A stretch of DNA of 64,000 bases from Agromyces sp. CF514. GTDB lineage: Bacteria; Actinomycetota; Actinomycetes; Actinomycetales; Microbacteriaceae. Shown here one piece after another: positions 1 to 64,000 of the stretch. The stretch lies in NCBI RefSeq assembly GCF_900113185.1, contig NZ_FOZD01000001.1:1364001-1428000 (forward strand). The letters run 5' to 3'. The position numbers and the translations under genes are program-made. Position 1 is the first letter of the stretch. Every line of letters starts with the position of its first letter. The notes under the pieces were generated by a model. That model had not been told where the DNA came from, ran no database searches, and saw only the letters and a list, made by a program, of their open reading frames with translations.

Positions 1-53
1 AGCGCGTGGTCGAGGTCGGCGGGGTCTGCGGAGAAACGGAATCCGGCGTGCAT
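1..53 (-). CDS. N-terminal end of a GNAT-like acetyltransferase (partial, runs off the left edge)
   Basis: Only the first 17 codons are present, read leftwards from an ATG at 53. The peptide starts MHAGFRFSADPADLDHA, which resembles the opening of small GNAT N-acetyltransferases of the type F-R-F-S-x-D-P-x-x-L-D. No clear ribosome binding site is visible, and the acetyl-CoA site lies outside the window. The assignment rests on the N-terminal pattern alone and is tentative. Confidence 0.4.
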   Translation of the reverse strand, partial: MHAGFRFSADPADLDHA

Positions 54-127
54 CCCACCATCTTCGGGCACTCGGCACGGCCCGCGGCACGCATCGCGGG
101 CCCATTGGCAGGTCATGACCGGTTCCT

Positions 128-161
128 GGCAGGGACCGCACCCGCCAGGTGCGGGCCTGCC
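128..161. terminator. Hairpin terminator after the reductase-like gene
   Basis: GGCAGG and CCGCACC pair with GGTGCGG and CCTGCC around a five-base loop, with a small internal bulge. The hairpin abuts the TAG stop of the minus-strand gene at 161-163, so it probably ends that transcript. There is no U-tract, as is usual for terminators in high-G+C actinobacteria. Confidence 0.6.
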
Positions 162-769
162 TACTTCGACATGTCGAAGCCAGTGACCGCGGGACCCGCA
201 GGTTCGTACACGAGGTGCAGGGCACCGCTCGGAAAGGCGCGCGGCGGCTGCGCGAGGGCGAACGCGGCGGGCACCCCGAACCCGCCGCCGAACAGCCGCT
301 TGCCGGAGCCGAGGGCCACCGGGTAGACGAACAGGTTCAGCCGGTCGACGAGCCCGGCCTCGAGCAGCGAGCGCGCGAGGTCGCCGCTGCCGATCACGTG
401 GATGTCCTCGAAGCGGTCCTTGAGCGCCGCCACCTCGTCGAGGTCGCCGAGCGCGGTGGTGCCGGCCCAGCTCGGATCCGTGAGCGAGCGCGACACGACG
501 AACTTCGGCATCGCGTTGAGCTTCACGGCGATGGGCTCCTCGCCGCGGTACGGCCAGAACCCGGCGAAGATGTCGTACGTGCGGCGACCGAGGAGCAGCG
601 CGTCCATGCGGTCGATGCCCTCGCCGATCGCGGCGCCGTTCTCGTCGTCGAGGTAGTGGCCCTGCCAGCCGCCGAGCGCGAACGCGCCCGACTCGTCCTC
701 GTCGGGACCGCCCGGCCCCTGGTAGACCCCGTCGAGCGTGATGAACAGGTCGACCGTGATGATCCCCAT
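161..769 (-). CDS. RibD C-terminal / dihydrofolate reductase-like protein
   Basis: A 202-residue protein of the RibD_C/DHFR-like fold, used in bacteria for NADPH-dependent reductases and many uncharacterised relatives. The typical opening (ITVDLFITLDGV, residues 4-15), the central LLGRRTYDIFAGFWP (about 59-73) and the late HVIGSGDLARSLLEAGLVD followed by YPVALGSGKRLF are all visible. The start at 769 was preferred to upstream ATGs because GAGGGGG stands six bases before it and the family fold begins there. It is transcribed divergently from the dioxygenase gene at 918. Substrate is unknown; the short stand-alone form argues against a true riboflavin RibD. Confidence 0.8.
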   Translation of the reverse strand: MGIITVDLFITLDGVYQGPGGPDEDESGAFALGGWQGHYLDDENGAAIGEGIDRMDALLLGRRTYDIFAGFWPYRGEEPIAVKLNAMPKFVVSRSLTDPSWAGTTALGDLDEVAALKDRFEDIHVIGSGDLARSLLEAGLVDRLNLFVYPVALGSGKRLFGGGFGVPAAFALAQPPRAFPSGALHLVYEPAGPAVTGFDMSK

Positions 770-917
770 GGCGTACCCCCTCGCATTCCGCGTCGACCGA
801 ACGCCCGGGTGGGATCCGGCGCGACCATCATAGGAAGTCCATGGATGTTCCACAGGGGGTTGCGGGATGCCGCGGCCACACTGGTCGCACGCAGGCCACC
901 GCCCGAAGGAGCAGGAC

Positions 918-1799
918 ATGACGACCGACCCCCGCTGGATCGACGCAGAGGGCAACGAGATCGACGAGGACCACCGCGGACTCGTCTACGACATCCGCAC
1001 GCTCGTCGACCGCCGACGCGCGCTCGGCATCTTCGGCGGGGTCGGGCTCACGGCGCTGCTCGCGGCCTGCGCGGCCGACCCCGAGCCGACGGCGACCGCA
1101 TCGCCGAGCGCGTCGGCCTCGGCATCCGCCACCCCGACGCCCACTCCGAGCGCGACCGCCGCCGCGTCCGGCCCGATCGACGAGGTGCCCGACGAGACCG
1201 GCGGGCCGTACCCCGGCGACGGCTCGAACGGCGTCAACGTGCTCGACGACTCGGGCATCGTGCGCAGCGACATCCGCTCGTCGTTCGGATCGTCGACGAC
1301 GGTCGCGCAGGGCGTGCCGCTCACGATCGCCCTCACGGTGCGCGATGCGGCGACGGGCAGCGCGCTCGTCGGCGCGGGCGTGTACCTCTGGCACTGCGAC
1401 CGCGACGGCGGCTACTCGCTGTACTCGAACGGGCTCGAGAACGAGAACTACCTGCGCGGCGTGCAGGAGACCGACGCGAACGGCACGGTGACGTTCACCT
1501 CGATCTACCCGGCCTGCTACACCGGCCGCTGGCCGCACATCCACTTCGAGGTGTACTCCGACGTCGCGACCGCCGTCGCGAGCGGGCCCATCGTGAAGAC
1601 CTCGCAGATCGCGCTGCCGCAGGAGACCGACGCCGCCGTGTACGCGACCGCCGGCTACGAGCAGAGCGTGCGCAACCTGTCGCAGGTGAGCCTGTCGACC
1701 GACAACGTGTTCAGCGACGACGGCGGCATCCACCAGATCGCGAACATGTCGGGATCGGCCTCGGCCGGGTACGCGGCCGCGCTCACGATCGGGGTGTGA
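918..1799 (+). CDS. Secreted lipoprotein intradiol ring-cleavage dioxygenase-like protein
   Basis: A 293-residue protein of the intradiol (catechol/protocatechuate) dioxygenase superfamily, which cleave aromatic diols with non-haem Fe(III). An Arg-rich segment (DRRRALGIFG) is followed by a hydrophobic stretch and a lipobox LLAAC with Cys51, then a Ser/Thr/Pro/Ala-rich linker to about residue 85, so it is probably Tat-exported and lipid-anchored. The catalytic domain shows TGGPYPG, YLWHCDRDGGYS and RWPHIHFEVY, supplying the expected Tyr and His iron ligands. AAGGAG lies seven bases before the ATG. No other aromatic-degradation gene is nearby, so the extracellular substrate is unknown. Confidence 0.85.
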   Translation: MTTDPRWIDAEGNEIDEDHRGLVYDIRTLVDRRRALGIFGGVGLTALLAACAADPEPTATASPSASASASATPTPTPSATAAASGPIDEVPDETGGPYPGDGSNGVNVLDDSGIVRSDIRSSFGSSTTVAQGVPLTIALTVRDAATGSALVGAGVYLWHCDRDGGYSLYSNGLENENYLRGVQETDANGTVTFTSIYPACYTGRWPHIHFEVYSDVATAVASGPIVKTSQIALPQETDAAVYATAGYEQSVRNLSQVSLSTDNVFSDDGGIHQIANMSGSASAGYAAALTIGV

Positions 1800-1851
1800 C
1801 CGGCGCCGCGTTCGCCGGGCGAGCGGATGCCGGTGGCGGCCGCCCGCGCGG

Positions 1852-2319
1852 TCAGCGGGCGCGGAACCGGCGAACGGCCTCGGTCGCGACCTCGTGGTCG
1901 ATCACGTCGGGCTCGCCCGACACGGTGATCGTGCCCACGAGCTCGCCGTCGACCCGGATCGGCAGCGAGCCGCCGTGCGCCCGGTAGATGTCGTGGTCGA
2001 CGTCGTCGCGCTCGTCGAACGGCGTGCCGGCCTCCTCATGGCGGCGGCGCACGAGCAGCGACGGCTCGCCGAAGCGCTCGACGACCGCGGCCTTGCCGGC
2101 CAGCCACTCGTCGTTCTCGCGCCCGGTCTCGCGCAGTTTCGCCTGGAACACGACGTCGCCGCGCAGCACGATGCGCACCGCGAGGTTCAGGTGCCGCTTG
2201 CGGATCACCTCGATGGCCGTGACGCCGAGGTCTACCGCATCGTCGTTGACGAACGAGGGCACGTCGAGCTGCGGCTGGGCTTCGAGATCGGCGATGGTGA
2301 AGACGGGAAGTTCGGACAT
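1852..2319 (-). CDS. UPF0303 / GlcG-HbpS-like protein
   Basis: A 155-residue protein matching the UPF0303 family, related to the haem-degrading GlcG/HbpS fold. Recognisable blocks are the N-terminal MSELPVFTIADLEAQ, a middle ALNLAVRIVLRGDVVFQ-like strand and HEEAGTPFDERDDVDHDIYRAHGGSLPIRV. AGGAG stands five bases before the ATG at 2319. It converges on the dioxygenase with a 52-base gap holding GC-rich dyads. It is cytoplasmic with no signal peptide. A role in haem or small-molecule binding is a family inference only. Confidence 0.75.
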   Translation of the reverse strand: MSELPVFTIADLEAQPQLDVPSFVNDDAVDLGVTAIEVIRKRHLNLAVRIVLRGDVVFQAKLRETGRENDEWLAGKAAVVERFGEPSLLVRRRHEEAGTPFDERDDVDHDIYRAHGGSLPIRVDGELVGTITVSGEPDVIDHEVATEAVRRFRAR

Positions 2320-2515
2320 ACGACTCCTAGGAACGGGTTCGCCCAGAGTAGTGGCGCGTGCTGCGGCGGGCGAGTCCCACGTCCGCGGGGTGTGTCGCGC
2401 AGGGTCACGCCGGGCGACGGCCGCTTCGGCTGCTCGGCGCGATCCGACCTCGCCACGGCACCCGCCGCCGCACGCGCCATCGCTCGGTGTCGGACGTCGG
2501 TGCGAGACTGGCCGG

Positions 2516-4045
2516 GTGCTGCTCGCAGAGCTCGTCACCACCGCCCAGACCGTCACCGCCACGCGCTCGCGCCTGGCGAAGATCGAGGCGCTCGCCGACC
2601 TGCTGGGCCGGCTCGAGCCCGACGAGGTCGTGCCAGCCGTCGGCCTGCTCGTGGGCAAGCCGCGTCAGGGGCGCCTCGGCGTCGGTTGGCGCGGCGTCGC
2701 GTCGGCCACGGCGTCGACTGAGCCCGCGGCCGAGGCCACGCTCACCATCGACGGGCTCGATACCGCGTTCGAACGGCTGGCCGCGGCATCCGGCACCGGA
2801 TCGAGCCTCGACCGCACGCGCGAGCTGCACGACCTGCTCACGGCCGCGACAGCCGACGAGCAGGAGTTCATCGCACGGGCGCTGCTCGGCGAGATGCGCA
2901 CGGGCGCGCTCGAGGGCGTGCTCGCCGACGCGGTAGCGAAGGCGGCCGACCGGCAGGCCGCGAGCGTGCGCCGAGCGGCCATGCTGCAGGGCGACCTCGG
3001 CGCCACGGCGCTGCTCGCGCTCACGGGCACGGCCGACGAGCTCGAGGCCGTCGGGCTCGTGGTCGGGCGCCCGGTGCAGCCCATGCTCGCCGCGACCGCT
3101 GCGAGTGCCGCCGCGGCCGTCGAGACGACCGGCGAGGCCTCAGTCGAGTACAAGCTCGACGGCGCGCGCATCCAGGTGCATCGCCGCGGCGACGAGGTGC
3201 GCGTGTTCACCCGCAACCTCGCCGACGTGACGCACCGGCTGCCCGAGGTCGTCGACGTCGTGCGGGCGCTCCCCGTGCGCGACGTGATCCTCGACGGCGA
3301 GACGCTCGCACTCGACGAAGACGGCGGTCCCCGTCCGTTCCAAGAGACGATGTCGCGCTTCGGCGCCGATGCCGCGCGCGAGACCCTGCTGCATCCGTGG
3401 TTCTTCGACGTGCTGCACGTCGACGGACGCGACCTGCTCGACGAGCCGCTGTCGACGCGCATCGCGGAACTCGCGCGCATCGCCCCCGACCACCGCATCC
3501 CTGGCGAGGTCACGGCCGATCCAGAGGTCGCCGAACGGGTCTCGCGCGACGCGCTCGCCGCGGGCCAGGAGGGCGTCGTCGTGAAGGCGATCGAAGCGCC
3601 GTACGCCGCCGGGCGCCGCGGCGCGAGCTGGATCAAGGTCAAGCCCGTGCACACCTACGACCTCGTGGTGCTGGCCTGCGAATGGGGCTCGGGGCGGCGC
3701 ACCGGGCTGCTCTCGAACCTGCACCTCGGGGCGCTCGACGCGGTCGGCGAGTTCGGCGAGCCCGGCTCCTTCGTCATGGTCGGCAAGACGTTCAAGGGGC
3801 TCACCGACGAGCTGCTGCGCTGGCAGACCGCGCGGTTCCCCGAGATCGAGACCCGGCGCACCGCGAACACGGTCTTCGTCGAGCCCGTCACGGTGGTCGA
3901 GATCGCGATCGACGGCGTGCAGCGCTCGAGCCGCTACCCGGGCGGCATCGCGCTGCGCTTCGCCAGGGTGAAGCGCTACCGCGACGACAAGCCGGCGGCC
4001 GAGGCCGACACGATCCAGACGCTGCGCGGGCTGCTGCGCGGCTAG
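2516..4045 (+). CDS. ligB: ATP-dependent DNA ligase (LigB type)
   Basis: A 509-residue ligase, the length of the actinobacterial LigB family (mycobacterial LigB is similar). An N-terminal DNA-binding domain (about 1-190) precedes the nucleotidyltransferase domain with motif I EYKLDGAR, whose adenylated lysine is Lys213, then FTRNLADVTHRLPE, the DGETLA motif and WIKVKP, and finally an OB-fold domain. It seals nicks using ATP and is accessory to the NAD-dependent LigA. I chose the GTG at 2516 because the fold begins there and a GAGACT hexamer lies six bases upstream, compatible with a leaderless mRNA; no ribosome binding site is seen. Cytoplasmic. Confidence 0.9.
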   Translation: MLLAELVTTAQTVTATRSRLAKIEALADLLGRLEPDEVVPAVGLLVGKPRQGRLGVGWRGVASATASTEPAAEATLTIDGLDTAFERLAAASGTGSSLDRTRELHDLLTAATADEQEFIARALLGEMRTGALEGVLADAVAKAADRQAASVRRAAMLQGDLGATALLALTGTADELEAVGLVVGRPVQPMLAATAASAAAAVETTGEASVEYKLDGARIQVHRRGDEVRVFTRNLADVTHRLPEVVDVVRALPVRDVILDGETLALDEDGGPRPFQETMSRFGADAARETLLHPWFFDVLHVDGRDLLDEPLSTRIAELARIAPDHRIPGEVTADPEVAERVSRDALAAGQEGVVVKAIEAPYAAGRRGASWIKVKPVHTYDLVVLACEWGSGRRTGLLSNLHLGALDAVGEFGEPGSFVMVGKTFKGLTDELLRWQTARFPEIETRRTANTVFVEPVTVVEIAIDGVQRSSRYPGGIALRFARVKRYRDDKPAAEADTIQTLRGLLRG

Positions 4046-4082
4046 CCGCCGCCAGTGCTCCTCGACTGCCCGTGGCGGCCGG

Positions 4083-4140
4083 TGCGCGTCCGGCGTAGCC
4101 TGCGCGTATCCGGCGAACCCTGCGCGTGTCCGGCCAACCT
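4083..4140 (+). repeat. Three-copy imperfect tandem repeat (18-20 bp) upstream of the VOC gene
   Basis: Three consecutive units begin TGCGCG, continue TCCGGC and end in AGCC, AACCC or AACCT; the first copy is two bases shorter. The array fills the space between the ligase stop and the ribosome binding site of the next gene. The first copy contains TAGCCT, a possible -10 hexamer, so the repeats may have multiplied promoter material. Confidence 0.6.
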
Positions 4141-4151
4141 TGGGGGAGATC

Positions 4152-4592
4152 ATGGCAAGCCTCGTGGTGCACTTCGAGATCCACGCGTCGGAGCCGCAGC
4201 GGCTCATCGACTTCTACTCCGAACTGCTCGGGTGGCAGTTCACGCAGTTCGGCGACGTGCCGTACTGGTCGATCGACACGGGCGAGGGGGCGATCGGCAA
4301 CGTCGCCGGCGAGCCGGGCCTCGGCATCAACGGCGGGCTCACGCAGCGCATGGGGCCGAAGCCCGAGATCGGCGCGCCCGTGACCGGGGCCGACATCGTG
4401 ATCGGCGTCGAGGACATCGACGCGACCTTCGCGAGGGGCCTCGAGCTGGGCGCGATCGAGGCGCTGCCGCTCGACGACATGCAGGGCATCGGGCGGGTCG
4501 GTTACCTGCTCGACCCCGACCACAACGTGTTCGGACTCATCTCGCCGATCCTCTCCGACGGCACGAGCACGATGGCACCCGACGCCGACTGA
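4152..4592 (+). CDS. VOC (glyoxalase/bleomycin-resistance fold) family protein
   Basis: A 146-residue protein with two beta-alpha-beta-beta-beta halves. The N-terminal half reads VVHFEIHASEPQRLIDFYSELLGWQF with GINGGL; the C-terminal half reads VIGVEDIDATFARGLELGA and ends YLLDPDHNVFGLISP. These are hallmarks of vicinal-oxygen-chelate proteins. GGGGGAG immediately precedes ATC-ATG, which fixes the start at 4152. Members range from isomerases to drug-binding proteins; neighbours give no clue to the substrate. Cytoplasmic. Confidence 0.85.
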   Translation: MASLVVHFEIHASEPQRLIDFYSELLGWQFTQFGDVPYWSIDTGEGAIGNVAGEPGLGINGGLTQRMGPKPEIGAPVTGADIVIGVEDIDATFARGLELGAIEALPLDDMQGIGRVGYLLDPDHNVFGLISPILSDGTSTMAPDAD

Positions 4593-4701
4593 CCGCGGCA
4601 TCCGCGAGCTCGAGCCGCGCCGGATCACGGTCCTGCAACGACCTGCTTCGTGCACACGCGTGCGCAGGATCCGCTCAGCCGTGCGCTCATATGCTGGAAC
4701 G

Positions 4702-5313
4702 ATGCTCGCCCTCATCCGCCACGGCCAGACCGACTGGAACTTCGACGGACGACTGCAGGGCCGAACGGACATCCCGCTCAACGAGGTGGGGCGCGCACAG
4801 GCGCGGGCCGCCGCCGCCGATTTCGCCGGCGGCTACTGGGAGGCCGTCGTGAGCTCCTCGCTCGGGCGTGCCCGCGAGACGGCGTCGATCCTGGCCGATG
4901 CGCTCGACCTGCCGTTCACCGGCACCTACGACGAGCTCGTCGAGCAGGAGTACGGCGAGGCAGAGGGCATCACGTCGAGCGAGCTCGCGGCGCGCTGGCC
5001 CGACCGGGTGATCCCGGGCAAGGAGGCCGACCGCGAGGTCGCTGCGCGCGGGGTGCGCGGACTGCACCGCATCGCCGCCGACCACGAGGGCCGGCCCGTG
5101 CTCGCCGTCGCCCACGGGGCCTTCATCCGGCACACGCTCGCGGCCATCTCCGGCCACGACCCGCGCCACTATCCGCGCTTCGACAACCTGTCGTCGTCGG
5201 TCGTGCAGTTCGCGAACGCGGCATGGCACGTCCGCTCGATCGGCGACGTGCCCTACCTCGAGGCGGCCGTCGCCATCGAGCGTCGAGCGGCCGAGGCCGA
5301 GCGCGCCGCGTAA
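4702..5313 (+). CDS. Histidine phosphatase (phosphoglycerate mutase-like) family protein
   Basis: A 203-residue member of the histidine phosphatase superfamily. The phospho-accepting RHG is at the very N terminus (LIRHGQTDWN, His7), SSLGRARETA follows, and the second catalytic histidine is His138 in AVAHGAFIRH. The ATG at 4702 gives the family-typical N terminus; TATGCT stands six bases before it with no Shine-Dalgarno, so the message is probably leaderless. True glycolytic mutases are longer, so this is more likely a general sugar- or metabolite-phosphate phosphatase. Confidence 0.85.
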   Translation: MLALIRHGQTDWNFDGRLQGRTDIPLNEVGRAQARAAAADFAGGYWEAVVSSSLGRARETASILADALDLPFTGTYDELVEQEYGEAEGITSSELAARWPDRVIPGKEADREVAARGVRGLHRIAADHEGRPVLAVAHGAFIRHTLAAISGHDPRHYPRFDNLSSSVVQFANAAWHVRSIGDVPYLEAAVAIERRAAEAERAA

Positions 5314-5478
5314 CCGCTGCTGACGGCCGCTGCCGCTGCCGCTGCCGCGCCGATCGTGGTGCGGGCTCGACCGGTGTCCGCCGGGTTCGGCCGACTCGTG
5401 CGTGACGTTCGTGTTGCGGTTGGGAGTCGAATCGCGCGCCGAGGCGCCGCGCCCGCGACGCAGACGTAGACTCCGAAA

Positions 5479-6033
5479 ATGGAGGCACCCGGCAGCACGA
5501 CCCTGGTCGTGGTCGGCGACGAGGCGTCGCAGGCCATCCGCTCGCTCGAGCGCTTCGCGAACGTGCAGGCGGCCAGCCTGACCGACGCGAGCGACGACGA
5601 GGTCGCGCGCTGGTCGGCCGCCGCATCGGCGCCGTACGTGGTGCACGACCACGACCCGCTCGGCCATGTGGCCGCGGCCTGGGTCGAGTTCTTCGACGAC
5701 CAGTCGACGTTCGGCGTGCTCGAGCTCGAGATCGAACGCGCGATGGATGCCGCGGGCCGCCGCGAGATCGCGGTGCCCGACTACTACGTGGTGCTGCACC
5801 CCGAGGTGCTGCCCGTCACGTGGAAGCACTGGTGGCTCGGCGTGCTCGCCGCGGAGTCGCCGACGCGCGTCATCCCGTGGCCAGCGGCCGACGCCTCGCT
5901 CGCGGCCCTGCTGCGGCGGCTGCCGACCGGACGCGCCTGGCCAGATGTCCATGCGTGGCTGCCTCGCGTGCCGATGTCCGTGCCCGACCGGGTCGGACTG
6001 CAGCCGGTCGACGCGCCGACTGAAGAGGTCTGA
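5479..6033 (+). CDS. Hypothetical protein
   Basis: A 184-residue soluble protein that I do not recognise. It has no signal peptide or membrane segment. It is acidic early on, with a Trp-rich centre (VTWKHWWLGVLA) and a proline-rich C-terminal third. The motif VVHDHDPLGHVAAAWVEFFDDQS is conspicuous for clustered His and Asp. TAGACT stands six bases before the ATG, so transcription is probably leaderless. Codon usage matches neighbours, supporting a real gene. Confidence 0.7.
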   Translation: MEAPGSTTLVVVGDEASQAIRSLERFANVQAASLTDASDDEVARWSAAASAPYVVHDHDPLGHVAAAWVEFFDDQSTFGVLELEIERAMDAAGRREIAVPDYYVVLHPEVLPVTWKHWWLGVLAAESPTRVIPWPAADASLAALLRRLPTGRAWPDVHAWLPRVPMSVPDRVGLQPVDAPTEEV

Positions 6034-6054
6034 ACCCTCGGCGCCCGACGCGCC

Positions 6055-6087
6055 GATGCCCGCCCCGGCTCGGCCGGTGCGGGCATC
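6055..6087. terminator. Bidirectional terminator between convergent genes
   Basis: GATGCCCGC pairs with GCGGGCATC (nine bases), and the 15-base intervening segment can form a further small GC stem. It lies between the stop of the hypothetical gene at 6033 and the stop of the hydrolase gene at 6125, so it can serve both strands. Confidence 0.6.
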
Positions 6088-6124
6088 GTGTGGTGCGGTG
6101 CGAGCGGTGCGACGCGGCATCCGC

Positions 6125-6955
6125 TCACACGGTCGCGGCGTTGGTGTCGTGCGCCTCGGCCCAGGCGAGGGCGTCTGCGGCGACCTCCTGCCAGCCGTCC
6201 TGGCTGACGATGCGGTGCGTGCGGCCCGCGTACTCCTTGTACTCGACGAGCGAGGGGCTGCCCGACGCCCGGTACTTCTTGAGGATCGCCTTGCCGATGG
6301 CCGGCGGCACGACGTGGTCGATCTCGCCCGTGATGATGAGCAGGGGAGCGCGGTCGGTCTTGCCGTAGTTCACGTGCGTCACGCCGCCCTTCTCGTTGAA
6401 CGCCGCGGCCACGCCCTCGAAGAACACCCGGTTGTACGAGTTCACCGCGTACTGCTCCCAGAGCGCGTCGGACGCCTCGCGGCTGAGGTCGTTGCCGAAC
6501 GTGAAGTGGAAGTGGGCCTTCGAGATCGGCTTGGCGCCGTTCTTACCGAACGGGTTCGAGAGGATCGGGAACCCGGTGCGGAGGGTCGACGGCGGCAGGG
6601 TCGTGATGCCGGCGGTCTGGCCGGGGGTGACGGCGACGTAGGCCGAGCCGAGGTCGCGGTCGGCGAGCATCTGGATGAGCACGCCGCCGAACGAGTGGCC
6701 CATGATGATCGGCTTCACGGGCAGTTCGCGGATGATGCGCTCGTAGTGATCGGCGATCTCGAAGAGGCCGACGCCCTTGAGCGCCTCGGGGTTCGAGCGG
6801 ATGTCGGCGACGTCGCGGTCGTCGATGCCGGGCCATCCCGGGCGGATCACGCGGTGGCCGCGGGCCTCGAAGTACTCGGCCCAGGTGTCCCAGCTCTTGG
6901 GGGTCATCCAGAGGCCGTGGACGAGGACGATCGGGGTCTTGTCGGTGGTGGTCAT
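6125..6955 (-). CDS. Alpha/beta hydrolase
   Basis: A 276-residue alpha/beta hydrolase. The oxyanion-hole region VLVHGLWM is at residues 10-17, the nucleophile elbow GHSFGG has Ser88, and likely acid and base residues are the Asp in ITGEIDHVVPP and the His in AGRTHRIV. AAGGAG stands eight bases before the ATG at 6955. It is transcribed divergently from a TetR gene across a 153-base region holding two copies of one operator, so the TetR protein probably represses it. No signal peptide. The substrate is unknown; a hydrophobic ester or lactone that also binds the regulator is plausible. Confidence 0.85.
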   Translation of the reverse strand: MTTTDKTPIVLVHGLWMTPKSWDTWAEYFEARGHRVIRPGWPGIDDRDVADIRSNPEALKGVGLFEIADHYERIIRELPVKPIIMGHSFGGVLIQMLADRDLGSAYVAVTPGQTAGITTLPPSTLRTGFPILSNPFGKNGAKPISKAHFHFTFGNDLSREASDALWEQYAVNSYNRVFFEGVAAAFNEKGGVTHVNYGKTDRAPLLIITGEIDHVVPPAIGKAILKKYRASGSPSLVEYKEYAGRTHRIVSQDGWQEVAADALAWAEAHDTNAATV

Positions 6956-7012
6956 GATGCCTGCTCCTTGTGTGTTCCGGTGTCCCGGTGTTCGCGGTGA
7001 CCGTTCCGTAAG

Positions 7013-7097
7013 TAGAACGATCGGTCTGCTTTCTGGTATTCCCGAATGTAGACCCGTTCCGATGCGGATGTCAAGCAAAAAGAGAAAGATCGTTCTA
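7013..7097. promoter_or_regulatory. Two inverted copies of a TetR-type operator in the hydrolase/TetR divergent promoter
   Basis: TAGAACGATCGGTCT at 7013-7027 (plus strand) and TAGAACGATCTTTCT at 7083-7097 (minus strand) match at 13 of 15 positions. One lies toward each gene. The downstream copy overlaps TATCAT at 7096-7101, which stands seven bases before the ATG of the TetR gene and fits a -10 element. This layout fits repression of both genes by the TetR protein. Confidence 0.7.
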
Positions 7098-7108
7098 TCA
7101 TTTACTTC

Positions 7109-7690
7109 ATGGCAACACGAACGACCTCTTCAGGCACCTCGGTGGCGCGCGAGAAGCTGCTCGCCACGGCGACCGAGCTCTTCTATCGCGAGGGCATCCA
7201 TGCCGTCGGCGTCGACCGCATCATCGGCGAGGCCGGCGTCACGCGTGCCACGTTCTACCGGCACTTCCCGGGCAAGGAGGACCTCGTCGAGGCCTACCTC
7301 GGGGTCGAGGACGCCACGATCCGTGAGGCGTTCGCGCGTGCGGGCGAGGCGACCGACGACCCCGAGCGGCTGCTCGAACTCGTCATCGAGGGGCTCGCAG
7401 ACGACGTCTCGCGCCTGCACACGCGGGGGTGCCCGTTCATCAATGCCGCGGCCGAGTACCCCGAGGCGGGCAGCGGCGTGCGCGTCGCCGTGGCGGAGCA
7501 CCGCGCCTGGTTCCGCGACACCCTCGAGGCGCTGCTCACCGGCGCGGGTGCGAGCGACCCCGACCTCGCGGCCGGGCAGCTCGTGCTCCTCCGCGACGCC
7601 GCCATGGTCGGCGGCTACCTCGACGGCTGGGAGCGCGTGCGGCCCGCGTTCGTCGGCGCCGCGCGCCGCGCGGCCGGTCTCGAGGGCTGA
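7109..7690 (+). CDS. TetR/AcrR family transcriptional regulator
   Basis: A 193-residue regulator. The N-terminal helix-turn-helix region spans roughly residues 14-62 (REKLLATATELFYREGIHAV through GVTRATFYRHFPGKEDLVE). The C-terminal ligand domain contains RGCPFINAAAEYPE, typical of a TetR subgroup. It is divergent from the alpha/beta hydrolase and probably controls it and itself through the two matching 15-bp sites between them. TATCAT seven bases before the ATG, and no Shine-Dalgarno, indicate a leaderless transcript. Confidence 0.9.
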   Translation: MATRTTSSGTSVAREKLLATATELFYREGIHAVGVDRIIGEAGVTRATFYRHFPGKEDLVEAYLGVEDATIREAFARAGEATDDPERLLELVIEGLADDVSRLHTRGCPFINAAAEYPEAGSGVRVAVAEHRAWFRDTLEALLTGAGASDPDLAAGQLVLLRDAAMVGGYLDGWERVRPAFVGAARRAAGLEG

Positions 7691-7820
7691 CGCCCGCCCG
7701 CGGCATCCGCTCGCTCGCCGCCCTCTGTGGCAGCCTGTGTCGCCCCGACTTCGCGACGCTCAGGTCGCGGCGCTATCGTCGTTGCAGCCACCCCACCCTC
7801 CGGAAGGACTCCACCGCGCG

Positions 7821-8762
7821 ATGACCGAGACCACATCGAAGGCCTCCCGTCTCGCGGACTGGGTTCGCGCACGCCGTCGCGTCGTCGGCTGGACCGCGCT
7901 CGCCGCGGTCGTCGGGGTCGTCGTCGTCGTGCTCGTCGCGCGCTGGTTGCGCGGCACGCCGGGCGGCGAGAGCTTCATCGCGACGTACCCGGGCATCGTC
8001 GAGCCGCCCGCGGGCACGCCGGTCGGCATCCCGGCCTGGCTCGGCTGGCAGCACTTCCTGAACTCGTTCTTCCTGCTGCTCATCGTGCGCACCGGGTTCC
8101 AGCTGCGGTCGAAGCAGCGCCCGCCCGGGTTCTTCACGCGCGACAACACGCGGTGGCCCCGCACGAAGCGCGCACCGCGCCGCCTCGGCATCTTCCTCTG
8201 GTTCCACCTCTGGCTCGACGCGTTCTGGATCCTCAACGGCGTGGTCTACGTCGTGCTGCTCTTCGCGACGGGTCAGTGGCTGCGCATCGTTCCCACCGAC
8301 TGGGCGGTCGTGCCGAACGCGATCTCCGCGGCCCTGCAGTACGCGTCGCTCGACTGGCCGACCGAGAACTCGTGGGTCGTCTACAACTCGCTCCAGCAGA
8401 TCGCGTACTTCGCGGTCGTGTTCATCGCCTCGCCGCTCGCGCTGCTCACGGGTCTGCGCCTGTCGTCGGTGTGGCCCGCCGAGGGTGCGCTCGTGCGGGC
8501 GTTCCCCGAGAAGCTCGCGCGCAGGCTGCACTACCCGGTCATGCTCTTCTTCATCGGCTTCGTGTTCGTGCACGTGGTGCTCGTGTTCACCACGGGGGTG
8601 CTCCGCAAGCTCAACCAGATGTACCTCGCGCGCGACGCCGACGACTGGCTCGGGTTCGCCGTGTTCGCGGTCTCCGTCGCGGTCATGGCCGTCGCCTGGG
8701 TGCTCGCGAAGCCGCCGCTGCTGAAGCGCATCGCGGCGACCGGCGGCGCAGTCCGCGGCTGA
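7821..8762 (+). CDS. Cytochrome b/b6-type integral membrane protein
   Basis: A 313-residue membrane protein with an N-terminal anchor helix (about 24-43) and four further hydrophobic segments. Histidines placed as in di-haem b-type cytochromes occur in WQHFLNSFF, WFHLWLDAFW, RRLHYPVMLFF and FVHVVLVF. This resembles the membrane subunit of formate, thiosulfate or sulfite-oxidase-like respiratory enzymes. No catalytic partner is adjacent, so it may act as a stand-alone quinone-linked or ferric-reductase-like protein. The ATG at 7821 has GGAAGG about a dozen bases upstream. Confidence 0.75.
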   Translation: MTETTSKASRLADWVRARRRVVGWTALAAVVGVVVVVLVARWLRGTPGGESFIATYPGIVEPPAGTPVGIPAWLGWQHFLNSFFLLLIVRTGFQLRSKQRPPGFFTRDNTRWPRTKRAPRRLGIFLWFHLWLDAFWILNGVVYVVLLFATGQWLRIVPTDWAVVPNAISAALQYASLDWPTENSWVVYNSLQQIAYFAVVFIASPLALLTGLRLSSVWPAEGALVRAFPEKLARRLHYPVMLFFIGFVFVHVVLVFTTGVLRKLNQMYLARDADDWLGFAVFAVSVAVMAVAWVLAKPPLLKRIAATGGAVRG

Positions 8763-8826
8763 CCGGCACCGGCGCGGCGACGGCGTGGGGCTGACGCGGT
8801 CGGACGCCCGGGGTATCGTGCCGGGC

Positions 8827-9423
8827 GTGCAGCTCATCTCGGACGACGACCTCGACGACCTCGAACGCGCGTTCATCGGGCGCGTGCGCGGTCGCGTGCT
8901 CGAGATCGGCGCGGGCGACGGCGAGAACTTCGGCGCGTTCCATCCCGACGTCGCATGGACCGGGCTCGAGCCCGACGCCGGGCGACGGGCCGAGCTCGCC
9001 ACGCGCGCGCGGGAGTGGCGGCACCCGTCGACGCCGCTCGATGCGACGGCCGAGCACATCCCGCTGGCGGATTCCTCGGTCGACGCGGTCGTCGGCACCT
9101 TCGTGCTCTGCTCGGTGGCGGATGTCGCGGCCGCCGTCGCCGAGGTGCGCCGCGTGCTCGTGCCGGGCGGCCGGGTCGTGTTCGTCGATCACGTCGCCGC
9201 GCCCCGAGGCACGCTGAAGCGGGCCGTGCAGAACGTCGCGACGCCGTTCGCGACGTGGTTCGACCACGGCTGCCACTGGAACCGCGATCCCGAGCCCGAG
9301 CTGGAGGCCGCGGGCTTCTCAGGCGCCGACGTGCGACGCCTGCGCGTGCGCTCGATGCCGTTCGGGCCGGTGCCCGTGCTGCTCTACGAGGGCGTCGCGC
9401 CCGGAGGCCCGCCGGTCGAGTAG
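8827..9423 (+). CDS. Class I SAM-dependent methyltransferase
   Basis: A 198-residue methyltransferase. Motif I is VLEIGAGDGENFG near residue 23, the acidic residue follows in GLEPD, and motif II/III reads SVDAVVGTFVLCSV with EVRRVLVPGGRVVFVDHV, which is the UbiE/PhcB-like pattern. The GTG at 8827 is chosen because TATCGT stands seven bases before it, indicating a leaderless message. The last residues PPVE and the stop lie inside a long inverted repeat shared with the convergent gene. Substrate unknown; cytoplasmic. Confidence 0.85.
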   Translation: MQLISDDDLDDLERAFIGRVRGRVLEIGAGDGENFGAFHPDVAWTGLEPDAGRRAELATRAREWRHPSTPLDATAEHIPLADSSVDAVVGTFVLCSVADVAAAVAEVRRVLVPGGRVVFVDHVAAPRGTLKRAVQNVATPFATWFDHGCHWNRDPEPELEAAGFSGADVRRLRVRSMPFGPVPVLLYEGVAPGGPPVE

Positions 9424-9492
9424 GCGCGCCGGCGCCGTATCGAGACCTGTGTTCGCGGCGCTGGTCTCGATACGCTGCGCTACTCGACCGGC
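9411..9492. repeat. Long interrupted inverted repeat spanning the 3' ends of two convergent genes
   Basis: GCCGGTCGAGTAG (9411-9423) pairs with CTACTCGACCGGC (9480-9492), and CGTATCGAGACC (9436-9447) pairs with GGTCTCGATACG (9463-9474), leaving a 15-base loop. The outer arms contain the last codons and stop codon of both flanking genes, so each protein ends in Pro-Val-Glu. It probably acts as a bidirectional terminator. The arm sequences look like a dispersed palindromic repeat family, though only this one full copy is in the window. Confidence 0.8.
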
Positions 9493-10223
9493 GATCGGTC
9501 GTCGAGCACCGTGCGGGCGAGCATCGTCGCACCCGCGACGGCCGCCGGCATCGTGAAGATCGCCCCGAGCGGCACCATGAAGCAGAGCTGCGTCGCCACG
9601 CCGAACCCGAGCAGGCGGGCCCGGTGCGAGCGCAGCAGCGCGCGACGCTCGTCGGCCGGGATCCCACGCGACTCGAACGCGCGCCCCGTGAGCTCCCACG
9701 CGAGCAGTCGCCCCGAGAGCACGACGCCCAGCACGGGCGCGAGCACCCCTCCGACGATGGGCACGAGTCCGCTCAGCGCGACCCCGAGCGAGACGAGCAG
9801 GCCGAGTCCGATGAAGGCGACGGCATCACGCGCCGAGCGCCAGAACCCGATGCCGTCGCCGGTCGGCTCCCCGCCGAGGTCCCGCTCGACGGCGAACCAG
9901 ATGCGCTCGTAGAACGGGTCGCCGACGAGCAGCGTGAGTCCCGTGAACGTGACGGCGGCGAGCACGATCGCACCGCCGAACGCGACCGCGCCGATGGCCG
10001 TGCGCGTGATCGTCGCCCAGGGCTCGACCCAGCCGGCTGCGAACGGCGTCGCCCACACGGTGATGGTCGGCAGGCTGATGCCGAGCGCGACGAGCCCGAT
10101 GAGCACGACGACCCAGACGATGGCCGCTGGCACGAGTCCGAGCAGCATCGCGCCCGGCTGCCGGCGCCAGAAGCCGAAGCCGCGCAGCAGCATGCGCACA
10201 CCGAGCAGGAACCGTTCGATCAT
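9480..10223 (-). CDS. EI24 domain-containing (CysZ-like) membrane protein
   Basis: A 247-residue membrane protein of the EI24/CysZ family. The diagnostic N terminus FLLGVRMLLRGFGFWRRQPGAMLLGLVPA is followed by several hydrophobic segments, and TLLVGDPFYERIWFAVERDLGG separates the second and third membrane pairs. The C-terminal GRLLAWELTGRAFESRG and LLGFGVATQLCFMVPLGAIFTMPAAVAGATMLAR are also family features. CysZ members transport sulfate; actinobacterial EI24 proteins are mostly uncharacterised. The -10-like TAGGCT lies eight bases before the ATG. Its last codons sit in the long inverted repeat. Confidence 0.85.
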   Translation of the reverse strand: MIERFLLGVRMLLRGFGFWRRQPGAMLLGLVPAAIVWVVVLIGLVALGISLPTITVWATPFAAGWVEPWATITRTAIGAVAFGGAIVLAAVTFTGLTLLVGDPFYERIWFAVERDLGGEPTGDGIGFWRSARDAVAFIGLGLLVSLGVALSGLVPIVGGVLAPVLGVVLSGRLLAWELTGRAFESRGIPADERRALLRSHRARLLGFGVATQLCFMVPLGAIFTMPAAVAGATMLARTVLDDRSPVE

Positions 10224-10231
10224 CGTCGGCC

Positions 10232-10241
10232 AGCCTAGGCT
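10232..10241. promoter_or_regulatory. Palindromic -10 element shared by divergent genes
   Basis: AGCCTAGGCT is a perfect palindrome that reads TAGGCT on both strands. On the minus strand it stands eight bases before the EI24 ATG. On the plus strand it would drive the hydrolase at 10284. Two oppositely directed -10 hexamers overlapping at one palindrome suggest mutually exclusive transcription. Confidence 0.5.
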
Positions 10242-10283
10242 GAGGGCCGTACCGGTGCCCGACGCCAACCCGAGGAGGCGGCG

Positions 10284-11117
10284 ATGACGAGATCGCTCGA
10301 CGTGCCGCTGCCCGACGGTCGCGTGCTCCGTGCACACGACACCGGCGAGGTTCCGGATGCCGCGGGCGGCCCCGTGCTCATGTGGCACCACGGCTCGCCG
10401 CAGACGGGTGCGCCGCTCGCCCCGGTGGTGACGGCCGCTGCGGCGCGGGGCGTGCGCGTGATCTCGTACGGGCGGCCCTCGTACGGCGGATCGACGCCGC
10501 ATCCCGGTCGCGACGTGGCGTCGGCGGGCGATGACGCCGTCGCGGTGGCCGACGCGCTCGGCGTCGACCGGTTCCACGCGATGGGTGCGTCCGGCGGCGG
10601 CCCGCATGCGCTCGCGGGCGCGGCGCGGCATCCGGATCGCGTCATCTCGGTCGCGACCCTCGCGGGCCTCGCACCGTACACCGACCGCTTCGACTGGTTC
10701 GGCGGCATGCAGGCGCCGGGCGGGCTGCGAGCCGCGCGCGACGGTCGTGCCGCCCGGGCCCGCTTCGCCGTGACCGACGAGTTCGACCCCGAGCAGTTCC
10801 TGCCTGGGGACTTCGCGGCGCTCGAGGGCGCCTGGGCCGACCTCGGGGCGGATGTCGCGCGCTCGGCGTCGTGGGGCGACGACGGGCTCATCGACGACGA
10901 CGTCGCATTCGCGAAGCCATGGGGCTTCGAGCCCGCCGACGTGACCGTTCCCGTGCTGCTCGTGCAGGGCGAGGGCGACCGCGTCGTGCCGCGCATGCAT
11001 GCGTCGTGGATGCTCGCGCACCTGCCCGACGCGACCCTCTGGATGCGCCTCGACGACGGGCACGTGTCGGTGCTCGACGTCGTCCCAGACGCGATCGACT
11101 GGCTGCTCGCCCACTGA
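10284..11117 (+). CDS. Alpha/beta hydrolase
   Basis: A 277-residue alpha/beta hydrolase. The oxyanion loop is MWHHGSPQTG, the nucleophile elbow MGASGGGPHAL holds the catalytic Ser, VPVLLVQGEGDRVVP carries the acid, and DDGHVSVLD carries the catalytic His. GAGGAGG stands a few bases before the ATG at 10284. The adjacent transporter and deaminase cluster gives no firm link. No signal sequence, so cytoplasmic. Confidence 0.85.
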   Translation: MTRSLDVPLPDGRVLRAHDTGEVPDAAGGPVLMWHHGSPQTGAPLAPVVTAAAARGVRVISYGRPSYGGSTPHPGRDVASAGDDAVAVADALGVDRFHAMGASGGGPHALAGAARHPDRVISVATLAGLAPYTDRFDWFGGMQAPGGLRAARDGRAARARFAVTDEFDPEQFLPGDFAALEGAWADLGADVARSASWGDDGLIDDDVAFAKPWGFEPADVTVPVLLVQGEGDRVVPRMHASWMLAHLPDATLWMRLDDGHVSVLDVVPDAIDWLLAH

Positions 11118-11193
11118 GCGGGCCCGTCACCGGCCCCTCACCGACCCGCAGCGCCTCCCGCAGGCGCACCGGCTCAGGGTGTTGGATACCTCC

Positions 11194-12471
11194 ATGAGCG
11201 ACCAGGCCGCCACGACCCCGCCCCGACGTTCCAGCCGCATCGGAGGCCCGGAGGCGTGGCTCGTCTGGGTGCTCGCCACGACGTTCGTCGTGTGGCTGTT
11301 CGCGATCCAGACCGGGTACGCCGTCGTGTCGCCCGACATCCAGCAGGACGCGGGCCTCACGCTCGCGCAGATCGGGCTCGCGGCCTCGATCTACACCTGG
11401 GTGTTCGCGCTCGTGCAGTTCTTCTCCGGCTCGCTGCTCGATCGCTTCGGCAGCCGCCCGCTGCTCGCGATCGCCGTCGCGCTGGTCTCGGTGGGGGCGT
11501 TCCTCTACGCGGGGACCACGGACTTCGCGACGCTCGCCACGGCGCAGACCGTGCTCGCGGTCGGCGCCTCGTTCGGCTTCGTCGGCGCCGGGTACATCGG
11601 CGGCAAGTGGTTCGTCGCGGCGCGCTACGGACTCATGTTCGGGCTCGTGCAGGCGGCCGCGAGCCTCGGGTCCGCGATCGGGCAGCCCGTCATCCTCGTG
11701 CTGCTCGACGCGCTGAGCTGGCAGCAGCTGCTCCTCGCGTTCGGATCGTTCGGCGTGCTGCTGACGATCCTGTTCCTCGTGATCGTCCGGGACCCGGTCG
11801 TCGCCGACGCCGCGCCGACGAACGGCCCCCGCGGCAACGTGATCGCCGTCATCCTCCGCGACCTCGGCCACTGCTTCGGCACGCGCGACGTCGTGCTCTC
11901 GGCCGTGTTCGGCGGCGCGGCCTTCGGCACGATGCTCGCCGTCGGCACGCTCTGGGGTCCGCGCATCATGGAGGCCAGGGGCGCCTCGACCGACTTCGCC
12001 ACCGTGCTCACCGCGCTCGCGTGGCTCGGGCTCGCCATCGGCGCGCCGCTCGTGAACATCGTCTCCGACCGTTGGCACAGTCGAAAGGTGCCCGCCGTCG
12101 TGTGGCTGCTGCTCCAGGCCGCCGCGATCGCCCTCGTGATCTACCTGCCGACCGAGTCCCAAGGAGTCGCGATCGCGCTCATGTTCGCGGTCGGCCTCTT
12201 CTCGGGCGTGCAGATGCTCGGCTTCACGGTGGCGGGGGAGTCGGTCGACGGCGCCTACATCGGCAGCGCCTCGGCGATCGTGAACGGCGTCTGCTTCCTC
12301 ATCGGAGGGCTGCTCACCTCGATCCCGTCGACCCTGATGCCCGCCGACCCCGAGCTCGCCGACTACCAGGCCGCGCTCTGGCTGATGCCGGCCGTGCTCG
12401 TCGTCGGGGCCGTGGCCGCCGCGCTGCTCCGCGATCGAGGGCCCGCGCGGCGAGCCGCCGTCCCCGAGTAG
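11194..12471 (+). CDS. MFS transporter, paralogue A (flanking guanine deaminase)
   Basis: A 425-residue, 12-segment major facilitator. It opens GPEAWLVWVLATTFVVWLFAIQTGYAVVSPDIQ and has the A-like motif SLLDRFGSRPLL between helices 2 and 3. It is clearly paralogous to the protein at 13881-15176: the first 90 residues are almost identical, as are blocks such as GTLWGPRIMEARGA and NIVSDRWHSRK. Adjacent, same-strand guaD suggests both move guanine or a related purine; this is inferred from context only. The ATG at 11194 lacks a good Shine-Dalgarno. Confidence 0.85.
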   Translation: MSDQAATTPPRRSSRIGGPEAWLVWVLATTFVVWLFAIQTGYAVVSPDIQQDAGLTLAQIGLAASIYTWVFALVQFFSGSLLDRFGSRPLLAIAVALVSVGAFLYAGTTDFATLATAQTVLAVGASFGFVGAGYIGGKWFVAARYGLMFGLVQAAASLGSAIGQPVILVLLDALSWQQLLLAFGSFGVLLTILFLVIVRDPVVADAAPTNGPRGNVIAVILRDLGHCFGTRDVVLSAVFGGAAFGTMLAVGTLWGPRIMEARGASTDFATVLTALAWLGLAIGAPLVNIVSDRWHSRKVPAVVWLLLQAAAIALVIYLPTESQGVAIALMFAVGLFSGVQMLGFTVAGESVDGAYIGSASAIVNGVCFLIGGLLTSIPSTLMPADPELADYQAALWLMPAVLVVGAVAAALLRDRGPARRAAVPE

Positions 12472-12519
12472 GCCACCCCGATAGGGTCGACGCGAAGTCG
12501 GGATACATGAGGGGATGTC

Positions 12520-13854
12520 ATGCCGTACTACCTGCCGAGCTCCACGTCCGGTGACCACGCGATCCGCGGGCACGTCGTCACGGTCACGGGGGACCCGTTC
12601 CTCGCGACCGACGTGCTGGTCGAGCACGTCGACGGGCTCATCATCGTCGAGGGCGGCGTGATCACCGCCGTGGGGCCCTACGACCAGACGAAGCACCTGC
12701 TGGCCCCCGACGCGCACGTCGACCACCACCCCGACGGCCTCATCACCGCGGGGTTCATCGACACGCACGTGCACTACGTGCAGACGGGCATCATCGCGGC
12801 CTTCGGTGCGCAGCTCATCGACTGGTTGAACACCTACACGTTCGTCGCCGAGCAGAAGTTCGAGGACAAGGCCTATGCGGATGCCGTGGCGAAGGTGTTC
12901 TTCGACCAGCTGCTCGCCAACGGCACGACGACCGCGCTGACCTTCGCCGCCGTCTACCCGCAGTCGGTCGACGCCTTCTTCGAGGAGGCGACGAGGCGCA
13001 ACATGCGCATGGCCGGCGGCAAGGTCATGATGGACCGCAACGCCCCAGAGCACCTGCTCGACACCGCCCAGTCGAGCTACGACGACTCGAAGGCGCTGAT
13101 CGAGAAATGGCACGGCAGGGGGCGCAACCACTACGCCGTCACCCCGCGGTTCGCGCCCACGTCGACGCCCGAGCAGCTCGCCGCCGCGAGCACCCTGCTC
13201 GCGGAGCATCCGACCACGCTCATGCACACGCACGTGAGCGAGAACCTCGGCGAGATCGCGTGGGTGCGCTCGCTGTTCCCCGAGGCCGACGGCTACCTCG
13301 ACGTCTACGACCGAGCCGGGCTCCTGCGGCCGGGCGCGGTGCTCGCGCACGGCGTGCACCTGACGGCCCATGAACGGCTGCGCGTGCACGAGACCGGCTC
13401 CGCGGTGTCGCACTGCCCGACCTCGAACCTCTTCCTCGGCAGCGGCCTGTTCCACGTGCACCAGGCGAAGAACCACGCGCACCCGGTGAAGGTCGGGCTC
13501 GGCACCGACATCGGCGCGGGCACGAGCTTCTCGCTGCTGTCGACCATGAACGAGGCGTACAAGGTGGCGCAGCTGACCCAGTACCCGCTCGACTCGATCA
13601 AGATGCTCTACCTCGCGACGCTCGGCGGGGCCGAGGCGCTCGGGCTCGCCGACCGCATCGGCTCGATCGAGGTCGGCAAGGAGGCGGACCTGGTCGTGCT
13701 CGACAAGAAGGCCACGCCGCTGCTGGAGTTCCGCAGCGGGCAGGTCGGCTCGCTCGAGGAGCAGCTCTTCGTGCTCGCCGTCATGGGCGACGACCGGGTC
13801 GTCGCCTCCACGTACATCGCCGGCGACGTCGCGTACTCCCGCGACGGGCACTGA
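12520..13854 (+). CDS. guaD: Guanine deaminase
   Basis: A 444-residue amidohydrolase that hydrolyses guanine to xanthine and ammonia. The metal-binding HxH (His83, His85) sits in GFIDTHVHYVQTG, followed by the guanine-deaminase-specific AFGAQLIDWLNTYTFVAEQKF. Later metal and catalytic ligands occur in HTHVSEN, AHGVHL and GLGTDIGAG. GAGGGG lies before the ATG at 12520, and it is 48 bases from the upstream MFS gene and 26 from the downstream one, so an operon is likely. Xanthine handling genes are not in view. Confidence 0.92.
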   Translation: MPYYLPSSTSGDHAIRGHVVTVTGDPFLATDVLVEHVDGLIIVEGGVITAVGPYDQTKHLLAPDAHVDHHPDGLITAGFIDTHVHYVQTGIIAAFGAQLIDWLNTYTFVAEQKFEDKAYADAVAKVFFDQLLANGTTTALTFAAVYPQSVDAFFEEATRRNMRMAGGKVMMDRNAPEHLLDTAQSSYDDSKALIEKWHGRGRNHYAVTPRFAPTSTPEQLAAASTLLAEHPTTLMHTHVSENLGEIAWVRSLFPEADGYLDVYDRAGLLRPGAVLAHGVHLTAHERLRVHETGSAVSHCPTSNLFLGSGLFHVHQAKNHAHPVKVGLGTDIGAGTSFSLLSTMNEAYKVAQLTQYPLDSIKMLYLATLGGAEALGLADRIGSIEVGKEADLVVLDKKATPLLEFRSGQVGSLEEQLFVLAVMGDDRVVASTYIAGDVAYSRDGH

Positions 13855-13880
13855 CGAACCAACCGATCGGAAGGAACGAC

Positions 13881-15176
13881 ATGTCGACTGGCCACGCCGC
13901 CTACCACCACGCCTCGAAGGGCTGGTTCTCGGGTCACCGCGTCATCGGAGGTCCTGAGGCCTGGCTCATCTGGGTGCTCGCGACGACGTTCGTCGTGTGG
14001 CTGTTCGCGATCCAGACGGGGTACGCGGTCGTCTCGCCCGACATCCAGAAGACGGCGAGCCTGACCATCGCGCAGATCGGGCTCGCGGCCTCGATCTACA
14101 CGTGGGTGTTCGCGCTCGTGCAGTTCTTCTCGGGCGCGCTGCTCGACCGATTCGGCTCGCGACCGCTCATGGCGATCGCGGTGGCGTTCGTCGCGGTCGG
14201 CGCGTTCCTCTACGCGGGCACGACGAACTTCGCGACGCTCGCGATCGCGCAGACGGTGCTCGCGATCGGCTCGTCGTTCGGATTCGTCGGTGCCGGATAC
14301 CTCGGCGGCAAGTGGTTCGGTGCGGCCAAGTACGGCCTCATGTTCGGGCTCGTGCAGACCTTCGCCTCGCTCGGGTCGGCGATCGGCCAGCCCGTGATCC
14401 TGGCCGCGCTCGACAACCTGACCTGGCAGGAGCTGCTGGTCGCGTTCGGCGGCTTCGGCGTGCTGCTGGTCGTGCTGTTCTTCGCCTTCGTGCGCAACCC
14501 GGCGCCGCAGCCCGGGGAACCGGTCGAAGCGGCCCACGGCAACGTGTTCGGCGAGATCTTCCGCGACCTCGGAAAGTCGTTCGCCGACATCCGGGTCGAC
14601 CTCTCCGCCGTGCTCGCCGGCGCGTCGTTCGGCGCGATGCTCGCGGTCGGCACGCTCTGGGGACCCCGCATCATGGAGGCCCGTGGCGCCGAGACCGGGT
14701 TCGCGACGCTGCTCACCGCGCTCGCCTGGCTCGGCCTCGCGATCGGCGCGCCGATCGTGAACGTCGTCTCAGACCGCTGGCACAGCCGCAAGTGGCCGGC
14801 GTTCTGGGGCCTGCTCCTGCAGGCGCTCGCCATCGCCCTCGTGATCTACCTGCCGGTGGAGGGCAAGGGGTTCGCGCTCGTGCTGATGTTCGCCATCGGG
14901 TTCTTCGCCGGCGCGCACATGCTCGGCTTCACGATCGCGGGCGAATCGGTTCCCGGCAGCCTCGTCGGCAGCGCCTCGGCGATCGTCAACGGCGTCTGCT
15001 TCATCATCGGCGGTCTGCTCACGTCGATCCCGAGCGCTCTGCTGCCCGATGAGCCGACGCTCGCCGACTTCCAGTCGGCGCTGTGGCTGCTGCCCGCGGT
15101 CGTGGTCGTCGGCGCGCTCGCCGCGATCGCGATCTCCGAGAAGCCGCGTGCGGCAGCGGCGGTCGACGCCGCCTGA
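13881..15176 (+). CDS. MFS transporter, paralogue B (flanking guanine deaminase)
   Basis: A 431-residue, 12-segment MFS protein closely related to the product of 11194-12471, with an extra N-terminal tail (MSTGHAAYHHASKGWFSGHRV). Conserved blocks include IGGPEAWLIWVLATTFVVWL, SGALLDRFGSRPLMAIAV and GTLWGPRIMEARGAETGF. GGAAGGAACGAC precedes the ATG, a clear ribosome binding site that paralogue A lacks. It is co-directional with guaD. Purine or purine-breakdown-product transport is the contextual guess; the family also contains organic-acid antiporters. Confidence 0.85.
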   Translation: MSTGHAAYHHASKGWFSGHRVIGGPEAWLIWVLATTFVVWLFAIQTGYAVVSPDIQKTASLTIAQIGLAASIYTWVFALVQFFSGALLDRFGSRPLMAIAVAFVAVGAFLYAGTTNFATLAIAQTVLAIGSSFGFVGAGYLGGKWFGAAKYGLMFGLVQTFASLGSAIGQPVILAALDNLTWQELLVAFGGFGVLLVVLFFAFVRNPAPQPGEPVEAAHGNVFGEIFRDLGKSFADIRVDLSAVLAGASFGAMLAVGTLWGPRIMEARGAETGFATLLTALAWLGLAIGAPIVNVVSDRWHSRKWPAFWGLLLQALAIALVIYLPVEGKGFALVLMFAIGFFAGAHMLGFTIAGESVPGSLVGSASAIVNGVCFIIGGLLTSIPSALLPDEPTLADFQSALWLLPAVVVVGALAAIAISEKPRAAAAVDAA

Positions 15177-15187
15177 GGCATCCGCCT

Positions 15188-15218
15188 GGCGGGGTCGTCG
15201 ACGGGCAGGGACCCCGCC
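15188..15218. terminator. Terminator between the MFS gene and the convergent PLP-enzyme gene
   Basis: GGCGGGGTC pairs with GACCCCGCC (nine bases) around a 13-base loop. It starts 12 bases after the MFS stop codon and about 30 before the end of the convergent gene. A GGCATCC word lies at its upstream edge. Confidence 0.6.
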
Positions 15219-15249
15219 GTTCGGCTCGGCCGGGGCGGGCGTTCGGCGC

Positions 15250-16335
15250 CTACGCGTCGAGCGAGTCGAGCGCCTGCACGAGGTCGCGGTACAGGTCGTC
15301 GACGTGCTCGAGGCCGACCGAGAGTCGCACGAGCCCGTCGGGGATCGTGGGCTGCTCGAGCTGCCACCGCCGGCGTCGCTCGAAGGTCGACTCGACGCCG
15401 CCGAGGCTCGTGGCGTGCACCCAGAGCGCGGTGCGCTGCACGAGCGCGTCGGCGGGCTCCTTGCCGCCGCGCACGACGATCGAGATGATCGCGCCGAAGC
15501 CGGGGTAGCGCACCTCGTCGAGAGCCGGGTGGCCGTGCAGGCGTGCGCTGAGCTCGGTCGCGGTCGCCTGTGCACGCTCGAGGCGCACGGGCAGGGTGCG
15601 CAGGCCGCGCAGCGCGAGGTAGGTCTCGAACGGACCGGGGATCGCGCCGAACAGCGAGCGGTAGGCGGTGATCTTCTCGACGAGCGCGTCGGATGCCGCG
15701 ACCACGGCGCCCATGAGCACGTCGCTGTGGCCCGAGATGTACTTCGTGGCCGAGTGCACGACGAGGTCGGCGCCCGACTCGAGCGGACGCTGCAGCAGCG
15801 GGGTCGCGAACGTGTTGTCGACGGCGACGAGCGCACCCCGCTCGTGGGCCGCGGCCACGAGCGCCGGGATCTCGGCGAGTTCGAGAGCGGGGTTCGTCGG
15901 CGACTCGATCCAGGCGAGGGATGCGTCGTCGAGCGCTGCGGCGACGGCGGCCGTGTCGCTGATGTCGACGTAGACCACCTCGAGCCGACCGTTCGCGGCG
16001 AGCTGGTCGAGCTGTGCGACCGTGCCGGTGTACGAGTGGCGGGGCGCGACGACGACGCCGCCGACGGGCACCAGGTCGAGCACCGCGGTGATGGCGGCCA
16101 TGCCGGAGGCGAAGGCGACGGCTCGGCCGCCCTCGAGCCCGCCGAGCGCCTCTTCGAACGCCGTCCACGAGGGGTTGCCGTACCGCGCGTACTCGAGGTC
16201 TCCGCCGGCCACGTAGGTCGAGGTGAGGTGCACGGGCACGTTCATGGGCTGGTCGGGCACGTGCGGCGGCCGGCCGGCGATGATGAGCCGCGTCTCGCGG
16301 TGGAGTGCGGGCGTCGCGGTCGTCGATTCGTGCAC
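15250..16335 (-). CDS. Trans-sulfuration PLP enzyme (cystathionine gamma-synthase/lyase family)
   Basis: A 361-residue member of the Cys/Met-metabolism PLP family. Visible features are RYGNPSW, FASGMAAITA, the VDNTFATPLLQRPLESGADLVVHSATKYISGHSD block with the PLP-binding Lys198, and the C-terminal VRLSVGLEHVDDLYRDL. The GTG at 16335 is chosen because GGAGG lies five bases upstream and the family N terminus starts shortly after. Synthase, beta-lyase and gamma-lyase activities cannot be told apart from sequence alone. It is divergent from the DoxX-like gene; cytoplasmic. Confidence 0.88.
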   Translation of the reverse strand: MHESTTATPALHRETRLIIAGRPPHVPDQPMNVPVHLTSTYVAGGDLEYARYGNPSWTAFEEALGGLEGGRAVAFASGMAAITAVLDLVPVGGVVVAPRHSYTGTVAQLDQLAANGRLEVVYVDISDTAAVAAALDDASLAWIESPTNPALELAEIPALVAAAHERGALVAVDNTFATPLLQRPLESGADLVVHSATKYISGHSDVLMGAVVAASDALVEKITAYRSLFGAIPGPFETYLALRGLRTLPVRLERAQATATELSARLHGHPALDEVRYPGFGAIISIVVRGGKEPADALVQRTALWVHATSLGGVESTFERRRRWQLEQPTIPDGLVRLSVGLEHVDDLYRDLVQALDSLDA

Positions 16336-16490
16336 GGTGGCCTCCGGAAAGCGCAGGGGTGGGATGCCGCGGCAGCGACGTGCGCGGCTCCGCCAGCGTA
16401 ACCCGGGCTCCGAGTCCGAGACGACGAGCCGCCGTCGTGGCTCGCCGCCAAGGGGGTGACAGACGACGCGCACCCGCCTAGCGTCGGAGC

Positions 16491-16898
16491 ATGGGCTCAG
16501 ACGTTCGCACCTCGACGGTTCCGCGCAGCATCACCCGTTGGCTCCTGGCCGGCGGCCTCGTCTTCGCGGGGGTGAGCCACCTGTTCTGGGCGCGCAAGGA
16601 GTTCCGCGCGCAGGTGCCGACATGGGTGCCGATGGACGCCGACGGCGTGGTGGTCGCCTCGGGCGTCGTCGAGGTCGCGCTCGGCAAGGCGCTCGTCGTG
16701 CTGCCGAAGGAGCGTCGCCGCATCGGGTGGATCGTGGCGGCGTTCTTCGTCGCGGTGTTCCCGGGCAACGTCGCGCAGTGGCGCGAGCGGCGCGATGCGT
16801 TCGGGCTCACGACGGATCGTGCGCGTCTCGTGCGCCTGTGGTTCCAGCCGCTGCTCGTGGTGCTGGCGCTCTGGTCGACCACGCCGCCGAAGCGCTGA
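16491..16898 (+). CDS. DoxX-like small membrane protein
   Basis: A 135-residue protein with about four hydrophobic segments, resembling the DoxX family. The first helix carries AGVSHLFWARKEFRAQVPTWVPMD, a family-like pattern, and later segments read VVVASGVVEVALGKALV and GWIVAAFFVAVFPGNVAQW. TAGCGT stands six bases before the ATG with no Shine-Dalgarno, so the message is probably leaderless. DoxX proteins are linked to redox or thiosulfate chemistry in some species, but no direct function can be given here. Confidence 0.75.
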   Translation: MGSDVRTSTVPRSITRWLLAGGLVFAGVSHLFWARKEFRAQVPTWVPMDADGVVVASGVVEVALGKALVVLPKERRRIGWIVAAFFVAVFPGNVAQWRERRDAFGLTTDRARLVRLWFQPLLVVLALWSTTPPKR

Positions 16899-16917
16899 GC
16901 CGCTGCGCGGCCGCCCC

Positions 16918-16968
16918 GACGCGCCGGCGCACCGACGCGCTGCTCGACCGACGCGCCGCCGCGCCGAC
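16918..16968 (+). repeat. 16-bp tandem repeat, three copies
   Basis: Three consecutive 16-base units (16918-16933, 16934-16949, 16950-16965) each begin GACGCGC and end in CC, and a fourth is started by GACTC. They fill the gap between the DoxX-like stop and the end of the small minus-strand frame. The period is not a multiple of three and no coding frame fits. Confidence 0.65.
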
Positions 16969-17073
16969 TCAGCGCGGAGCGCGGATGAGCGCGAGGAGCG
17001 CCGCGACCAGCCCGACGCCTCCGACTAGGGCGATGAGTCCGAGCACTGACCAGATCATGGATTCGATCGTCAT
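16969..17073 (-). CDS. Small single-pass membrane protein (34 residues)
   Basis: A short frame encodes MTIESMIWSVLGL, then a continuous hydrophobic run (IALVGGVGLVAALLALI), then RAPR and a stop. This is a classic N-out or N-in single-helix miniprotein. AAGGG lies seven bases before the ATG at 17073. A DtxR-type iron box lies about 97 bases upstream, so iron regulation is possible. Similar short actinobacterial membrane peptides exist, but I know of no function. An internal ATG five codons in is an alternative start. Confidence 0.5.
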   Translation of the reverse strand: MTIESMIWSVLGLIALVGGVGLVAALLALIRAPR

Positions 17074-17169
17074 GGCGCATCCCTTCGAGGTCGTGTCCTC
17101 CATTGTGGCGCGCGCTGATGCGTCGGTAAAGGCCCCGCCCCGGCAGGTCGCGCGCGTCGCGGCAGGCGG

Positions 17170-17188
17170 ATAGGTGAGGCTCGCCTAA
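17170..17188. promoter_or_regulatory. DtxR/IdeR-type iron box
   Basis: ATAGGTGAGGCTCGCCTAA matches the 19-bp consensus TTAGGTTAGGCTAACCTAA at 15 positions, and the central AGG-CT core and both half-sites are preserved. It sits between the small membrane protein (minus, from 17073) and the DUF1540 gene (plus, from 17294). It therefore predicts iron-dependent repression of one or both. Confidence 0.65.
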
Positions 17189-17293
17189 GAAGAAAACCGC
17201 GGTTGATCTGGGCAAAAGCGGCCCGAATGCGTGGCGGATCCGCGGAGCCCGGGCGTACCATCTCGGTACCCAGCGAGCCACGTGGAGGCCACC

Positions 17294-17599
17294 ATGAGCA
17301 TGACCCTCGATGCACTTCCCGCCGTCGCCGAGTGCTCGGTGAGCGGCTGTTCGTACAACGACCACTCGCACTGCCATGCCGCGGCGGTCACGATCGCCGG
17401 CTCCGTCGGAGATGCCGAGTGCGCGACGTTCATCCCGCTCGGCACGCGGGGCGGGCTCGACAAGGTCATCACGCACGTCGGCGCCTGCCAGCGTTCGGAG
17501 TGCGTGCACAACGACTCGCTCGAGTGCACGGCCGCCGCCGTGCGCATCGGGGCCGGTTCGTCCGACGACGCCGACTGCCTCACCTACGAGACCGCCTGA
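17294..17599 (+). CDS. DUF1540 Cys/His-rich protein
   Basis: A 101-residue protein with two DUF1540-like units. The first spans about residues 12-48 (AECSVSGCSYNDHSHCHAAAVTIAG with ECATF), the second about 64-99 (ACQRSECVHNDSLECTAAAVRIG with DCLTY). Each has the C-x4-C-N/D-x-x-x-C spacing of a small metal-binding domain. GGAGG lies five bases before the ATG at 17294. A DtxR/IdeR-type box 106 bases upstream suggests iron control. Known biology of DUF1540 is sparse; an iron or zinc site is inferred from the cysteines. Confidence 0.8.
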   Translation: MSMTLDALPAVAECSVSGCSYNDHSHCHAAAVTIAGSVGDAECATFIPLGTRGGLDKVITHVGACQRSECVHNDSLECTAAAVRIGAGSSDDADCLTYETA

Positions 17600-17608
17600 C
17601 CCGTCTCG

Positions 17609-18442
17609 TCATCCGTGCGTGCGCAGGAACGCCAGCTGCGCGCGCACGGAGGCCTCCGCCGCCGGCCTGACCGCGGCATCCGTCTCGGCGTAGACCGAGT
17701 CGACGACCTTCGCGACGGTCGATGGATCGGCCGGGTCGGCGCCGAGCGCGGCGAGCACCGTGCGCACCTGGTCGAGGCGTTCGGCGCGGTGGGCGAGATA
17801 CTCGTCGCAGATGTCGCCGAGGTCCTGCAGCACGGGTCCGTGACCGGGCAGCACCGCGACATGGCCGCCGGACGTGCGGCCGATCGCGTGCAGTCGCTGC
17901 AGGGACTCGAGGTAGGGACCGAGTGCGCCGTCGGGGTCGGCGATGATCGTGGTGCCGTGGCCGAGGATCGTGTCGCCCGTGAGCATCGAGCCGTGCGGCG
18001 CGTCGCCCGCGAGCAGGAAGCACGCCGAGTCCGCGGTATGCCCCGGCGTCGCGAGCACGTCGATCACGAGCCCGGCCGCCGTGATGCGCTCCCCGTCGAC
18101 GAGCGGCTCCGCGTCGATGCAGAACGCCGCGTCGATCGCGCGCACCGGAGCACCCGTCAGCTCGGCGAAGCGCACGAGGCCGTCGCGATGATCGGCGTGA
18201 TGGTGGGTGAGCAGCACGAGCTCGATCGGGCCGAACGCGGCGAGTCGCTCGAGGTGCCCCTCGTCGAGCGGTCCGGGGTCGACGACCACGGCGCCCGGCG
18301 CGCCCGGCGCTCGCAGCACGTACGAGTTCGTGCCGTCGAGCGTCATCGGGCCGGGGTTCGGTGCGAGCAGGCGGGTCGCCAGTCGCGAGACGGACGACGG
18401 ATGGATGCCGCGGCGAACGTGGTGGGGCAGCAGGTCGGCCAT
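17609..18442 (-). CDS. MBL-fold metallo-hydrolase
   Basis: A 277-residue metallo-beta-lactamase-fold hydrolase, resembling the glyoxalase II/LACTB2 group. The HxHxDH motif is THHHADH with His80, His82, Asp84 and His85; ATPGHTADS and MLTGDTILGHG give further ligands, and VLPGHGPV is the late motif. A C-terminal helical region (about 215-277) is typical of the LACTB2-like group. TACACT stands six bases before the ATG at 18442 with no Shine-Dalgarno, so it is probably leaderless. It ends nine bases from the convergent DUF1540 gene and is divergent from the NUDIX gene. Confidence 0.88.
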   Translation of the reverse strand: MADLLPHHVRRGIHPSSVSRLATRLLAPNPGPMTLDGTNSYVLRAPGAPGAVVVDPGPLDEGHLERLAAFGPIELVLLTHHHADHRDGLVRFAELTGAPVRAIDAAFCIDAEPLVDGERITAAGLVIDVLATPGHTADSACFLLAGDAPHGSMLTGDTILGHGTTIIADPDGALGPYLESLQRLHAIGRTSGGHVAVLPGHGPVLQDLGDICDEYLAHRAERLDQVRTVLAALGADPADPSTVAKVVDSVYAETDAAVRPAAEASVRAQLAFLRTHG

Positions 18443-18536
18443 GCCCGAAGTGTACGCGCGAGCGGGTCGCTCCCGCCCGAGCGCGCGGCGAGGTCGGACG
18501 GTGCGGAATCCGGCCGACGGTTCTAGGGTGGGGAGC

Positions 18537-19271
18537 ATGTCCGGCGAGCTCGACGCACTGATGGACGATGGGGTCATGGGGTACGCGGCCACGGTCGTGC
18601 TGCTTCGCGACGGCGAGCGCGGGGTCGAGGTGCTGCTGGCCGAGCGCCCGCACCGTGGCAGGTATCCCGGCGCCTGGGTGTTCCCGGGTGGCGCGGTCGA
18701 ACCCGAAGACGTCGCAGACGGCTCGCCAGACGACGAGGGAGCCGCGCGGCGCGCGGCCGTGCGCGAGACGCAGGAGGAGGTCGGGCTGGTGCTCGCCACC
18801 CACGATCTTGTGCCGTTCGCGCACTGGACGCCGCCGCCCGGAGCGCCGTCGCCGCGCCGGACGTGGTTCTTCGCGGCGCGCGTGCCCGAGGGCGACCTCG
18901 TGCTCGCTCCCGACGAGGTCGTGCAGGCCGAGTGGCTGCGCCCCGACGACGTGCTCGAACGCCACGCGCTGGGCGGCATGACGCTGTGGCCGCCGACCTG
19001 GGTGACGGTGCACGGGCTGACCGGCGCGGCATCCGTCGACGAAGCGCTCGCCGAGCTCGCGAGCGGCGAGGTCACGCCCTACGTCTCGCGCTACAGCGAC
19101 GACCGCACGGCCGTGATCTGGCAGGACGACGAGGCGTTCGACTCCGACGCGGAGCGCCCCGACGCGCACGCCGTGCCCGACGAGGGACCCGACGCGCACG
19201 GCACCAGGCACCGCCTCATCATGGACCGCCTGCCGTGGATCTACACGAACACCCTCGGCGCCGGGTTCTGA
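18537..19271 (+). CDS. NUDIX hydrolase
   Basis: A 244-residue NUDIX protein. The Nudix box runs FPGGAVEPED, an inserted acidic loop (VADGSPDDEG), then AARRAAVRETQEEVGL, so it is stretched relative to the standard G-x5-E-x7-REUXEE-x-GU spacing as in the large NUDT19/RNA-decapping-like group. The C-terminal 80 residues carry PWIYTNTLGAGF. TAGGGT stands seven bases before the ATG. The next gene starts four bases after its stop, so the two are probably co-transcribed. Acyl-CoA or nucleoside diphosphate derivatives are possible substrates. Confidence 0.85.
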   Translation: MSGELDALMDDGVMGYAATVVLLRDGERGVEVLLAERPHRGRYPGAWVFPGGAVEPEDVADGSPDDEGAARRAAVRETQEEVGLVLATHDLVPFAHWTPPPGAPSPRRTWFFAARVPEGDLVLAPDEVVQAEWLRPDDVLERHALGGMTLWPPTWVTVHGLTGAASVDEALAELASGEVTPYVSRYSDDRTAVIWQDDEAFDSDAERPDAHAVPDEGPDAHGTRHRLIMDRLPWIYTNTLGAGF

Positions 19272-19275
19272 GCGC

Positions 19276-20709
19276 GTGACCGACGTCACGGTCGTCGGCA
19301 GCGGCCCGAACGGCCTCGTCGCCGCGGTCGTCATGGCGCGCGCCGGCCTCTCGGTGCGCGTGCTCGAGGCGGCGTCGACGCTCGGCGGCGGCGTGCGCAC
19401 GGCCGAGCTCACGCTGCCGGGGTTCCGGCACGACGTGGGGTCCGCCGTGCATCCGGCCGCGCTCGCGTCGCCCGTGTTCCGTCGGCTCGGCCTGCTCGAC
19501 CGCGTCGAGTGGATCGTGCCGGAGGCCTCGTACGCGCACCCGCTCGACGGCGGGCGGGCGGGCATCGCCTGGCGCGACCTCGACCGCACGGTCGACGGCC
19601 TCGGCGCCGACGGGCCGGCGTGGCGGCGGCTCGTCGCGCCGTTGCTCGCCCGCGAGCGCGGCGTCGCGGCATTCACCGGGTCGCAGCTGCTCCGGGTGCC
19701 CCGTGATCCCGTCGCGGCGGCCCTCTTCGGGCTGCGCGCCCTCGAGCAGGGCGTGCCGCAGCTCTGGAACACGCGGTTCTCGGGCGAGACCGCCGAGGCG
19801 CTGTTGACGGGAGTCGTCGCGCACGCCGCTGGGCCGATGCCCTCGCTCGCCTCCGCCGGGGCCGGGCTGCTGCTCGCGATGCACGGCCACGGCGTCGGAT
19901 GGGGGTTCCCCCGCGGCGGGTCGCAGGCCATCGCCGACGCGCTCCTCGCCGAGCTGCGCGAGCGCGGCGCCGAGATCGTCGCGGATGCCGCGGTCGGCAG
20001 CCTCGACGAGGTGCGCGACTCGCGCGTGGTGTTGCTCGACACGACGCCCGAGCTGCTGCTGCGCGAGCACCTGCCCGCCGGTTACGCCAGGGCGCTGCGG
20101 CGGTACCGCTACGGATCGGGCGTGGCCAAGGTGGACTTCGCACTCGCCGGCCCCGTGCCGTGGGCGAACCCGGAGGTGTCGGAATCCGCGACCGTGCACC
20201 TCGGTGGCACGCGCGCCGAGATCGCGGCGGCCGAGAACGCCGTGCACCGCGGCCGGCAGCCCGGGGTCGGCGGTGCGCCGCGGCATCCGTACGTGCTCGT
20301 GACGCAGCCGAGCCTGTTCGACCCGACGCGCGCGCCCGAGGGCCGTCACGCGCTATGGGCGTACACGCACGTGCCTGCCGGGTCGACGTTCGACGCGACC
20401 GAGCTCATCACCGCCGAGGTCGAGCGGTTCGCGCCCGGATTCCGCGACCTGGTGCTCGCCTCGGCGTCGAGCAGCGCGGCCGAGATGGCCGAGCGCAACG
20501 CCAACCACGTCGGCGGCGACATCTCGGCCGGCGCGCTCACGCTCGCGCAGCTCGTGAAGCGGCCCGTGGTGTCGCCCACGCCGTGGCGAACGCCGCTGCC
20601 CGGCGTCTACCTCTGCTCGAGCGCGACCCCGCCCGGGCCCGCCGTGCACGGCATGAACGGGTGGTGGGCGGCCAGGCTCGCCCTGCGCGACCGGTTCGGC
20701 ATCCGCTGA
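19276..20709 (+). CDS. FAD-dependent oxidoreductase of the phytoene desaturase/amine oxidase family
   Basis: A 477-residue flavoprotein. The dinucleotide-binding motif is VVGSGPNGLVAAVVMARAGLSVRVLEAASTLGGGVRT at the N terminus, and the family C-terminal motif is GVYLCSSATPPGPAVHGMNGWWAARLAL. This is the carotenoid desaturase / retinol saturase-like group. No carotenoid biosynthesis gene lies nearby, so the substrate is open. It starts at a GTG four bases after the NUDIX stop, without its own strong ribosome site, so translation may be coupled. Confidence 0.85.
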   Translation: MTDVTVVGSGPNGLVAAVVMARAGLSVRVLEAASTLGGGVRTAELTLPGFRHDVGSAVHPAALASPVFRRLGLLDRVEWIVPEASYAHPLDGGRAGIAWRDLDRTVDGLGADGPAWRRLVAPLLARERGVAAFTGSQLLRVPRDPVAAALFGLRALEQGVPQLWNTRFSGETAEALLTGVVAHAAGPMPSLASAGAGLLLAMHGHGVGWGFPRGGSQAIADALLAELRERGAEIVADAAVGSLDEVRDSRVVLLDTTPELLLREHLPAGYARALRRYRYGSGVAKVDFALAGPVPWANPEVSESATVHLGGTRAEIAAAENAVHRGRQPGVGGAPRHPYVLVTQPSLFDPTRAPEGRHALWAYTHVPAGSTFDATELITAEVERFAPGFRDLVLASASSSAAEMAERNANHVGGDISAGALTLAQLVKRPVVSPTPWRTPLPGVYLCSSATPPGPAVHGMNGWWAARLALRDRFGIR

Positions 20710-20749
20710 CCCGATGCGCCGACCCGACGACCCGATGCGCCGATCCGAC
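20708..20749 (+). repeat. 21-bp tandem repeat, two copies
   Basis: Two direct copies of a 21-base unit starting GACCCGATGCGCCGA differ at one base. The array starts inside the stop codon of the oxidoreductase and reaches to just before the promoter of the next gene. Confidence 0.65.
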
Positions 20750-20782
20750 GCCCGTCGAACGTGCCGGGCGTAGCGTGAGGGC

Positions 20783-22249
20783 GTGGAGCCGTTCGGCTGG
20801 TTCGACGCGCGCGACTACGAGGTCGCGCGCGAGGTGCTGCAGCGCGGGGTCGCCGCGCTCGCGCTCGTCGCGTTCGTCTCGACGCTGAACCAGTTCCGGC
20901 CGCTCCTCGGCGAGCACGGCCTGCTGCCGGTGCCCCGCCTCCTCGCGGTCACGCATGGGCGCCTGCGCGGGCCGAGCGTGTTCCGCTGGGGCTACAGCGA
21001 TCGCCGGCTCGTGGTCGTGGCGGTCGCGGGCGCGGTGCTCGCGGCATCCGTCGTCGTCGGCCTGCCGCAGCTCGGGCCGCCGTGGGTGCCGCTGCTCGTG
21101 TTCCTCGTGCTCTGGGGGCTGTACCTGTCGATCGTGAACGTGGGGCAGACGTTCTACGGCTTCGGCTGGGAGATGCTGCTCTGCGAGGCACTGTTCACGG
21201 TCGCGTTCCTCGGTTCGTCGCAGGTGCCGCCGCCGATCACCATCGTCGTGGCCACGTGGTGGCTCGTGTTCCGGCTCGAGTTCGGGGCGGGCATGATCAA
21301 GATCCGCGGCGGGCGGGAGTGGCGCGACCTCACCGCGCTCATGTACCACCACGAGACGCAGCCGATGCCGGGCCCGCTGAGCCGGCAGGCGCACCTGCTG
21401 CCGCCCTGGTTCCACCGCGGCGAAGTGCTCGGCAACCACTTCGCGCAGCTCGTCGTGCCGTTCCTGCTCTTCGTGCCCTGGATCGGCGGGGCCCCGGTGG
21501 GCGCGATCGCGGCGCTCGTCGTGATCCTCACCCAGCTCTGGCTCATCGTGACCGGCAACTTCGCGTGGCTCAACTGGATCACGGTCGTGCTCGCGGCGTC
21601 GGCGATCCCCGACCGGGTGTGGCACGCCGTGATCCCCGTGATCCCGGCCGACCTCGGCGCGGGCGGGGCGGATGTCGCGGCGAGCCCGCCCTGGTGGATC
21701 GCGGTCGTGCTCGCGGCATCCGCCCTGCTGCTCGCGCTCAGCTGGTGGCCGCTGCGCAACCTCGTGTCGCGCCACCAGCTCATGAACGCGAGCTTCAACC
21801 GGTGGATGCTCGTGAACGCCTACGGCGCGTTCGGCACCGTCACGAAGCGCCGCATCGAGATCGTGGTCGAGGGCACGGAGTCGACCGCGGCCGACGCCCC
21901 TGACGACGCTTGGCACGAGTACGCGTTCAAGGGCAAGCCCGGCGACGTGCGCGCCGTGCCGCGCCAGTGGGCGCCGTATCACCTGCGACTCGACTGGCTG
22001 ATGTGGTTCCTGCCCCTCGGGCGCATGTGGGAGCCGTGGTTCGAGGTGTTCCTGCTGCGCCTGCTCGAGGCGGATGCCGCGACGCTGCGCCTGCTCGCGC
22101 ACGACCCGTTCGACGGGCGGCCGCCGACGCTCGTGCGCGTACGGGCCTACCGCTACCGGTTCGCGACCCGCGCGGAGTTCCGCGAACGGCGGGTGCGGTG
22201 GATCCGCACGCTCGAGGGCGAGGTCATGCCTCCGACGGGGTTGCGCTGA
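20783..22249 (+). CDS. Lipase maturation factor family protein
   Basis: A 488-residue membrane protein matching the lipase maturation factor (LMF) family. It has an N-terminal FGWFDARDYEVAREVLQRG segment, about five or six hydrophobic helices, a signature WWLVFRLEFGAGMIKIRGGREWRDLTAL, then YHHETQPMPGPLS and a C-terminal soluble domain with EYAFKGKPGDV and PYHLRLDWLMWF. In vertebrates LMF1 matures lipases in the ER; bacterial members are uncharacterised. The GTG start at 20783 follows TAGCGT by six bases, indicating leaderless transcription. Its 3' end overlaps the convergent exporter gene by 26 bases. Confidence 0.88.
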   Translation: MEPFGWFDARDYEVAREVLQRGVAALALVAFVSTLNQFRPLLGEHGLLPVPRLLAVTHGRLRGPSVFRWGYSDRRLVVVAVAGAVLAASVVVGLPQLGPPWVPLLVFLVLWGLYLSIVNVGQTFYGFGWEMLLCEALFTVAFLGSSQVPPPITIVVATWWLVFRLEFGAGMIKIRGGREWRDLTALMYHHETQPMPGPLSRQAHLLPPWFHRGEVLGNHFAQLVVPFLLFVPWIGGAPVGAIAALVVILTQLWLIVTGNFAWLNWITVVLAASAIPDRVWHAVIPVIPADLGAGGADVAASPPWWIAVVLAASALLLALSWWPLRNLVSRHQLMNASFNRWMLVNAYGAFGTVTKRRIEIVVEGTESTAADAPDDAWHEYAFKGKPGDVRAVPRQWAPYHLRLDWLMWFLPLGRMWEPWFEVFLLRLLEADAATLRLLAHDPFDGRPPTLVRVRAYRYRFATRAEFRERRVRWIRTLEGEVMPPTGLR

Positions 22250-23675
22250 CCGCTTCGGGTCGGTGCTCGATGTCGTCGACGTGCGCCTTCGGCATCGCGA
22301 GGCCGCCCGCGATCGTGGCGACCGCGGCGATGAGCACGGCCACGAAGACGGCGGTCGAGGCGCCGTGGATCGCGACGGGCGAGTGCTCGCCGAGTCCGGA
22401 GCGGGCGATCACGCCGTTGGCCACGGCGCCGAACACCGCGACGCCGACCGCGCTGCCCATCGAGCGCAGGAACATGTTGGCGCCCGTGACGACCCCGCGC
22501 TCGGTCCACGGCACCGACGACTGGGCGGCGATCAGGGTGGGCGAGGCGACGAGGCCCAGACCGAGGCCGACGATGAAGCAGGCGATCGCGGTGGTCCAGA
22601 CGTTCGGCGTGAGCGACGCGGCCACGAGCGCGGCGGAGCCGAGCACGGCGACGGCGAGGCCGATGAGCGCGGTCGCGCGGAACCCGATGCGCAGGAACAG
22701 GCGACCCGCGTTCGACGCCGCGATCGGCCAGCCGAGCGTGAGCGCGGCGACGGCGAGGCCCGACACGAGCGGCGACGCGCCGGCGGTGGACTCGAGGAAG
22801 GTCGGCACGTACGACGTCAGCCCGATGAGCACGGCACCGACGCCGAGCGAGATGAGCGAGGTCGTGACGATGAGCCGACGCGAGAACACCCAGAGCGGGA
22901 GCACGGGTTCGGCGGCCCGGCGCTCGATCAGCACGAACACGACGAGCAGCAGCGCCCCGACGGCGAAGGCGCCGATCGACTGCCAGGAGAGCCACGCCCA
23001 CGCCTGGCCGCCTTCGAGCACGGCCAGGATCAGGAGCGTCGACGCGACCGTCAGCACGCTCGCGCCCGCGAAGTCGATGCGGTGCTTCTCGCGGCCGACC
23101 GACTCGTGGTACGAGCGGATGAGCATCCACGCGGCGAGCAGGCACAGCGGGATGTTCACGAAGAAGATCCAGCGCCACGAGGCGAACTCGGCGAACAGGC
23201 CGCCGAGCGTCGGGCCGACGACCGACGATGCGGCCCAGACGCTCGCGATGTAGCCCTGCACCTTGGCGCGCTCGCGCACGGTGTAGATGTCGCCCGTGAT
23301 GGTGATCGAAACGGGCAGCACCGCGCCCGCGCCGAGTCCCTGCACGGCGCGGAAGACGATGAGCGAGGTCATGTCCCAGGCGAAGCCGCAGAGGATCGAG
23401 CCGACGAGGAAGAGCCCGATGCCGACGAGCATGATCGGCTTGCGGCCGATGGTGTCGGCGAGCTTGGAGTACACCGGCACCGAGACCGCCTGCGCCAGCA
23501 GGTAGATCGAGAACAGCCAGGGGAACTGGGCGAACCCGCCGAGGTCGGCGACGATCGAGGGGACGGCGGTCGCCAGGATCGTCGAGTCGATCGCGATGAG
23601 GCCGGTGGCCAGCATCACGGCGATGAGCACCGGACCCCGCTCGGATCGGAATCCGACCGCACTCGTCTCGGCCAT
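22224..23675 (-). CDS. EmrB/QacA-type MFS exporter
   Basis: A 483-residue MFS protein with about 14 hydrophobic segments. It opens LIAVMLATGLIAIDSTILATAVPSIVADLGG, the DHA2 family signature, and has the motif A-like KLADTIGRKPIM and the antiporter motif C-like GAGAVLPVSITITGDIYTVRERAKVQGYI. It probably exports drugs or other hydrophobic compounds with protons. GAGGAGG lies just before the ATG at 23675. A recognisable promoter lies 115-143 bases upstream. Its last 26 bases overlap the end of the LMF gene on the other strand. Confidence 0.88.
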   Translation of the reverse strand: MAETSAVGFRSERGPVLIAVMLATGLIAIDSTILATAVPSIVADLGGFAQFPWLFSIYLLAQAVSVPVYSKLADTIGRKPIMLVGIGLFLVGSILCGFAWDMTSLIVFRAVQGLGAGAVLPVSITITGDIYTVRERAKVQGYIASVWAASSVVGPTLGGLFAEFASWRWIFFVNIPLCLLAAWMLIRSYHESVGREKHRIDFAGASVLTVASTLLILAVLEGGQAWAWLSWQSIGAFAVGALLLVVFVLIERRAAEPVLPLWVFSRRLIVTTSLISLGVGAVLIGLTSYVPTFLESTAGASPLVSGLAVAALTLGWPIAASNAGRLFLRIGFRATALIGLAVAVLGSAALVAASLTPNVWTTAIACFIVGLGLGLVASPTLIAAQSSVPWTERGVVTGANMFLRSMGSAVGVAVFGAVANGVIARSGLGEHSPVAIHGASTAVFVAVLIAAVATIAGGLAMPKAHVDDIEHRPEAVSATPSEA

Positions 23676-23789
23676 GCTCCTCCTCGCCGCGAGCGCACGG
23701 TGCCGCCCACTCCAAGGACAAGCGCCGCGGTACCCGATTCATTCCCGGTGCGCGTCGTGCTCCGCAGCTCGGTGCCGTCGCGCGGCCGG

Positions 23790-23818
23790 ATGATACCAGC
23801 AATCTGCTAACCAAGTAA
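23790..23818 (-). promoter_or_regulatory. Promoter of the EmrB-type exporter with a nearby dyad
   Basis: On the minus strand TTACTT (23813-23818) and TATCAT (23790-23795) are separated by 17 bases. The spacer and the adjoining AT-rich segment hold an imperfect dyad GCTAAC-caa-GTAAGC, a possible repressor site. No MarR or TetR gene is adjacent, so the controlling protein is unknown. The predicted leader is over 100 bases long. Confidence 0.55.
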
Positions 23819-23880
23819 GCAAAGCTGCTTTCGGCGCGGCACCCTGTCGCCGGGGCGCGTCAGCGCGTAGCGTCGCATCC

Positions 23881-25008
23881 ATGTGGAGACGAGCACGACC
23901 GCGACCGCGACCTGTCCCGCCGGCGGCCGAGATCACGACGGATGCCACGGTGAACGCGCCCGAGGTGAAGATCAGGTCGTTCCGGATCGGGTTCGTCGGC
24001 GCGCTCGGCGTGCTGCTCGCGCTCGTGCTCGGCGGCATCGTCGCCCAGCTCGGCACCGTGATCCTCTACGTCGCCCTCGCGCTGTTCCTCGCACTCGGCC
24101 TCGACCCCATCGTCAGCTGGCTGCAGCGCCGCGGGCTGGCGCGATGGGGTGCCATCCTGATCGTCTTCGTCGGAGTCATCGGCATCTTCGTCGGCCTCAT
24201 CGCGACCATCGTGCCGATCGTGGTCGAGCAGACCACGAACCTCGTCCAGAACTGGGACGACATCGTGGCGAACTTCAAGGGCAGCGACTTCGTGGCCTGG
24301 CTGAACGCCATCACCGGCAGCGGTGACGCCATCAAGGACGCCATCGCCTCGGCCGGCGACTGGATCGCCGACCCCGCGAACCTCGGCGCGCTCGGCGGTG
24401 GGATCCTCGCGGTCGGCGCGGGCATCGCCGGCGGGTTCACGGGCGCGACCATCGTGCTCATCCTCACGCTGTACTTCCTCGCCTCGCTCGACTCGATGAA
24501 GCGCTACTCGGTGAAGTTCGTGCCCGCGAGCTCGCGTGGCAGCTTCACCGACGTGACGGACGAGATCACCGGGTCGGTCGGCCGCTACGTGATCGGACAG
24601 TTCTCGCTCGGCGCGGTCAACGGCGTGCTCAGCCTCATCTACCTGACGATCATCGGCGCGCCCGTGCCGATCCTGCTGGCCTTCATCGCCTTCCTGCTCT
24701 CGCTCGTGCCGCTCGTCGGCACGCTCACGGGCGCGATCATCATCTCGCTCGTGTGCTTCGCCGCGTCGCCCGCGACGGCGCTCGCCGCGATCATCTACTA
24801 CCTGATCTACATGCAGGTCGAGGCCTACGTGCTGAGCCCGCGCATCATGAACCGCGCGGTCGCGGTGCCCGGCGCGCTCGTCGTCATCGCGGCCGTCGCC
24901 GGCGGAACGCTCGGCGGCGTGCTCGGCGCGCTCGTCGCGATCCCGGTCGCCGCATCGCTCATCATCATCGTCGAGAAGGTCATCTTCCCGAGGCAGGATG
25001 CCCACTGA
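23881..25008 (+). CDS. AI-2E family transporter
   Basis: A 375-residue membrane protein of the AI-2E/PerM family. A basic N terminus is followed by about seven hydrophobic segments and a periplasmic-like loop (VPIVVEQTTNLVQNWDDIVANFKG). The C-terminal block PILLAFIAFLLSLVPLVGTLTGAIIISL, EAYVLSPRIMNRAVAVPGALVVIAAVAGGTLGGVLGALVAIPVAA is diagnostic. Family members include TqsA and Na+/H+ antiporters. TAGCGT lies seven bases before the ATG, so it is probably leaderless. It overlaps the SulP gene by 11 bases. Confidence 0.88.
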   Translation: MWRRARPRPRPVPPAAEITTDATVNAPEVKIRSFRIGFVGALGVLLALVLGGIVAQLGTVILYVALALFLALGLDPIVSWLQRRGLARWGAILIVFVGVIGIFVGLIATIVPIVVEQTTNLVQNWDDIVANFKGSDFVAWLNAITGSGDAIKDAIASAGDWIADPANLGALGGGILAVGAGIAGGFTGATIVLILTLYFLASLDSMKRYSVKFVPASSRGSFTDVTDEITGSVGRYVIGQFSLGAVNGVLSLIYLTIIGAPVPILLAFIAFLLSLVPLVGTLTGAIIISLVCFAASPATALAAIIYYLIYMQVEAYVLSPRIMNRAVAVPGALVVIAAVAGGTLGGVLGALVAIPVAASLIIIVEKVIFPRQDAH

Positions 25009-26767
25009 GCACCCGCCCCCGGAAGCACCCGGGCCGGCGGGCGGCGGCGGTGCCGATGGCCCAGGCCACGGCAGCCGACTCGGGCGCGTGCTGCGGCCGG
25101 TGCGCGCGGTCTTCGATCGACGGACCCTGAAGTCGGATGTCTCGTCGGGGCTCGTGCTGGGCCTCGAAGCCGTTCCCGACGGGCTCGCCGCGGGCCTGCT
25201 GGCGGGCGTCAACCCGCTCGCGGGCCTGTACGCCTACCTGTTCGGCATGGTCGGAGCGGCGTTCGCGACCGGGAGCATGTTCATGGCGGTGCAGGCCACG
25301 GGCGCGATGTCGCTCATCGTGGCCGACAGCGGCCTCGAGACGCGCACCGACCCCGACCGGGCGCTGTCGACCCTCGCCCTGATGACCGGGGTCGTGATGA
25401 TCGTCGCGGGCCTGCTGAACGCCGGTCGCCTGCTGCGATTCGTGCCGACGGCGGTCATGACCGGCTTCATCACCGCGGTCGGGGTGAACATCGTCCTCGG
25501 CCAGCTCGCCAACTTCACCGGCTACGCGGCCGAGGGTGCGAATCGCGTGACGCGCACCTTCGACCTGCTCCTGCACGTCTGGCGCATCGACCTGCCGACG
25601 ACGGCGGTCGGGTTCGTGACCGTGGCGCTCATCGTCGTGCTGCAGCGCACGGGGCTGCGCGCGCTCGGCCTCGTCGTCGCCATCGTGCTCGGCTCGGCGC
25701 TCGCCGCGGCGCTCGACGCCTGGTTCGGCGCGTCCGTCGTGACGCTGCAGCAGCTCGTGCAGGTGCCGGTCGGGCTCCCGGCGCCCGTCCTGCCGAGGCT
25801 CGACGACGTGCTCTTCCTGCTCGTGCCCGCGGTCTCGCTGGCGTTCGTCGGGCTCGTGCAGGGTGCCGCGGTCGCGGCGGCGTTCCCGAACCCCGACGGC
25901 CGCCCGGTTCCCGCCTCGCGCAACTTCCTCGGGCAGGGCACGGGCAACCTCGTCGCCGGGTTCTTCCAGGGCATGCCGGTCGGCGGCTCGATGTCGGGCA
26001 CGGGGCTCATCGTCGCGGGCGGGGCGAAGACGCGGCTCGCGCTCTTCGTCGCCGGCGCCGTCATGGCGATCGTCCTGCTGCTCTTCTCCGGGATCGTCGG
26101 ACTCGTCGCGATGCCCGCGCTCGCCGCCCTGCTCATCGTGGTCGGATTCGGCGCGATCAAGCCGGCGCGTGTGAACTCCGTCGCGCGGTCGGGCATCTTC
26201 CCGCTCACGATCATGGCCGTCACGTTCGTGCTGACGCTCCTGATCCCGTTGCAGTTCGCGGTGCTGGTCGGCGTCGCGCTCGGCATCGTGCTCTACGTCG
26301 CAGACCAGTCGAACTCGATCCGCGTGCGCCAGCTCGAGCTCGTCGACGACGGCCGCATCCGGGAGCTCGACCCGGTCGACCACGTCGGGCCGCATCAGGT
26401 CCTCGCGCTCCAGCCCTACGGCAGCCTCTTCTTCGCGAGCGCGCCGCATTTCGAATCGCAGCTTCCGACCGTCGACGGGCGCAGCGTGCGCTCGGTCGTC
26501 GTCCTGAGGCTGCGCGGCATCGACCAGCTCGGATTCTCCGCGATCGAGGTGCTGAGACGCTACGCCGGCGACCTGGAGGCATCCGGATCACGCCTCGTGC
26601 TCGTCGTGTCGAACGACCGGGTGATGGAGCAGCTCGAGCTCACCGGCCTCGCGAGCGAGCTCGGCGACCACGGCATCGTGCGCGGAACCGAGTGGATCGG
26701 CGCGGGCGTCCGCGAGGCCGTGCACGAGGCGCGCGCCTGGGTGCGGGCCGACCCGGATCGCCCGTGA
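24998..26767 (+). CDS. SulP-family anion permease with STAS domain
   Basis: A 589-residue SulP transporter. A Pro/Gly-rich N tail is followed by the sulfate-transporter core (LKSDVSSGLVLGLEAVPDGLAAGLLAGVNPLAGLYAYLFG, then FLGQGTGNLVAGFFQGMPVGGSMSGTGL), with about a dozen hydrophobic segments. A STAS domain occupies roughly residues 470-585 (VVVLRLRGIDQLGFSAIEVLRRY). Substrates in the family are sulfate, bicarbonate or dicarboxylates. Its start lies within the AI-2E gene, so the two are translationally coupled, suggesting joint function. Confidence 0.88.
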   Translation: MPTEHPPPEAPGPAGGGGADGPGHGSRLGRVLRPVRAVFDRRTLKSDVSSGLVLGLEAVPDGLAAGLLAGVNPLAGLYAYLFGMVGAAFATGSMFMAVQATGAMSLIVADSGLETRTDPDRALSTLALMTGVVMIVAGLLNAGRLLRFVPTAVMTGFITAVGVNIVLGQLANFTGYAAEGANRVTRTFDLLLHVWRIDLPTTAVGFVTVALIVVLQRTGLRALGLVVAIVLGSALAAALDAWFGASVVTLQQLVQVPVGLPAPVLPRLDDVLFLLVPAVSLAFVGLVQGAAVAAAFPNPDGRPVPASRNFLGQGTGNLVAGFFQGMPVGGSMSGTGLIVAGGAKTRLALFVAGAVMAIVLLLFSGIVGLVAMPALAALLIVVGFGAIKPARVNSVARSGIFPLTIMAVTFVLTLLIPLQFAVLVGVALGIVLYVADQSNSIRVRQLELVDDGRIRELDPVDHVGPHQVLALQPYGSLFFASAPHFESQLPTVDGRSVRSVVVLRLRGIDQLGFSAIEVLRRYAGDLEASGSRLVLVVSNDRVMEQLELTGLASELGDHGIVRGTEWIGAGVREAVHEARAWVRADPDRP

Positions 26768-26771
26768 GGGC

Positions 26772-26805
26772 GCCGCGTCCCGTCGCATGCGCGGCGGGAC
26801 GCGGC
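26772..26805. terminator. Bidirectional terminator between SulP and peroxidase genes
   Basis: GCCGCGTCCCG pairs perfectly with CGGGACGCGGC (11 bases) across a 12-base loop containing CGCATGCG, which can form its own stem. It begins five bases after the SulP stop and ends 15 bases before the peroxidase stop. Confidence 0.7.
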
Positions 26806-26819
26806 ATCCGCTCTCCGGG

Positions 26820-28361
26820 TCAGGCGAACAGCGTGTTGACCGCGCCGCCGTCGATCGGCAGGCCCGATGCCTTGATCAGGTCGGTGATCTCCCACTTGCC
26901 GTCGACGGGCGAGACCTTCTCGAAGAGCGGCACGCCGCCGACGACCTCCTTCGCCGGTGTCCAGTGCGGGTCCCGGTTCAGGTACGAGAACGCGTCGCCG
27001 CGCAGCAGGCCGGAGAACACCGCGGCGACGATCGTCGAACCGACCGCGCCGAGGTGCTCGCCGTCGGCCTGCTCGGCCGCCTCCTTCAGGATGTAGACCC
27101 AGAGCGACTCCTCCATGGGGTCGAGGTCCTCGATCGGGCGGATGTGCAGCGCGTGGGCGACCTCGGTGGCCGGGGGGAGCTCCATGCGCCAGCCTCGCCG
27201 GATGTTGAGCTCCGCGAGCGGGTTCGGCGTCGGCCCGCCCGGAATCGTGAAGACCGACTTGCTGAGATGCGTGTCGACCTTGTGCGCCATCTGCGGGAAG
27301 GGACCGCCCGACGACGGGAAGTCGAAGAACCAGTCCCACTGCAGCGAGTGCCGGTCGGGCAGCGGCGAGCCGCCGCGCAGGTCGGGCGGACCGGGCACGG
27401 GCACGCTCGGCTGGGTGACTCCGGGCGTCGAGAAGATCGGCTTGCCGAACTGCTTGCCGACGCCGCCCTGCAACGGGAAGTTCAACTGGTACTCGGCACG
27501 GATCATCGAGTGGCCGAAGCGGTACGCCGCCGTCGAGAACTCGACCGGCATGAACGGGTTCTCGCTCCAGTCGTAGACGTCCTTCAGGCCGTAGGTCACG
27601 GTGTAGAACGGACCGTCGCCATCGCCGGCGTCCTCGTCGAACGAGATCGCGGACGCGAACACCGAGGGTGCGACGATGCGCGAGACGAAGTCGTTCCAGA
27701 CGACGTACTGGTAGAACCACACGGTGATGCGCTGGGCCTCGACGAACAGGTCGCGGCCGGACTGCACGGTCGGGTCCGCGGCATCCGCCAGCTTCTGCAG
27801 CGTGCTGTTGTGGGCCAGGACGAACGCGAGCTGCAGTTGCGAGACGATGCGGTTCTCGTCGTTGCGCGGATCGCCGATGAGCGCGATGCCCTCGTCGTTG
27901 CGCTGCACGTCCTGCTCCTTCGGGGACTCGCCCCGGCCGATCTTGAGGAATCCCGCGTAGCCGTCGTGCAGCACGCGGGTGTGATCGTAGAGATAGGGCT
28001 GGTCGTCGGGCCCCCGGCCGTAGAGGCTGTCGAGGTCGAACCTCGGCGAGCGGAAGTTCTGCAGGCCGTCGGGGTCGTTGTGCCTGGTCAGGCTGGACTG
28101 CGGGTCGAACGTGATGTCGTGATCGATGAACTGTCCGAGGTAGGTGTACCCGACCGGGGTCAGGCTGTCGGCAGGCTCGTCGTCGGTGAACATCTCGTCG
28201 ATCGCGAAGGTGCGGATCGCCTGGGCCTTCTCGGCGTCGGTGGCCCCGGGCGGGGACCAGGTGGTGTACCCGCGGCCGAACAGGCGACCGAAGCGCCCGT
28301 CGTGACTGCGGGAATGCGGGACATTGAGCGGCACGATCGAGTGCGCGTTCGCGTGTTGCAT
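26820..28361 (-). CDS. Haem peroxidase of the cyclooxygenase/animal peroxidase superfamily
   Basis: A 513-residue peroxidase. The distal histidine is His81 in LGQFIDHDITFDP, the DPRNDENRIVSQLQLAFVLAHN block (about 164-185) is the superfamily DxRxNExxxL motif with the catalytic Arg and the HN pair, and the proximal haem ligand is His284 in YRFGHSMIRAEYQ. No signal peptide or membrane anchor is evident, unlike animal myeloperoxidases. GGAGGG lies about nine bases before the ATG. Bacterial members oxidise halides or fatty acids; this one could make oxylipins or act against peroxides, but the substrate is not readable. Confidence 0.88.
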   Translation of the reverse strand: MQHANAHSIVPLNVPHSRSHDGRFGRLFGRGYTTWSPPGATDAEKAQAIRTFAIDEMFTDDEPADSLTPVGYTYLGQFIDHDITFDPQSSLTRHNDPDGLQNFRSPRFDLDSLYGRGPDDQPYLYDHTRVLHDGYAGFLKIGRGESPKEQDVQRNDEGIALIGDPRNDENRIVSQLQLAFVLAHNSTLQKLADAADPTVQSGRDLFVEAQRITVWFYQYVVWNDFVSRIVAPSVFASAISFDEDAGDGDGPFYTVTYGLKDVYDWSENPFMPVEFSTAAYRFGHSMIRAEYQLNFPLQGGVGKQFGKPIFSTPGVTQPSVPVPGPPDLRGGSPLPDRHSLQWDWFFDFPSSGGPFPQMAHKVDTHLSKSVFTIPGGPTPNPLAELNIRRGWRMELPPATEVAHALHIRPIEDLDPMEESLWVYILKEAAEQADGEHLGAVGSTIVAAVFSGLLRGDAFSYLNRDPHWTPAKEVVGGVPLFEKVSPVDGKWEITDLIKASGLPIDGGAVNTLFA

Positions 28362-28500
28362 GGCTCTCGCCCTCCAGAGTGGGGCCCGCGCGCTGCGACG
28401 GCACGCGTCGCCATCACGGCATCTACGGGGTGAACACGGCGAGCGTACGACCGAGATGAGGAATGCTCATCAGTGCTCCCACTGATGCCCGAGGCCCCGC

Positions 28501-29874
28501 CTAGAACCAGATGCTGAGGTGCGGCGTGCGGGGCGCCGCGAAGAGCCGGTCGGCCAGCGCGACCGAGCCCGGCGAGAGCTCCTCGATGCGTCCGGCGCGG
28601 GCCAGCACCGAGGGGCGCACGCCGCCCAGGTACACCGAGCCGAGCTCGCGCACGTCGAGCCGCAGCCCGTGCGCGGCCTGCGCACGGGAGCGTCGGCCCG
28701 AACGCGACGCGCTGCCCGGGGCATCCGGGACCTCGCCGCTGCGCGCCTCGTCGGTGCGGCGCACTTCGGCGCGCCCGTCGCCCGACACGTCGAGCACGAA
28801 GCCGCCCGACGCGTGCCCGAGCGGGTCGGTCACCTCGAGCGTCAGCGTGCCCGATGCGCCGTACTCGCGAGCCGAGAGCGCCACGACCGGGTCGAGCACG
28901 CGCAGCCAGAGGTGGTCGACGATGTCGTGCATCGACGCCGCACGCGGGTCTTCGAGCAGCCACGGCAGCGGTTCGTCGACGCTGCGGAGGCGCGCGCGGA
29001 CCTCGGTCACGAAGTCCTGCTCGACGAGGAACCGCCACAGCGCGCGTTCGGCATCGTCGCTCGCGGCCACGAGCAGGTCGCACTCGACGACGCCAGGCAC
29101 GTTCGGCTCGCGGCTGATCGTGTAGGCGACGAAGCCCTGCGGCTGGCCGGACGCGTCGTCGTAGCGCGCGACGCGGATCGCGCGCGACCCGGCGCTCTCG
29201 GGGTCGAAGAGCCCGAGGTGGCGCTCGAGGAACCCGGGCCACCGATCGATCTCGCCGGGCGTGCGGGAGACGGCGCGACGGGCGATCGCCGGGGCCTTGG
29301 CGATGAGGTCGGCCGGCTCGACGAACTGCACGCGCCCCGGCGATTCGGGTCCGATCCACCGCACGCGGCGGCGGTCGACGACCACGGTGGCCGCGGATGC
29401 CGCCGGCCCGAACCCGTAGCGCCCGTAGATCGTGGCCTCGGTCAACGTGAGCATCGCGAGCGCGGCGCCGGCCTCGCGCGCATAGCGCAGCTGCGCCTCG
29501 AGGAGTGCGCGGGCGATGCCGCGCCGACGGTGCGTCGGGGAGACCGTGACGCCGCTCACGGCCCAGGCGTCGACGCTGCGACCACCGGGCACGCTGAGAC
29601 CCGACGGCCAGCCGTCGACCGTCGCGACGGGCACCGCGGCGTCGTGCGCGGTCGGATCGTAGACCGCGCGCACGTTGCGCTGCCTGGCCACCTGCAGCGA
29701 CCGACGCAGCTCGGGCGCCTCGGGGCGCGCGTGATGGAACCCGCGGGTCTCGGCCTGCACCCAGGCAAGCAGGGCGGCCTCGTCGTCGTGGTCGACCTGC
29801 CGGTAGTCGAGCCCCTGACCTCGCAGGGCGTCGATCGCGGACTGATCTGCCGGGATGCTGCGGGGATCGAACAT
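28501..29874 (-). CDS. Eis-type GNAT N-acetyltransferase
   Basis: A 457-residue protein with the three-part Eis architecture: a GNAT domain with the acetyl-CoA loop VTVSPTHRRRGIARALLEAQLRYAR (about 110-134), a second degenerate GNAT domain, and a SCP2-like C-terminal domain. The chain ends LSIWF; in Eis proteins the terminal carboxylate of Phe is the catalytic acid, and this Phe is conserved. Mycobacterial Eis acetylates aminoglycosides and peptides. TACGCT stands six bases before the ATG, with no Shine-Dalgarno. It is divergent from the cNMP/TrxR-like gene. Confidence 0.85.
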   Translation of the reverse strand: MFDPRSIPADQSAIDALRGQGLDYRQVDHDDEAALLAWVQAETRGFHHARPEAPELRRSLQVARQRNVRAVYDPTAHDAAVPVATVDGWPSGLSVPGGRSVDAWAVSGVTVSPTHRRRGIARALLEAQLRYAREAGAALAMLTLTEATIYGRYGFGPAASAATVVVDRRRVRWIGPESPGRVQFVEPADLIAKAPAIARRAVSRTPGEIDRWPGFLERHLGLFDPESAGSRAIRVARYDDASGQPQGFVAYTISREPNVPGVVECDLLVAASDDAERALWRFLVEQDFVTEVRARLRSVDEPLPWLLEDPRAASMHDIVDHLWLRVLDPVVALSAREYGASGTLTLEVTDPLGHASGGFVLDVSGDGRAEVRRTDEARSGEVPDAPGSASRSGRRSRAQAAHGLRLDVRELGSVYLGGVRPSVLARAGRIEELSPGSVALADRLFAAPRTPHLSIWF

Positions 29875-29922
29875 CGTCCCAGCGTACCCACGGCGACCCG
29901 CGTTCAGGGGTGCCGACCATCA

Positions 29923-29952
29923 TTGACGGTCCGGTCGCGGCGTCGATACGTT
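29923..29952 (+). promoter_or_regulatory. Promoter of the cNMP/TrxR-like flavoprotein gene
   Basis: TTGACG (29923-29928) and TACGTT (29947-29952) are 18 bases apart, which predicts a transcript start near 29959. This lies downstream of an in-frame GTG at 29910 and supports the later GTG at 30018 as the true start. Confidence 0.6.
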
Positions 29953-30017
29953 CGCATGGTGCGAGCGAGCGGCGAGGCGATGACGAGACCCGGAACGACG
30001 GCGGCGGCGGTGCCCGC

Positions 30018-31766
30018 GTGATCACGGTCGAGGTGCTGCGGGCGATCCCGATCTTCGCACCGCTGCCGGCCGAGGCGCTCGGCTACCTGGCCGGAGCCGT
30101 CGAGGACATCCGGCTCGTGCCGGGGGAGTACTTCGCCCACGAGGGCGACGAGCGTGCCCTCTTCGTCGTCGTCGAGGGCGGCGCAGAGATCACCAAGATC
30201 GTGAACGGCGACGAACGCGTCATCGGCACGCGAAGGCCCGGACAGTTCTTCGGCGAGGTGCCGATGACCCTGAGCACGCCCTTCCCGGCGAGCGGGCGGG
30301 CCGGCCAGGCGTCGCGCATCATCAAGCTCGACACCGGCGCGTTCTACACGCTCGCCGCCATGGCGCCGTCGGTCCCGGCGCGAGTCGCCTCGCTCGCGCG
30401 ACGCTACCTCGACTCGCTGCAGGTCATCGCCGCCGAGGTGCCCGAGACCGACATCCGACTCCTGGGGCCGCGCAACGAGGCGAGGACGCACCGCATCGCA
30501 CGCTTCCTGACCCGCAACCAGGTCGCGTTCGAACGCGTCACGATCGAGATGCCGCTCGATCCCTCGCCCGCCGAGGTCGCCACGCCGGGCGGCACGGGGC
30601 GCGGTGGGTCAGAGCACGGTGGGGCGGATGCCGCGGCATCCGGATTCCCGGTGCTCGAGACCTCGGGCGGGGTGCGACTCGTCGACCCGGGCATGCGCGA
30701 GGTCGCCGTCGCGGTGGGACTCGACGTCGAGCCGGCCGCGGCCGAGTACGACGTGGTGATCCTCGGTGCCGGCCCCGCCGGTCTCACGGCCGCCGTGAAC
30801 GGCGCGGCGGAGGGCCTGCGCACTGTGGTCATCGAGGCCCTCGCGCCCGGCGGCCAGGCCGGCACGTCGACGCGGATCGAGAACTACACGGGGTTCCCGT
30901 TCGGCATCTCGGGCGACGATCTGGCGAGCCGGGCGCTGAAGCAGGCCAAGCGCCTCGGCGCCGAGATCGTCGTGACGCGCACGGTCGAGACGATCCGCCC
31001 GGCGGGCGGGCCCGGGCCGGGCCCCGACGGCGGCCGCGGTGCCGGCCACGAGATCGTGCTCGACGGCGGCGACACGCTGCGCGCCTCGGTCGTGATCGTC
31101 GCGACGGGCGTCGAGTGGCGCGACCTGCCGGTGCCCGGAGTGGAGCGGTTCCTCGGCAACGGCGTCTACTACGGCGCCGCGCGCAGCGACGCGGCCGTGG
31201 CCAAGGGCGCCGACGTGTGCATCATCGGCGCGGGCAACTCGGCCGGACAGGCCGCGCTGTTCTTCTCGCGGCACGCGCGCTCCGTCACGATGCTCGTGCG
31301 CGGCCCCTCGCTCGAGGCGAGCATGTCGCGCTACCTGATCGACCAGATCGAGTCGCACGGGGGCATCGGGGTCGAGACGGGCAGCGAGGTCGTCGGGCTG
31401 CACGGCACCGACGGACTGACCTCGGTCGACGTGGCCGACCGGGCCGCGGGCACGACCGTCGAGCGCCCGTTCACGGTCGTCTTCGTGATGATCGGCGCCG
31501 ATGCGGTGACCGGGTGGCTGCCGCCCGAGGTGGCGCGCGACGGGCGCGGCTACATCCTGACGGGCCCGGATGCCGCGGCGAGCGGATCCTGGCCCGAGGA
31601 GCGCCGCCCGTTCGCGCTCGAGTCGAGCGCGCCGGGCGTGTTCGCGGTGGGCGACGTGCGGTCGGGCTCGGTCAAGCGCGTCGCGGCCGGCGTGGGCGAG
31701 GGGGGCATGGCGATCGCGTTCGTGCACCAGTACCTGGCGCTGCCGCGCGCCGGTGTGCCGGACTGA
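30018..31766 (+). CDS. Three-domain flavoprotein: cNMP-binding domain, thioredoxin-fold domain, thioredoxin-reductase-like domain without CxxC
   Basis: A 582-residue fusion. Residues about 5-125 form a cyclic-nucleotide-binding (Crp-like) domain (VPGEYFAHEGDERALFVVVEGGAEITK, RRPGQFFGEVPM). Residues about 145-225 look like a cysteine-free thioredoxin/glutaredoxin fold (RTHRIARFLTRNQVAFERV, then GVRLVDPGMREVAVAVGL). The rest is TrxB-like with two dinucleotide motifs (GAGPAGLTAA, GAGNSAGQAA) and C-terminal FAVGDVRSGSVKRVA. The redox CxxC of true thioredoxin reductases is replaced around NGVYYGAARSDA. It may be a regulated NAD(P)H oxidoreductase for another electron acceptor. Confidence 0.85.
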   Translation: MITVEVLRAIPIFAPLPAEALGYLAGAVEDIRLVPGEYFAHEGDERALFVVVEGGAEITKIVNGDERVIGTRRPGQFFGEVPMTLSTPFPASGRAGQASRIIKLDTGAFYTLAAMAPSVPARVASLARRYLDSLQVIAAEVPETDIRLLGPRNEARTHRIARFLTRNQVAFERVTIEMPLDPSPAEVATPGGTGRGGSEHGGADAAASGFPVLETSGGVRLVDPGMREVAVAVGLDVEPAAAEYDVVILGAGPAGLTAAVNGAAEGLRTVVIEALAPGGQAGTSTRIENYTGFPFGISGDDLASRALKQAKRLGAEIVVTRTVETIRPAGGPGPGPDGGRGAGHEIVLDGGDTLRASVVIVATGVEWRDLPVPGVERFLGNGVYYGAARSDAAVAKGADVCIIGAGNSAGQAALFFSRHARSVTMLVRGPSLEASMSRYLIDQIESHGGIGVETGSEVVGLHGTDGLTSVDVADRAAGTTVERPFTVVFVMIGADAVTGWLPPEVARDGRGYILTGPDAAASGSWPEERRPFALESSAPGVFAVGDVRSGSVKRVAAGVGEGGMAIAFVHQYLALPRAGVPD

Positions 31767-31903
31767 GCGTGCGCGCCGGGAGGGTCGGCGGCGACGCGGT
31801 GCGCGTGCCGACGGCCGGAGCAGACCCGGCGGGCGGTGCGACCGTCGACGGCATCGGGCTCGCGGCGTAACGAGCGGGCGATCGTGCGCGAGGATTGGGG
31901 CCT

Positions 31904-33019
31904 ATGAGTACCCGGATCGTCTTCGCACCCGACTCGTTCAAGGGCACCGTCGATGCCGCCGACGCGGCCGCGGCGCTGGCACGCGGCTGGCGCCGCGAGC
32001 GGCCCGGCGACGAACTCGTGCTGCGGCCCATGGCCGACGGCGGCGAGGGAACGCTCGACGCGTTCGCCGCCGCGGTTCCGGGTGCCGAGCGAATGCCGAT
32101 CACGGTCGCGCCGCCCGCACCCGGGACGCTTCCGGTCGATACCTCGTGGCTGCGCCTGCCCGACGGCACCGCGGTCGTCGAGCTCGCCGCGACGTGCGGC
32201 ATCGTCCTGGTGCAGCCGCAGCAGCCGCTCGACGCCCACACGCGAGGGTTCGGCGAGGCGATCGCCGCGGCGCTCGACGCCGGGGCCACGCGTCTGCTGC
32301 TCGGACTCGGCGGCAGCGCCTCGACCGACGGCGGATCGGGCGCGCTCGGGGCCCTCGGCGCGCGGATCCTCGACGGCGACGGTCGACCCGTGCCGCTCGG
32401 CGGCCGCGGACTGGCTGCCGCGGCCTCGGTCGACCTCTCGGGGCTGCGCGCGCTGCCGCCGGGCGGCGTGCTGATCCTCGGCGACGTCACGAACCCGCTG
32501 CTCGGCCCGTCGGGGGCCGCGGCCGTGTTCGGGCCGCAGAAGGGTGCCGACGCGTCCGACGTCGCATCGCTTGAGGCTGGCCTCGCCCGGTTCGCCGGCG
32601 TCGTCGCCGACGTGGTCCGGGGTGACGAGGCGCTCGCCGACGCGCCCGGCTCGGGCGCTGCGGGCGGTACGGGCTTCGGCCTGCTCGCCTGGGGAGCGAG
32701 CATGGGCGCCGGTGCCCGGCTCGTCGCCGAGGCCGTCGGGCTCGCCGACGCCCTCGCCGGTGCCGACCTCGTGATCACGGGCGAAGGTCGATTCGACGGC
32801 CAGTCGGAGGCGGGCAAGGCGCCGACCGAGGTCGCGGCCCTCGCACGCGCTGCGGGAGTGCCGGTCGCGCTCGTCGCCGGTGCCATCACGGCGGATGCCT
32901 CCGCGTTCACGGCCTCCGCCTCGCTGAGCGAACTGGCCGGGTCGGGGGCGGCGGCGATGGCCGAACCCGTGCACTGGCTCGAGGAGGCCGGCTCGGCGCT
33001 CGCGCGCGGCCGCGCCTGA
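31904..33019 (+). CDS. glxK: Glycerate kinase
   Basis: A 371-residue glycerate kinase of the GlxK/GarK type, which phosphorylates glycerate to 2-phosphoglycerate with ATP. The diagnostic N terminus IVFAPDSFKGTVDAADAAAALARGW, MADGGEGTLDAF, LGLGGSASTDGGSGAL and the late DLVITGEGRFDGQSEAGKAP are all present. The ATG at 31904 is preferred to a GTG three codons upstream because the family N terminus starts there. No glyoxylate or tartronate gene is nearby. Confidence 0.92.
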   Translation: MSTRIVFAPDSFKGTVDAADAAAALARGWRRERPGDELVLRPMADGGEGTLDAFAAAVPGAERMPITVAPPAPGTLPVDTSWLRLPDGTAVVELAATCGIVLVQPQQPLDAHTRGFGEAIAAALDAGATRLLLGLGGSASTDGGSGALGALGARILDGDGRPVPLGGRGLAAAASVDLSGLRALPPGGVLILGDVTNPLLGPSGAAAVFGPQKGADASDVASLEAGLARFAGVVADVVRGDEALADAPGSGAAGGTGFGLLAWGASMGAGARLVAEAVGLADALAGADLVITGEGRFDGQSEAGKAPTEVAALARAAGVPVALVAGAITADASAFTASASLSELAGSGAAAMAEPVHWLEEAGSALARGRA

Positions 33020-33049
33020 CTTCGCGCGGCCGTTCGCGGTCGCTCAAAT

Positions 33050-33079
33050 TTGACTTGTTCTAGTGATAACTAGAACAAT
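33050..33079 (+). promoter_or_regulatory. Promoter and internal 20-bp operator of the GntR/DUF1648 operon
   Basis: TTGACT (33050-33055) and AACAAT (33074-33079) are 18 bases apart and predict a transcript starting at or next to the GTG at 33086. Between them, at 33057-33076, lies the perfect palindrome GTTCTAGT-GATA-ACTAGAAC. An operator filling the promoter spacer is the usual layout of an autorepressed GntR (YtrA-type) gene. Confidence 0.75.
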
Positions 33080-33085
33080 GAATGC

Positions 33086-33439
33086 GTGATCATCCGTATC
33101 GACCCCGCCTCGAGCACCCCGCTGTTCGAACAGCTCGCGCGTGCCGTGCGCGGCGAGATCCTCGCGGGCCGCGTCGCGGCCGGTGAGCGCCTGCCGGCCG
33201 CGCGCGACCTCGCGGACTCGCTCGACGTCAACGCGCACACCGTGCTGCACGCCTACCAGACGCTGCGTGACGAGGGCCTCATCGAGCTGCGTCGAGGGCG
33301 CGGCGCCGTCGTGCGCGATGCGGCCCCCAAACTCGAGGAGACCAGGCGCCTCGCCGCCGAACTCGTCACCGCCGCCCGTGAGCGCGGTATCGCCCCAGAC
33401 GCCGTCCTGGCGCTCGTGAGAGAGGAACTCGCCCGATGA
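33086..33439 (+). CDS. GntR-family regulator, YtrA subfamily
   Basis: A 117-residue regulator: a winged helix (LFEQLARAVRGEILAGRVAAGERLPAARDLADSLDVNAHTVLHAYQTLRDEGLIELRRGRGAVV, about 13-77) plus a short C-terminal helical tail with no large ligand domain. That is the YtrA type, usually encoded with membrane or ABC proteins it controls. The GTG at 33086 fits a leaderless message from the promoter just upstream. Its last four bases overlap the DUF1648 gene, so the two are coupled, and the promoter palindrome implies autorepression. Confidence 0.9.
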   Translation: MIIRIDPASSTPLFEQLARAVRGEILAGRVAAGERLPAARDLADSLDVNAHTVLHAYQTLRDEGLIELRRGRGAVVRDAAPKLEETRRLAAELVTAARERGIAPDAVLALVREELAR

Positions 33440-34467
33440 CCGCCCCGACCCCCGCCCCATCCGTCGCCGAACGCGAGCGCGACCGCCGCGACCGCCGCGT
33501 GCTCCTGGCCGTCGTCGTGTGGGTGCCGCTCGCGATCGTGCTCGTGTCGACGGTGATCCAGGTGATCTGGATCCCGCGCATGCCCGCGCAGGTCGCCGTG
33601 CACTGGAATGCGGCCGGCGAACCCGACCGATGGACCTCCCCCGAGCGGGCCGTGCTCGCCTATGCGGTCATCTCGCTCTCGCTCATCCTGGCGCTCGCGA
33701 TCGCGTCGTTCGCGGGCGCACGTGCGCTGCGCCCGCATGCGGGCCGGCCCACCCGCCTGCTCAGCCGTGTGCGTCCGACGGCCTCGTTCGCGCCGGCGAC
33801 GATCGCGATGGTCTCGCTCATCATGGTCGGCCTCGGCGCCCTGCAGCTCGACGGCTCGGTGCCTCCGCAGTGGGCCGCTCCCGTCGTCATCGGAGTCGGG
33901 CTGCTGGTCGGGGCGCTCGTCTGGTGGATCACGTGGCGCGCGCTGCCGGCTCCCGACCGCACCGCGGCCGACGCCCCGTCGGCGACCCCCGCGCTCGACC
34001 TCGCCCCCGGCGAGCGGGCCGTGTGGACCGCGACCGCGTCGGCGCCGTGGCCCGTCATCGCGCTCATCGGCTTCGCGCTCGTCGCGGTGACGGTGCCGTT
34101 CGTGCTCTCGCCCTCGTCGTGGTGGCTCTGGACGCTCGTGTTCGTGCTGGTGCTCGTGCTCGCCTCGACCGCGTGGATCCGCGTCACGGTCGACCGGCGG
34201 GGGCTCACGGTGCGATCCCTCGTCGGCATCCGGCTCACGCGCGTGCCGCTCGAGGCCGTCGTGACCGCCGCCGACGTCGAGGTGCTGCCCGCCGAGTTCG
34301 GCGGCTGGGGCTTCCGGTTCGACGTGCACGGGCGGCGCGGCATCATCATCCGCTCGGGCCAGGGCATCGAGGTCGAGCGAGCGGATGCCCCGCCGCTCGT
34401 CGTGACGGTCGCCGACGCCCGCACGGGGGCGGCGCTGCTGAACGCGCTCGCTCGGGCGGGCCGGTAG
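33436..34467 (+). CDS. DUF1648/SdpI-like membrane protein
   Basis: A 343-residue protein with about six hydrophobic segments. The DUF1648 signature is PRMPAQVAVHWNAAGEPDRWTSPERA near residues 46-72. A second helix group and a soluble C-terminal PH-like part (VRSLVGIRLTRVPLEAVVTAADVEVLPAEFGGWGFRFD) follow. It overlaps the GntR gene by four bases (ATGA). DUF1648 proteins are related to SdpI, the immunity protein against a Bacillus toxin, so envelope protection is possible but unproven. Confidence 0.8.
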   Translation: MTAPTPAPSVAERERDRRDRRVLLAVVVWVPLAIVLVSTVIQVIWIPRMPAQVAVHWNAAGEPDRWTSPERAVLAYAVISLSLILALAIASFAGARALRPHAGRPTRLLSRVRPTASFAPATIAMVSLIMVGLGALQLDGSVPPQWAAPVVIGVGLLVGALVWWITWRALPAPDRTAADAPSATPALDLAPGERAVWTATASAPWPVIALIGFALVAVTVPFVLSPSSWWLWTLVFVLVLVLASTAWIRVTVDRRGLTVRSLVGIRLTRVPLEAVVTAADVEVLPAEFGGWGFRFDVHGRRGIIIRSGQGIEVERADAPPLVVTVADARTGAALLNALARAGR

Positions 34468-34485
34468 CGCGGGCGACGGCGGCCG

Positions 34486-34513
34486 CGGCATCCGCCTCGG
34501 CCTCCGGATGCCG
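34486..34513 (+). terminator. GGCATCC/GGATGCC inverted-pair terminator
   Basis: CGGCATCCG (34486-34494) and CGGATGCCG (34505-34513) form a nine-base stem with a ten-base loop, 18 bases after the DUF1648 stop. It uses the genome-wide repeated word as its arms. Confidence 0.6.
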
Positions 34514-34543
34514 GAGGCGTGCGGATCGACCGCCGGAAACGGC

Positions 34544-34580
34544 GAACGGGCCCGTGCGGGGACAGCGCACGGGCCCGTTC
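34544..34580 (-). terminator. Strong terminator of the xylFGH operon
   Basis: GAACGGGCCCGTGCG (34544-34558) and CGCACGGGCCCGTTC (34566-34580) form a perfect 15-base stem with a seven-base loop. It lies 19 bases beyond the xylH stop on the minus strand. It could also act as a second terminator for the converging plus-strand DUF1648 gene. Confidence 0.75.
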
Positions 34581-34599
34581 AGCTTTGGAGGAGCCTGCG

Positions 34600-35910
34600 T
34601 CAGGTTCGCAGGACCGAGCCGCCGGCCCGCTTGCGCGAGATCGCGTCGACCGTGGCCGCGAGGATCAGCACGCCGCCGGTCACGGCGTAGTTGACGCCGG
34701 CCGGGAGGTTCAGCAGGCCGAGGCCGTTCGTGATCACGGCGATCACGAGCGCACCGATCGCCGCGTGGATCAGGCGCCCGCGCCCACCGAAGAGGCTGAC
34801 GCCGCCGACGACGGCCGCCGCGACACCGCTCAGCACGATGTCGCGGCCCGCCGCGGCATCCACCGATCCGACCTTGCTGATGCTGAACAGGCCCGCGACG
34901 ACCGCGAGCGACGAGCACACGATGAACGCGCACCAGCGGATCGTCGCGACCTTCACGCCCGATCGGCGCGCCGCTTCGGCGTTGCCGCCGACCGCGTAGA
35001 TGTACCGACCGAACTTCGTGCGGTCGAGCACGAACGTGCCGAGCCACAGGATCGCGAGCGTGATCGGCACCACGATCGGCACGCCCTCGATGGCCTTGAA
35101 GCCCGTGCCGCGGTTCTGGTTGAGGATCGCGACGACGATTCCGCCGAGCACGAGGATCGTGATGAGTTTCGCCCAAACGAGCGCGATCGTTCGGTTCGGC
35201 ACTCCGGCCCGCGTGCGGCGAGACCGGTCGAGGAACGAGGTCCCGGCCGAGATCGCGAGCATCACGGCGAGCATCACCCATCCGGCCCACGGCGGGAGCG
35301 TGCCGTTCTGGATCGCGAGGATCTCGGGCGTCTCGACGCGGTACAGGCCGCCGGCGCCGATGATGATGAGCTCGAGGCCCTGGAAGCCGAGGAACAGGCC
35401 CAGCGTCACGACGAAGGACGGAATGCCGACCTTCGCGACGAAGAAGCCGATGAACGTGCCGATCGCGATGCCGGTGAGGAACGCGATCGCGAGCGCGAGC
35501 ACCCAGTTGAGGTTCACCACGGCGATGAGCACCACGAAGATCACCATCGTGAGGCCCGCCGTGACACCGGCCGACAGGTCGATCTCGCCGAGCAGCAGTA
35601 CGAAGACGAGCGCCATGCCGAGCATGACGAGCGTGGCCGCCTGCGTGAGCAGGTTCGCGAAGTTGCGCTCGGTGAAGAAGAAGGGGCTGAGGATCGTGAA
35701 GAGGATGCTGAGCACGACGAATCCGCCGACCGCGGGCAGGGCGCCCATGTCGCCGCCGCGCACGCGCTGCAGCCAGGCGCGGACCTGGTCCATCAGGCCG
35801 CCCTCCTGTCCGCTGCCGATGAGCGCCTCGGTGCTGAGCGCCGAGAGGGCCGTCGTCGAATCGGTGGGCGGCGTCGACGTCGGAGCCGAGGTGCCCTGTT
35901 CGCCGCTCAT
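34600..35910 (-). CDS. xylH: Xylose/monosaccharide ABC transporter permease
   Basis: A 436-residue CUT2-family permease with a soluble N-terminal tail of about 55 residues, then about ten hydrophobic segments. Family blocks include LVMLGMALVFVLLLGEIDLSAG, the long insert seen in XylH proteins, and YIYAVGGNAEAARRSGVKVATIRW, the ATPase-contact loop. It pairs with the XylG-like ATPase and XylF-like binding protein to import xylose. It overlaps the ATPase gene by four bases. A strong hairpin follows its stop. Confidence 0.9.
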   Translation of the reverse strand: MSGEQGTSAPTSTPPTDSTTALSALSTEALIGSGQEGGLMDQVRAWLQRVRGGDMGALPAVGGFVVLSILFTILSPFFFTERNFANLLTQAATLVMLGMALVFVLLLGEIDLSAGVTAGLTMVIFVVLIAVVNLNWVLALAIAFLTGIAIGTFIGFFVAKVGIPSFVVTLGLFLGFQGLELIIIGAGGLYRVETPEILAIQNGTLPPWAGWVMLAVMLAISAGTSFLDRSRRTRAGVPNRTIALVWAKLITILVLGGIVVAILNQNRGTGFKAIEGVPIVVPITLAILWLGTFVLDRTKFGRYIYAVGGNAEAARRSGVKVATIRWCAFIVCSSLAVVAGLFSISKVGSVDAAAGRDIVLSGVAAAVVGGVSLFGGRGRLIHAAIGALVIAVITNGLGLLNLPAGVNYAVTGGVLILAATVDAISRKRAGGSVLRT

Positions 35911-36659
35911 GCGTGCTCTCCTTCGTAGGTCTTCGCGCCGGTGATGTAGCCGATGACGTCTTCGTTCGTGGTCTTCGACGTCTCGACCGAGGCGACCATC
36001 TGGCCCAGGTAGAGCACGCTGATGTAGTCGGCGACCTCGAAGACGTCGACCAGGTTGTGGCTGATGATGACGACCGAGACGCCCTGCTCGGCCAGGCGCT
36101 TCACGAGCGCGAGCACCTGGGCGGTCTGCGCGACGCCGAGCGCCGCGGTCGGCTCGTCGAGGATGACGACCCTGGCCTTCTTCAGCACCGAGCGGGCGAT
36201 GGCCACGGTCTGGCGCTGGCCGCCCGAGAGCGACGAGACCTTCTGGCGCACCGACTTGACCGTTCGCACCGAGAGCTGGCGCAGCGTCTCGGCGGCTTCG
36301 CGTTCCATGACGCCCTCGTCGAACGTGCCGGCCGAGAGCTCCTCGCGACCGAGGAACATGTTCTGCACGATGTCGAGGTTGTCGCAGAGCGCGAGGTCCT
36401 GGTAGACGACCTCGATGCCGAGGTGGGCGGCATCGCGCGGCGTGTGGAGGTTCACGGGCTCGCCGTTGAAGAGCACCTCTCCGTCGTCGTAGGGCTGCAC
36501 GCCGGCGAGTCCCTTGATGAGGGTCGACTTGCCGGCGCCGTTGTCGCCGACGAGGGCGGTGATCTTTCCGGGGTAGGCCGTGAAGTTCACGCCCTTCAGC
36601 ACATCGACGGGGCCGAAGCTCTTCACCACCCCCCTCAGCTCGATGATCGGCTGGTCCAT
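35907..36659 (-). CDS. xylG: Monosaccharide ABC transporter ATP-binding protein
   Basis: A 250-residue single-domain ABC ATPase. The Walker A is GDNGAGKST, the signature is LSGGQRQ, the Walker B is VVILDEPTAAL and the H-loop is IISHN. In E. coli XylG and other CUT2 ATPases two ABC domains are fused; this one is half length, a form common in actinobacteria, so it should act as a homodimer. It overlaps xylH by four bases (ATGA). The xylF gene is 190 bases upstream, separated by a stable hairpin. Confidence 0.9.
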   Translation of the reverse strand: MDQPIIELRGVVKSFGPVDVLKGVNFTAYPGKITALVGDNGAGKSTLIKGLAGVQPYDDGEVLFNGEPVNLHTPRDAAHLGIEVVYQDLALCDNLDIVQNMFLGREELSAGTFDEGVMEREAAETLRQLSVRTVKSVRQKVSSLSGGQRQTVAIARSVLKKARVVILDEPTAALGVAQTAQVLALVKRLAEQGVSVVIISHNLVDVFEVADYISVLYLGQMVASVETSKTTNEDVIGYITGAKTYEGEHA

Positions 36660-36795
36660 GCCGGGTCCTTTCTGTGGGGAACTGCGCTGTTCCGGGAAGC
36701 TGCGGTGCGAGTGCTCGGGGTGTGCGTACGCGTGCGCTGGCGCGGGGCGGGAGCGGGAAGCGGGCGGATGCCGCGTGGTGCGGTCGTGCGGGAGC

Positions 36796-36833
36796 GGGAG
36801 GCCCCGGGGCGACTGAACGCCCCGGAGCCTCCC
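36796..36833 (-). terminator. 16-bp hairpin between xylF and xylG
   Basis: Arms at 36796-36811 and 36818-36833 pair over 16 bases with a single C-A mismatch and a six-base loop (ACTGAA). It starts 16 bases beyond the xylF stop on the minus strand. It probably attenuates readthrough or protects the 3' end of xylF mRNA, giving more binding protein than ATPase and permease. Confidence 0.7.
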
Positions 36834-36849
36834 GCCGGATCGGATGGGA

Positions 36850-37911
36850 CTATCCGACTCCGTGCTCGGTGCAGGCTGCGGCCACGTCGGCCGTGCAGAT
36901 CTCGGCGGCGTCGGCGTTGCCGTCGTCGACCACGGTCTGCACGTCGTCGGGTCCGACGAGGATCGGCGTGACGGCGATGTAGGGGGTGCCGTCGTCGAGC
37001 TTCTTGTCGACCGAGGGGGTCTCGCCGTTCAGGAGCTGGATGGCGAGTTCGGAAGCGGCGTCGGCCTCGAGTGCGAACGGCTTGTAGACCGTGGCGGTCT
37101 GCTTGCCGAGGAGCACGTTCTGGAGACCGGCGACCGAGGCGTCCTGACCCGAGACGGGAACGGTGAGGCCGTTCTTGTCGAGGATCGTGATGACGCCCGC
37201 GGCGTTGGTGTCGTTCGCGACCCAGACCGCGTCGACCTTGCCGCCGAGGGCGGTCAGGGCCTGCTCGAAGTTGGTCGCCGACTTGTCGCCGTCCCAGACT
37301 CCCGGGGGCTCCTGCGCGGGCTTGATGCCGGCGGGCTCCATGACGCTCACGGCGCCGTCGTGGAACATCTTCGCGTTGCCGTCGGCGGGGTCGCCGCCCA
37401 TGTAGACCACGACCGCGGTCTTCGGGTCCTTGCCGGCCGTGGCGAGGCCGTCGAGGATCGACTGGCCCTCGAGCGCTCCGACCTGCTCGTTGTCGAACGA
37501 GACGTAGTAGTCGGCGCCCTCGATCGGGCGGTCGTACGCGATGACCGGGATGCCCTGGTCCTTCGCCTTGGCGGCGACGGCCACGGCCGCACCGTTGTAG
37601 TCGACGAGGAGCATGACGCCGCAGCCCTTGCTGAGCTGCTGGTCGGCGATCGTGGCGTACTTGCTGGTGTCGCCCTGCGCGTTCTGGATGTCGGCTTCGA
37701 ATCCGGCGTCGGTGATCGCGGTCTCGAGCGCGGGGCGGTCGCCGTTCTCCCAACGGGGCGAGGACGCGGCATCGGGCAGGATGACGCAGGCGCGGGTCGC
37801 GGTGGCGGAGTCGGTGCTGCCGCCGTCTCCGCCGCTGCTGGAACACCCTGCGAGCAACAGCATCGATGCTCCGGCGAGGGCTGTGATCGAGATCAATGAA
37901 GCCTTCTTCAT
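36850..37911 (-). CDS. xylF: Xylose/monosaccharide ABC transporter substrate-binding lipoprotein
   Basis: A 353-residue binding protein of the periplasmic-binding-protein 1 type. The signal ends in lipobox LLAGC with Cys23, followed by a Ser/Gly-rich linker. Family blocks include ACVILPDAASSPRWENGDRPALETAI, IPVIAYDRPIEGADYYVSFDNEQVG and AVWVANDTNAAGVI, close to xylose-binding proteins. GGGGAG stands before the ATG at 37911, which is preferred to one 12 codons upstream. It heads the xylFGH unit downstream of xylAB. Confidence 0.9.
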   Translation of the reverse strand: MKKASLISITALAGASMLLLAGCSSSGGDGGSTDSATATRACVILPDAASSPRWENGDRPALETAITDAGFEADIQNAQGDTSKYATIADQQLSKGCGVMLLVDYNGAAVAVAAKAKDQGIPVIAYDRPIEGADYYVSFDNEQVGALEGQSILDGLATAGKDPKTAVVVYMGGDPADGNAKMFHDGAVSVMEPAGIKPAQEPPGVWDGDKSATNFEQALTALGGKVDAVWVANDTNAAGVITILDKNGLTVPVSGQDASVAGLQNVLLGKQTATVYKPFALEADAASELAIQLLNGETPSVDKKLDDGTPYIAVTPILVGPDDVQTVVDDGNADAAEICTADVAAACTEHGVG

Positions 37912-38050
37912 CGTTCTCCCCTTCTGACTGGTGAGTGTGCAGGACAATCACTACCGCCGGGGTCTGCACTGACCTCGGCAGAAGGAAACTTACGACCCTG
38001 TAAGCCGGGCCGAACCGCCCCGCTGATAACGATCGAGTAACGCGATCAAC

Positions 38051-38070
38051 CGATGTGACACGTCACATCG
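38051..38070. promoter_or_regulatory. 20-bp palindrome upstream of xylF
   Basis: CGATGTGAC-AC-GTCACATCG is a perfect inverted repeat lying about 140 bases upstream of the xylF start. Its TGTGA and TCACA half-sites are those of CRP/GlxR-type regulators, but they are four bases apart rather than the usual six. It may mediate carbon-source control of the transporter genes. A second small dyad, CTTAC...GTAAG (37989-38004), lies nearer the gene. Confidence 0.5.
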
Positions 38071-38143
38071 AGACGCCGGATCCGACCGCGATCCTCGGAT
38101 CCGCGCGGGTTGGCGCATGGGACTGTCACACACCGCCGAAGAG

Positions 38144-38178
38144 CGCCGTCGCGGGCCCCGAGGGGGCTCGCGACGGCG
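38144..38178 (-). terminator. Terminator after xylB
   Basis: CGCCGTCGCG (38144-38153) pairs with CGCGACGGCG (38169-38178), with additional GCC/GGC pairing inside the loop. It is about 30 bases beyond the xylB stop on the minus strand, which indicates that xylFGH has its own promoter in the rest of this 295-base gap. Confidence 0.65.
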
Positions 38179-38206
38179 GTGGAACTTTCTTCGGACTCGA
38201 ATCGAT

Positions 38207-39601
38207 TCAGCGCCCGGCGACGCGCGCGTACTGCTCCCGGATCGCGGGCCGATGGTCTGGCGAAGGGCTCGCGGCGACGTCGATCTCCCACTCCGGACGC
38301 GCACCCGTGAGCGCCCAGGCTGCCTGACGCGCGGCGCCGTCGGCGACGTACTCGCCCGGTGCAGGCACGACGACCGGCGCATCGAACACCTGCGCGGCGA
38401 TCGCCCGCACGGCCGGGTTCTGCGCCGCCCCGCCGATGAGCAGCACCCGGTCGACCGCGACGCCGAGGCTCGCGACGGCCTCGAGCCCGTCGGCGAGTCC
38501 GCACAGCATGCCCTCGATCGCGGCGCGGGCGAGGTTCGGGCGGGTCATGCTCGCGAGGCTCAGGCCGTCGAGGTGCGCGGTCGCGTTCGGCAGGTTCGGC
38601 GTGCGCTCGCCCTCGAAGTACGGCACGAGCACGGCGCCGGATGCCGCGGGCTCGGCCTCGAGCGCGAGCCGTCCGAGTCCGTCGTGGTCGACGCCGAGCA
38701 CGCGGGCGAACGCGTCGAGCACGCGGGCGGCGTTGAGCGTGGCGACGAGCGGCAGGAATCGGCCCGTCGCGTCGGCGAACCCGGCGACCGTGCCCGAGGC
38801 GTCGGCGACGGCGGCATCCGTCACCGCGAACACCGTGCCGCTCGTGCCGATCGAGACGACGACGTCACCGGAGGCGGCGTCGAGCCCGAGCGCTGCGGCG
38901 GCGTTGTCGCCGGCTCCGGCCCCGACGAGGATGCCGTCGGGCGTGCGCCCGGCTGCCTCGGCGGGACCGAGCACGCGCGGGAGGATCGCGTCGTGCCCGA
39001 GGGCGCGTACGAAGAGGTCGCGGTCGTAGCCGTCGGCGCCCCAGTAGGCCGTGCCGCTCGCATCCGACCGGTCGGTCGTGAGCTCGTCGAGCACCGGGCC
39101 GAGCGGGGACTCGCCGACCGGGCCGTAGCCGCGCAGGCGCCAGGTGAGCCAGTCGTGGGGGAGGGCGACCGCGGCGACGCGCGCCGCGGCATCGGGCTCG
39201 GCATCGCGCAGCCAGCGGAGCTTCGTCGCCGTGAACGAGGCGACCGGCACGACGCCTGTACGGCGCGCGTACTCGTCGGCGCCCACCTCGGCGATGAGGT
39301 CGAGCGCGGCCTGCGCCGAGCGCGTGTCGTTCCAGAGCAGGGCCGGGCGGATGACGCGGCCCTCGTCGTCGAGCACGACCATGCCGTGCTGCTGGCCGCC
39401 GATCGAGATCGCCTCGACGCCCTCGAGGCCGCCGGCGTCGCCGATCGCGGAGAGCAGGGCGCCCCACCACGCGGCCGGATCGACCTCGGTGCCTTCGGGG
39501 TGCGGCGCCCGCCCGGAGCGCACGAGGGCTCCCGTGGCGGCATCCCGGATCACGATCTTGCATGACTGGGTCGACGAGTCGACCCCTGCGACGAGCGACA
39601 A
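38207..39601 (-). CDS. xylB: Xylulokinase
   Basis: A 464-residue FGGY-family kinase that makes xylulose 5-phosphate. The N terminus [23 protein letters not shown] is the phosphate-1 motif, [14 protein letters not shown] and LLWNDTRS are xylulokinase features, and [14 protein letters not shown] holds the catalytic Asp. The start is taken as TTG at 39601, with AAGGGG seven bases upstream; no ATG or GTG fits the family N terminus. It is separated from xylA by 92 bases containing a hairpin. Confidence 0.92.
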
Positions 39602-39641
39602 GGCCCGCCCCTTTCTTCGAGGTGGTGCTGGTACGGGAAAA

Positions 39642-39675
39642 CCCCTGCGCCGAGTCGTCGAACCCGGCGCAGGGG
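39642..39675 (-). terminator. Intercistronic hairpin between xylA and xylB
   Basis: CCCCTGCGCC (39642-39651) and GGCGCAGGGG (39666-39675) form a perfect ten-base stem with a 14-base loop, 18 bases past the xylA stop. It is a partial terminator or mRNA-stabilising element. With the TTG start of xylB it would lower kinase output relative to isomerase. Confidence 0.65.
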
Positions 39676-39693
39676 TGGCTTCAGGCCTGACGC

Positions 39694-40884
39694 TCAGCGA
39701 GCTCCGAGCAGGTGCTCGGTGGCCAGCTGCTGGAGGCGGACGAAGCCGCCGCCCTTGCCGCCGAGGTAGGCGTCGGCGTCGAAGTCCTCGTAGGCCGAGC
39801 GGTCGGCGAGGAACTCGTCGTAGGTCTCGCCCGGGTTCAGCGTCGGAGTCGAGAGCTCGTAGACCTTCGCGGCCTCGAGCGCCTCCTGCACCTCGGGGTC
39901 GGCGCGGAAGGCCGCGGCGCGCTCCTTGAGCAGCAGGTAGGTGCGCATGTTGGCCGCGGCCGACTCCCACACGCCCTTCTCGTCTTCGGTGCGCGAGGGC
40001 TTGTAGTCGAAGTGGCGCGGGCCCTCGTACGCGGGCACGCCACCGGGGCCGCCGTTCTCGAGCAGGTCGACGAGCGCGAACGCGTTGTGCAGGTCGCCGT
40101 GGCCGAAGACGAGGTCCTGGTCGTACTTGATGCCGCGCTGGCCGTTCAGGTCGATGTGGAAGAGCTTGCCGTGGTACAGCGCCTGCGCGATGCCGGCGGC
40201 GAAGTTGAGGCCCGCCATCTGCTCGTGGCCGACCTCGGGGTTGAGGCCGACGAGCTCGGGGCGCTCGAGCGAGTCGATGAACGCGATCGCGTGGCCGAGG
40301 GTCGGCAGCAGGATGTCGCCACGGGGCTCGTTGGGCTTCGGCTCGATCGCGAAGCGGATGTCGTAGCCCTTGTCGGTCACGTAGTCGCCGAGCAGGTTGA
40401 CCGCCTCGCGGTAGCGCTCGAGCGCCTGGCGGATGTCCTTCGCCGAGTCGTACTCGGCGCCCTCGCGGCCGCCCCACATGACGAACGTCTTCGCACCGAG
40501 CTCGGCGCCGAGGTCGAGCTGGCGGAACACCTTGCGCAGCGCGAAGCGACGCACGTCGCGGTCGTTGGCCGTGAAGCCGCCGTCCTTGAAGACGGGAGCG
40601 CTGAAGAGGTTCGTGGTGACCATCGGGATGATGAGGCCCGTGTCGTCGAGCGCGCCCTTGAGGCGGTCGATCTGCGTCTGGCGCTCGGCGTCGGTGGAGC
40701 CGAAGGCGAAGAGGTCGTCGTCGTGGAACGTCAGTCCGTAGGCGCCCAGCTCGGCGAGCTTCTCGACGGCGTGCACGACGTCGAGGGGCTTGCGGGTGGG
40801 GCCGCCGAACGGGTCGGTGCCGTTGTAGCCGACGGTCCAGAGGCCGAAGGAGAACTTGTCGTCGCGGGTGGGCGCGCTGGCCAT
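39694..40884 (-). CDS. xylA: Xylose isomerase
   Basis: A 396-residue class I xylose isomerase converting D-xylose to D-xylulose with two divalent metals. The catalytic His54 and Asp57 are in [13 protein letters not shown], in the same numbering as Streptomyces enzymes, metal ligands occur in [13 protein letters not shown] and [16 protein letters not shown], and [24 protein letters not shown] is the second metal block. AAAGGCGG precedes the ATG at 40884. It leads the minus-strand xyl genes and is divergent from the LacI-type regulator. Confidence 0.96.
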
Positions 40885-40916
40885 TGGTGATCCGCCTTTC
40901 AGCGTCTTCGATGATT

Positions 40917-40959
40917 TGTTGGCACGTACAACATAAACCGGTCCGACGCTCGTTCGCAA
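40917..40959 (-). promoter_or_regulatory. xylA promoter with overlapping operator candidate
   Basis: On the minus strand TTGCGA (40954-40959) and TATGTT (40930-40935) are 18 bases apart. The imperfect dyad TGTTG-gcacgta-CAACA (40917-40933, plus-strand reading) overlaps the -10 and the start of transcription. It is a plausible binding site for the divergently encoded LacI-family protein. Confidence 0.6.
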
Positions 40960-40999
40960 GTCTTCCGCGATCGCAACTTTCGACCTTATGATTCGAAAC

Positions 41000-42076
41000 A
41001 TGAAGCCGGATGCCGCAGACACCGCCGACCGTCGAGTGACCCTCGCCGCGATCAGCGAGGACCTCGGGGTGAGCCTGTCCACGATCTCGAAGGTGCTGAA
41101 CGGGCGCGCCGACGTCTCGGTCGCGACGAGGGAGCGCGTCGAGCACGAGCTGCAGGAGCGCGGCTACGTGCGGCGAGGAGCGGGCCGCTCGGAGGCGCGG
41201 GCGGACCTCATCGAGCTGGTCTTCCACGAACTCGACGAGATCTGGTCGATGGAGCTCATCGGCGGCGTCGAGCAGGTCGCCAAGGAGCACGGCCTCAGCG
41301 TCGTGCTCACCGTCTCGGGCGACCGGCACGCGCCCGACCCCGACTGGGTCGACGGCGTGATCCGGCGCCGGCCCGTGGGAGTCGTGCTCGTCTTCAGCGA
41401 ACTCGCGCCGGAGCACCGCGAACGGCTTCGCGCACGGGCCATCCCGTTCGTGATCGTCGACCCCGCGGGCGACCCCACCCCCGAGGTGCCGAGCGTCGGG
41501 TCGGCGAACTGGTCGGGCGGACTCGCGGCGACCCGCCACCTCATCGAGCTCGGGCATCGTCGCATCGCCACCATCACCGGACCCGACGACATGATGTGCT
41601 CGCTCGCGCGCGTCGACGGCTACCGATCGGCGATGAACTCGGCCGGGCTGCCGATCGATCCTGCGTGGATCCGCTTCGGCGACTTCCACGTCACGGGAGG
41701 GCGGAACCACGCGAGCGAGCTGCTGGCCCTACCGCACGGCGAGCGGCCCACGGCGATCTTCGCCGGCAGCGACCTGCAGGCGCTCGGCGTCATGGACGCC
41801 GCGCGGGCGGCGGGTCTCGCCATCCCCGGCGACCTGTCGATCGTCGGCTACGACGACGTGCCCATCAGCCGCTGGGTGACCCCGCCGCTCACGACCGTGC
41901 ACCAGCCGCTGCGGCGCATGGGCGAGGAGGCGGCGCGCCTCGCCATCCGCCTCGCGGCAGAAGCCGACGTCGATCAGTCGGCAGATGCGGCCGCAGCGCG
42001 ATCGGCCACCACGCCGCGCATGGACCTGGCCACGAGCCTCGTCGTGCGCGAGAGCACGGCACCGCCCGCGGCCTGA
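41000..42076 (+). CDS. LacI-family regulator of xylose genes
   Basis: A 358-residue LacI-type repressor. The helix-turn-helix [35 protein letters not shown] is at about 13-47, and the sugar-binding core has [17 protein letters not shown] and [23 protein letters not shown] stands seven bases before the ATG at 41000 and itself contains an upstream in-frame ATG, so the later ATG is the leaderless start. Position and direction suggest it controls xylA and perhaps xylB and xylFGH, with xylose or xylulose as inducer. Confidence 0.88.
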
Positions 42077-42081
42077 TCCGC

Positions 42082-43659
42082 TCAGGAGTCCGGGTACTCG
42101 ATGCGCAGTGCATCCACGTCGACGTGGGCGCCGGGGCCGCCGTCGCCGGCGGCGTAGACGCCCGCCCAGATGCCGAGGAACCCGCCCGCCTGCGTGCTGC
42201 TGAGCGGGCGGAGGTCGACGTGTCCGACGTCGGCGGTCCCGCCCGCGTGACGTACGCGAGCGATGCCGGTGAGTCCGTCGATCGACAACGCCAGCTCGAC
42301 CGGCCCTGCGGCGACCTCGGTCGAGCCGACGACCTCCTCGGTTCCGTAGACGTGCCGCACGAGCACGACGGCCTCCCCGACCAGCTCGAGGCGCACGTGG
42401 CGCGCCTCAGACTGGCGAAGTGCGAGCCCGCAGGCGAGTCCAGGTGCACCCGACCGCTCGACCTCCGCGGTGACGATCGCCGCAGGCTGCTCGAGCCGGA
42501 AGCCGACGAACGAGTGCGCCGCGACCTCGGCGAGACTGCGCGACGCAGGGCGCAGGCGAAGGTGTCCGGGGCGCGCGCCGAGGCTCGCCCGGTCGACGCC
42601 GGGCGAGGTGCGCACGAGGCTCAGGTCGGGATGCAGCGCCGGGCCGTCGAAGCCGGTCTCGACGATCGACCGGGCCGCCGCGGCATCCGCCCCGACCGAA
42701 GCGGGTGTCGGTGCCCACGGGATCTCGACCTGCTCGACGAGGCGTCCCTCACCCGGCGCGAACACCGGCCGGCCGTCCTCCCATGAGACGGGCACCAGCC
42801 ACGTCTCACGCCCTTGCAGGCCGTCGACGCCGTCGAGGCGGCGACTGGCGAGCACGGTCGCCCACCATCCGCCGCGCCCGTCGTCGACGAGGTCGGCGTG
42901 GCCGACGTTCGCGACCGCGGCCGAGCGCCCGAGGTGGCGATGCGTGAGCACCGGGTTGCCGGGGTCGCCGGTGAACGGCCCGAGCGGCGACGGGCCGTAC
43001 GCGAGGCTCACGGCGTGGTGCCGCTCGGTGCCGCCCTCGCTCGCGAGCAGCAGCACGGCGCCGCCGCGCTCGGCGTCGAGCTCGAACAGGTGCGGTCCCT
43101 CGGCCCAGACGGCGCCCTCGAGCGCGCCGTGCCAGACCACGCGCTCCTCGCCGACGAGCCGCAGGCGCACCGGATCGAACTCGCGCACCCAGACCTCGGT
43201 CTGCTCCGGCCAGGCTCCGGGGGAGGCCAATCGGGTGCCGCACCACCACGCCCGGCCGTCGCGCGTGAAGAGCAGCGACGGGTCGATGCCCTCGGCGCCG
43301 TCGATCCACGCCGGATCCGACCAGGGTCCGGCCGGGTCGGTCGCCGTCACCACGAAGCTGCCCGAGCGCCCGGTGCCGCCGACGAGCGTGCACACGACGA
43401 AGAAGGTGCCGTCGTGGAATCGGATCGTCGGAGCGAACAGTCCGCCCGACGATGCGACCCCCGACAGGTCGAGCTGGCGCTCGCGATGGATCGCGTGCCC
43501 GACGGGCTCCCAGTGCACGAGGTCGGTCGACCGGTGCACCGGGAGACCCGGGAAGTACTCGAACGACGACGTCACCAGGTAGAAGGCGTCGCCCGCCCGG
43601 CAGATGCTGGGGTCGGGCCGGCACCCCGGCAGCACCGGATTGCGGGCGATCGCGGCCAT
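42082..43659 (-). CDS. Glycoside hydrolase family 43 (beta-xylosidase/arabinofuranosidase type)
   Basis: A 525-residue GH43 enzyme with no signal peptide, so it acts on imported oligosaccharides. The five-blade propeller residues are Asp16 in CRPDPSIC (base), Asp126 in EGIDPSLLF (pKa modulator) and Glu187 in WAEGPHLFE (acid). A C-terminal beta-sandwich of about 190 residues (HSFVGFRLEQPAAIVTAEVE) matches the X-domain of GH43 xylosidases. It is ten bases downstream of the GH3 gene in the same operon, and its stop is five bases from that of the convergent LacI gene. Confidence 0.9.
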   Translation of the reverse strand: MAAIARNPVLPGCRPDPSICRAGDAFYLVTSSFEYFPGLPVHRSTDLVHWEPVGHAIHRERQLDLSGVASSGGLFAPTIRFHDGTFFVVCTLVGGTGRSGSFVVTATDPAGPWSDPAWIDGAEGIDPSLLFTRDGRAWWCGTRLASPGAWPEQTEVWVREFDPVRLRLVGEERVVWHGALEGAVWAEGPHLFELDAERGGAVLLLASEGGTERHHAVSLAYGPSPLGPFTGDPGNPVLTHRHLGRSAAVANVGHADLVDDGRGGWWATVLASRRLDGVDGLQGRETWLVPVSWEDGRPVFAPGEGRLVEQVEIPWAPTPASVGADAAAARSIVETGFDGPALHPDLSLVRTSPGVDRASLGARPGHLRLRPASRSLAEVAAHSFVGFRLEQPAAIVTAEVERSGAPGLACGLALRQSEARHVRLELVGEAVVLVRHVYGTEEVVGSTEVAAGPVELALSIDGLTGIARVRHAGGTADVGHVDLRPLSSTQAGGFLGIWAGVYAAGDGGPGAHVDVDALRIEYPDS

Positions 43660-43669
43660 CCGACGCCCC

Positions 43670-46132
43670 TCAGGCCCCGCCGTCGGCCGCGGCCGGGGCG
43701 AGTCCGTCGGAGCCGGACCCGCGCGCGCCCGCCGTCGCCTCGACCCGCTCGGTCGGTTCGATGCCCACGTCGGGATGCAACCGCCTCAGGTGGTCGACCC
43801 GTCGCACCGGACCGGTCAGCTCGACCTCGTGGGAGAACACGAGGTCGCCGCTCGACCTGCCGACCGAGAGCACGAGTCGACCGGGTTCGACGATGCGTTC
43901 GCCGTCGCGCCCGGTGAACGAGGCCAGGTCGGCCGGCACGGTGAAGCGGATGTCGGCGGCTTCGCCGGCACCCAGCGGCACCCGGGCGAATCCGACGAGC
44001 CGCTGCACCGGGCGCACGACCGAGGCGACCGGGTCGTGCAGGTACAGCTGCACGACCTCGACGCCGTCGCGCTCGCCGCTGTTGCGCACGCGCAGCCGCA
44101 CGGTGGCGGCGGTATCGGTCGCGGTGCGCGACTCGTCGCCCGACCATTCGCTCCAGTCGAACGACGTGTAGGTCAGCCCGTGGCCGAACGGGTAGCGCGC
44201 GGTCGGATCGATGCTCGAGACGCCGTTCGCACGCGCCAGCGGCGAGGCGAGGTACGTCGACGGGTGCACCCCGGCCGAGGCGGGCACCGAGACGGGCAGC
44301 CGGCCCGAGGGCGACACCCGTCCGCTGAGGATGCCAGCGATCGCACGAGTGCCCTCCTCGCCCGCGAAGAACGCCTCGAGGATGCCGGCGGCCCGGTCGG
44401 GTGCGGTGCCGAGTGTGTAGGGGCGTCCGGCCAGCAGCGTCACCACGACGGGCGTTCCGGTGTCGAGCACCGCCTCGAGCAACGGCGCCTGGGCGCCCGG
44501 CAAGGCGAGCGACTCGGCGTCGCAGCCCTCGCCGCTCGTCCCGCGGCCGAACAGGCCCGCCCGGTCGCCCAGGGCGAGCACGACGAGGTCGGCACCGGAT
44601 GCCGCGGCCACCGCCTCGACGAAGCCCGACGTGTCGCCGTCGTCGATGCCCGTGCCACGCACGTGCGTCACCGTCGAGGCGGGGAACTCCGCGCGGACCG
44701 ACTCGACGAGCGTCGGCAGCTCGATGCCGTCGCCGGACTCGGGGTGATGCACGCCCACGTGGGTCGGGAACGCGTAGCACCCGAGCACTGCGAACCGGTC
44801 GTCGCCGGTCGGGCCGATGACGGCGATGCGCGCGGGGGCGGAGCGGTCGGGGGCCGCGCCGTTCGGGCCGCCGAGCGGCAGGGTGCCGTCGTTGCGCAGG
44901 AGCACGATGGCGCGCTCGGCGATCTCGGCCGCGAGCGCGCGGTTGCCGGGCGGGTCGAGGTCGACGGCGCCGCGCGCGGCGACCGCGTCGTCGGAGCGGT
45001 CGCCGAGCAGGCGCAGTGCGGGTGGAGTGGCGTCCCAGTCCGCGTCGAGCAGGCCGAGCTCGGCCTTCTGCGCGAGCACTCGGCCGAGCGCGCGGTCGAG
45101 CACGGCCTCGTCGAGCCGGCCGTCGGCGACGGCCTCGACGAGCGGGGCGCCGAACGCGTGCACGGTGGGCAGCTCGACGTCGATGCCGGCCTCGAGCGCT
45201 GCTGTCGCGGCGTCGCCGAGCGAGCCCGCGGTGCCGTGCAGCGTGTGCAGGAACGCGACCGCGAAGTAGTCGGCGACCACCGTGCCCGTGAAGCCCCAGA
45301 CCCCCCGGAGCAGGTCGGTCAGCAGTGCCGCGTCGGCGGCCGTCGGCACGCCGTCGAGGTCGGTGTACGCGTTCATGACCGACCGCGGCCGGCCCTCGCG
45401 CAGCACCATCTCGAACGGCGGCAGCAGCACGTCGGCGAGCTCGCGCGCCCCGATCGAGACGGGCGCGAGGTTGCGCCCGGCCTTCGACGCCGAGTACCCG
45501 ACGAAGTGCTTCAGCGTCGCCACGATGCCGGCGGACTCCAGGCCGCGCACGTAGGCGGCCCCGACGGTTCCGACGAGGTAGGGATCCTCGCCCATGGTCT
45601 CCTCGACCCGGCCCCAGCGCGCGTCGCGCACCACGTCGAGCACCGGGGCGAGCCCCTGATGCACGCCGACCGATCGCAGGTCGTCGCCGATGCGCCGCGA
45701 CATCCGCTCGATGAGCTCGGGGTCGAAGGTCGCCGCCCACGACAGCGGCACGGGGTAGGCGGTGGCGCCCCAGGCCGCGAAGCCAGCGAGGCACTCCTCG
45801 TGCGCGAGCGCCGGGATGCCGAGGCGGCTCTCGGCGACGATGCGACGTTGCGCGCGGGCCAGCGACAGTGCGCCGACCCCCGGGTCGACGGGCGCCGTGC
45901 CGAACGGGCGGGTGAGCTGGCCGAGGCCCCGCGGCAGCAGTTCGTCGAGGTCGATGTCGCCCGTCATCTCGTGCTGGTTGGGCGCGACATCCGTGCCCTC
46001 TGCCGAGGCGCCGACCCAGATGCCGTAGAGCTGGGCGATCTTCTCGTCGAGGTCGAGCTCGGCGATGAGGGCGCTCGCGCGCTCGGCGTTCGAGAGCGAA
46101 GGGTCCTGCCAGGGGTGCATGGTGCCGGTCAT
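43670..46132 (-). CDS. Glycoside hydrolase family 3 (beta-xylosidase/beta-glucosidase type)
   Basis: An 820-residue GH3 enzyme. The N-terminal barrel holds KHFVGYSASKAGRN and the nucleophile Asp288 in GFTGTVVADYFAV; the second domain carries AIVLLRNDGTLPL and the acid region, and a C-terminal fibronectin-III-like domain starts near YPFGHGLTYTSFDWSEW. No signal peptide is present. The start at 46132 overlaps the permease stop (ATGA), so the two are coupled. The ADY rather than SDW context around the nucleophile favours xylosidase-type members. Confidence 0.9.
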   Translation of the reverse strand: MTGTMHPWQDPSLSNAERASALIAELDLDEKIAQLYGIWVGASAEGTDVAPNQHEMTGDIDLDELLPRGLGQLTRPFGTAPVDPGVGALSLARAQRRIVAESRLGIPALAHEECLAGFAAWGATAYPVPLSWAATFDPELIERMSRRIGDDLRSVGVHQGLAPVLDVVRDARWGRVEETMGEDPYLVGTVGAAYVRGLESAGIVATLKHFVGYSASKAGRNLAPVSIGARELADVLLPPFEMVLREGRPRSVMNAYTDLDGVPTAADAALLTDLLRGVWGFTGTVVADYFAVAFLHTLHGTAGSLGDAATAALEAGIDVELPTVHAFGAPLVEAVADGRLDEAVLDRALGRVLAQKAELGLLDADWDATPPALRLLGDRSDDAVAARGAVDLDPPGNRALAAEIAERAIVLLRNDGTLPLGGPNGAAPDRSAPARIAVIGPTGDDRFAVLGCYAFPTHVGVHHPESGDGIELPTLVESVRAEFPASTVTHVRGTGIDDGDTSGFVEAVAAASGADLVVLALGDRAGLFGRGTSGEGCDAESLALPGAQAPLLEAVLDTGTPVVVTLLAGRPYTLGTAPDRAAGILEAFFAGEEGTRAIAGILSGRVSPSGRLPVSVPASAGVHPSTYLASPLARANGVSSIDPTARYPFGHGLTYTSFDWSEWSGDESRTATDTAATVRLRVRNSGERDGVEVVQLYLHDPVASVVRPVQRLVGFARVPLGAGEAADIRFTVPADLASFTGRDGERIVEPGRLVLSVGRSSGDLVFSHEVELTGPVRRVDHLRRLHPDVGIEPTERVEATAGARGSGSDGLAPAAADGGA

Positions 46133-46998
46133 CCCTTCACCGCGCCGGTGAGGCCGCCGACGATGCGGCGCTCGAAGATGCTGAAGAAGACGAGCGCCGG
46201 GATCATCGACAACGAGGTGAACGCGAGCACCTTGGCCGTGTCGACCGAGTACTGCGACGCGAACGCCTGCACGCCGAGGGGCAGGGTGAACGAGGCCTCG
46301 TCGTTGAGGATGAACAGCGGGAGGATGTAGCTGTTCCAGCTCGCGATGAAGGCGAGGATGCCGACCGTGATCACGCCGGGCAGGGCCAGGGGCAGCACCA
46401 TCCGCCAGAAGAAGCCGAGGCGCGAGCACCCGTCGATCGAGGCGGCCTCCTCGATCTCGTCGGGGATGGCCCGCAGGAACGGCACCAGGATGATGATCGT
46501 CGTCGGCAGGGCGAACGCGATCTGCGGCAGGATGATGCCGCCGAGCGAGTTCATCAGCCCGAGGTTGCGCACGACGAGGTACAGCGGGGTGATCGCGACC
46601 GTCATCGGGAACATGAGCCCGGCCGCGAACACGGCGTAGAGCAGGCCCCGCGCCTTGAACCGGTAGCGGGCGAGCACGTAGCTCGCCATGAGTCCGAGCG
46701 CGACGACGCCGACGGTCGTCACCACCGCGGCCACCGTCGAGTTCAGCACCTCGCCCCAGAACGTGGTGCTCACGAGCACGTCGGCGTAGTTGGTGAACAC
46801 CCACGGCGCGGGCAGCGCCGACGGGTCCGTCGTGATCTGGGAGTTCGTGCGGAAGCCGCCGACGATGATGTACGCGATCGGCGCGAGCATGAGCGCGACC
46901 ACGACGAAGGCGACGAAGTAGATGGCGGGGCTGCCCCACGGCAGCCTTCCGGACTGCCGGGCCTTCGGCGGCCTGGGCAGGGCGATCGATGCGGTCAT
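46129..46998 (-). CDS. Carbohydrate ABC transporter permease (MalG type)
   Basis: A 289-residue CUT1 permease with six hydrophobic segments. The EAA loop contacting the ATPase is IPDEIEEAASIDGCSRLGFFWRMVLPLALPG. It opens with a short soluble tail and ends GLTGAVKG. It overlaps the upstream permease and downstream GH3 gene by four bases each. No ATPase gene is in the operon, so a shared MsiK-like ATPase is implied. Confidence 0.9.
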   Translation of the reverse strand: MTASIALPRPPKARQSGRLPWGSPAIYFVAFVVVALMLAPIAYIIVGGFRTNSQITTDPSALPAPWVFTNYADVLVSTTFWGEVLNSTVAAVVTTVGVVALGLMASYVLARYRFKARGLLYAVFAAGLMFPMTVAITPLYLVVRNLGLMNSLGGIILPQIAFALPTTIIILVPFLRAIPDEIEEAASIDGCSRLGFFWRMVLPLALPGVITVGILAFIASWNSYILPLFILNDEASFTLPLGVQAFASQYSVDTAKVLAFTSLSMIPALVFFSIFERRIVGGLTGAVKG

Positions 46999-48029
46999 CG
47001 GTCCGTCCGTTCGGTGAGGGCTCCGGCCGTGTCGCGGCGGAGCACGAATCGCTGGTAGACGAGCGCGACGACGAGCGAGATGAGGAAGAGCACGACGGCG
47101 ACGGCGTTGCCGTAGCCGTAGTTGCCGGCGTTGCGGCCGTTCGCGACCATGTAGGTCGCCATGGTCGAGGTGCCGGCGGTCGAGGCCACGTACTGGCCCC
47201 AGATGATGTAGACGAGGTCGAACAGCTGCAGCGAGCCGATGATCGACAGGAACGCCCAGATGCGCAGCGTCGGGCCGAGCAGCGGCAGCGTGATGCGGCG
47301 CTGGATCTGCCAGTACGAGGCGCCGTCGATCTGCGCTGCCTCGGTGAGCTCCTGCGGGATGCCCTGGAGGCCGGCGAGGAAGAGGATCACGGCGAATCCG
47401 ATGTACTTCCAGGTGATGATGCCGAGCAGGGTCCACATGGCGATGCCGGGGTCGGCGAGCCAGTCCTGCGCGAACGCGCCGAGGCCGAGCTTCTCGAGGA
47501 GCCCGTTCAGGGCGCCCTCGCTCTGGAGCATGAGGCTCCAGCCCGTGCCGACCACGACCTCGGCGATGACGTAGGGCACGAAGATGAGCACGCGGATCGC
47601 GGACTGGCCGCGCATCTGGCGGTTCAGCAGCAGCGCGAGCAGCAGTGCCGCCGGCCCTTGCAGCACGAGCGACATCACGAGGATGATCCCGTTGTGCGTC
47701 AGGGCCTCGTGGAACGACGGGTCCTGGAAGATCGTGACGTAGTTCTGCAGGCCGACGAAGTCGGTCGGCGGCCCGAACCCCTTCCAGCGGAAGAAGCCGT
47801 AGTAGCCGGCCATGACGACCGGGAAGATCACGAAGGCCAGGAAGACGAGCAGCGCCGGGCCCACGAGCACGGCGATCTCGACGGTCTTGCGGTGGTCGCG
47901 GGGGCGACGTCGGGCGCGGGGCGACGTCGTGACGACCCGGCCGGCGGCCGGAGACGGCGAGCCGCCTCCGGCCGTGACGTCGCTCGCGTCGACTCGTCCC
48001 TCGGCGGGGGAGTGGGTGCGAACGCTCAT
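46995..48029 (-). CDS. Carbohydrate ABC transporter permease (MalF type)
   Basis: A 344-residue CUT1 permease. A proline- and arginine-rich cytoplasmic tail of about 50 residues precedes six hydrophobic segments. The EAA loop is IPQELTEAAQIDGASYWQIQRRITLPLLGPTL. The ATG at 48029 has only a weak upstream GAGG, 14 bases after the binding-protein stop. Together with the next permease it should form the membrane channel for the oligosaccharide whose glycosidases follow. Confidence 0.9.
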   Translation of the reverse strand: MSVRTHSPAEGRVDASDVTAGGGSPSPAAGRVVTTSPRARRRPRDHRKTVEIAVLVGPALLVFLAFVIFPVVMAGYYGFFRWKGFGPPTDFVGLQNYVTIFQDPSFHEALTHNGIILVMSLVLQGPAALLLALLLNRQMRGQSAIRVLIFVPYVIAEVVVGTGWSLMLQSEGALNGLLEKLGLGAFAQDWLADPGIAMWTLLGIITWKYIGFAVILFLAGLQGIPQELTEAAQIDGASYWQIQRRITLPLLGPTLRIWAFLSIIGSLQLFDLVYIIWGQYVASTAGTSTMATYMVANGRNAGNYGYGNAVAVVLFLISLVVALVYQRFVLRRDTAGALTERTDR

Positions 48030-48043
48030 GATGGGTGCGGCCT

Positions 48044-49339
48044 CTAGCCCTTCTTGATCGCGTCGTCGACCGCGTCGACGATGCCCTGCGGGGAGCCCTT
48101 GCCGGCGAGCAGGTCGACGACGCCGACGTTGAGCGCGTTGCCGACGTTCTGCCCGAGCAGCGTGTCGAGCCAGACCGAGACGTACGGCGCCTCGTTCACG
48201 GCGGCGAGCACCTCCTGCAGGGCCGGGTCGGTCACGACGCCCTGCGCGTCCTTGTTGGCGGGCAGGGTGACGAAGGCGTTCGCGTAGCCCTCCTGGTACT
48301 CCTTCTGCGAGGCGAACTCGAGGAACTCGCCGCACTCCTTCGGGGCGTCGACGTAGCACGAGAAGCCGTCGACGCCGCCCATCATGGCGCCGGCCTGGCC
48401 GTCTCCGCCGTCGACCGCCGGGAACGGGAACCAGCCGAGGTCGGCGAGGGGCTTCTCGTCGGGCGTCAGCGAGGCGATCACTCCGGGATCCCAGGCGCCC
48501 ATGAGCTCCATGGCGGCCTTGTGGTTCGCGACGAGGCCTGCCGACGAACCGGCGCCCTGCTGGGCCGTGGTGGTGAGGAAGCCCTGGTTGAACGGCTCGA
48601 TGCCGGCGAAGTCCTCGAGGTCCTCGCCCGCGCGGAGCCAGCACTCGTCGGAGAAGCTCGGGTCGTCCGTCAGGCCCGTGATGACGTCCTGTCCGCACTC
48701 GCGGAGGGCGAAGAAGTAGAACCAGTGGGCGGCGGGCCACGCGTCCTTCGCGCCGAGCGCGATGGGGTCGATGCCGGCGGCCTTGAGCTTGTCGACGGCG
48801 TCGCCGAGCTCGTCGAAGGTCGTCGGCGTCTCGGTGATGCCGGCCTGCTCGAACAGGTCCTTGCTGTAGTAGATGCCGCCCGGCAGCACCGAGGAGGGAA
48901 CCCCGTAGAGCTTGCCGTCGACCGTGAACGCCGAGAGGGCGCCCTCGCCGAGTGCGCTCTTGGTCTCGTCGGAGAGTGCGGAGCTGAGGTCCTGCGCCTG
49001 GCCGGCCTCGACGACCGCGGCGAGCTTGCCGCCGCCTCGGGCCATGAAGATGTCGGGTGCGTCGCCGGAGTTCAGGGCGGTCTGCAGCTTGCCGTCCATG
49101 TCCTCGTTCTGGATCGCCTGGATCTCGATCTTCACGTTCGGGTGCTCGGCCTCGAAGTCCGCCGCCGTCGCCTCCCAGTACGCCTTGCCGTCGCCGGTGG
49201 TGGAGTTGTGCCAGAAGCTCAGGGTGACGTTCCCGTCGCCGGAGTCGTCGCCGCCGGCGCTGCATCCCGCCAATGCCCCGACGGCCAGTGCTGCTGCCGC
49301 GCCGATGGCGGTGAGCCTGCCGATGCTGCGTCTGTTCAT
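48044..49339 (-). CDS. Extracellular sugar-binding lipoprotein (CUT1 type)
   Basis: A 431-residue binding protein with a signal peptide and lipobox LAGC, then a Gly/Asp linker. The body shows VTLSFWHNSTTGDGKAYWEATAADFEAEHPNVKIEIQ and GGIYYSKDLFEQAGITETPTTFDELGDAVDKL, the standard family-1 pattern. GAGAGG is seven bases before the ATG at 49339; a second ATG one codon upstream is less well placed. It is the first gene of the operon and lies just downstream of a strong promoter and a 20-bp palindrome, indicating control by the ROK protein. Confidence 0.9.
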   Translation of the reverse strand: MNRRSIGRLTAIGAAAALAVGALAGCSAGGDDSGDGNVTLSFWHNSTTGDGKAYWEATAADFEAEHPNVKIEIQAIQNEDMDGKLQTALNSGDAPDIFMARGGGKLAAVVEAGQAQDLSSALSDETKSALGEGALSAFTVDGKLYGVPSSVLPGGIYYSKDLFEQAGITETPTTFDELGDAVDKLKAAGIDPIALGAKDAWPAAHWFYFFALRECGQDVITGLTDDPSFSDECWLRAGEDLEDFAGIEPFNQGFLTTTAQQGAGSSAGLVANHKAAMELMGAWDPGVIASLTPDEKPLADLGWFPFPAVDGGDGQAGAMMGGVDGFSCYVDAPKECGEFLEFASQKEYQEGYANAFVTLPANKDAQGVVTDPALQEVLAAVNEAPYVSVWLDTLLGQNVGNALNVGVVDLLAGKGSPQGIVDAVDDAIKKG

Positions 49340-49357
49340 CATTGAACCTCTCGAAAG

Positions 49358-49423
49358 TTTCGACACTTTTGTCGAAAGTGATCTGGACGCCTCGAATATA
49401 CGGGCACATTGATTTGCGGTCAA
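49358..49423 (-). promoter_or_regulatory. Promoter and ROK operator of the oligosaccharide operon
   Basis: On the minus strand TTGACC (49418-49423) and TATATT (49395-49400) are 17 bases apart, the best promoter in the window. The predicted transcript starts near 49388. Immediately downstream, TTTCGACA-CTTT-TGTCGAAA (49358-49377) is a perfect palindrome flanked by directly repeated CGAAAGT. A repressor bound here would block elongation or initiation. Confidence 0.8.
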
Positions 49424-49461
49424 GGGCAACATATTCGGCACCCGGCTCTAGACTCGGTGTC

Positions 49462-50652
49462 GTGTCAGATCGCGCGGGAACGTTCGACGGCGTGCATCGC
49501 CGCAACCTCGCCAAGCTCCTCGGCCTCGTGCACCTCGAGGGGCCGATGTCGCGCGCCCGGCTCACGGCCGAGACCGGGCTCAACCGATCGACCGTGGCCT
49601 CGCTCGCGACCGAGCTCGTCGACCTCGGGCTCGTCGAGGAACGCGCCCCAGACCCGACCAACCGCGTCGGCCGCCCGTCGCCCGTCGTCGCCGTGCATCC
49701 CGACGTGCAGGTCATCGCGGTCAACCCCGAGGTCGACGCCGTCACCGTCGCCGCCGTGACCCTCGACGCCCGCATCGTCGTGCGCGAGCGCATCGACGTC
49801 GACCACCTCGTGACCCCCGAAGAGACCGCCGCGCTCGTCGCCGACGCGATCGCGCGGTGGCGTGGCGACGAACTCGCCAAGTCGCGGCTCATGGGCGTGG
49901 GTCTCGCGGTTCCGGGCCAGGTGCGGCACAGCGACGGCCTCGTGCGCTGGGCGCCCCACCTCGAATGGACGGATGCCCCGGTGCGCGCGCTGTTCGAGGC
50001 CGCAACCGGCCTGCCGACGCAGGTCGCCAACGACGCGACCCTCGGCGCCACGGCCGAGCACCTCTTCGGCGTCGGCCGCGGCGTCGCCGACCTCGTCTAC
50101 CTCAACGGCGGCGCGAGCGGCATCGGCGGCGGACTCGTCGTCGACGGGCGACTCGTCGGCGGCGCGCACGGCTACGCGGGGGAGTTCGGCCAGAACCGTC
50201 CGGGCATCGCGCGTGCCGACGACCGGCGCGCGCCCGACGGCGTGCTCGAAGACGAGGTCAGCCGTTCGCGCCTGCTCGAGGCGGTCGGCCGCGCGAGCGC
50301 CGACGAGCCGACGCTCGCGGGCCTGCTCGCGGCATCCGACGACCCGGCGGTCGCCGACGAGCTCGCCAGGCAGCAGCGCATCCTCGCGACCGCGCTCGCC
50401 AACGCCGTCAACGTGCTGAACCCCTCGCTCATCGTGCTCGGCGGGTTCCTCGCGACGCTCGCCGAGTGGAACCCGGCGGCCCTCGAGGCGGCCGTCGCGG
50501 CGCACGCGCTGCCCGTGGCATCCGAGGGGCTCGACATCAGGGTCGCCGAGCTCGGCGAGAACCGCCTGCTGATCGGCGCCGCAGAGCTGGCCTTCGCGGG
50601 CTTGCTGGCCGACCCGCTCGTCGACCCGGCGATCGTTCCGCTGGTCGGCTGA
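49462..50652 (+). CDS. ROK-family transcriptional repressor (NagC/XylR type)
   Basis: A 396-residue ROK protein. The N-terminal winged helix (NLAKLLGLVHLEGPMSRARLTAETGLNRSTVASLATELVDLGLVEER) is followed by the sugar-kinase-like domain (VGLAVPGQV, VANDATLGATAEHLFG, YLNGGASGIGGGLVVDG). The zinc motif CxCGxxGC usual after GEFGQ is absent; the segment reads GEFGQNRPGIARADDRRA. TAGACT stands seven bases before the GTG, indicating a leaderless message. It is divergent from the binding-protein operon and is its probable repressor. Confidence 0.9.
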   Translation: MSDRAGTFDGVHRRNLAKLLGLVHLEGPMSRARLTAETGLNRSTVASLATELVDLGLVEERAPDPTNRVGRPSPVVAVHPDVQVIAVNPEVDAVTVAAVTLDARIVVRERIDVDHLVTPEETAALVADAIARWRGDELAKSRLMGVGLAVPGQVRHSDGLVRWAPHLEWTDAPVRALFEAATGLPTQVANDATLGATAEHLFGVGRGVADLVYLNGGASGIGGGLVVDGRLVGGAHGYAGEFGQNRPGIARADDRRAPDGVLEDEVSRSRLLEAVGRASADEPTLAGLLAASDDPAVADELARQQRILATALANAVNVLNPSLIVLGGFLATLAEWNPAALEAAVAAHALPVASEGLDIRVAELGENRLLIGAAELAFAGLLADPLVDPAIVPLVG

Positions 50653-50706
50653 GGCGGGCGCGGGCGTCGCCGTCGCGCGCGGCGCCGGTCGAGGCTGGTG
50701 CGGGCG

Positions 50707-51291
50707 TCAGCCCCGCTCCGGTGCGAACGACCTGCGGAAGATCGCCCACGCCTGCTCGGCCATCGGGCGGCGCTCCGCGGCATCCGTCCTGGCGAGCAGG
50801 TCGACGAGCATCGTGATCGCGAGCAGCACGTCGTCGTCGGCGACGTGGTCGCCGAGGCGGCCGGCCGCACGGTCGCGGGCGACGACCGTGCCGACGACGC
50901 CCGCCAGCCGGGTCGTCAGGTGCGCGACGCGCTCCTCGTGCCGGCGCTGCCAGATGAGGTCGATGAGCGCCGTCGAGACGGCGGCGAGGTCGATGATGTC
51001 GTCGATGAGCGCGTCGAGCGTCGTGTCGGGGAGGGCGACGGATGCCTCGAGCGCGTCGAAGTTCTCGTCGAACACCGCGAGCGCGAGCGCCGTCTTGTCG
51101 GGGAAATGACGGTAGAGGCTGCCCTGACCGACGCCCGCCCGTTTGGCGATGGCGCTGTAGGGCACCTGCAGTCCGGATTCCGCGAAGATCTCGCGGGCGG
51201 CGGCGAGGATCGCGCGGCGGTTCTCGGGGCCGGCGCCGGGGCCGCGGTTGGCCTTCGCGGGCGGTGCTTCGCTCTTCCGGGAATCGGGCAC
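50707..51291 (-). CDS. TetR family transcriptional regulator
   Basis: A 194-residue regulator with the helix-turn-helix RRAILAAAREIFAESGLQVPYSAIAKRAGVGQGSLYRHFPDKTALALAVF at about 25-73. The GTG at 51291 is chosen because TACGCT stands seven bases upstream, so it is probably leaderless. It is divergent from the ketosteroid-dehydrogenase-like gene, and a 20-bp palindrome lies between the two starts. That predicts control of the flavoprotein gene. Confidence 0.88.
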   Translation of the reverse strand: MPDSRKSEAPPAKANRGPGAGPENRRAILAAAREIFAESGLQVPYSAIAKRAGVGQGSLYRHFPDKTALALAVFDENFDALEASVALPDTTLDALIDDIIDLAAVSTALIDLIWQRRHEERVAHLTTRLAGVVGTVVARDRAAGRLGDHVADDDVLLAITMLVDLLARTDAAERRPMAEQAWAIFRRSFAPERG

Positions 51292-51313
51292 GGGTGTTAG
51301 CGTACAACCGACT

Positions 51314-51333
51314 ACCGGACAACGATGTCCGGT
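51314..51333. promoter_or_regulatory. TetR operator between the regulator and flavoprotein genes
   Basis: ACCGGACA-ACGA-TGTCCGGT is a perfect palindrome placed between the GTG of the TetR gene at 51291 and the ribosome binding site of the flavoprotein at 51348. It is ten bases beyond the TACGCT -10 of the TetR gene, so binding would repress both genes. Confidence 0.7.
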
Positions 51334-51347
51334 TGAAGGAGGAAGCA

Positions 51348-53108
51348 ATGACCGGATCCTGGGACCGCGAGGTCGACGTGCTCGTCGCGGGCACCGGCGC
51401 CGCGGGCATGACCGCCGCGATCACCGCCGCCGATCGGGGGCTCTCGACGCTCCTCGTCGAGAGCACCGACCGCTGGGGCGGCACGACCATGCGCAGCGGC
51501 GGCGGGCTGTGGATGCCGAACAACCCCGTCATGAAGCGCCGCGGCATCGCCGACTCGCGCGAGGAGGCGCTGACCTACCTCGAATCGGCCATCGGGCCGG
51601 TCGACGCGATCGGCCCCGCGAGCTCGCAGGCCAGGCGCGAGGCGTTCGTCGACACGATTCCCGAGCTCGTGGGCAAGCTCGAGCAGCTCGGCGTGCGCTG
51701 GGCCGTCGCGAAGGACTACCCCGATTACTACCCCGACCGACCGGGCGGCAAGATCGGCCGCGGCATCGAGTCCAAGCCGTTCGACGCGAAGCGGCTCGGC
51801 GACTGGCGCGAGACCTCGCGCACGGGCGACTCGATCCCCGCGCCCATGCAGACCGACGACGTCTGGCTGCTCATGCGCGCCTGGTCGTCGTGGTCCGGGT
51901 TCTTCCGCGGCGCCCGGTTCGTCTTCCGCACGCTCGGCGGGCTCGTCACGGGCAAGAAGCTCTACGGGTTCGGCGGCGGCCTCATGCTGCAGCTCGGGTT
52001 CATCGCGAAGCAGCAGGGCACCGAGATCCTGTTGAATGCCCCGCTCACCGAACTCGTGAAGGACGACGACGGCCGGGTCGTCGGCGCGGTCGTCGCGGCG
52101 CCGGGCGGCGCGCTGCGCGTCCGGGCGAGGCACGGCGTGATCCTCGGAGCGGGCGGGTTCGCCGCGAACACCGAGTGGCGGCAGAAGTACCACGGCATCC
52201 GGGGGTACACGTCGGCCGCCGAGGGCGACCTCGGCACGGCGATCGAGGCCGGCGTCGAGGCGGGCGCCGACGTCGCCCTCATGGACGACGCCTGGTGGGG
52301 GGCCTCCGTGCCCGTCCCGGGCAAGCAGGCGGCGTTCGTGCTCAACGAGCGCTCCGACCCGTTCAGCCTCGTCGTCGACCAGTCGGGCGCGCGGTACCTC
52401 AACGAGTCCGAGAGCTACATCGACTTCGGACACCACCTGCTCGAGCGCAACGAGGTCTCGCCGGCGAACCCGTCGTGGCTCGTGGTCGAGAAGCGGCACC
52501 GCCAGCGGTACATGTTCGGCGCACTGCTCGGCGACGGCAAGCTGCTGTTCCGCGAGGGCGTCGCGGTGAAGGCCGACACGCTCGAGGAACTCGGGCGCAA
52601 GATGGGCGTCGACGCGGCCACGTTCGCGGCGACGATCGCGCGCTTCAACGGACTGGCCAGGGGCGGGGTCGACCTCGACTTCGGACGCGGCGCGACCGCC
52701 TACGACCGCTACTACAGCGACCCCCGTGTGAAGCCGAACCCCAATCTCGCCGCGCTCGAGAAGGGCCCGTTCACGGCCGTGCAGCTCGTGCCCGGCGACC
52801 TCGGCACCAAGGGCGGGCTGCTGACCGACGAGCATGCCCGCGTGCTCGACGCCTCGGGCGAGGTCATCGCGGGCCTCTACGCGGCCGGCAACACGACGGC
52901 CTCGGTCATGGGCCGCACCTACCCGGGGCCGGGCTCGACGATCGGGCCCGCCGCGGTGTTCGGCTACCTGGCGGCGGTGCACGCGGCGACGGCCGTTCCG
53001 GCGGCGACGCCCACCCCGGCGGAGGTGCCGGCGACCCCGGTCGCTGCGCCCGCGGCGGAGCAGGCGCCGTCCGGCCGGGCCGAGCCGGTCGAGGTGCCGG
53101 CGGCCTAG
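51348..53108 (+). CDS. FAD-binding dehydrogenase, 3-ketosteroid delta-1-dehydrogenase-like
   Basis: A 586-residue flavoprotein of the succinate dehydrogenase/KstD superfamily. FAD binding is VLVAGTGAAGMTAAITAADRGLSTLLVESTDRWGGTTMRSGGGLWMPNN; the DYPDYYPDRPGGK stretch and the C-terminal GRTYPGPGSTIGPAAVFGYLA resemble 3-oxosteroid 1-dehydrogenases. An Ala/Pro-rich tail of about 45 residues is unusual. AAGGAGG lies six bases before the ATG. No other steroid-catabolism genes are near, so the real substrate may be a different cyclic ketone. Confidence 0.82.
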   Translation: MTGSWDREVDVLVAGTGAAGMTAAITAADRGLSTLLVESTDRWGGTTMRSGGGLWMPNNPVMKRRGIADSREEALTYLESAIGPVDAIGPASSQARREAFVDTIPELVGKLEQLGVRWAVAKDYPDYYPDRPGGKIGRGIESKPFDAKRLGDWRETSRTGDSIPAPMQTDDVWLLMRAWSSWSGFFRGARFVFRTLGGLVTGKKLYGFGGGLMLQLGFIAKQQGTEILLNAPLTELVKDDDGRVVGAVVAAPGGALRVRARHGVILGAGGFAANTEWRQKYHGIRGYTSAAEGDLGTAIEAGVEAGADVALMDDAWWGASVPVPGKQAAFVLNERSDPFSLVVDQSGARYLNESESYIDFGHHLLERNEVSPANPSWLVVEKRHRQRYMFGALLGDGKLLFREGVAVKADTLEELGRKMGVDAATFAATIARFNGLARGGVDLDFGRGATAYDRYYSDPRVKPNPNLAALEKGPFTAVQLVPGDLGTKGGLLTDEHARVLDASGEVIAGLYAAGNTTASVMGRTYPGPGSTIGPAAVFGYLAAVHAATAVPAATPTPAEVPATPVAAPAAEQAPSGRAEPVEVPAA

Positions 53109-53124
53109 CCTGCATCCAGACGAG

Positions 53125-53155
53125 CGGATGCCGCGGCGGCGCGTCGCGGCATCCG
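53125..53155 (+). terminator. GGATGCC/GGCATCC inverted-pair terminator
   Basis: CGGATGCCGCG (53125-53135) and CGCGGCATCCG (53145-53155) form a perfect 11-base stem with a nine-base loop, followed by TTCTCGTTTG, 16 bases after the flavoprotein stop. Confidence 0.75.
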
Positions 53156-53241
53156 TTCTCGTTTGCGCGGCTGCGGGTCGCGGCGCTCGCCGACGAAAAC
53201 CGAATGCGATTCGCACTTGCGGTGGGGGAGGGGGCATCGGG

Positions 53242-53324
53242 TAAACTCGACTCTCAGTCGAATCGATTCGAGCCCATCGTGGGGCTGCGGATCGAACCAC
53301 GACGGCGCCCTGCCGGGCGCCGTC
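53242..53324 (+). promoter_or_regulatory. Leader of the Bcr/CflA-type exporter: promoter, operator candidate and attenuator-like hairpin
   Basis: TAAACT (53242-53247) is a possible -10. The 14-bp palindrome TCGAATCGATTCGA (53258-53271) follows at the expected start of transcription. A perfect nine-base stem, GACGGCGCC (53301-53309) with GGCGCCGTC (53316-53324) and a six-base loop, then lies 60 bases before the ATG. The order of promoter, operator and terminator-like hairpin before a drug-efflux gene suggests conditional readthrough. The rest of the 276-base gap shows no gene. Confidence 0.45.
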
Positions 53325-53384
53325 TCCCGTCTCCCGGCGTCCGAGGGCGTGCGCCGCCGCACTCGAGCACGCCTGGACACCGCC

Positions 53385-54659
53385 ATGTCATCCACCGCAT
53401 CCATCCCCATCCTCCGACCCTCCGACTACGAGGCCCCCGCCCACCCGGGCGACCTGCTGAGCCGTCGCCAGCGACTCGTCTACGTGCTCGTGCTCGGCGC
53501 GCTCACCGCGCTCGGCCCGTTCACGGTCGACCTCTACCTGCCCGCGTTCCCCGTGCTGCAGAGCGAGCTCGGCGTCTCGGCCGCGGCCGTGCAGCTGACG
53601 CTCACCGGCACCATGATCGGCTTCGGCTTCGGCCAGCTCATCGTCGGCCCCTGGAGCGACAAGGTCGGTCGCCGCCTGCCGTTGATCCTCGCGACGATGC
53701 TGCACATCGCGGCATCCGTCGGCGCGGCCTTCGCGCCCGACATCGTGTGGCTGAGCGTCTTCCGCCTGCTGCAGGGCTTCGGCGCGGCGGCCGGCGGCGT
53801 CGTGGCCATGGCCATGGTGCGCGACCTCTTCGGCGGCAAGCCGCTGGTGCGCATGCTCTCGCGCCTCGCGCTCGTGAACGGCCTCGCGCCGGTGCTCGCG
53901 CCGGTCATCGGGTCGCAGCTGCTCGGCGTCATGGACTGGCGGGGCATCTTCGTCGTGCTCGGCGTCTACGGCCTGGTCGTCGTGCTCGCGGTCGCCTTCC
54001 TCATCGTCGAGACCCTGCCGGAGTCGCGCCGCCACGTCGCCGGCCACTCGACGCTCGGCGATCGCTACAAGGCGCTGTTCCGCGACCGCGTCTACCTCGG
54101 CGCCGCGATCATCGGCGGCATGACCTTCACGGGCCTGTTCGGGTACCTGTCGACCTCGTCGTTCCTGTTCCAGGAGGTCTACGCGTTCACGGCCCAGCAG
54201 TACGGCATCCTGTTCGCGGTCAACTCGGTCGGCGTCATCATCGGCGTGCAGACGAGCTCGCGCCTCATGCGCGGCTCGGTCGCGCCGCAGTGGATCCTCG
54301 CGATCACGACGATCGTGCACCTCGCGATGGCCGCCGCCATCATGGTGCTCGACTCGTCGGGCGCAGGCTTCTGGGGCACCGCGATCCCGCTCTGGATCTA
54401 CATCCTCGCGTGCGGATTCTCGTTCCCCGCCGTGCAGGTGCTCGCGCTCGCGCACCACGGCGCCGAGGCCGGCACCGCGGCGTCGCTCCTCGGTGCGCTG
54501 AACTTCGGCCTCGCCGGGCTCATCTCGCCGCTCATCGGACTCATGGGCGTCGGCAGCGCGGTGCCCATGGCGATCGTGCAGATCGCCGCAGCCCTCGTCG
54601 CGATCGCCGCGCTCTGGCTGCTCGTGCGGCCGCGCACGGTTCCGCCGCTCAGCGACTGA
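53385..54659 (+). CDS. Bcr/CflA-type MFS multidrug exporter
   Basis: A 424-residue, 12-segment DHA1 transporter. The N-terminal VYVLVLGALTALGPFTVDLYLPAFPVLQSELGVSAAAVQLTLTG is the Bcr/CflA hallmark, QLIVGPWSDKVGRRLPLI is motif A, and APVLAPVIGSQLL is the antiporter motif. It should export drugs such as bicyclomycin or chloramphenicol-like compounds, or sulfonamides. The ATG at 53385 has no strong Shine-Dalgarno. A structured leader of over 100 bases precedes it. Confidence 0.88.
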   Translation: MSSTASIPILRPSDYEAPAHPGDLLSRRQRLVYVLVLGALTALGPFTVDLYLPAFPVLQSELGVSAAAVQLTLTGTMIGFGFGQLIVGPWSDKVGRRLPLILATMLHIAASVGAAFAPDIVWLSVFRLLQGFGAAAGGVVAMAMVRDLFGGKPLVRMLSRLALVNGLAPVLAPVIGSQLLGVMDWRGIFVVLGVYGLVVVLAVAFLIVETLPESRRHVAGHSTLGDRYKALFRDRVYLGAAIIGGMTFTGLFGYLSTSSFLFQEVYAFTAQQYGILFAVNSVGVIIGVQTSSRLMRGSVAPQWILAITTIVHLAMAAAIMVLDSSGAGFWGTAIPLWIYILACGFSFPAVQVLALAHHGAEAGTAASLLGALNFGLAGLISPLIGLMGVGSAVPMAIVQIAAALVAIAALWLLVRPRTVPPLSD

Positions 54660-54695
54660 TCGGTCGGCCGCGCGCGGCTGACGATCCGGTGGTGA

Positions 54696-54745
54696 CCGGC
54701 CGGACTCCGGATGCCGGTGGCCGGCCGAACTCCGGATGCCGGCGG
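54696..54745 (+). repeat. 25-bp tandem repeat, two copies, containing GGATGCC
   Basis: Two direct copies of a 25-base unit of the form GGCCG-ACTCCGGATGCCGG lie in the 258-base gap between the exporter and the PAP2 gene. Each holds one GGATGCC word. The remainder of the gap is GC-rich with no frame I can support. Confidence 0.6.
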
Positions 54746-54917
54746 CCGGTGCCCGCGTGTCGCGGCCCTCGGCGCGGCGTGTCGCGTGTTGCGTCCGGAG
54801 TTGCGCAGGCGTAAGTCGCGCGCGGCGCGCGGAGCACTGCGGCGGCGCGCCGCCTGGACGGCGACAGATGCCGCGTGCCGTGCGCCGAGGCATCCGTCGC
54901 CTCGCTAGCGTGGGGCC

Positions 54918-55700
54918 ATGACTGCGCACGATGACGCCGAGGCCCAGGCCACGGCCCCCGACGGAGCGCTCTCGCCCCCGCAGCGCGCGGCCCGCGTGCG
55001 GCGCATTGGCCGCCGGGTGCCGCTGATCGCGGGCGCCACGGCGGTCGTGCTCGGGGCGCTGCTCGGCCTGGTGATCGCGGTGCGAGCGGGCGGGCTGCCG
55101 CTAGGCATCGACGAGGAGTGGTCGCTCGAGCTCGCCGAGACGCACTCGGCGGCGGCCGACGCGTTCGCGCTGTTCATGAATGCGCTGGGCGGTGGCATCC
55201 TCGGCGTGGTCGTCGTTCCGGTCGCGATCACGATCGCGCTGATCGTGCTGGGGCGGCCGTGGGCGGCGCTGTACTTCGCGCTCGCGTCGGCGGCCAGCGC
55301 ACTCGTCGTGCAGGTGCTGAAGGAGCTCTACGGCAGGCCGCGACCCGAGGACATGATGGTCACGAGCGATTACGGTTCATTCCCGTCGGGGCATGTGGCG
55401 AACGCGGCCACGATCGCGGTGGCGCTCGGCGTGATCGTGCCGCGCGTGTGGGTGTGGGTCGCCGGCGCGATCTACACCGTGCTGATGGCGATCAGCCGCA
55501 CGTACCTCGGCGTGCACTGGCTGACCGACACGATCGGAGGGGCGCTCGTCGGGGCCGGCGTCGCACTCGTGCTCTGGGCGGCGCTCGCCGTGCCGCTCGA
55601 GCGGGAGCGTCTCGCGAGGCTGGCGCGCATCTCGGAGCGGAATGCCGCGTTCGCGCAGTCGCACGTGACGCCGCCGTCGGGGCACCGGCCGGCTGGTTGA
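54918..55700 (+). CDS. PAP2-superfamily membrane phosphatase
   Basis: A 260-residue membrane phosphatase. After an acidic N-terminal tail come about six hydrophobic segments with the three PAP2 motifs: KELYGRPRP, PSGH (in SFPSGHVANAATIAV) and SRTYLGVHWLTD. It probably dephosphorylates a lipid phosphate such as undecaprenyl pyrophosphate or phosphatidic acid on the outer face. TAGCGT stands six bases before the ATG with no Shine-Dalgarno, so transcription is probably leaderless. Confidence 0.9.
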   Translation: MTAHDDAEAQATAPDGALSPPQRAARVRRIGRRVPLIAGATAVVLGALLGLVIAVRAGGLPLGIDEEWSLELAETHSAAADAFALFMNALGGGILGVVVVPVAITIALIVLGRPWAALYFALASAASALVVQVLKELYGRPRPEDMMVTSDYGSFPSGHVANAATIAVALGVIVPRVWVWVAGAIYTVLMAISRTYLGVHWLTDTIGGALVGAGVALVLWAALAVPLERERLARLARISERNAAFAQSHVTPPSGHRPAG

Positions 55701-55744
55701 GCCGGTGAGCCACGCCGCGGCCGACTCCGCCGACAACACTGGGG

Positions 55745-55756
55745 TACAACGTTGTA
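55745..55756. promoter_or_regulatory. LacI-type operator before the arabinoside regulator gene
   Basis: TACAACGTTGTA is a perfect 12-bp palindrome with a central CG, as in LacI-family operators. It lies 28 bases before the regulator ATG. The same sequence recurs upstream of the binding-protein gene at 56940-56951. Confidence 0.75.
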
Positions 55757-55784
55757 GAGTACCCGCAGGATCCCAGGAGGCGAC

Positions 55785-56807
55785 ATGGCTGTGACGCTGC
55801 ACGACGTGGCACGCGTGGCCGGCGTGTCGATCAAGACGGTGTCGAACGTGATCAACGCGTATCCGCACATCCGCCCCGCGACCAAGGAGCGGGTCGAGGC
55901 GGCGATCGCCGAACTCGGGTACGTGCCGAACCTCACGGCCCGCAGCCTCAAGTCGGGTCGCACGGGCGCGATCGCGCTCGCGGTGCCCGAGCTCGGCCTC
56001 AGCTACTTCGCCGAGCTCGCGGCGGCCGTCATCGAGGCGGCCGAGGCCGCCGGACTCGTGGTGCTCGTCGAGCAGACGGGCGGCGATCGCGAGCGCGAGC
56101 TCGACCTGCTGCGCAGCCCCCGGCTCAAGATGACCGACGGGCTCATCTTCAGCGCGCTGGGCATGAGCGAGGCGGATGTCTCGAGCCTCGCGGTCGACTA
56201 CCCGCTCGTGCTGCTCGGCGAACGCATCTTCGGCGGCCCGACCGACCACGTGACGATGCGCAACGTCGAGGCGGCGCGCGCAGCGACCGAGTACCTCATC
56301 GCTTCCGGACGACGGCGCATCGCCGTGGTCGGCGCGCACGAGGGCGAGATCGTCGGTTCGGCCGCCCTGCGCATGCAGGGGTACCTCGAGGCGCTCGAGG
56401 CCCACGGCATCCCGTTCGACGACTCGATCATCGGCTACACGACGCTCTGGCACCGCTCGAACGGCGCGAGGTCGATGACCGAGCTGCTGGCCCGCGGTGC
56501 CGAGTTCGACGCGGTCTTCGGCCTGAACGACACGCTCGCGCTCGGTGCGATGCGCGTGCTGCAGGCCTCCGGTCGTCGCGTGCCCGAAGACGTGGCCGTC
56601 ATGGGGTTCGACGACCTCGACGAGGCGGGGTACTCGATCCCGTCGCTCACGACCGTCGACCCCGGGCAGAAGTGGATCGCGAAGACCGCCGTCGCCACGC
56701 TCGTCGAGCGCATCGCGTCGGGCGCCGAGGTCGGGCCGCCGCGCCTGCTGCTCGCCGACTTCCGCATCGCCGAGCGCGAGTCCGCGGTCTCCGCGCCCGC
56801 CGCCTGA
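55785..56807 (+). CDS. LacI-family regulator of the arabinoside operon
   Basis: A 340-residue LacI-type repressor. The helix-turn-helix VTLHDVARVAGVSIKTVSNVINAYPHIRPATKERV is at 3-37, followed by the PNLTARSLKSGRTGAIALAVPEL hinge and the effector domain with GFDDLDEAGYSIPSLTTVDPG. AGGAGG lies before the ATG. Its own promoter and that of the next operon carry TACAACGTTGTA sites, so it should repress itself and the import and GH51 genes, with an arabinose-type inducer. Confidence 0.9.
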   Translation: MAVTLHDVARVAGVSIKTVSNVINAYPHIRPATKERVEAAIAELGYVPNLTARSLKSGRTGAIALAVPELGLSYFAELAAAVIEAAEAAGLVVLVEQTGGDRERELDLLRSPRLKMTDGLIFSALGMSEADVSSLAVDYPLVLLGERIFGGPTDHVTMRNVEAARAATEYLIASGRRRIAVVGAHEGEIVGSAALRMQGYLEALEAHGIPFDDSIIGYTTLWHRSNGARSMTELLARGAEFDAVFGLNDTLALGAMRVLQASGRRVPEDVAVMGFDDLDEAGYSIPSLTTVDPGQKWIAKTAVATLVERIASGAEVGPPRLLLADFRIAERESAVSAPAA

Positions 56808-56891
56808 CGGCGCTCGCCCCTCGCCTCCCCGCGCCCCGCCGCACCACCGTGCCAGCGCGCCGCCCGGCGGCATCCGCTGTCCCGATTGCAC

Positions 56892-56951
56892 TTGACAGGC
56901 TCGGACGCCTTGGGCATCATGTCTCTACAACGTTTACTTTACAACGTTGTA
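56892..56951 (+). promoter_or_regulatory. Promoter and double LacI operator of the arabinoside operon
   Basis: TTGACA (56892-56897) and CATCAT (56915-56920) are 17 bases apart. Immediately downstream are TACAACGTTTAC (56926-56937) and the perfect palindrome TACAACGTTGTA (56940-56951), 14 bases apart centre to centre. Tandem operators at the transcript start would allow cooperative repression. Confidence 0.8.
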
Positions 56952-57024
56952 CAACCAGAACCGGGCAAGCAACCCGGGCGCACCTGACAGAGTCGTCCAC
57001 CGCACACAGAAAGAGCACCGCACG

Positions 57025-58359
57025 ATGAAGAGCAAGCTCCTCGCCCTCGGCGGCACGGTCGCCGTCGCGGCCGCAGCCCTCACCGGCTGCAGCGCAGGCG
57101 AATCCACCTCCGCAACCGACTGCACCAACAAGATCGTGAACGCCGACGCCACGCAGGTGAGCGTCTGGGCCTGGTACCCGGCCTTCGAAGACGTCGTCGA
57201 CCTGTTCAACGAGAACCACGACGACGTCCAGATCTGCTGGACGAACGCGGGCCAGGGCAACGACGAGTACACCAAGTTCTCGACCGCGCTCGAGGCCGGC
57301 TCGGGCGCCCCCGACGTCATCATGCTCGAGTCCGAGGTGCTCTCGAGCTTCTCGATCCGCGACGGCCTGGTCGACCTCACCGAGTTCGGCGCGAACGACG
57401 TCAAGGGCGACTACACCGAAGGCGCGTGGAAGGACGTCTCGAGCGGCGACGCCGTCTACGCGATCCCGGTCGACGGCGGTCCCATGGGCATGCTCTACCG
57501 CCAGGACATCCTCGACCAGTACGGCATCACGGCCCCCACCACGTGGGACGAGTTCGCCGCAGCCGCGCAGACCCTGAAGGACGCGGGCGCCCCCGGCGTG
57601 CTCGCCGACTTCCCGACGAACGGCCGCGCGTACAACCAGGCGCTGTTCGCCCAGGCGGGTTCGGTGCCGTTCGAGTACGACAACGCGAACCCGACCGAGA
57701 TCGGCATCGACGTCAACGACGAGGGCTCGAAGAAGGTCAACGCGTACTGGAACGACCTCGTCTCGAAGGGCCTCGTCGCGACCGACGACGCCTTCACGGC
57801 CGACTACAACACCAAGCTCGTCGACGGCAGCTACGCGATCTACGTCGCCGCGGCCTGGGGCCCCGGCTACCTGAGCGGACTCTCGGATGCCGACAGCGAC
57901 GCCGTGTGGCGTGCGGCGCCGGTCCCTCAGTGGGACCCCGCGAACCCCGTGCAGATCAACTGGGGCGGCTCGACGTTCGCCGTGACGAGCCAGGCGAAGG
58001 ACAAGGAGGCGGCCGCGGTCGTCGCCAAGGAGGTCTTCGGCACTGAAGAGGCGTGGAAGATCGGCATCGAGCAGGCCGCACTGTTCCCGCTCTGGAAGCC
58101 GATCCTCGAGTCCGACTACTTCCGCGACCTCGAGTACCCGTTCTTCGGCGGTCAGCAGATCAACAAGGACGTCTTCCTCGACGCAGCGGCCGGCTACACC
58201 GGCTTCACCTTCAGCCCGTTCCAGAACTACGCGTACGACCAGCTCACCGAGCAGCTCTACGCGATGACCCAGGGCGAGAAGAGCTCCGACCAGGCGCTCG
58301 ACGACCTGCAGGCCTCCCTCGAGACCTATGCGGGCGAGCAGGGCTTCACGTTGAAGTAG
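57025..58359 (+). CDS. Extracellular sugar-binding lipoprotein (CUT1 type)
   Basis: A 444-residue binding protein: signal peptide, lipobox LTGC (Cys22) and Ser/Thr-rich linker, then VSVWAWYPAFEDVVDLFNENHDDVQICWTNAGQGNDEY and GMLYRQDILDQYGITAPTTWDEFAAAAQTLKDAG. It should capture an arabinoside (arabino-oligosaccharide), judged from the GH51 gene downstream. The ATG at 57025 begins the signal peptide; AAAGAG lies upstream. A GGATGCC inverted-pair hairpin after the stop probably raises its expression relative to the permeases. Confidence 0.9.
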   Translation: MKSKLLALGGTVAVAAAALTGCSAGESTSATDCTNKIVNADATQVSVWAWYPAFEDVVDLFNENHDDVQICWTNAGQGNDEYTKFSTALEAGSGAPDVIMLESEVLSSFSIRDGLVDLTEFGANDVKGDYTEGAWKDVSSGDAVYAIPVDGGPMGMLYRQDILDQYGITAPTTWDEFAAAAQTLKDAGAPGVLADFPTNGRAYNQALFAQAGSVPFEYDNANPTEIGIDVNDEGSKKVNAYWNDLVSKGLVATDDAFTADYNTKLVDGSYAIYVAAAWGPGYLSGLSDADSDAVWRAAPVPQWDPANPVQINWGGSTFAVTSQAKDKEAAAVVAKEVFGTEEAWKIGIEQAALFPLWKPILESDYFRDLEYPFFGGQQINKDVFLDAAAGYTGFTFSPFQNYAYDQLTEQLYAMTQGEKSSDQALDDLQASLETYAGEQGFTLK

Positions 58360-58367
58360 CGGTGCAT

Positions 58368-58403
58368 GGCGGATGCCTCGTGGGCGACCCCGAGGCATCC
58401 GCC
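58368..58403 (+). terminator. GGATGCC/GGCATCC hairpin between binding-protein and permease genes
   Basis: GGCGGATGCCTCG (58368-58380) and CGAGGCATCCGCC (58391-58403) form a perfect 13-base stem with a ten-base loop, nine bases after the binding-protein stop. It mirrors the hairpin between xylF and xylG and probably works as a partial terminator or 3'-end stabiliser. Confidence 0.75.
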
Positions 58404-58468
58404 CCCGCATCCGACGGAAGCCGACGCCCCACCGACCACCGCCCACCGCCTCGACGAGGAGAGCGAGC

Positions 58469-59425
58469 ATGACCACCCAGACCACCGCCGGGCCGCCGCC
58501 CGTCGCGACGCGCAGCAGTCGCGACCCGCGCAGGCCCCACGGATCACGCCTCGAGCAGCGCCGCCAGCGCTGGGGCTGGCTCTTCGTCTCCCCGTTCCTC
58601 GCGGTGTTCGCCCTGTTCCTGGTGTTCCCGCTGTTCTACGCGTTCGGCATGAGCCTGTTCACGTCGACGCTCGCGACGGGCACGAAGTTCACGGGCATCG
58701 GCAACTACGTGAAGGCGTTCACCGACCCGCTCTTCATGGAGGGCCTGCTCCGGGTCGCCGCGTTCGCGATCGTCATGATCCCGGCGCAGCTGATCGTCGC
58801 GCTCCTCGCGGCGCTCGTGCTCGACTCGCTGACCTCGTGGCTCTCGAAGCTGTCGCGCCTGCTGATCTTCGTGCCGTACGCCATTCCCGTGGTCATCGGC
58901 GCCCTCATGTGGAGCTTCCTCTACAGCCCGAAGTTCGGGCCGAGCGCGACGCTCTTCACGGCCGTGGGCCTGCCGACCCCCGACTTCCTCGCGTCGGGCA
59001 CGATCTTCGGCAGCCTCGTGAACATCGTCACGTGGCAGTGGTCGGGCTACTACATGGTCGTCATCTACGCGGCGCTGCGCTCGATCGACCCGTCGATCTA
59101 CGAGGCCGCCCGCATCGACGGCGCCAACGGCCTGCAGACCGCGCTGCGCATCAAGCTCCCGATGATCTCGTCGTCGATGGTCATGGTGATCACGTTCGCG
59201 CTGATCGGCACGCTCCAGTTCTTCACCGAGCCGGTGGTGCTGCGCAACATCGCGCAGGGCGCCATCGACGCGGCGTACACGCCGAACATGTACGCGTACT
59301 CGCTGGCGTTCTCGTACAGCCAGTTCAACTACGCCTCGGCGATCGCGTTCTCGCTCGGCGCGCTCGTGTTCGCGGGCTCGTACCTCTTCCTCTTCCTCAC
59401 CCGCAAGCAGAGCGGACTCAAGTGA
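58469..59425 (+). CDS. Carbohydrate ABC transporter permease (MalF type)
   Basis: A 318-residue CUT1 permease with a basic cytoplasmic tail and six hydrophobic segments. The EAA loop is IDPSIYEAARIDGANGLQTALRIKLPMI. GAGGAG precedes the ATG at 58469; a GTG-led upstream extension across the hairpin was rejected. It overlaps the next permease gene by one base (TGATG), so translation is coupled. Confidence 0.9.
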   Translation: MTTQTTAGPPPVATRSSRDPRRPHGSRLEQRRQRWGWLFVSPFLAVFALFLVFPLFYAFGMSLFTSTLATGTKFTGIGNYVKAFTDPLFMEGLLRVAAFAIVMIPAQLIVALLAALVLDSLTSWLSKLSRLLIFVPYAIPVVIGALMWSFLYSPKFGPSATLFTAVGLPTPDFLASGTIFGSLVNIVTWQWSGYYMVVIYAALRSIDPSIYEAARIDGANGLQTALRIKLPMISSSMVMVITFALIGTLQFFTEPVVLRNIAQGAIDAAYTPNMYAYSLAFSYSQFNYASAIAFSLGALVFAGSYLFLFLTRKQSGLK

Positions 59426-60390
59426 TGGCCATCCTCAACACCGATTCGTCGCGCGGCACGGGCGCCGACGCCCTCACGACCGTCACGGGCGTGCCCGACC
59501 ACGCCTACCACGGCCCGCGCGGCGCGCGCGGCGAGAACGGCCGTCGCCGGGGCGGGCGCCGCATCGGCTCCCACGTCTTCCTGATCATCCTCGCGATCTA
59601 CTTCATCGTGCCGATCTGGTGGCTCTTCGTCGCCGCCACGAAGGACACCGCGGGCCTCTTCAGCAGCCCGGCCTTCTGGTTCGACGACACGTTCGCCCTG
59701 TTCTCGAACATCGGCGAGCTGTTCACCCACCAGGGCGGCATCTACTGGCGCTGGCTCGGCAACTCGTTCCTCTACGCGTTCGCGGGCGGCATCGGCGCCA
59801 CGATCCTCGCGATCCTCGCGGGCTACGGGTTCGCCAAGTACCGCTTCCGCGGGCGCAACGGCGTCTTCGGCGTGATCCTCGGCTCGGTCATGGTGCCGCT
59901 CACGGCGCTCGTGATCCCGACGTTCATGCTGCTCAGCCAGTACGGCATCATCAACACGCCCTGGGCCGTGATCCTGCCGAGCCTGCTCAGCCCGTTCGGC
60001 GTCTACCTCATGCGCATCTACACGCAGGACGCGGTGCCCGACGAGATGCTCGAGGCCGCCCGCATCGACGGCGCCGGCGAGATCCGCACGTTCTTCCAGG
60101 TGGCGCTGCCCCTGCTGAAGCCCGCGATCGTGACCGTGCTGCTGCTCTCGGTGGTCGGCACGTGGAACAACTTCTTCCTGCCGCTCGCCGTGCTCACCGA
60201 CCCGCAGCTGCTGCCCGTGACCGTCGGCCTCAACCGCTGGACCGCGCTCTCGAACGCGGGCGCGGGCGGCGAGCAGGTCTGGAACCTCATCACCTCGGGC
60301 TCGTTCATCTCGGTGATCCCGCTGGTGCTGTCGTTCCTGTTCCTGCAGCGCTACTGGCAGGGCGGCCTGGCCATCGGCTCCATCAAGTGA
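59425..60390 (+). CDS. Carbohydrate ABC transporter permease (MalG type)
   Basis: A 321-residue CUT1 permease with a Gly/Arg-rich tail of about 45 residues and six hydrophobic segments. The EAA loop is VPDEMLEAARIDGAGEIRTFFQVALPLLKPA. Its ATG shares a base with the preceding stop. As in the other CUT1 operon no ATPase gene follows; a common MsiK-type ATPase is expected. An 18-bp palindrome abuts its stop codon. Confidence 0.9.
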   Translation: MAILNTDSSRGTGADALTTVTGVPDHAYHGPRGARGENGRRRGGRRIGSHVFLIILAIYFIVPIWWLFVAATKDTAGLFSSPAFWFDDTFALFSNIGELFTHQGGIYWRWLGNSFLYAFAGGIGATILAILAGYGFAKYRFRGRNGVFGVILGSVMVPLTALVIPTFMLLSQYGIINTPWAVILPSLLSPFGVYLMRIYTQDAVPDEMLEAARIDGAGEIRTFFQVALPLLKPAIVTVLLLSVVGTWNNFFLPLAVLTDPQLLPVTVGLNRWTALSNAGAGGEQVWNLITSGSFISVIPLVLSFLFLQRYWQGGLAIGSIK

Positions 60391-60408
60391 CGGATGCCGC
60401 GGCATCCG
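60391..60408. terminator. 18-bp perfect palindrome after the permease gene
   Basis: CGGATGCCGCGGCATCCG begins at the base after the permease stop codon. The same 18-bp sequence occurs inside a coding region at 30625-30642. It can form only a tight stem, so its role as a terminator is less certain than that of the spaced pairs at 53125 and 58368. Confidence 0.55.
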
Positions 60409-60417
60409 CTCGCCCTT

Positions 60418-60493
60418 CGAACCACCTCTCGACCCGCTGACCTCTCGAACCACTGACCTCTCGACCCACCGACCACTCGACCTCGACCGACCA
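60418..60493 (+). repeat. 16-bp tandem repeat, about four and a half copies
   Basis: Units at 60430-60445, 60446-60461, 60462-60477 and 60478-60493 each start CGA and follow the pattern CGACC-ACTGACC-ACT/TCT, with a shortened first copy at 60418-60429. The array fills most of the gap before the GH51 gene and leaves no room for a typical promoter. Confidence 0.65.
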
Positions 60494-60510
60494 TCGACTT
60501 CGATCCTGAA

Positions 60511-62031
60511 ATGAGCATCATGACCACCGCACGCCTGACCGTCGACCCGCACTTCGCCGTCGGCCGCATCGACCGCCGAGTCTTCGGCGGGTTCGTCGAG
60601 CACCTCGGCCGCCACGTCTACGACGGCATCTACGAGCCCGGCCACGAGACCGCGGATGCCGAGGGCTTCCGCTCAGACGTCGTCGACCTCGTGAAGGAGC
60701 TCGGCGTCTCGACGATCCGCTACCCGGGCGGCAACTTCGTCTCGGGCTTCCGCTGGGAGGACTCGGTCGGCCCGCGCGAGGAGCGCCCCCGCCGCCTCGA
60801 CCTCGCCTGGCACTCCACCGAGACGAACGAGGTCGGCCTGCACGAGTTCCAGGGCTGGCTCGACAAGGTCGGCAGCGACCTGATGCTCGCCGTCAACCTC
60901 GGCACGCGCGGCACGCTCGAGGCGCTCGACCTGCTCGAGTACACGAACATCGCGGGCGGCACGGCGCTCTCGCAGCGCCGCATCGACAACGGCCGCACCG
61001 ACGCGTTCGGCGTGAAGATGTGGTGCCTCGGCAACGAGATGGACGGCCCGTGGCAGCTCGGGCACCGCTCGGCCGACGATTACGGCAAGATCGCGAGCCA
61101 GACCGCGAAGGCGATGCGCCAGCTCGACCCCTCGGTCGAACTCGTGGTCTGCGGCTCGTCGAGCGCGCACATGCCGACGTTCGGCGAGTGGGAGCGCGTC
61201 GTGCTCACGCACGCCTACGACGACGTCGACTACATCTCGTGCCACGCGTACTACGAGGAGCGCGACGGCGACCTCGGCTCGTTCCTCGCGTCGGCGGTCG
61301 ACATGGACCACTTCATCGAGTCGGTCGTCGCGACGGCCGACCACGTGAAGGCCGTGAACGGCAGCTCGAAGTCGATCAACATCTCGTTCGACGAGTGGAA
61401 CGTCTGGTACATCGAGCGCTTCCACGGCGTCGACAAGATCGAGGGGCTCGACAACTGGCCGGTCGCGCCGCGCCTGCTCGAGGACGTCTACTCGGTGGCC
61501 GACGCGGTCGTGTTCGGCAACCTCATGATCTCGCTGCTGAAGCACGCCGACCGGGTCACGAGCGCGTCGCTCGCGCAGCTCGTCAACGTCATCGCGCCGA
61601 TCATGACCGAGCCCGGCGGCATCGCCTGGCGCCAGACGACATTCTTCCCGTTCTCGATCACCTCGCGCCTCGCGCAGGGCGAGGCGCTCGAGCTCAAGCT
61701 CGACGCCCCGACCTACTCGACCAAGGCCTACGGCGAGGTGCCGCTCGTCGACGCCGTCGCCACGCACGACGCCAAGACCGGCCGTTCGGCCGTGTTCCTC
61801 GTGAACCGCTCGCAGACCGAGGCGCTCACCGTCACGGTCGACATCAGCGGCCTCGGCGAGGTCTCGGTGCTCGAGTCCCACACGCTCACCGACGACGACG
61901 TGTACGCGAAGAACACGCTCGAGCAGCCCGAGCGGGTCGCCCCGAGCCCGAACGAGTCGATCGCGATCGACGGCGGCGAGCTCACGATCACGCTGCCGCC
62001 CGTGTCTTGGACGGCCGTGTCGCTCGGCTGA
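60511..62031 (+). CDS. abfA: Alpha-L-arabinofuranosidase, glycoside hydrolase family 51
   Basis: A 506-residue GH51 enzyme, typical full length, with no signal peptide, so it cleaves imported arabinosides in the cytoplasm. The N terminus GRIDRRVFGGFVEHLGRHVYDGIYEPG and IRYPGGNFVSGFRWEDSVGP are diagnostic. The acid/base is Glu176 in WCLGNEMDGPW and the nucleophile Glu295 in ISFDEWNVWY. An ATG three codons further in is a possible alternative start; neither has a strong ribosome site. It is the last gene of the arabinoside operon. Confidence 0.95.
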   Translation: MSIMTTARLTVDPHFAVGRIDRRVFGGFVEHLGRHVYDGIYEPGHETADAEGFRSDVVDLVKELGVSTIRYPGGNFVSGFRWEDSVGPREERPRRLDLAWHSTETNEVGLHEFQGWLDKVGSDLMLAVNLGTRGTLEALDLLEYTNIAGGTALSQRRIDNGRTDAFGVKMWCLGNEMDGPWQLGHRSADDYGKIASQTAKAMRQLDPSVELVVCGSSSAHMPTFGEWERVVLTHAYDDVDYISCHAYYEERDGDLGSFLASAVDMDHFIESVVATADHVKAVNGSSKSINISFDEWNVWYIERFHGVDKIEGLDNWPVAPRLLEDVYSVADAVVFGNLMISLLKHADRVTSASLAQLVNVIAPIMTEPGGIAWRQTTFFPFSITSRLAQGEALELKLDAPTYSTKAYGEVPLVDAVATHDAKTGRSAVFLVNRSQTEALTVTVDISGLGEVSVLESHTLTDDDVYAKNTLEQPERVAPSPNESIAIDGGELTITLPPVSWTAVSLG

Positions 62032-62104
62032 GCGGGCACAGGCCGGTAACGTCGCCCCCGGGCGAGCGGATGCCGCGAGCCGGCGCCGACACGACAGGAG
62101 CACG

Positions 62105-63442
62105 ATGACCGAGCGAAACCCCGCCGAACACGACCCTGCAGGCCTCGGGGTCGCGGGCCTCGGCCCTGCCGGTCGCAACTGGGCCGGCAACCTCGCGTAC
62201 GGCGCCGCGCGCCTGGCGAGGCCGACCTCGGTCGACGAGCTCGCGGAGCTGGTCGTGGCGGCGGGGCGGGGGAGCGCGTGCGTGCGTGCGCTCGGCTCGC
62301 GGCACAGCTTCAACCGCATCGCCGACACCGACGGCCTGCTCGTCGAGACGTCGGGCCTGCCGACGCACGTCGAGATCGACGCCGAGGCGCGCACTGCGCG
62401 CGTCTCGGCGGGCCTGCGCTACGGCGAGGTCGCCGAGGCGCTGGAGCGCGAGGGCTGGGCGCTCGCCAACCTCGCGTCGCTGCCGCACATCTCCGTGGCC
62501 GGCGCGGTCGCCACGGGCACGCACGGTTCGGGCGACGCGATCGGCTCGCTCGCGACCCAGGTCGCCGCGCTCGAACTCGTCACGGCCGACGGCTCGCTGC
62601 TCCGGCTCCGCCGCGGCGACCCCGACTTCGACGGCGCCGTGGTCGCGCTGGGCGCCCTCGGCATCGTCACCGCGCTCGAACTCGACATCGAGCCCAACTA
62701 CGAGGTCGCGCAGACGGTGTTCGAGCGCCTCCCGCTCGAGGCCGTGCTCGCCGATCTCGACGCCGTCACGGGGCTCGCGACCTCCACGAGCCTGTTCACG
62801 ACCTGGCGAGAGCCCGATGTCGTCGACCAGCTCTGGCTCAAGCAGCGAACGGATGCCGCGACATCCGCACCTCCTCGCGACGTGCTCGCGCAGATGGGCG
62901 TCCGGCCCGCGACCGCGAAGCGCCACCCGCTGCCCGGCGTCTCGGCCGAGCACTGCACCGACCAGCTCGGCGTGCCCGGCGCGTGGTTCGAGCGGCTGCC
63001 GCACTTCAAGCTCGGCTTCACGCCGTCGAACGGCGACGAGCTGCAGTCGGAGTTCCTGGTGCCGCGCGAGCGGGCCGCCGATGCGATCGCCGCGGTGCGC
63101 GGTCTCGCGGACTCGATCGCGCCGCTCCTGCAGGTGACCGAGATCCGCACGGTCGCGGCCGATGCACTGTGGCTCTCGTCGTCATACGGGGGCGGCACGG
63201 TCGGCATCCACTTCACCTGGCTGCCCGACCAGCCCGCGGTCGAGGCGCTCCTGCCGACGCTGCAGGCGGCGCTCGACCCGTTCGACGCGCGACCGCACTG
63301 GGGCAAGCTGTTCGACGTCGGGTTCGCAGCGCAGCGGATGCCGCAGCGCTACGCCCGATGGGACGATTTCCGTTCGCTCGCGGCGCGGCTCGACCCGGAC
63401 CGGGTGTTCGGCAACGGCCTGCTCGAGCGCATCGGGCTCTGA
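62105..63442 (+). CDS. aldO: Alditol/xylitol oxidase (AldO-like, VAO family)
   Basis: A 445-residue FAD-linked oxidase. NWAGNLAYGAARLARPTS, the ALGSRHSFNRIAD segment with His67 at the position of the covalent flavin histidine in Streptomyces AldO, ASLPHISVAGAVATGTHGSG and the late RPHWGKLFDV match alditol oxidases. AldO oxidises xylitol and sorbitol with O2, giving the aldose and H2O2. AGGAG precedes the ATG. The location next to pentose genes suggests it feeds xylitol or arabitol into them. An N-terminal extension of about 23 residues is present. Confidence 0.9.
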   Translation: MTERNPAEHDPAGLGVAGLGPAGRNWAGNLAYGAARLARPTSVDELAELVVAAGRGSACVRALGSRHSFNRIADTDGLLVETSGLPTHVEIDAEARTARVSAGLRYGEVAEALEREGWALANLASLPHISVAGAVATGTHGSGDAIGSLATQVAALELVTADGSLLRLRRGDPDFDGAVVALGALGIVTALELDIEPNYEVAQTVFERLPLEAVLADLDAVTGLATSTSLFTTWREPDVVDQLWLKQRTDAATSAPPRDVLAQMGVRPATAKRHPLPGVSAEHCTDQLGVPGAWFERLPHFKLGFTPSNGDELQSEFLVPRERAADAIAAVRGLADSIAPLLQVTEIRTVAADALWLSSSYGGGTVGIHFTWLPDQPAVEALLPTLQAALDPFDARPHWGKLFDVGFAAQRMPQRYARWDDFRSLAARLDPDRVFGNGLLERIGL

Positions 63443-63467
63443 TCCGCCCGCGCCGCTACTCGCGCGC

Positions 63468-63716
63468 CTAGCCGCCCGCGAACGGCGGCAGGATGTCGAC
63501 CTGCTCGCCGAGCACGGCAGCGGGATCGCGTTCGACGCGCCCGCCCACGAGGAACGAGCCCGAGCGCATCACGCGTTCCATCGCCGCGCCGTAGCGCGCG
63601 AGCAGCGTGTCGCGCAGCGCGCCGACCGTGGCGCCGTCGCCGAGCTCGAGCTGCTCCTCCTCGACGCCGGACGCCTCGGCGGCTGCCGCGAAGTAGCGAA
63701 CGGTCACGAGGGGCAT
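63468..63716 (-). CDS. moaD: MoaD/ThiS-family sulfur-carrier protein
   Basis: An 82-residue beta-grasp protein ending in the diagnostic Gly-Gly (DILPPFAGG), the site of adenylation and thiocarboxylation. MPLVTVRYFAAAAEASGVEEEQLELG and the central LLARYGAAMERVM fit the small subunit of molybdopterin synthase. TAGCAT stands six bases before the ATG, so transcription is probably leaderless. The divergently encoded MoeB/ThiF-like protein is its likely activating enzyme. Confidence 0.88.
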   Translation of the reverse strand: MPLVTVRYFAAAAEASGVEEEQLELGDGATVGALRDTLLARYGAAMERVMRSGSFLVGGRVERDPAAVLGEQVDILPPFAGG

Positions 63717-63785
63717 GCCTCGATGCTACCCACGGTCGTCCGGCGTCGGGGCCGGGCCGCCCGGAGACCGTGCGAGGATGACGGC

Positions 63786-64000
63786 ATGAGTCCCGCACCG
63801 CTCGTCGAGCCCGGCCCGCCGCTGTCGGCCGGGCAGGTCTCGCGGTTCAGCCGGCAGCTCATGCTCCCGGGGTTCGGAGAGCTCGCCCAGCGTCGGCTCG
63901 CTGCGTCCAGGGTGCTCGTCGTGGGCGCCGGCGGGCTCGGCAGCGCGCTCGTGCCGTATCTCGCGGGCAGCGGCGTCGGCACGATCGGCATCGTCGACGA
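63786..64000 (+). CDS. MoeB/ThiF-like adenylyltransferase (partial, runs off the right edge)
   Basis: The first 71 codons are present. FSRQLMLPGFGELAQRRLAASRVLVVGAGGLGSALVPYLAGSGVGTIGIVDD shows the Arg finger region, the glycine-rich ATP loop GAGGLGS and the acidic residues IVDD of the E1-like family. Partners of this type adenylate the C-terminal glycine of MoaD or ThiS. The catalytic Cys and any rhodanese domain lie outside the window, so MoeB, ThiF and MoeZ types cannot be told apart. AGGA precedes the ATG by seven bases. Confidence 0.88.
   Translation, partial: MSPAPLVEPGPPLSAGQVSRFSRQLMLPGFGELAQRRLAASRVLVVGAGGLGSALVPYLAGSGVGTIGIVD

Follow-up and report, generated by a model that had tools for sequence, protein, structure and literature searches.

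Two genes that converge on the chromosome of Agromyces sp. CF514, one for a methyltransferase and one for an EI24/CysZ-like membrane protein, both end in Pro-Val-Glu followed by TAG. This junction raises the question of how two proteins read from opposite strands came to share their last codons, and whether the DNA between them is a structure of this site alone, a terminator, or a member of a repeat family. The locus lies in a stretch of 64,000 nucleotides that was analysed as a whole (the window), and positions are counted within it. The reading that we favour, with a probability of about 0.8, is that a REPIN-like head-to-head dimer settled at this convergent junction and that selection filters the copies of the repeat by the stop frame of their tails.

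The junction and its flanking genes

Positions 9410-9493 consist of two head-to-head units of a dispersed palindromic repeat, placed between the two convergent genes (Table 1). An inverted repeat had been described in an earlier note at 9411-9492; both of its nested repeats are exact, and the arms extend one base further on each side. The outer arms of 14 nt are 100% identical, as are the inner arms of 12 nt at 9436-9447 and 9463-9474. The fold of the junction beats all 200 dinucleotide shuffles on both strands (z -4.73 and -4.14). Each outer arm, when read inward, encodes Pro-Val-Glu-stop, and both flanking genes use it, as the note had stated for two proteins on opposite strands: the methyltransferase reading frame terminates in ...GGPPVE-TAG, and the EI24-like frame, with its stop codon at 9480-9482 of the minus strand, in ...DDRSPVE-TAG.

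Table 1. Features of the methyltransferase/EI24 junction (positions in the window; G000 is the genome of the window)
Feature	Positions	Strand	Basis
Methyltransferase gene, last codons PPVE-stop from the repeat	8785..9423	+	ORF, Pfam Methyltransf_11, orthologue ends
Tail (outer arm) of unit A, CGCCGGTCGAGTAG	9410..9423	+	P-V-E-stop for the methyltransferase; inverted-repeat search
Unit A of the repeat, 34 nt long, with middle GCGCCGGCGCGC	9414..9447	-	Exact two-arm pattern match, G000:C1:1373414-1373447
Spacer separating both heads, 15 nt	9448..9462		Deduced from unit coordinates
Unit B of the repeat, 27 nt long, with a short middle	9463..9489	+	Exact two-arm pattern match, G000:C1:1373463-1373489
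Tail (outer arm) of unit B, minus-strand CGCCGGTCGAGTAG	9480..9493	-	P-V-E-stop for the EI24-like protein
Gene for the EI24/CysZ-like membrane protein; the repeat gives its final codons, SPVE-stop	9480..10223	-	ORF frame, start from gene call, Pfam PF07264, orthologue ends

Orthologues of the methyltransferase were examined in 80 loci, with an identity above 45% required, and 24 loci hold the gene. The repeat lies at the junction in two of them, those of A. allii and A. salentinus, whose methyltransferases terminate in ...APSPVE and ...APSSVE and whose EI24-like proteins terminate in ...HPPVE and ...PPAVE. Junctions of this convergent gene order but free of a tail occur in seven Agromyces loci (L028, L029, L034, L040, L070, L077, L093), with stop-to-stop distances of -41 to 63 nt; their methyltransferase ends differ, for example ...LLFDGRAPSA, ...APGG and ...AP, as against ...APGGPPVE here. 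The C termini of orthologues that lack the element are thus not conserved in the repeat-bearing form, either at these seven junctions or at the aminotransferase-like locus described below, and this comparison of sequences supports the proposal of the note that the repeat redefined both protein ends. The junction would then be a clean case of a non-coding repeat that rewrites the C termini of two proteins simultaneously.

The closest named relatives of the EI24-like protein are those of A. allii (91% identity), A. terreus (88%) and A. salentinus (86%). In A. terreus (L025) the dimer is absent, the two genes overlap, both convergent frames end differently, and a 16-nt tail-like sequence with two changes lies just behind the EI24-like gene. 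This scar may be a collapsed site. A clean pre-insertion site was not found for this junction, as A. terreus, the nearest element-free relative, retains the scar; insertion here, rather than loss elsewhere, is probably the direction of change.

Anatomy and distribution of the repeat

Single arms lack specificity, and a two-arm pattern is needed to recognise the copies. With up to two mismatches, the 12-nt head occurs 8 times in the window against 10.3 expected, which is the chance level, and the 12-nt tail 25 times against 17.4, a slight excess. The 14-nt tail, with the same tolerance, has 396 matches in the genome and 393 in the control, so that lone mismatched tails were rejected as a count of copies. 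The two-arm unit pattern, by contrast with its reversed control (no match), gave 24 exact matches in the 4.3-Mb genome of four contigs. A slightly looser two-arm pattern was used for relatives, family and class. The repeat was found in 15 of the 40 genomes of the relatives sample, all 15 being among the 25 of the genus (own genome included). Of 150 Microbacteriaceae genomes 44 contain it, belonging to 30 of the 85 genera, with up to 652 matches per genome. The earlier note had preferred a dispersed repeat family to a chance stem, and the copy search that it suggested, in genome and family, bears this out: the element is far from single-copy.

In the class sample, 14 of 296 genomes carry the repeat, namely five of the own family, eight of a family labelled f42 and one of f32; the single f32 match does not exceed chance, as the reversed control is itself matched once in each of three genomes. 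The distribution is patchy. The f42 carriers are G246, G264, G282, G353, G372, G392, G431 and G439, while the other sampled families of the own order are without the repeat (0 of 15 genomes of the relatives sample). Phage and plasmid collections held no match for this junction copy.

Each unit consists of a head (GGTYTCGATACG) and a tail (CTACTCRACC) around a copy-specific middle. Read inward with its conserved edge, the tail is CGNY-GGTYGAGTAG, and the consensus over 114 tails is CGNYGGTCGAGTAG. The GTAG motif lies inside the unit, flanked towards the outside by the conserved CGNYGGTCGA and on its opposite side by TATCGAGACC. Base 4 of the head and the facing tail base covary (C..G 154, T..A 112, T..G 5, C..A 3, G..G 1, in deduplicated units of loci L025 and later). 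The middles also pair with themselves: among the 71 of 78 distinct middles of at least 6 nt that were retained (seven were dropped, as their lengths had fewer than three members), 0.744 of cells pair, against 0.573 when the halves are re-dealt (maximum 0.634 in 500 trials). Taken singly, short units fold only weakly as DNA and do not outdo their shuffles; therefore the evidence for pairing rests on covariation and on the dimer. The tail type with AACC occurs in 29 of the 150 family genomes, and among the matches listed a GGTC head was seen in two only.

The tails point outward in 8 of the 11 pairs of neighbouring units in the own genome. Arrays occur in other genomes, such as G016, where thirteen matched units of varying orientation are packed into about 0.7 kb between two convergent genes (L196, G016:C1:513900-517100).

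Known repeat systems and the search for a mobiliser

A short palindromic unit with many dispersed, mostly intergenic copies is a REP in the broad sense, and the element described here is one. The nearest descriptions are those of the GTAG-REPs (Di Nocera et al. 2013, PMC3733652), which, according to the main text of that paper, are palindromic units of 20-40 nt that form clusters and head-to-head heterodimers with outward tails, are found behind convergent genes and also inside genes, and often provide with their termini the TAG stop of flanking genes. As far as that description goes, the present element is similar in unit size, unequal inverted dimers, clusters, convergent placement and intragenic copies; head-to-head dimers are present, and its tails supply TAG stops (18, and 24 in a larger set). 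It differs in its actinobacterial hosts, in the RAYT transposase, which was not found, and in the position of GTAG. Strict membership of the GTAG-REPs fails because the motif is not at the very end of the unit, where it stands unpaired in that family. The REPINs of Bertels and Rainey (2011, PMC3116915) are described as two inverted REPs with a short spacer and many genome copies, and are tied to RAYT transposases (PMC3733652). Movement through a single-stranded hairpin intermediate is a further mark of REPINs. The junction element likewise has inverted REPs, close enough together to fold into a single long hairpin, and works like a REPIN; narrow membership fails because a RAYT (Y1 transposase) was not found in the host genome. 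The CGTC-tagged REPs, a family reported without a dedicated transposase (PMC3733652), are alike in this respect, and the tag here is GTAG, not CGTC. No paper on this actinobacterial repeat family was among the search results listed. The names Actinobacteria, Microbacterium, Clavibacter, Leifsonia and Agromyces are absent from the main text of PMC3733652, considered apart from its figures and supplements, and none of four names looked for occurs in PMC6006769.

The profile PF01797, which detected its positive controls in every case, found no RAYT in 60 Agromyces genomes at E<=0.001, none in 15 other hosts at E<=1, and none above the cut-off in 10 of 11 further genomes. Clear Y1 transposases were detected in the eleventh alone (G377), which itself has a single repeat match, a number at chance level. 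One match in G246 was below the cut-off, with an E of 0.46 and within a frame of 1512 codons. These results weigh against the view that the element is a classical REPIN whose mobilising RAYT has been lost or is too divergent for PF01797. The units, inverted dimers, clusters, location at 3' ends and supply of stops do match the GTAG-REPs, and the elements carrying the transposase can be missing through deletion (PMC3733652); we nevertheless regard this explanation as rather unlikely.

Other enzymes were sought with Pfam in 95 genes that flank or cover repeats in the own genome, G004, G019, G002 and G020, the genes of G213 and G016 lying outside this set. No transposase appears among the 25 of 201 Pfam families listed, save for weak matches of the IstB/TniB-type ATPases, with three members each, which three ClpC-like proteins scanned alone show too. 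The HNH proteins of the DUF222/13E12 type were considered as a candidate mobiliser. This candidate was rejected, as its presence shows no association with the repeat: the own genome has none at E<=0.001, the repeat-less G005 has 15, and G021, with 298-299 units, has one. The spread of the repeat presumably depends on an enzyme that recognises the hairpin, none having emerged from the searches described here, and abundant REP-like dimers that lack a detectable RAYT reopen the question of the mover. Tentatively, and with considerable doubt, the repeats might form a REPIN-like family, common to Microbacteriaceae and a second family of the class, that owes its spread to an enzyme other than a Y1 transposase and has tails adapted to carry stops near their outer edge. 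If so, the stop-bearing tails would make insertions at gene ends harmless, and the element would evolve compatibility with gene ends.

Repeats at gene ends and their frame of entry

The position of repeats relative to genes was examined in 100 clusters, comprising 15 from the own genome, three from EI24 and DUF222 loci, and 82 from 80 regions of G004, G019, G002, G020, G213 and G016. By our own gene calls, from a codon model trained on the window of one genome and then used on other genera, 83 clusters are intergenic, 10 intragenic and 7 unknown. Convergent junctions account for 43 of the 83 intergenic clusters, compared with 10 of 51 adjacent gene pairs in the window (P = 2e-4), and divergent junctions for 8 of 83, compared with 11 of 51 (P = 0.07). 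Tails that face a called 3' end within 100 nt supply the stop in 18 cases, lie behind a stop in 42 (21 of these at a distance of 5-17 nt) and are read through in one; for heads the corresponding numbers are 0, 35 and 1.

A strong stem between convergent genes, together with the enrichment of convergent junctions, would also be expected if the two genes simply shared an intrinsic terminator active in both directions, or a stem that arose by chance, and the earlier note had offered a captured terminator as its alternative. The junction does resemble intrinsic terminators in that a hairpin lies behind two convergent genes. Such terminators have a G+C-rich stem followed by a T-run, however, and neither a T-run nor a terminator-like site occurs on either strand of 9000-9900, so that termination is not evident. 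The element differs, moreover, in being dispersed, mobile-looking and a supplier of codons; the exact copies elsewhere in the genome, the intragenic clusters and the lack of an Rfam match for the element also speak against this explanation, which is very improbable. What fits best is a passive, selfish or neutral element that is tolerated at gene ends, and its hairpin in the RNA would be merely a passive 3' cap.

Seven gene ends of the xPVE type were found at five loci of the own genome: two at the methyltransferase/EI24 junction, both genes of L017, and one each at L011, L020 and L021. The L020 gene, called aminotransferase-like from our reading of its sequence, is present in 52 of 60 genomes. 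In relatives without the repeat it ends in ...RLADAR-TGA or similar, and where the repeat is present in ...RLADARSPVE-TAG; five of 30 fetched loci carry the repeat (L245 of the own genome, L253, L256, L262 and L273), all ending in ...VE-TAG. For the hydrolase of L017, a repeat-type end occurs in three of 30 fetched loci (L215 of the own genome, L216 and L217).

The frame in which genes enter the tails was scored for both tail types after 60 regions had been added. The GGTCGAGTAG tail has a stop in one frame only (TAG), and its compensated sister GGTTGAGTAG has an extra TGA and thus stops in two frames. Into 121 tails of the GGTCGAGTAG type run 29 coding frames, 24 of them in the stop frame; of the remaining five, four are intragenic and stay open across hundreds of codons, and one lengthens its protein by 33 residues. 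When the intragenic cases are excluded, 24 of 25 gene ends enter in the frame of TAG (P = 6e-11 for an expectation of one third; 19 of 20 in an earlier, smaller set). The 24 include orthologues of others (L027, one at L216, L253, L273), and the independent insertions are fewer than the copies because in five gene families several species share a repeat at one position. Into 103 tails of the GGTTGAGTAG type, a small sample, run 13 coding frames: seven use TGA and two TAG, one stops at the edge before the tail, one reads on for 67 codons, and two for more than 400. Frame 1, again with intragenic cases excluded, is used by 1 of 25 ends with GGTCGAGTAG and 7 of 11 with GGTTGAGTAG (P = 3e-4). The frame bias follows wherever the tail has a stop. 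Lengthened ends that were nevertheless kept are those of L168 (33 residues) and L294 (67).

The two tail versions, which are one compensated base pair and one stop codon apart, act as a built-in control for selection versus targeting. If the repeat inserted at or into native stop codons in a fixed phase, the bias would reflect the choice of target and not selection. The tails of the aminotransferase-like gene, which lie within a few codons of the native stop in five species, and the short distances of many tails from the stop before them are in keeping with this. A fixed phase, however, would not shift the preference of GGTTGAGTAG tails to the frame of the extra TGA, and the flanks show little sequence preference beyond the conserved CG. 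Phase-locked targeting is accordingly improbable, and the shift between tail types favours selection that filters insertions; purifying selection would be the maker of the frame bias. The supply of stops by the termini of GTAG-REPs has already been published (PMC3733652), and the frame result for two tail types is new.

Under the reading of a REPIN-like dimer filtered by selection, a head-to-head dimer of a dispersed REP-type repeat would have come to lie between the two convergent genes. Both outward tails begin with CGNYGGTCGAGTAG, and one of the three inward frames reads Val-Glu-stop. A copy landing in this frame at the 3' end of a gene would replace the native last codons and supply a new stop; copies in other frames at 3' ends would lengthen the protein and mostly be lost, and some copies persist in frame inside genes. 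Copies would thereby accumulate just behind gene stops, or exactly as gene stops, chiefly between convergent genes, and at the methyltransferase/EI24 junction both flanking genes use a tail. Repeats of this kind can occupy gene ends and leave the genes unbroken, and where a protein of these genomes is annotated with a C-terminal PVE, that ending can be derived from a repeat.

Several copies lie within coding frames. A tails-outward dimer is found in frame in the methionine synthase gene metH of the own genome, between the S-methyl_trans and Pterin_bind domains (L013:1450-1534, G000:C1:662336-662420). The ClpC-type genes of three other Agromyces genomes (L136, L159, L171) contain in-frame repeat units, and further intragenic copies are located in a LigD gene (L169) and a glycosyltransferase gene (L166).
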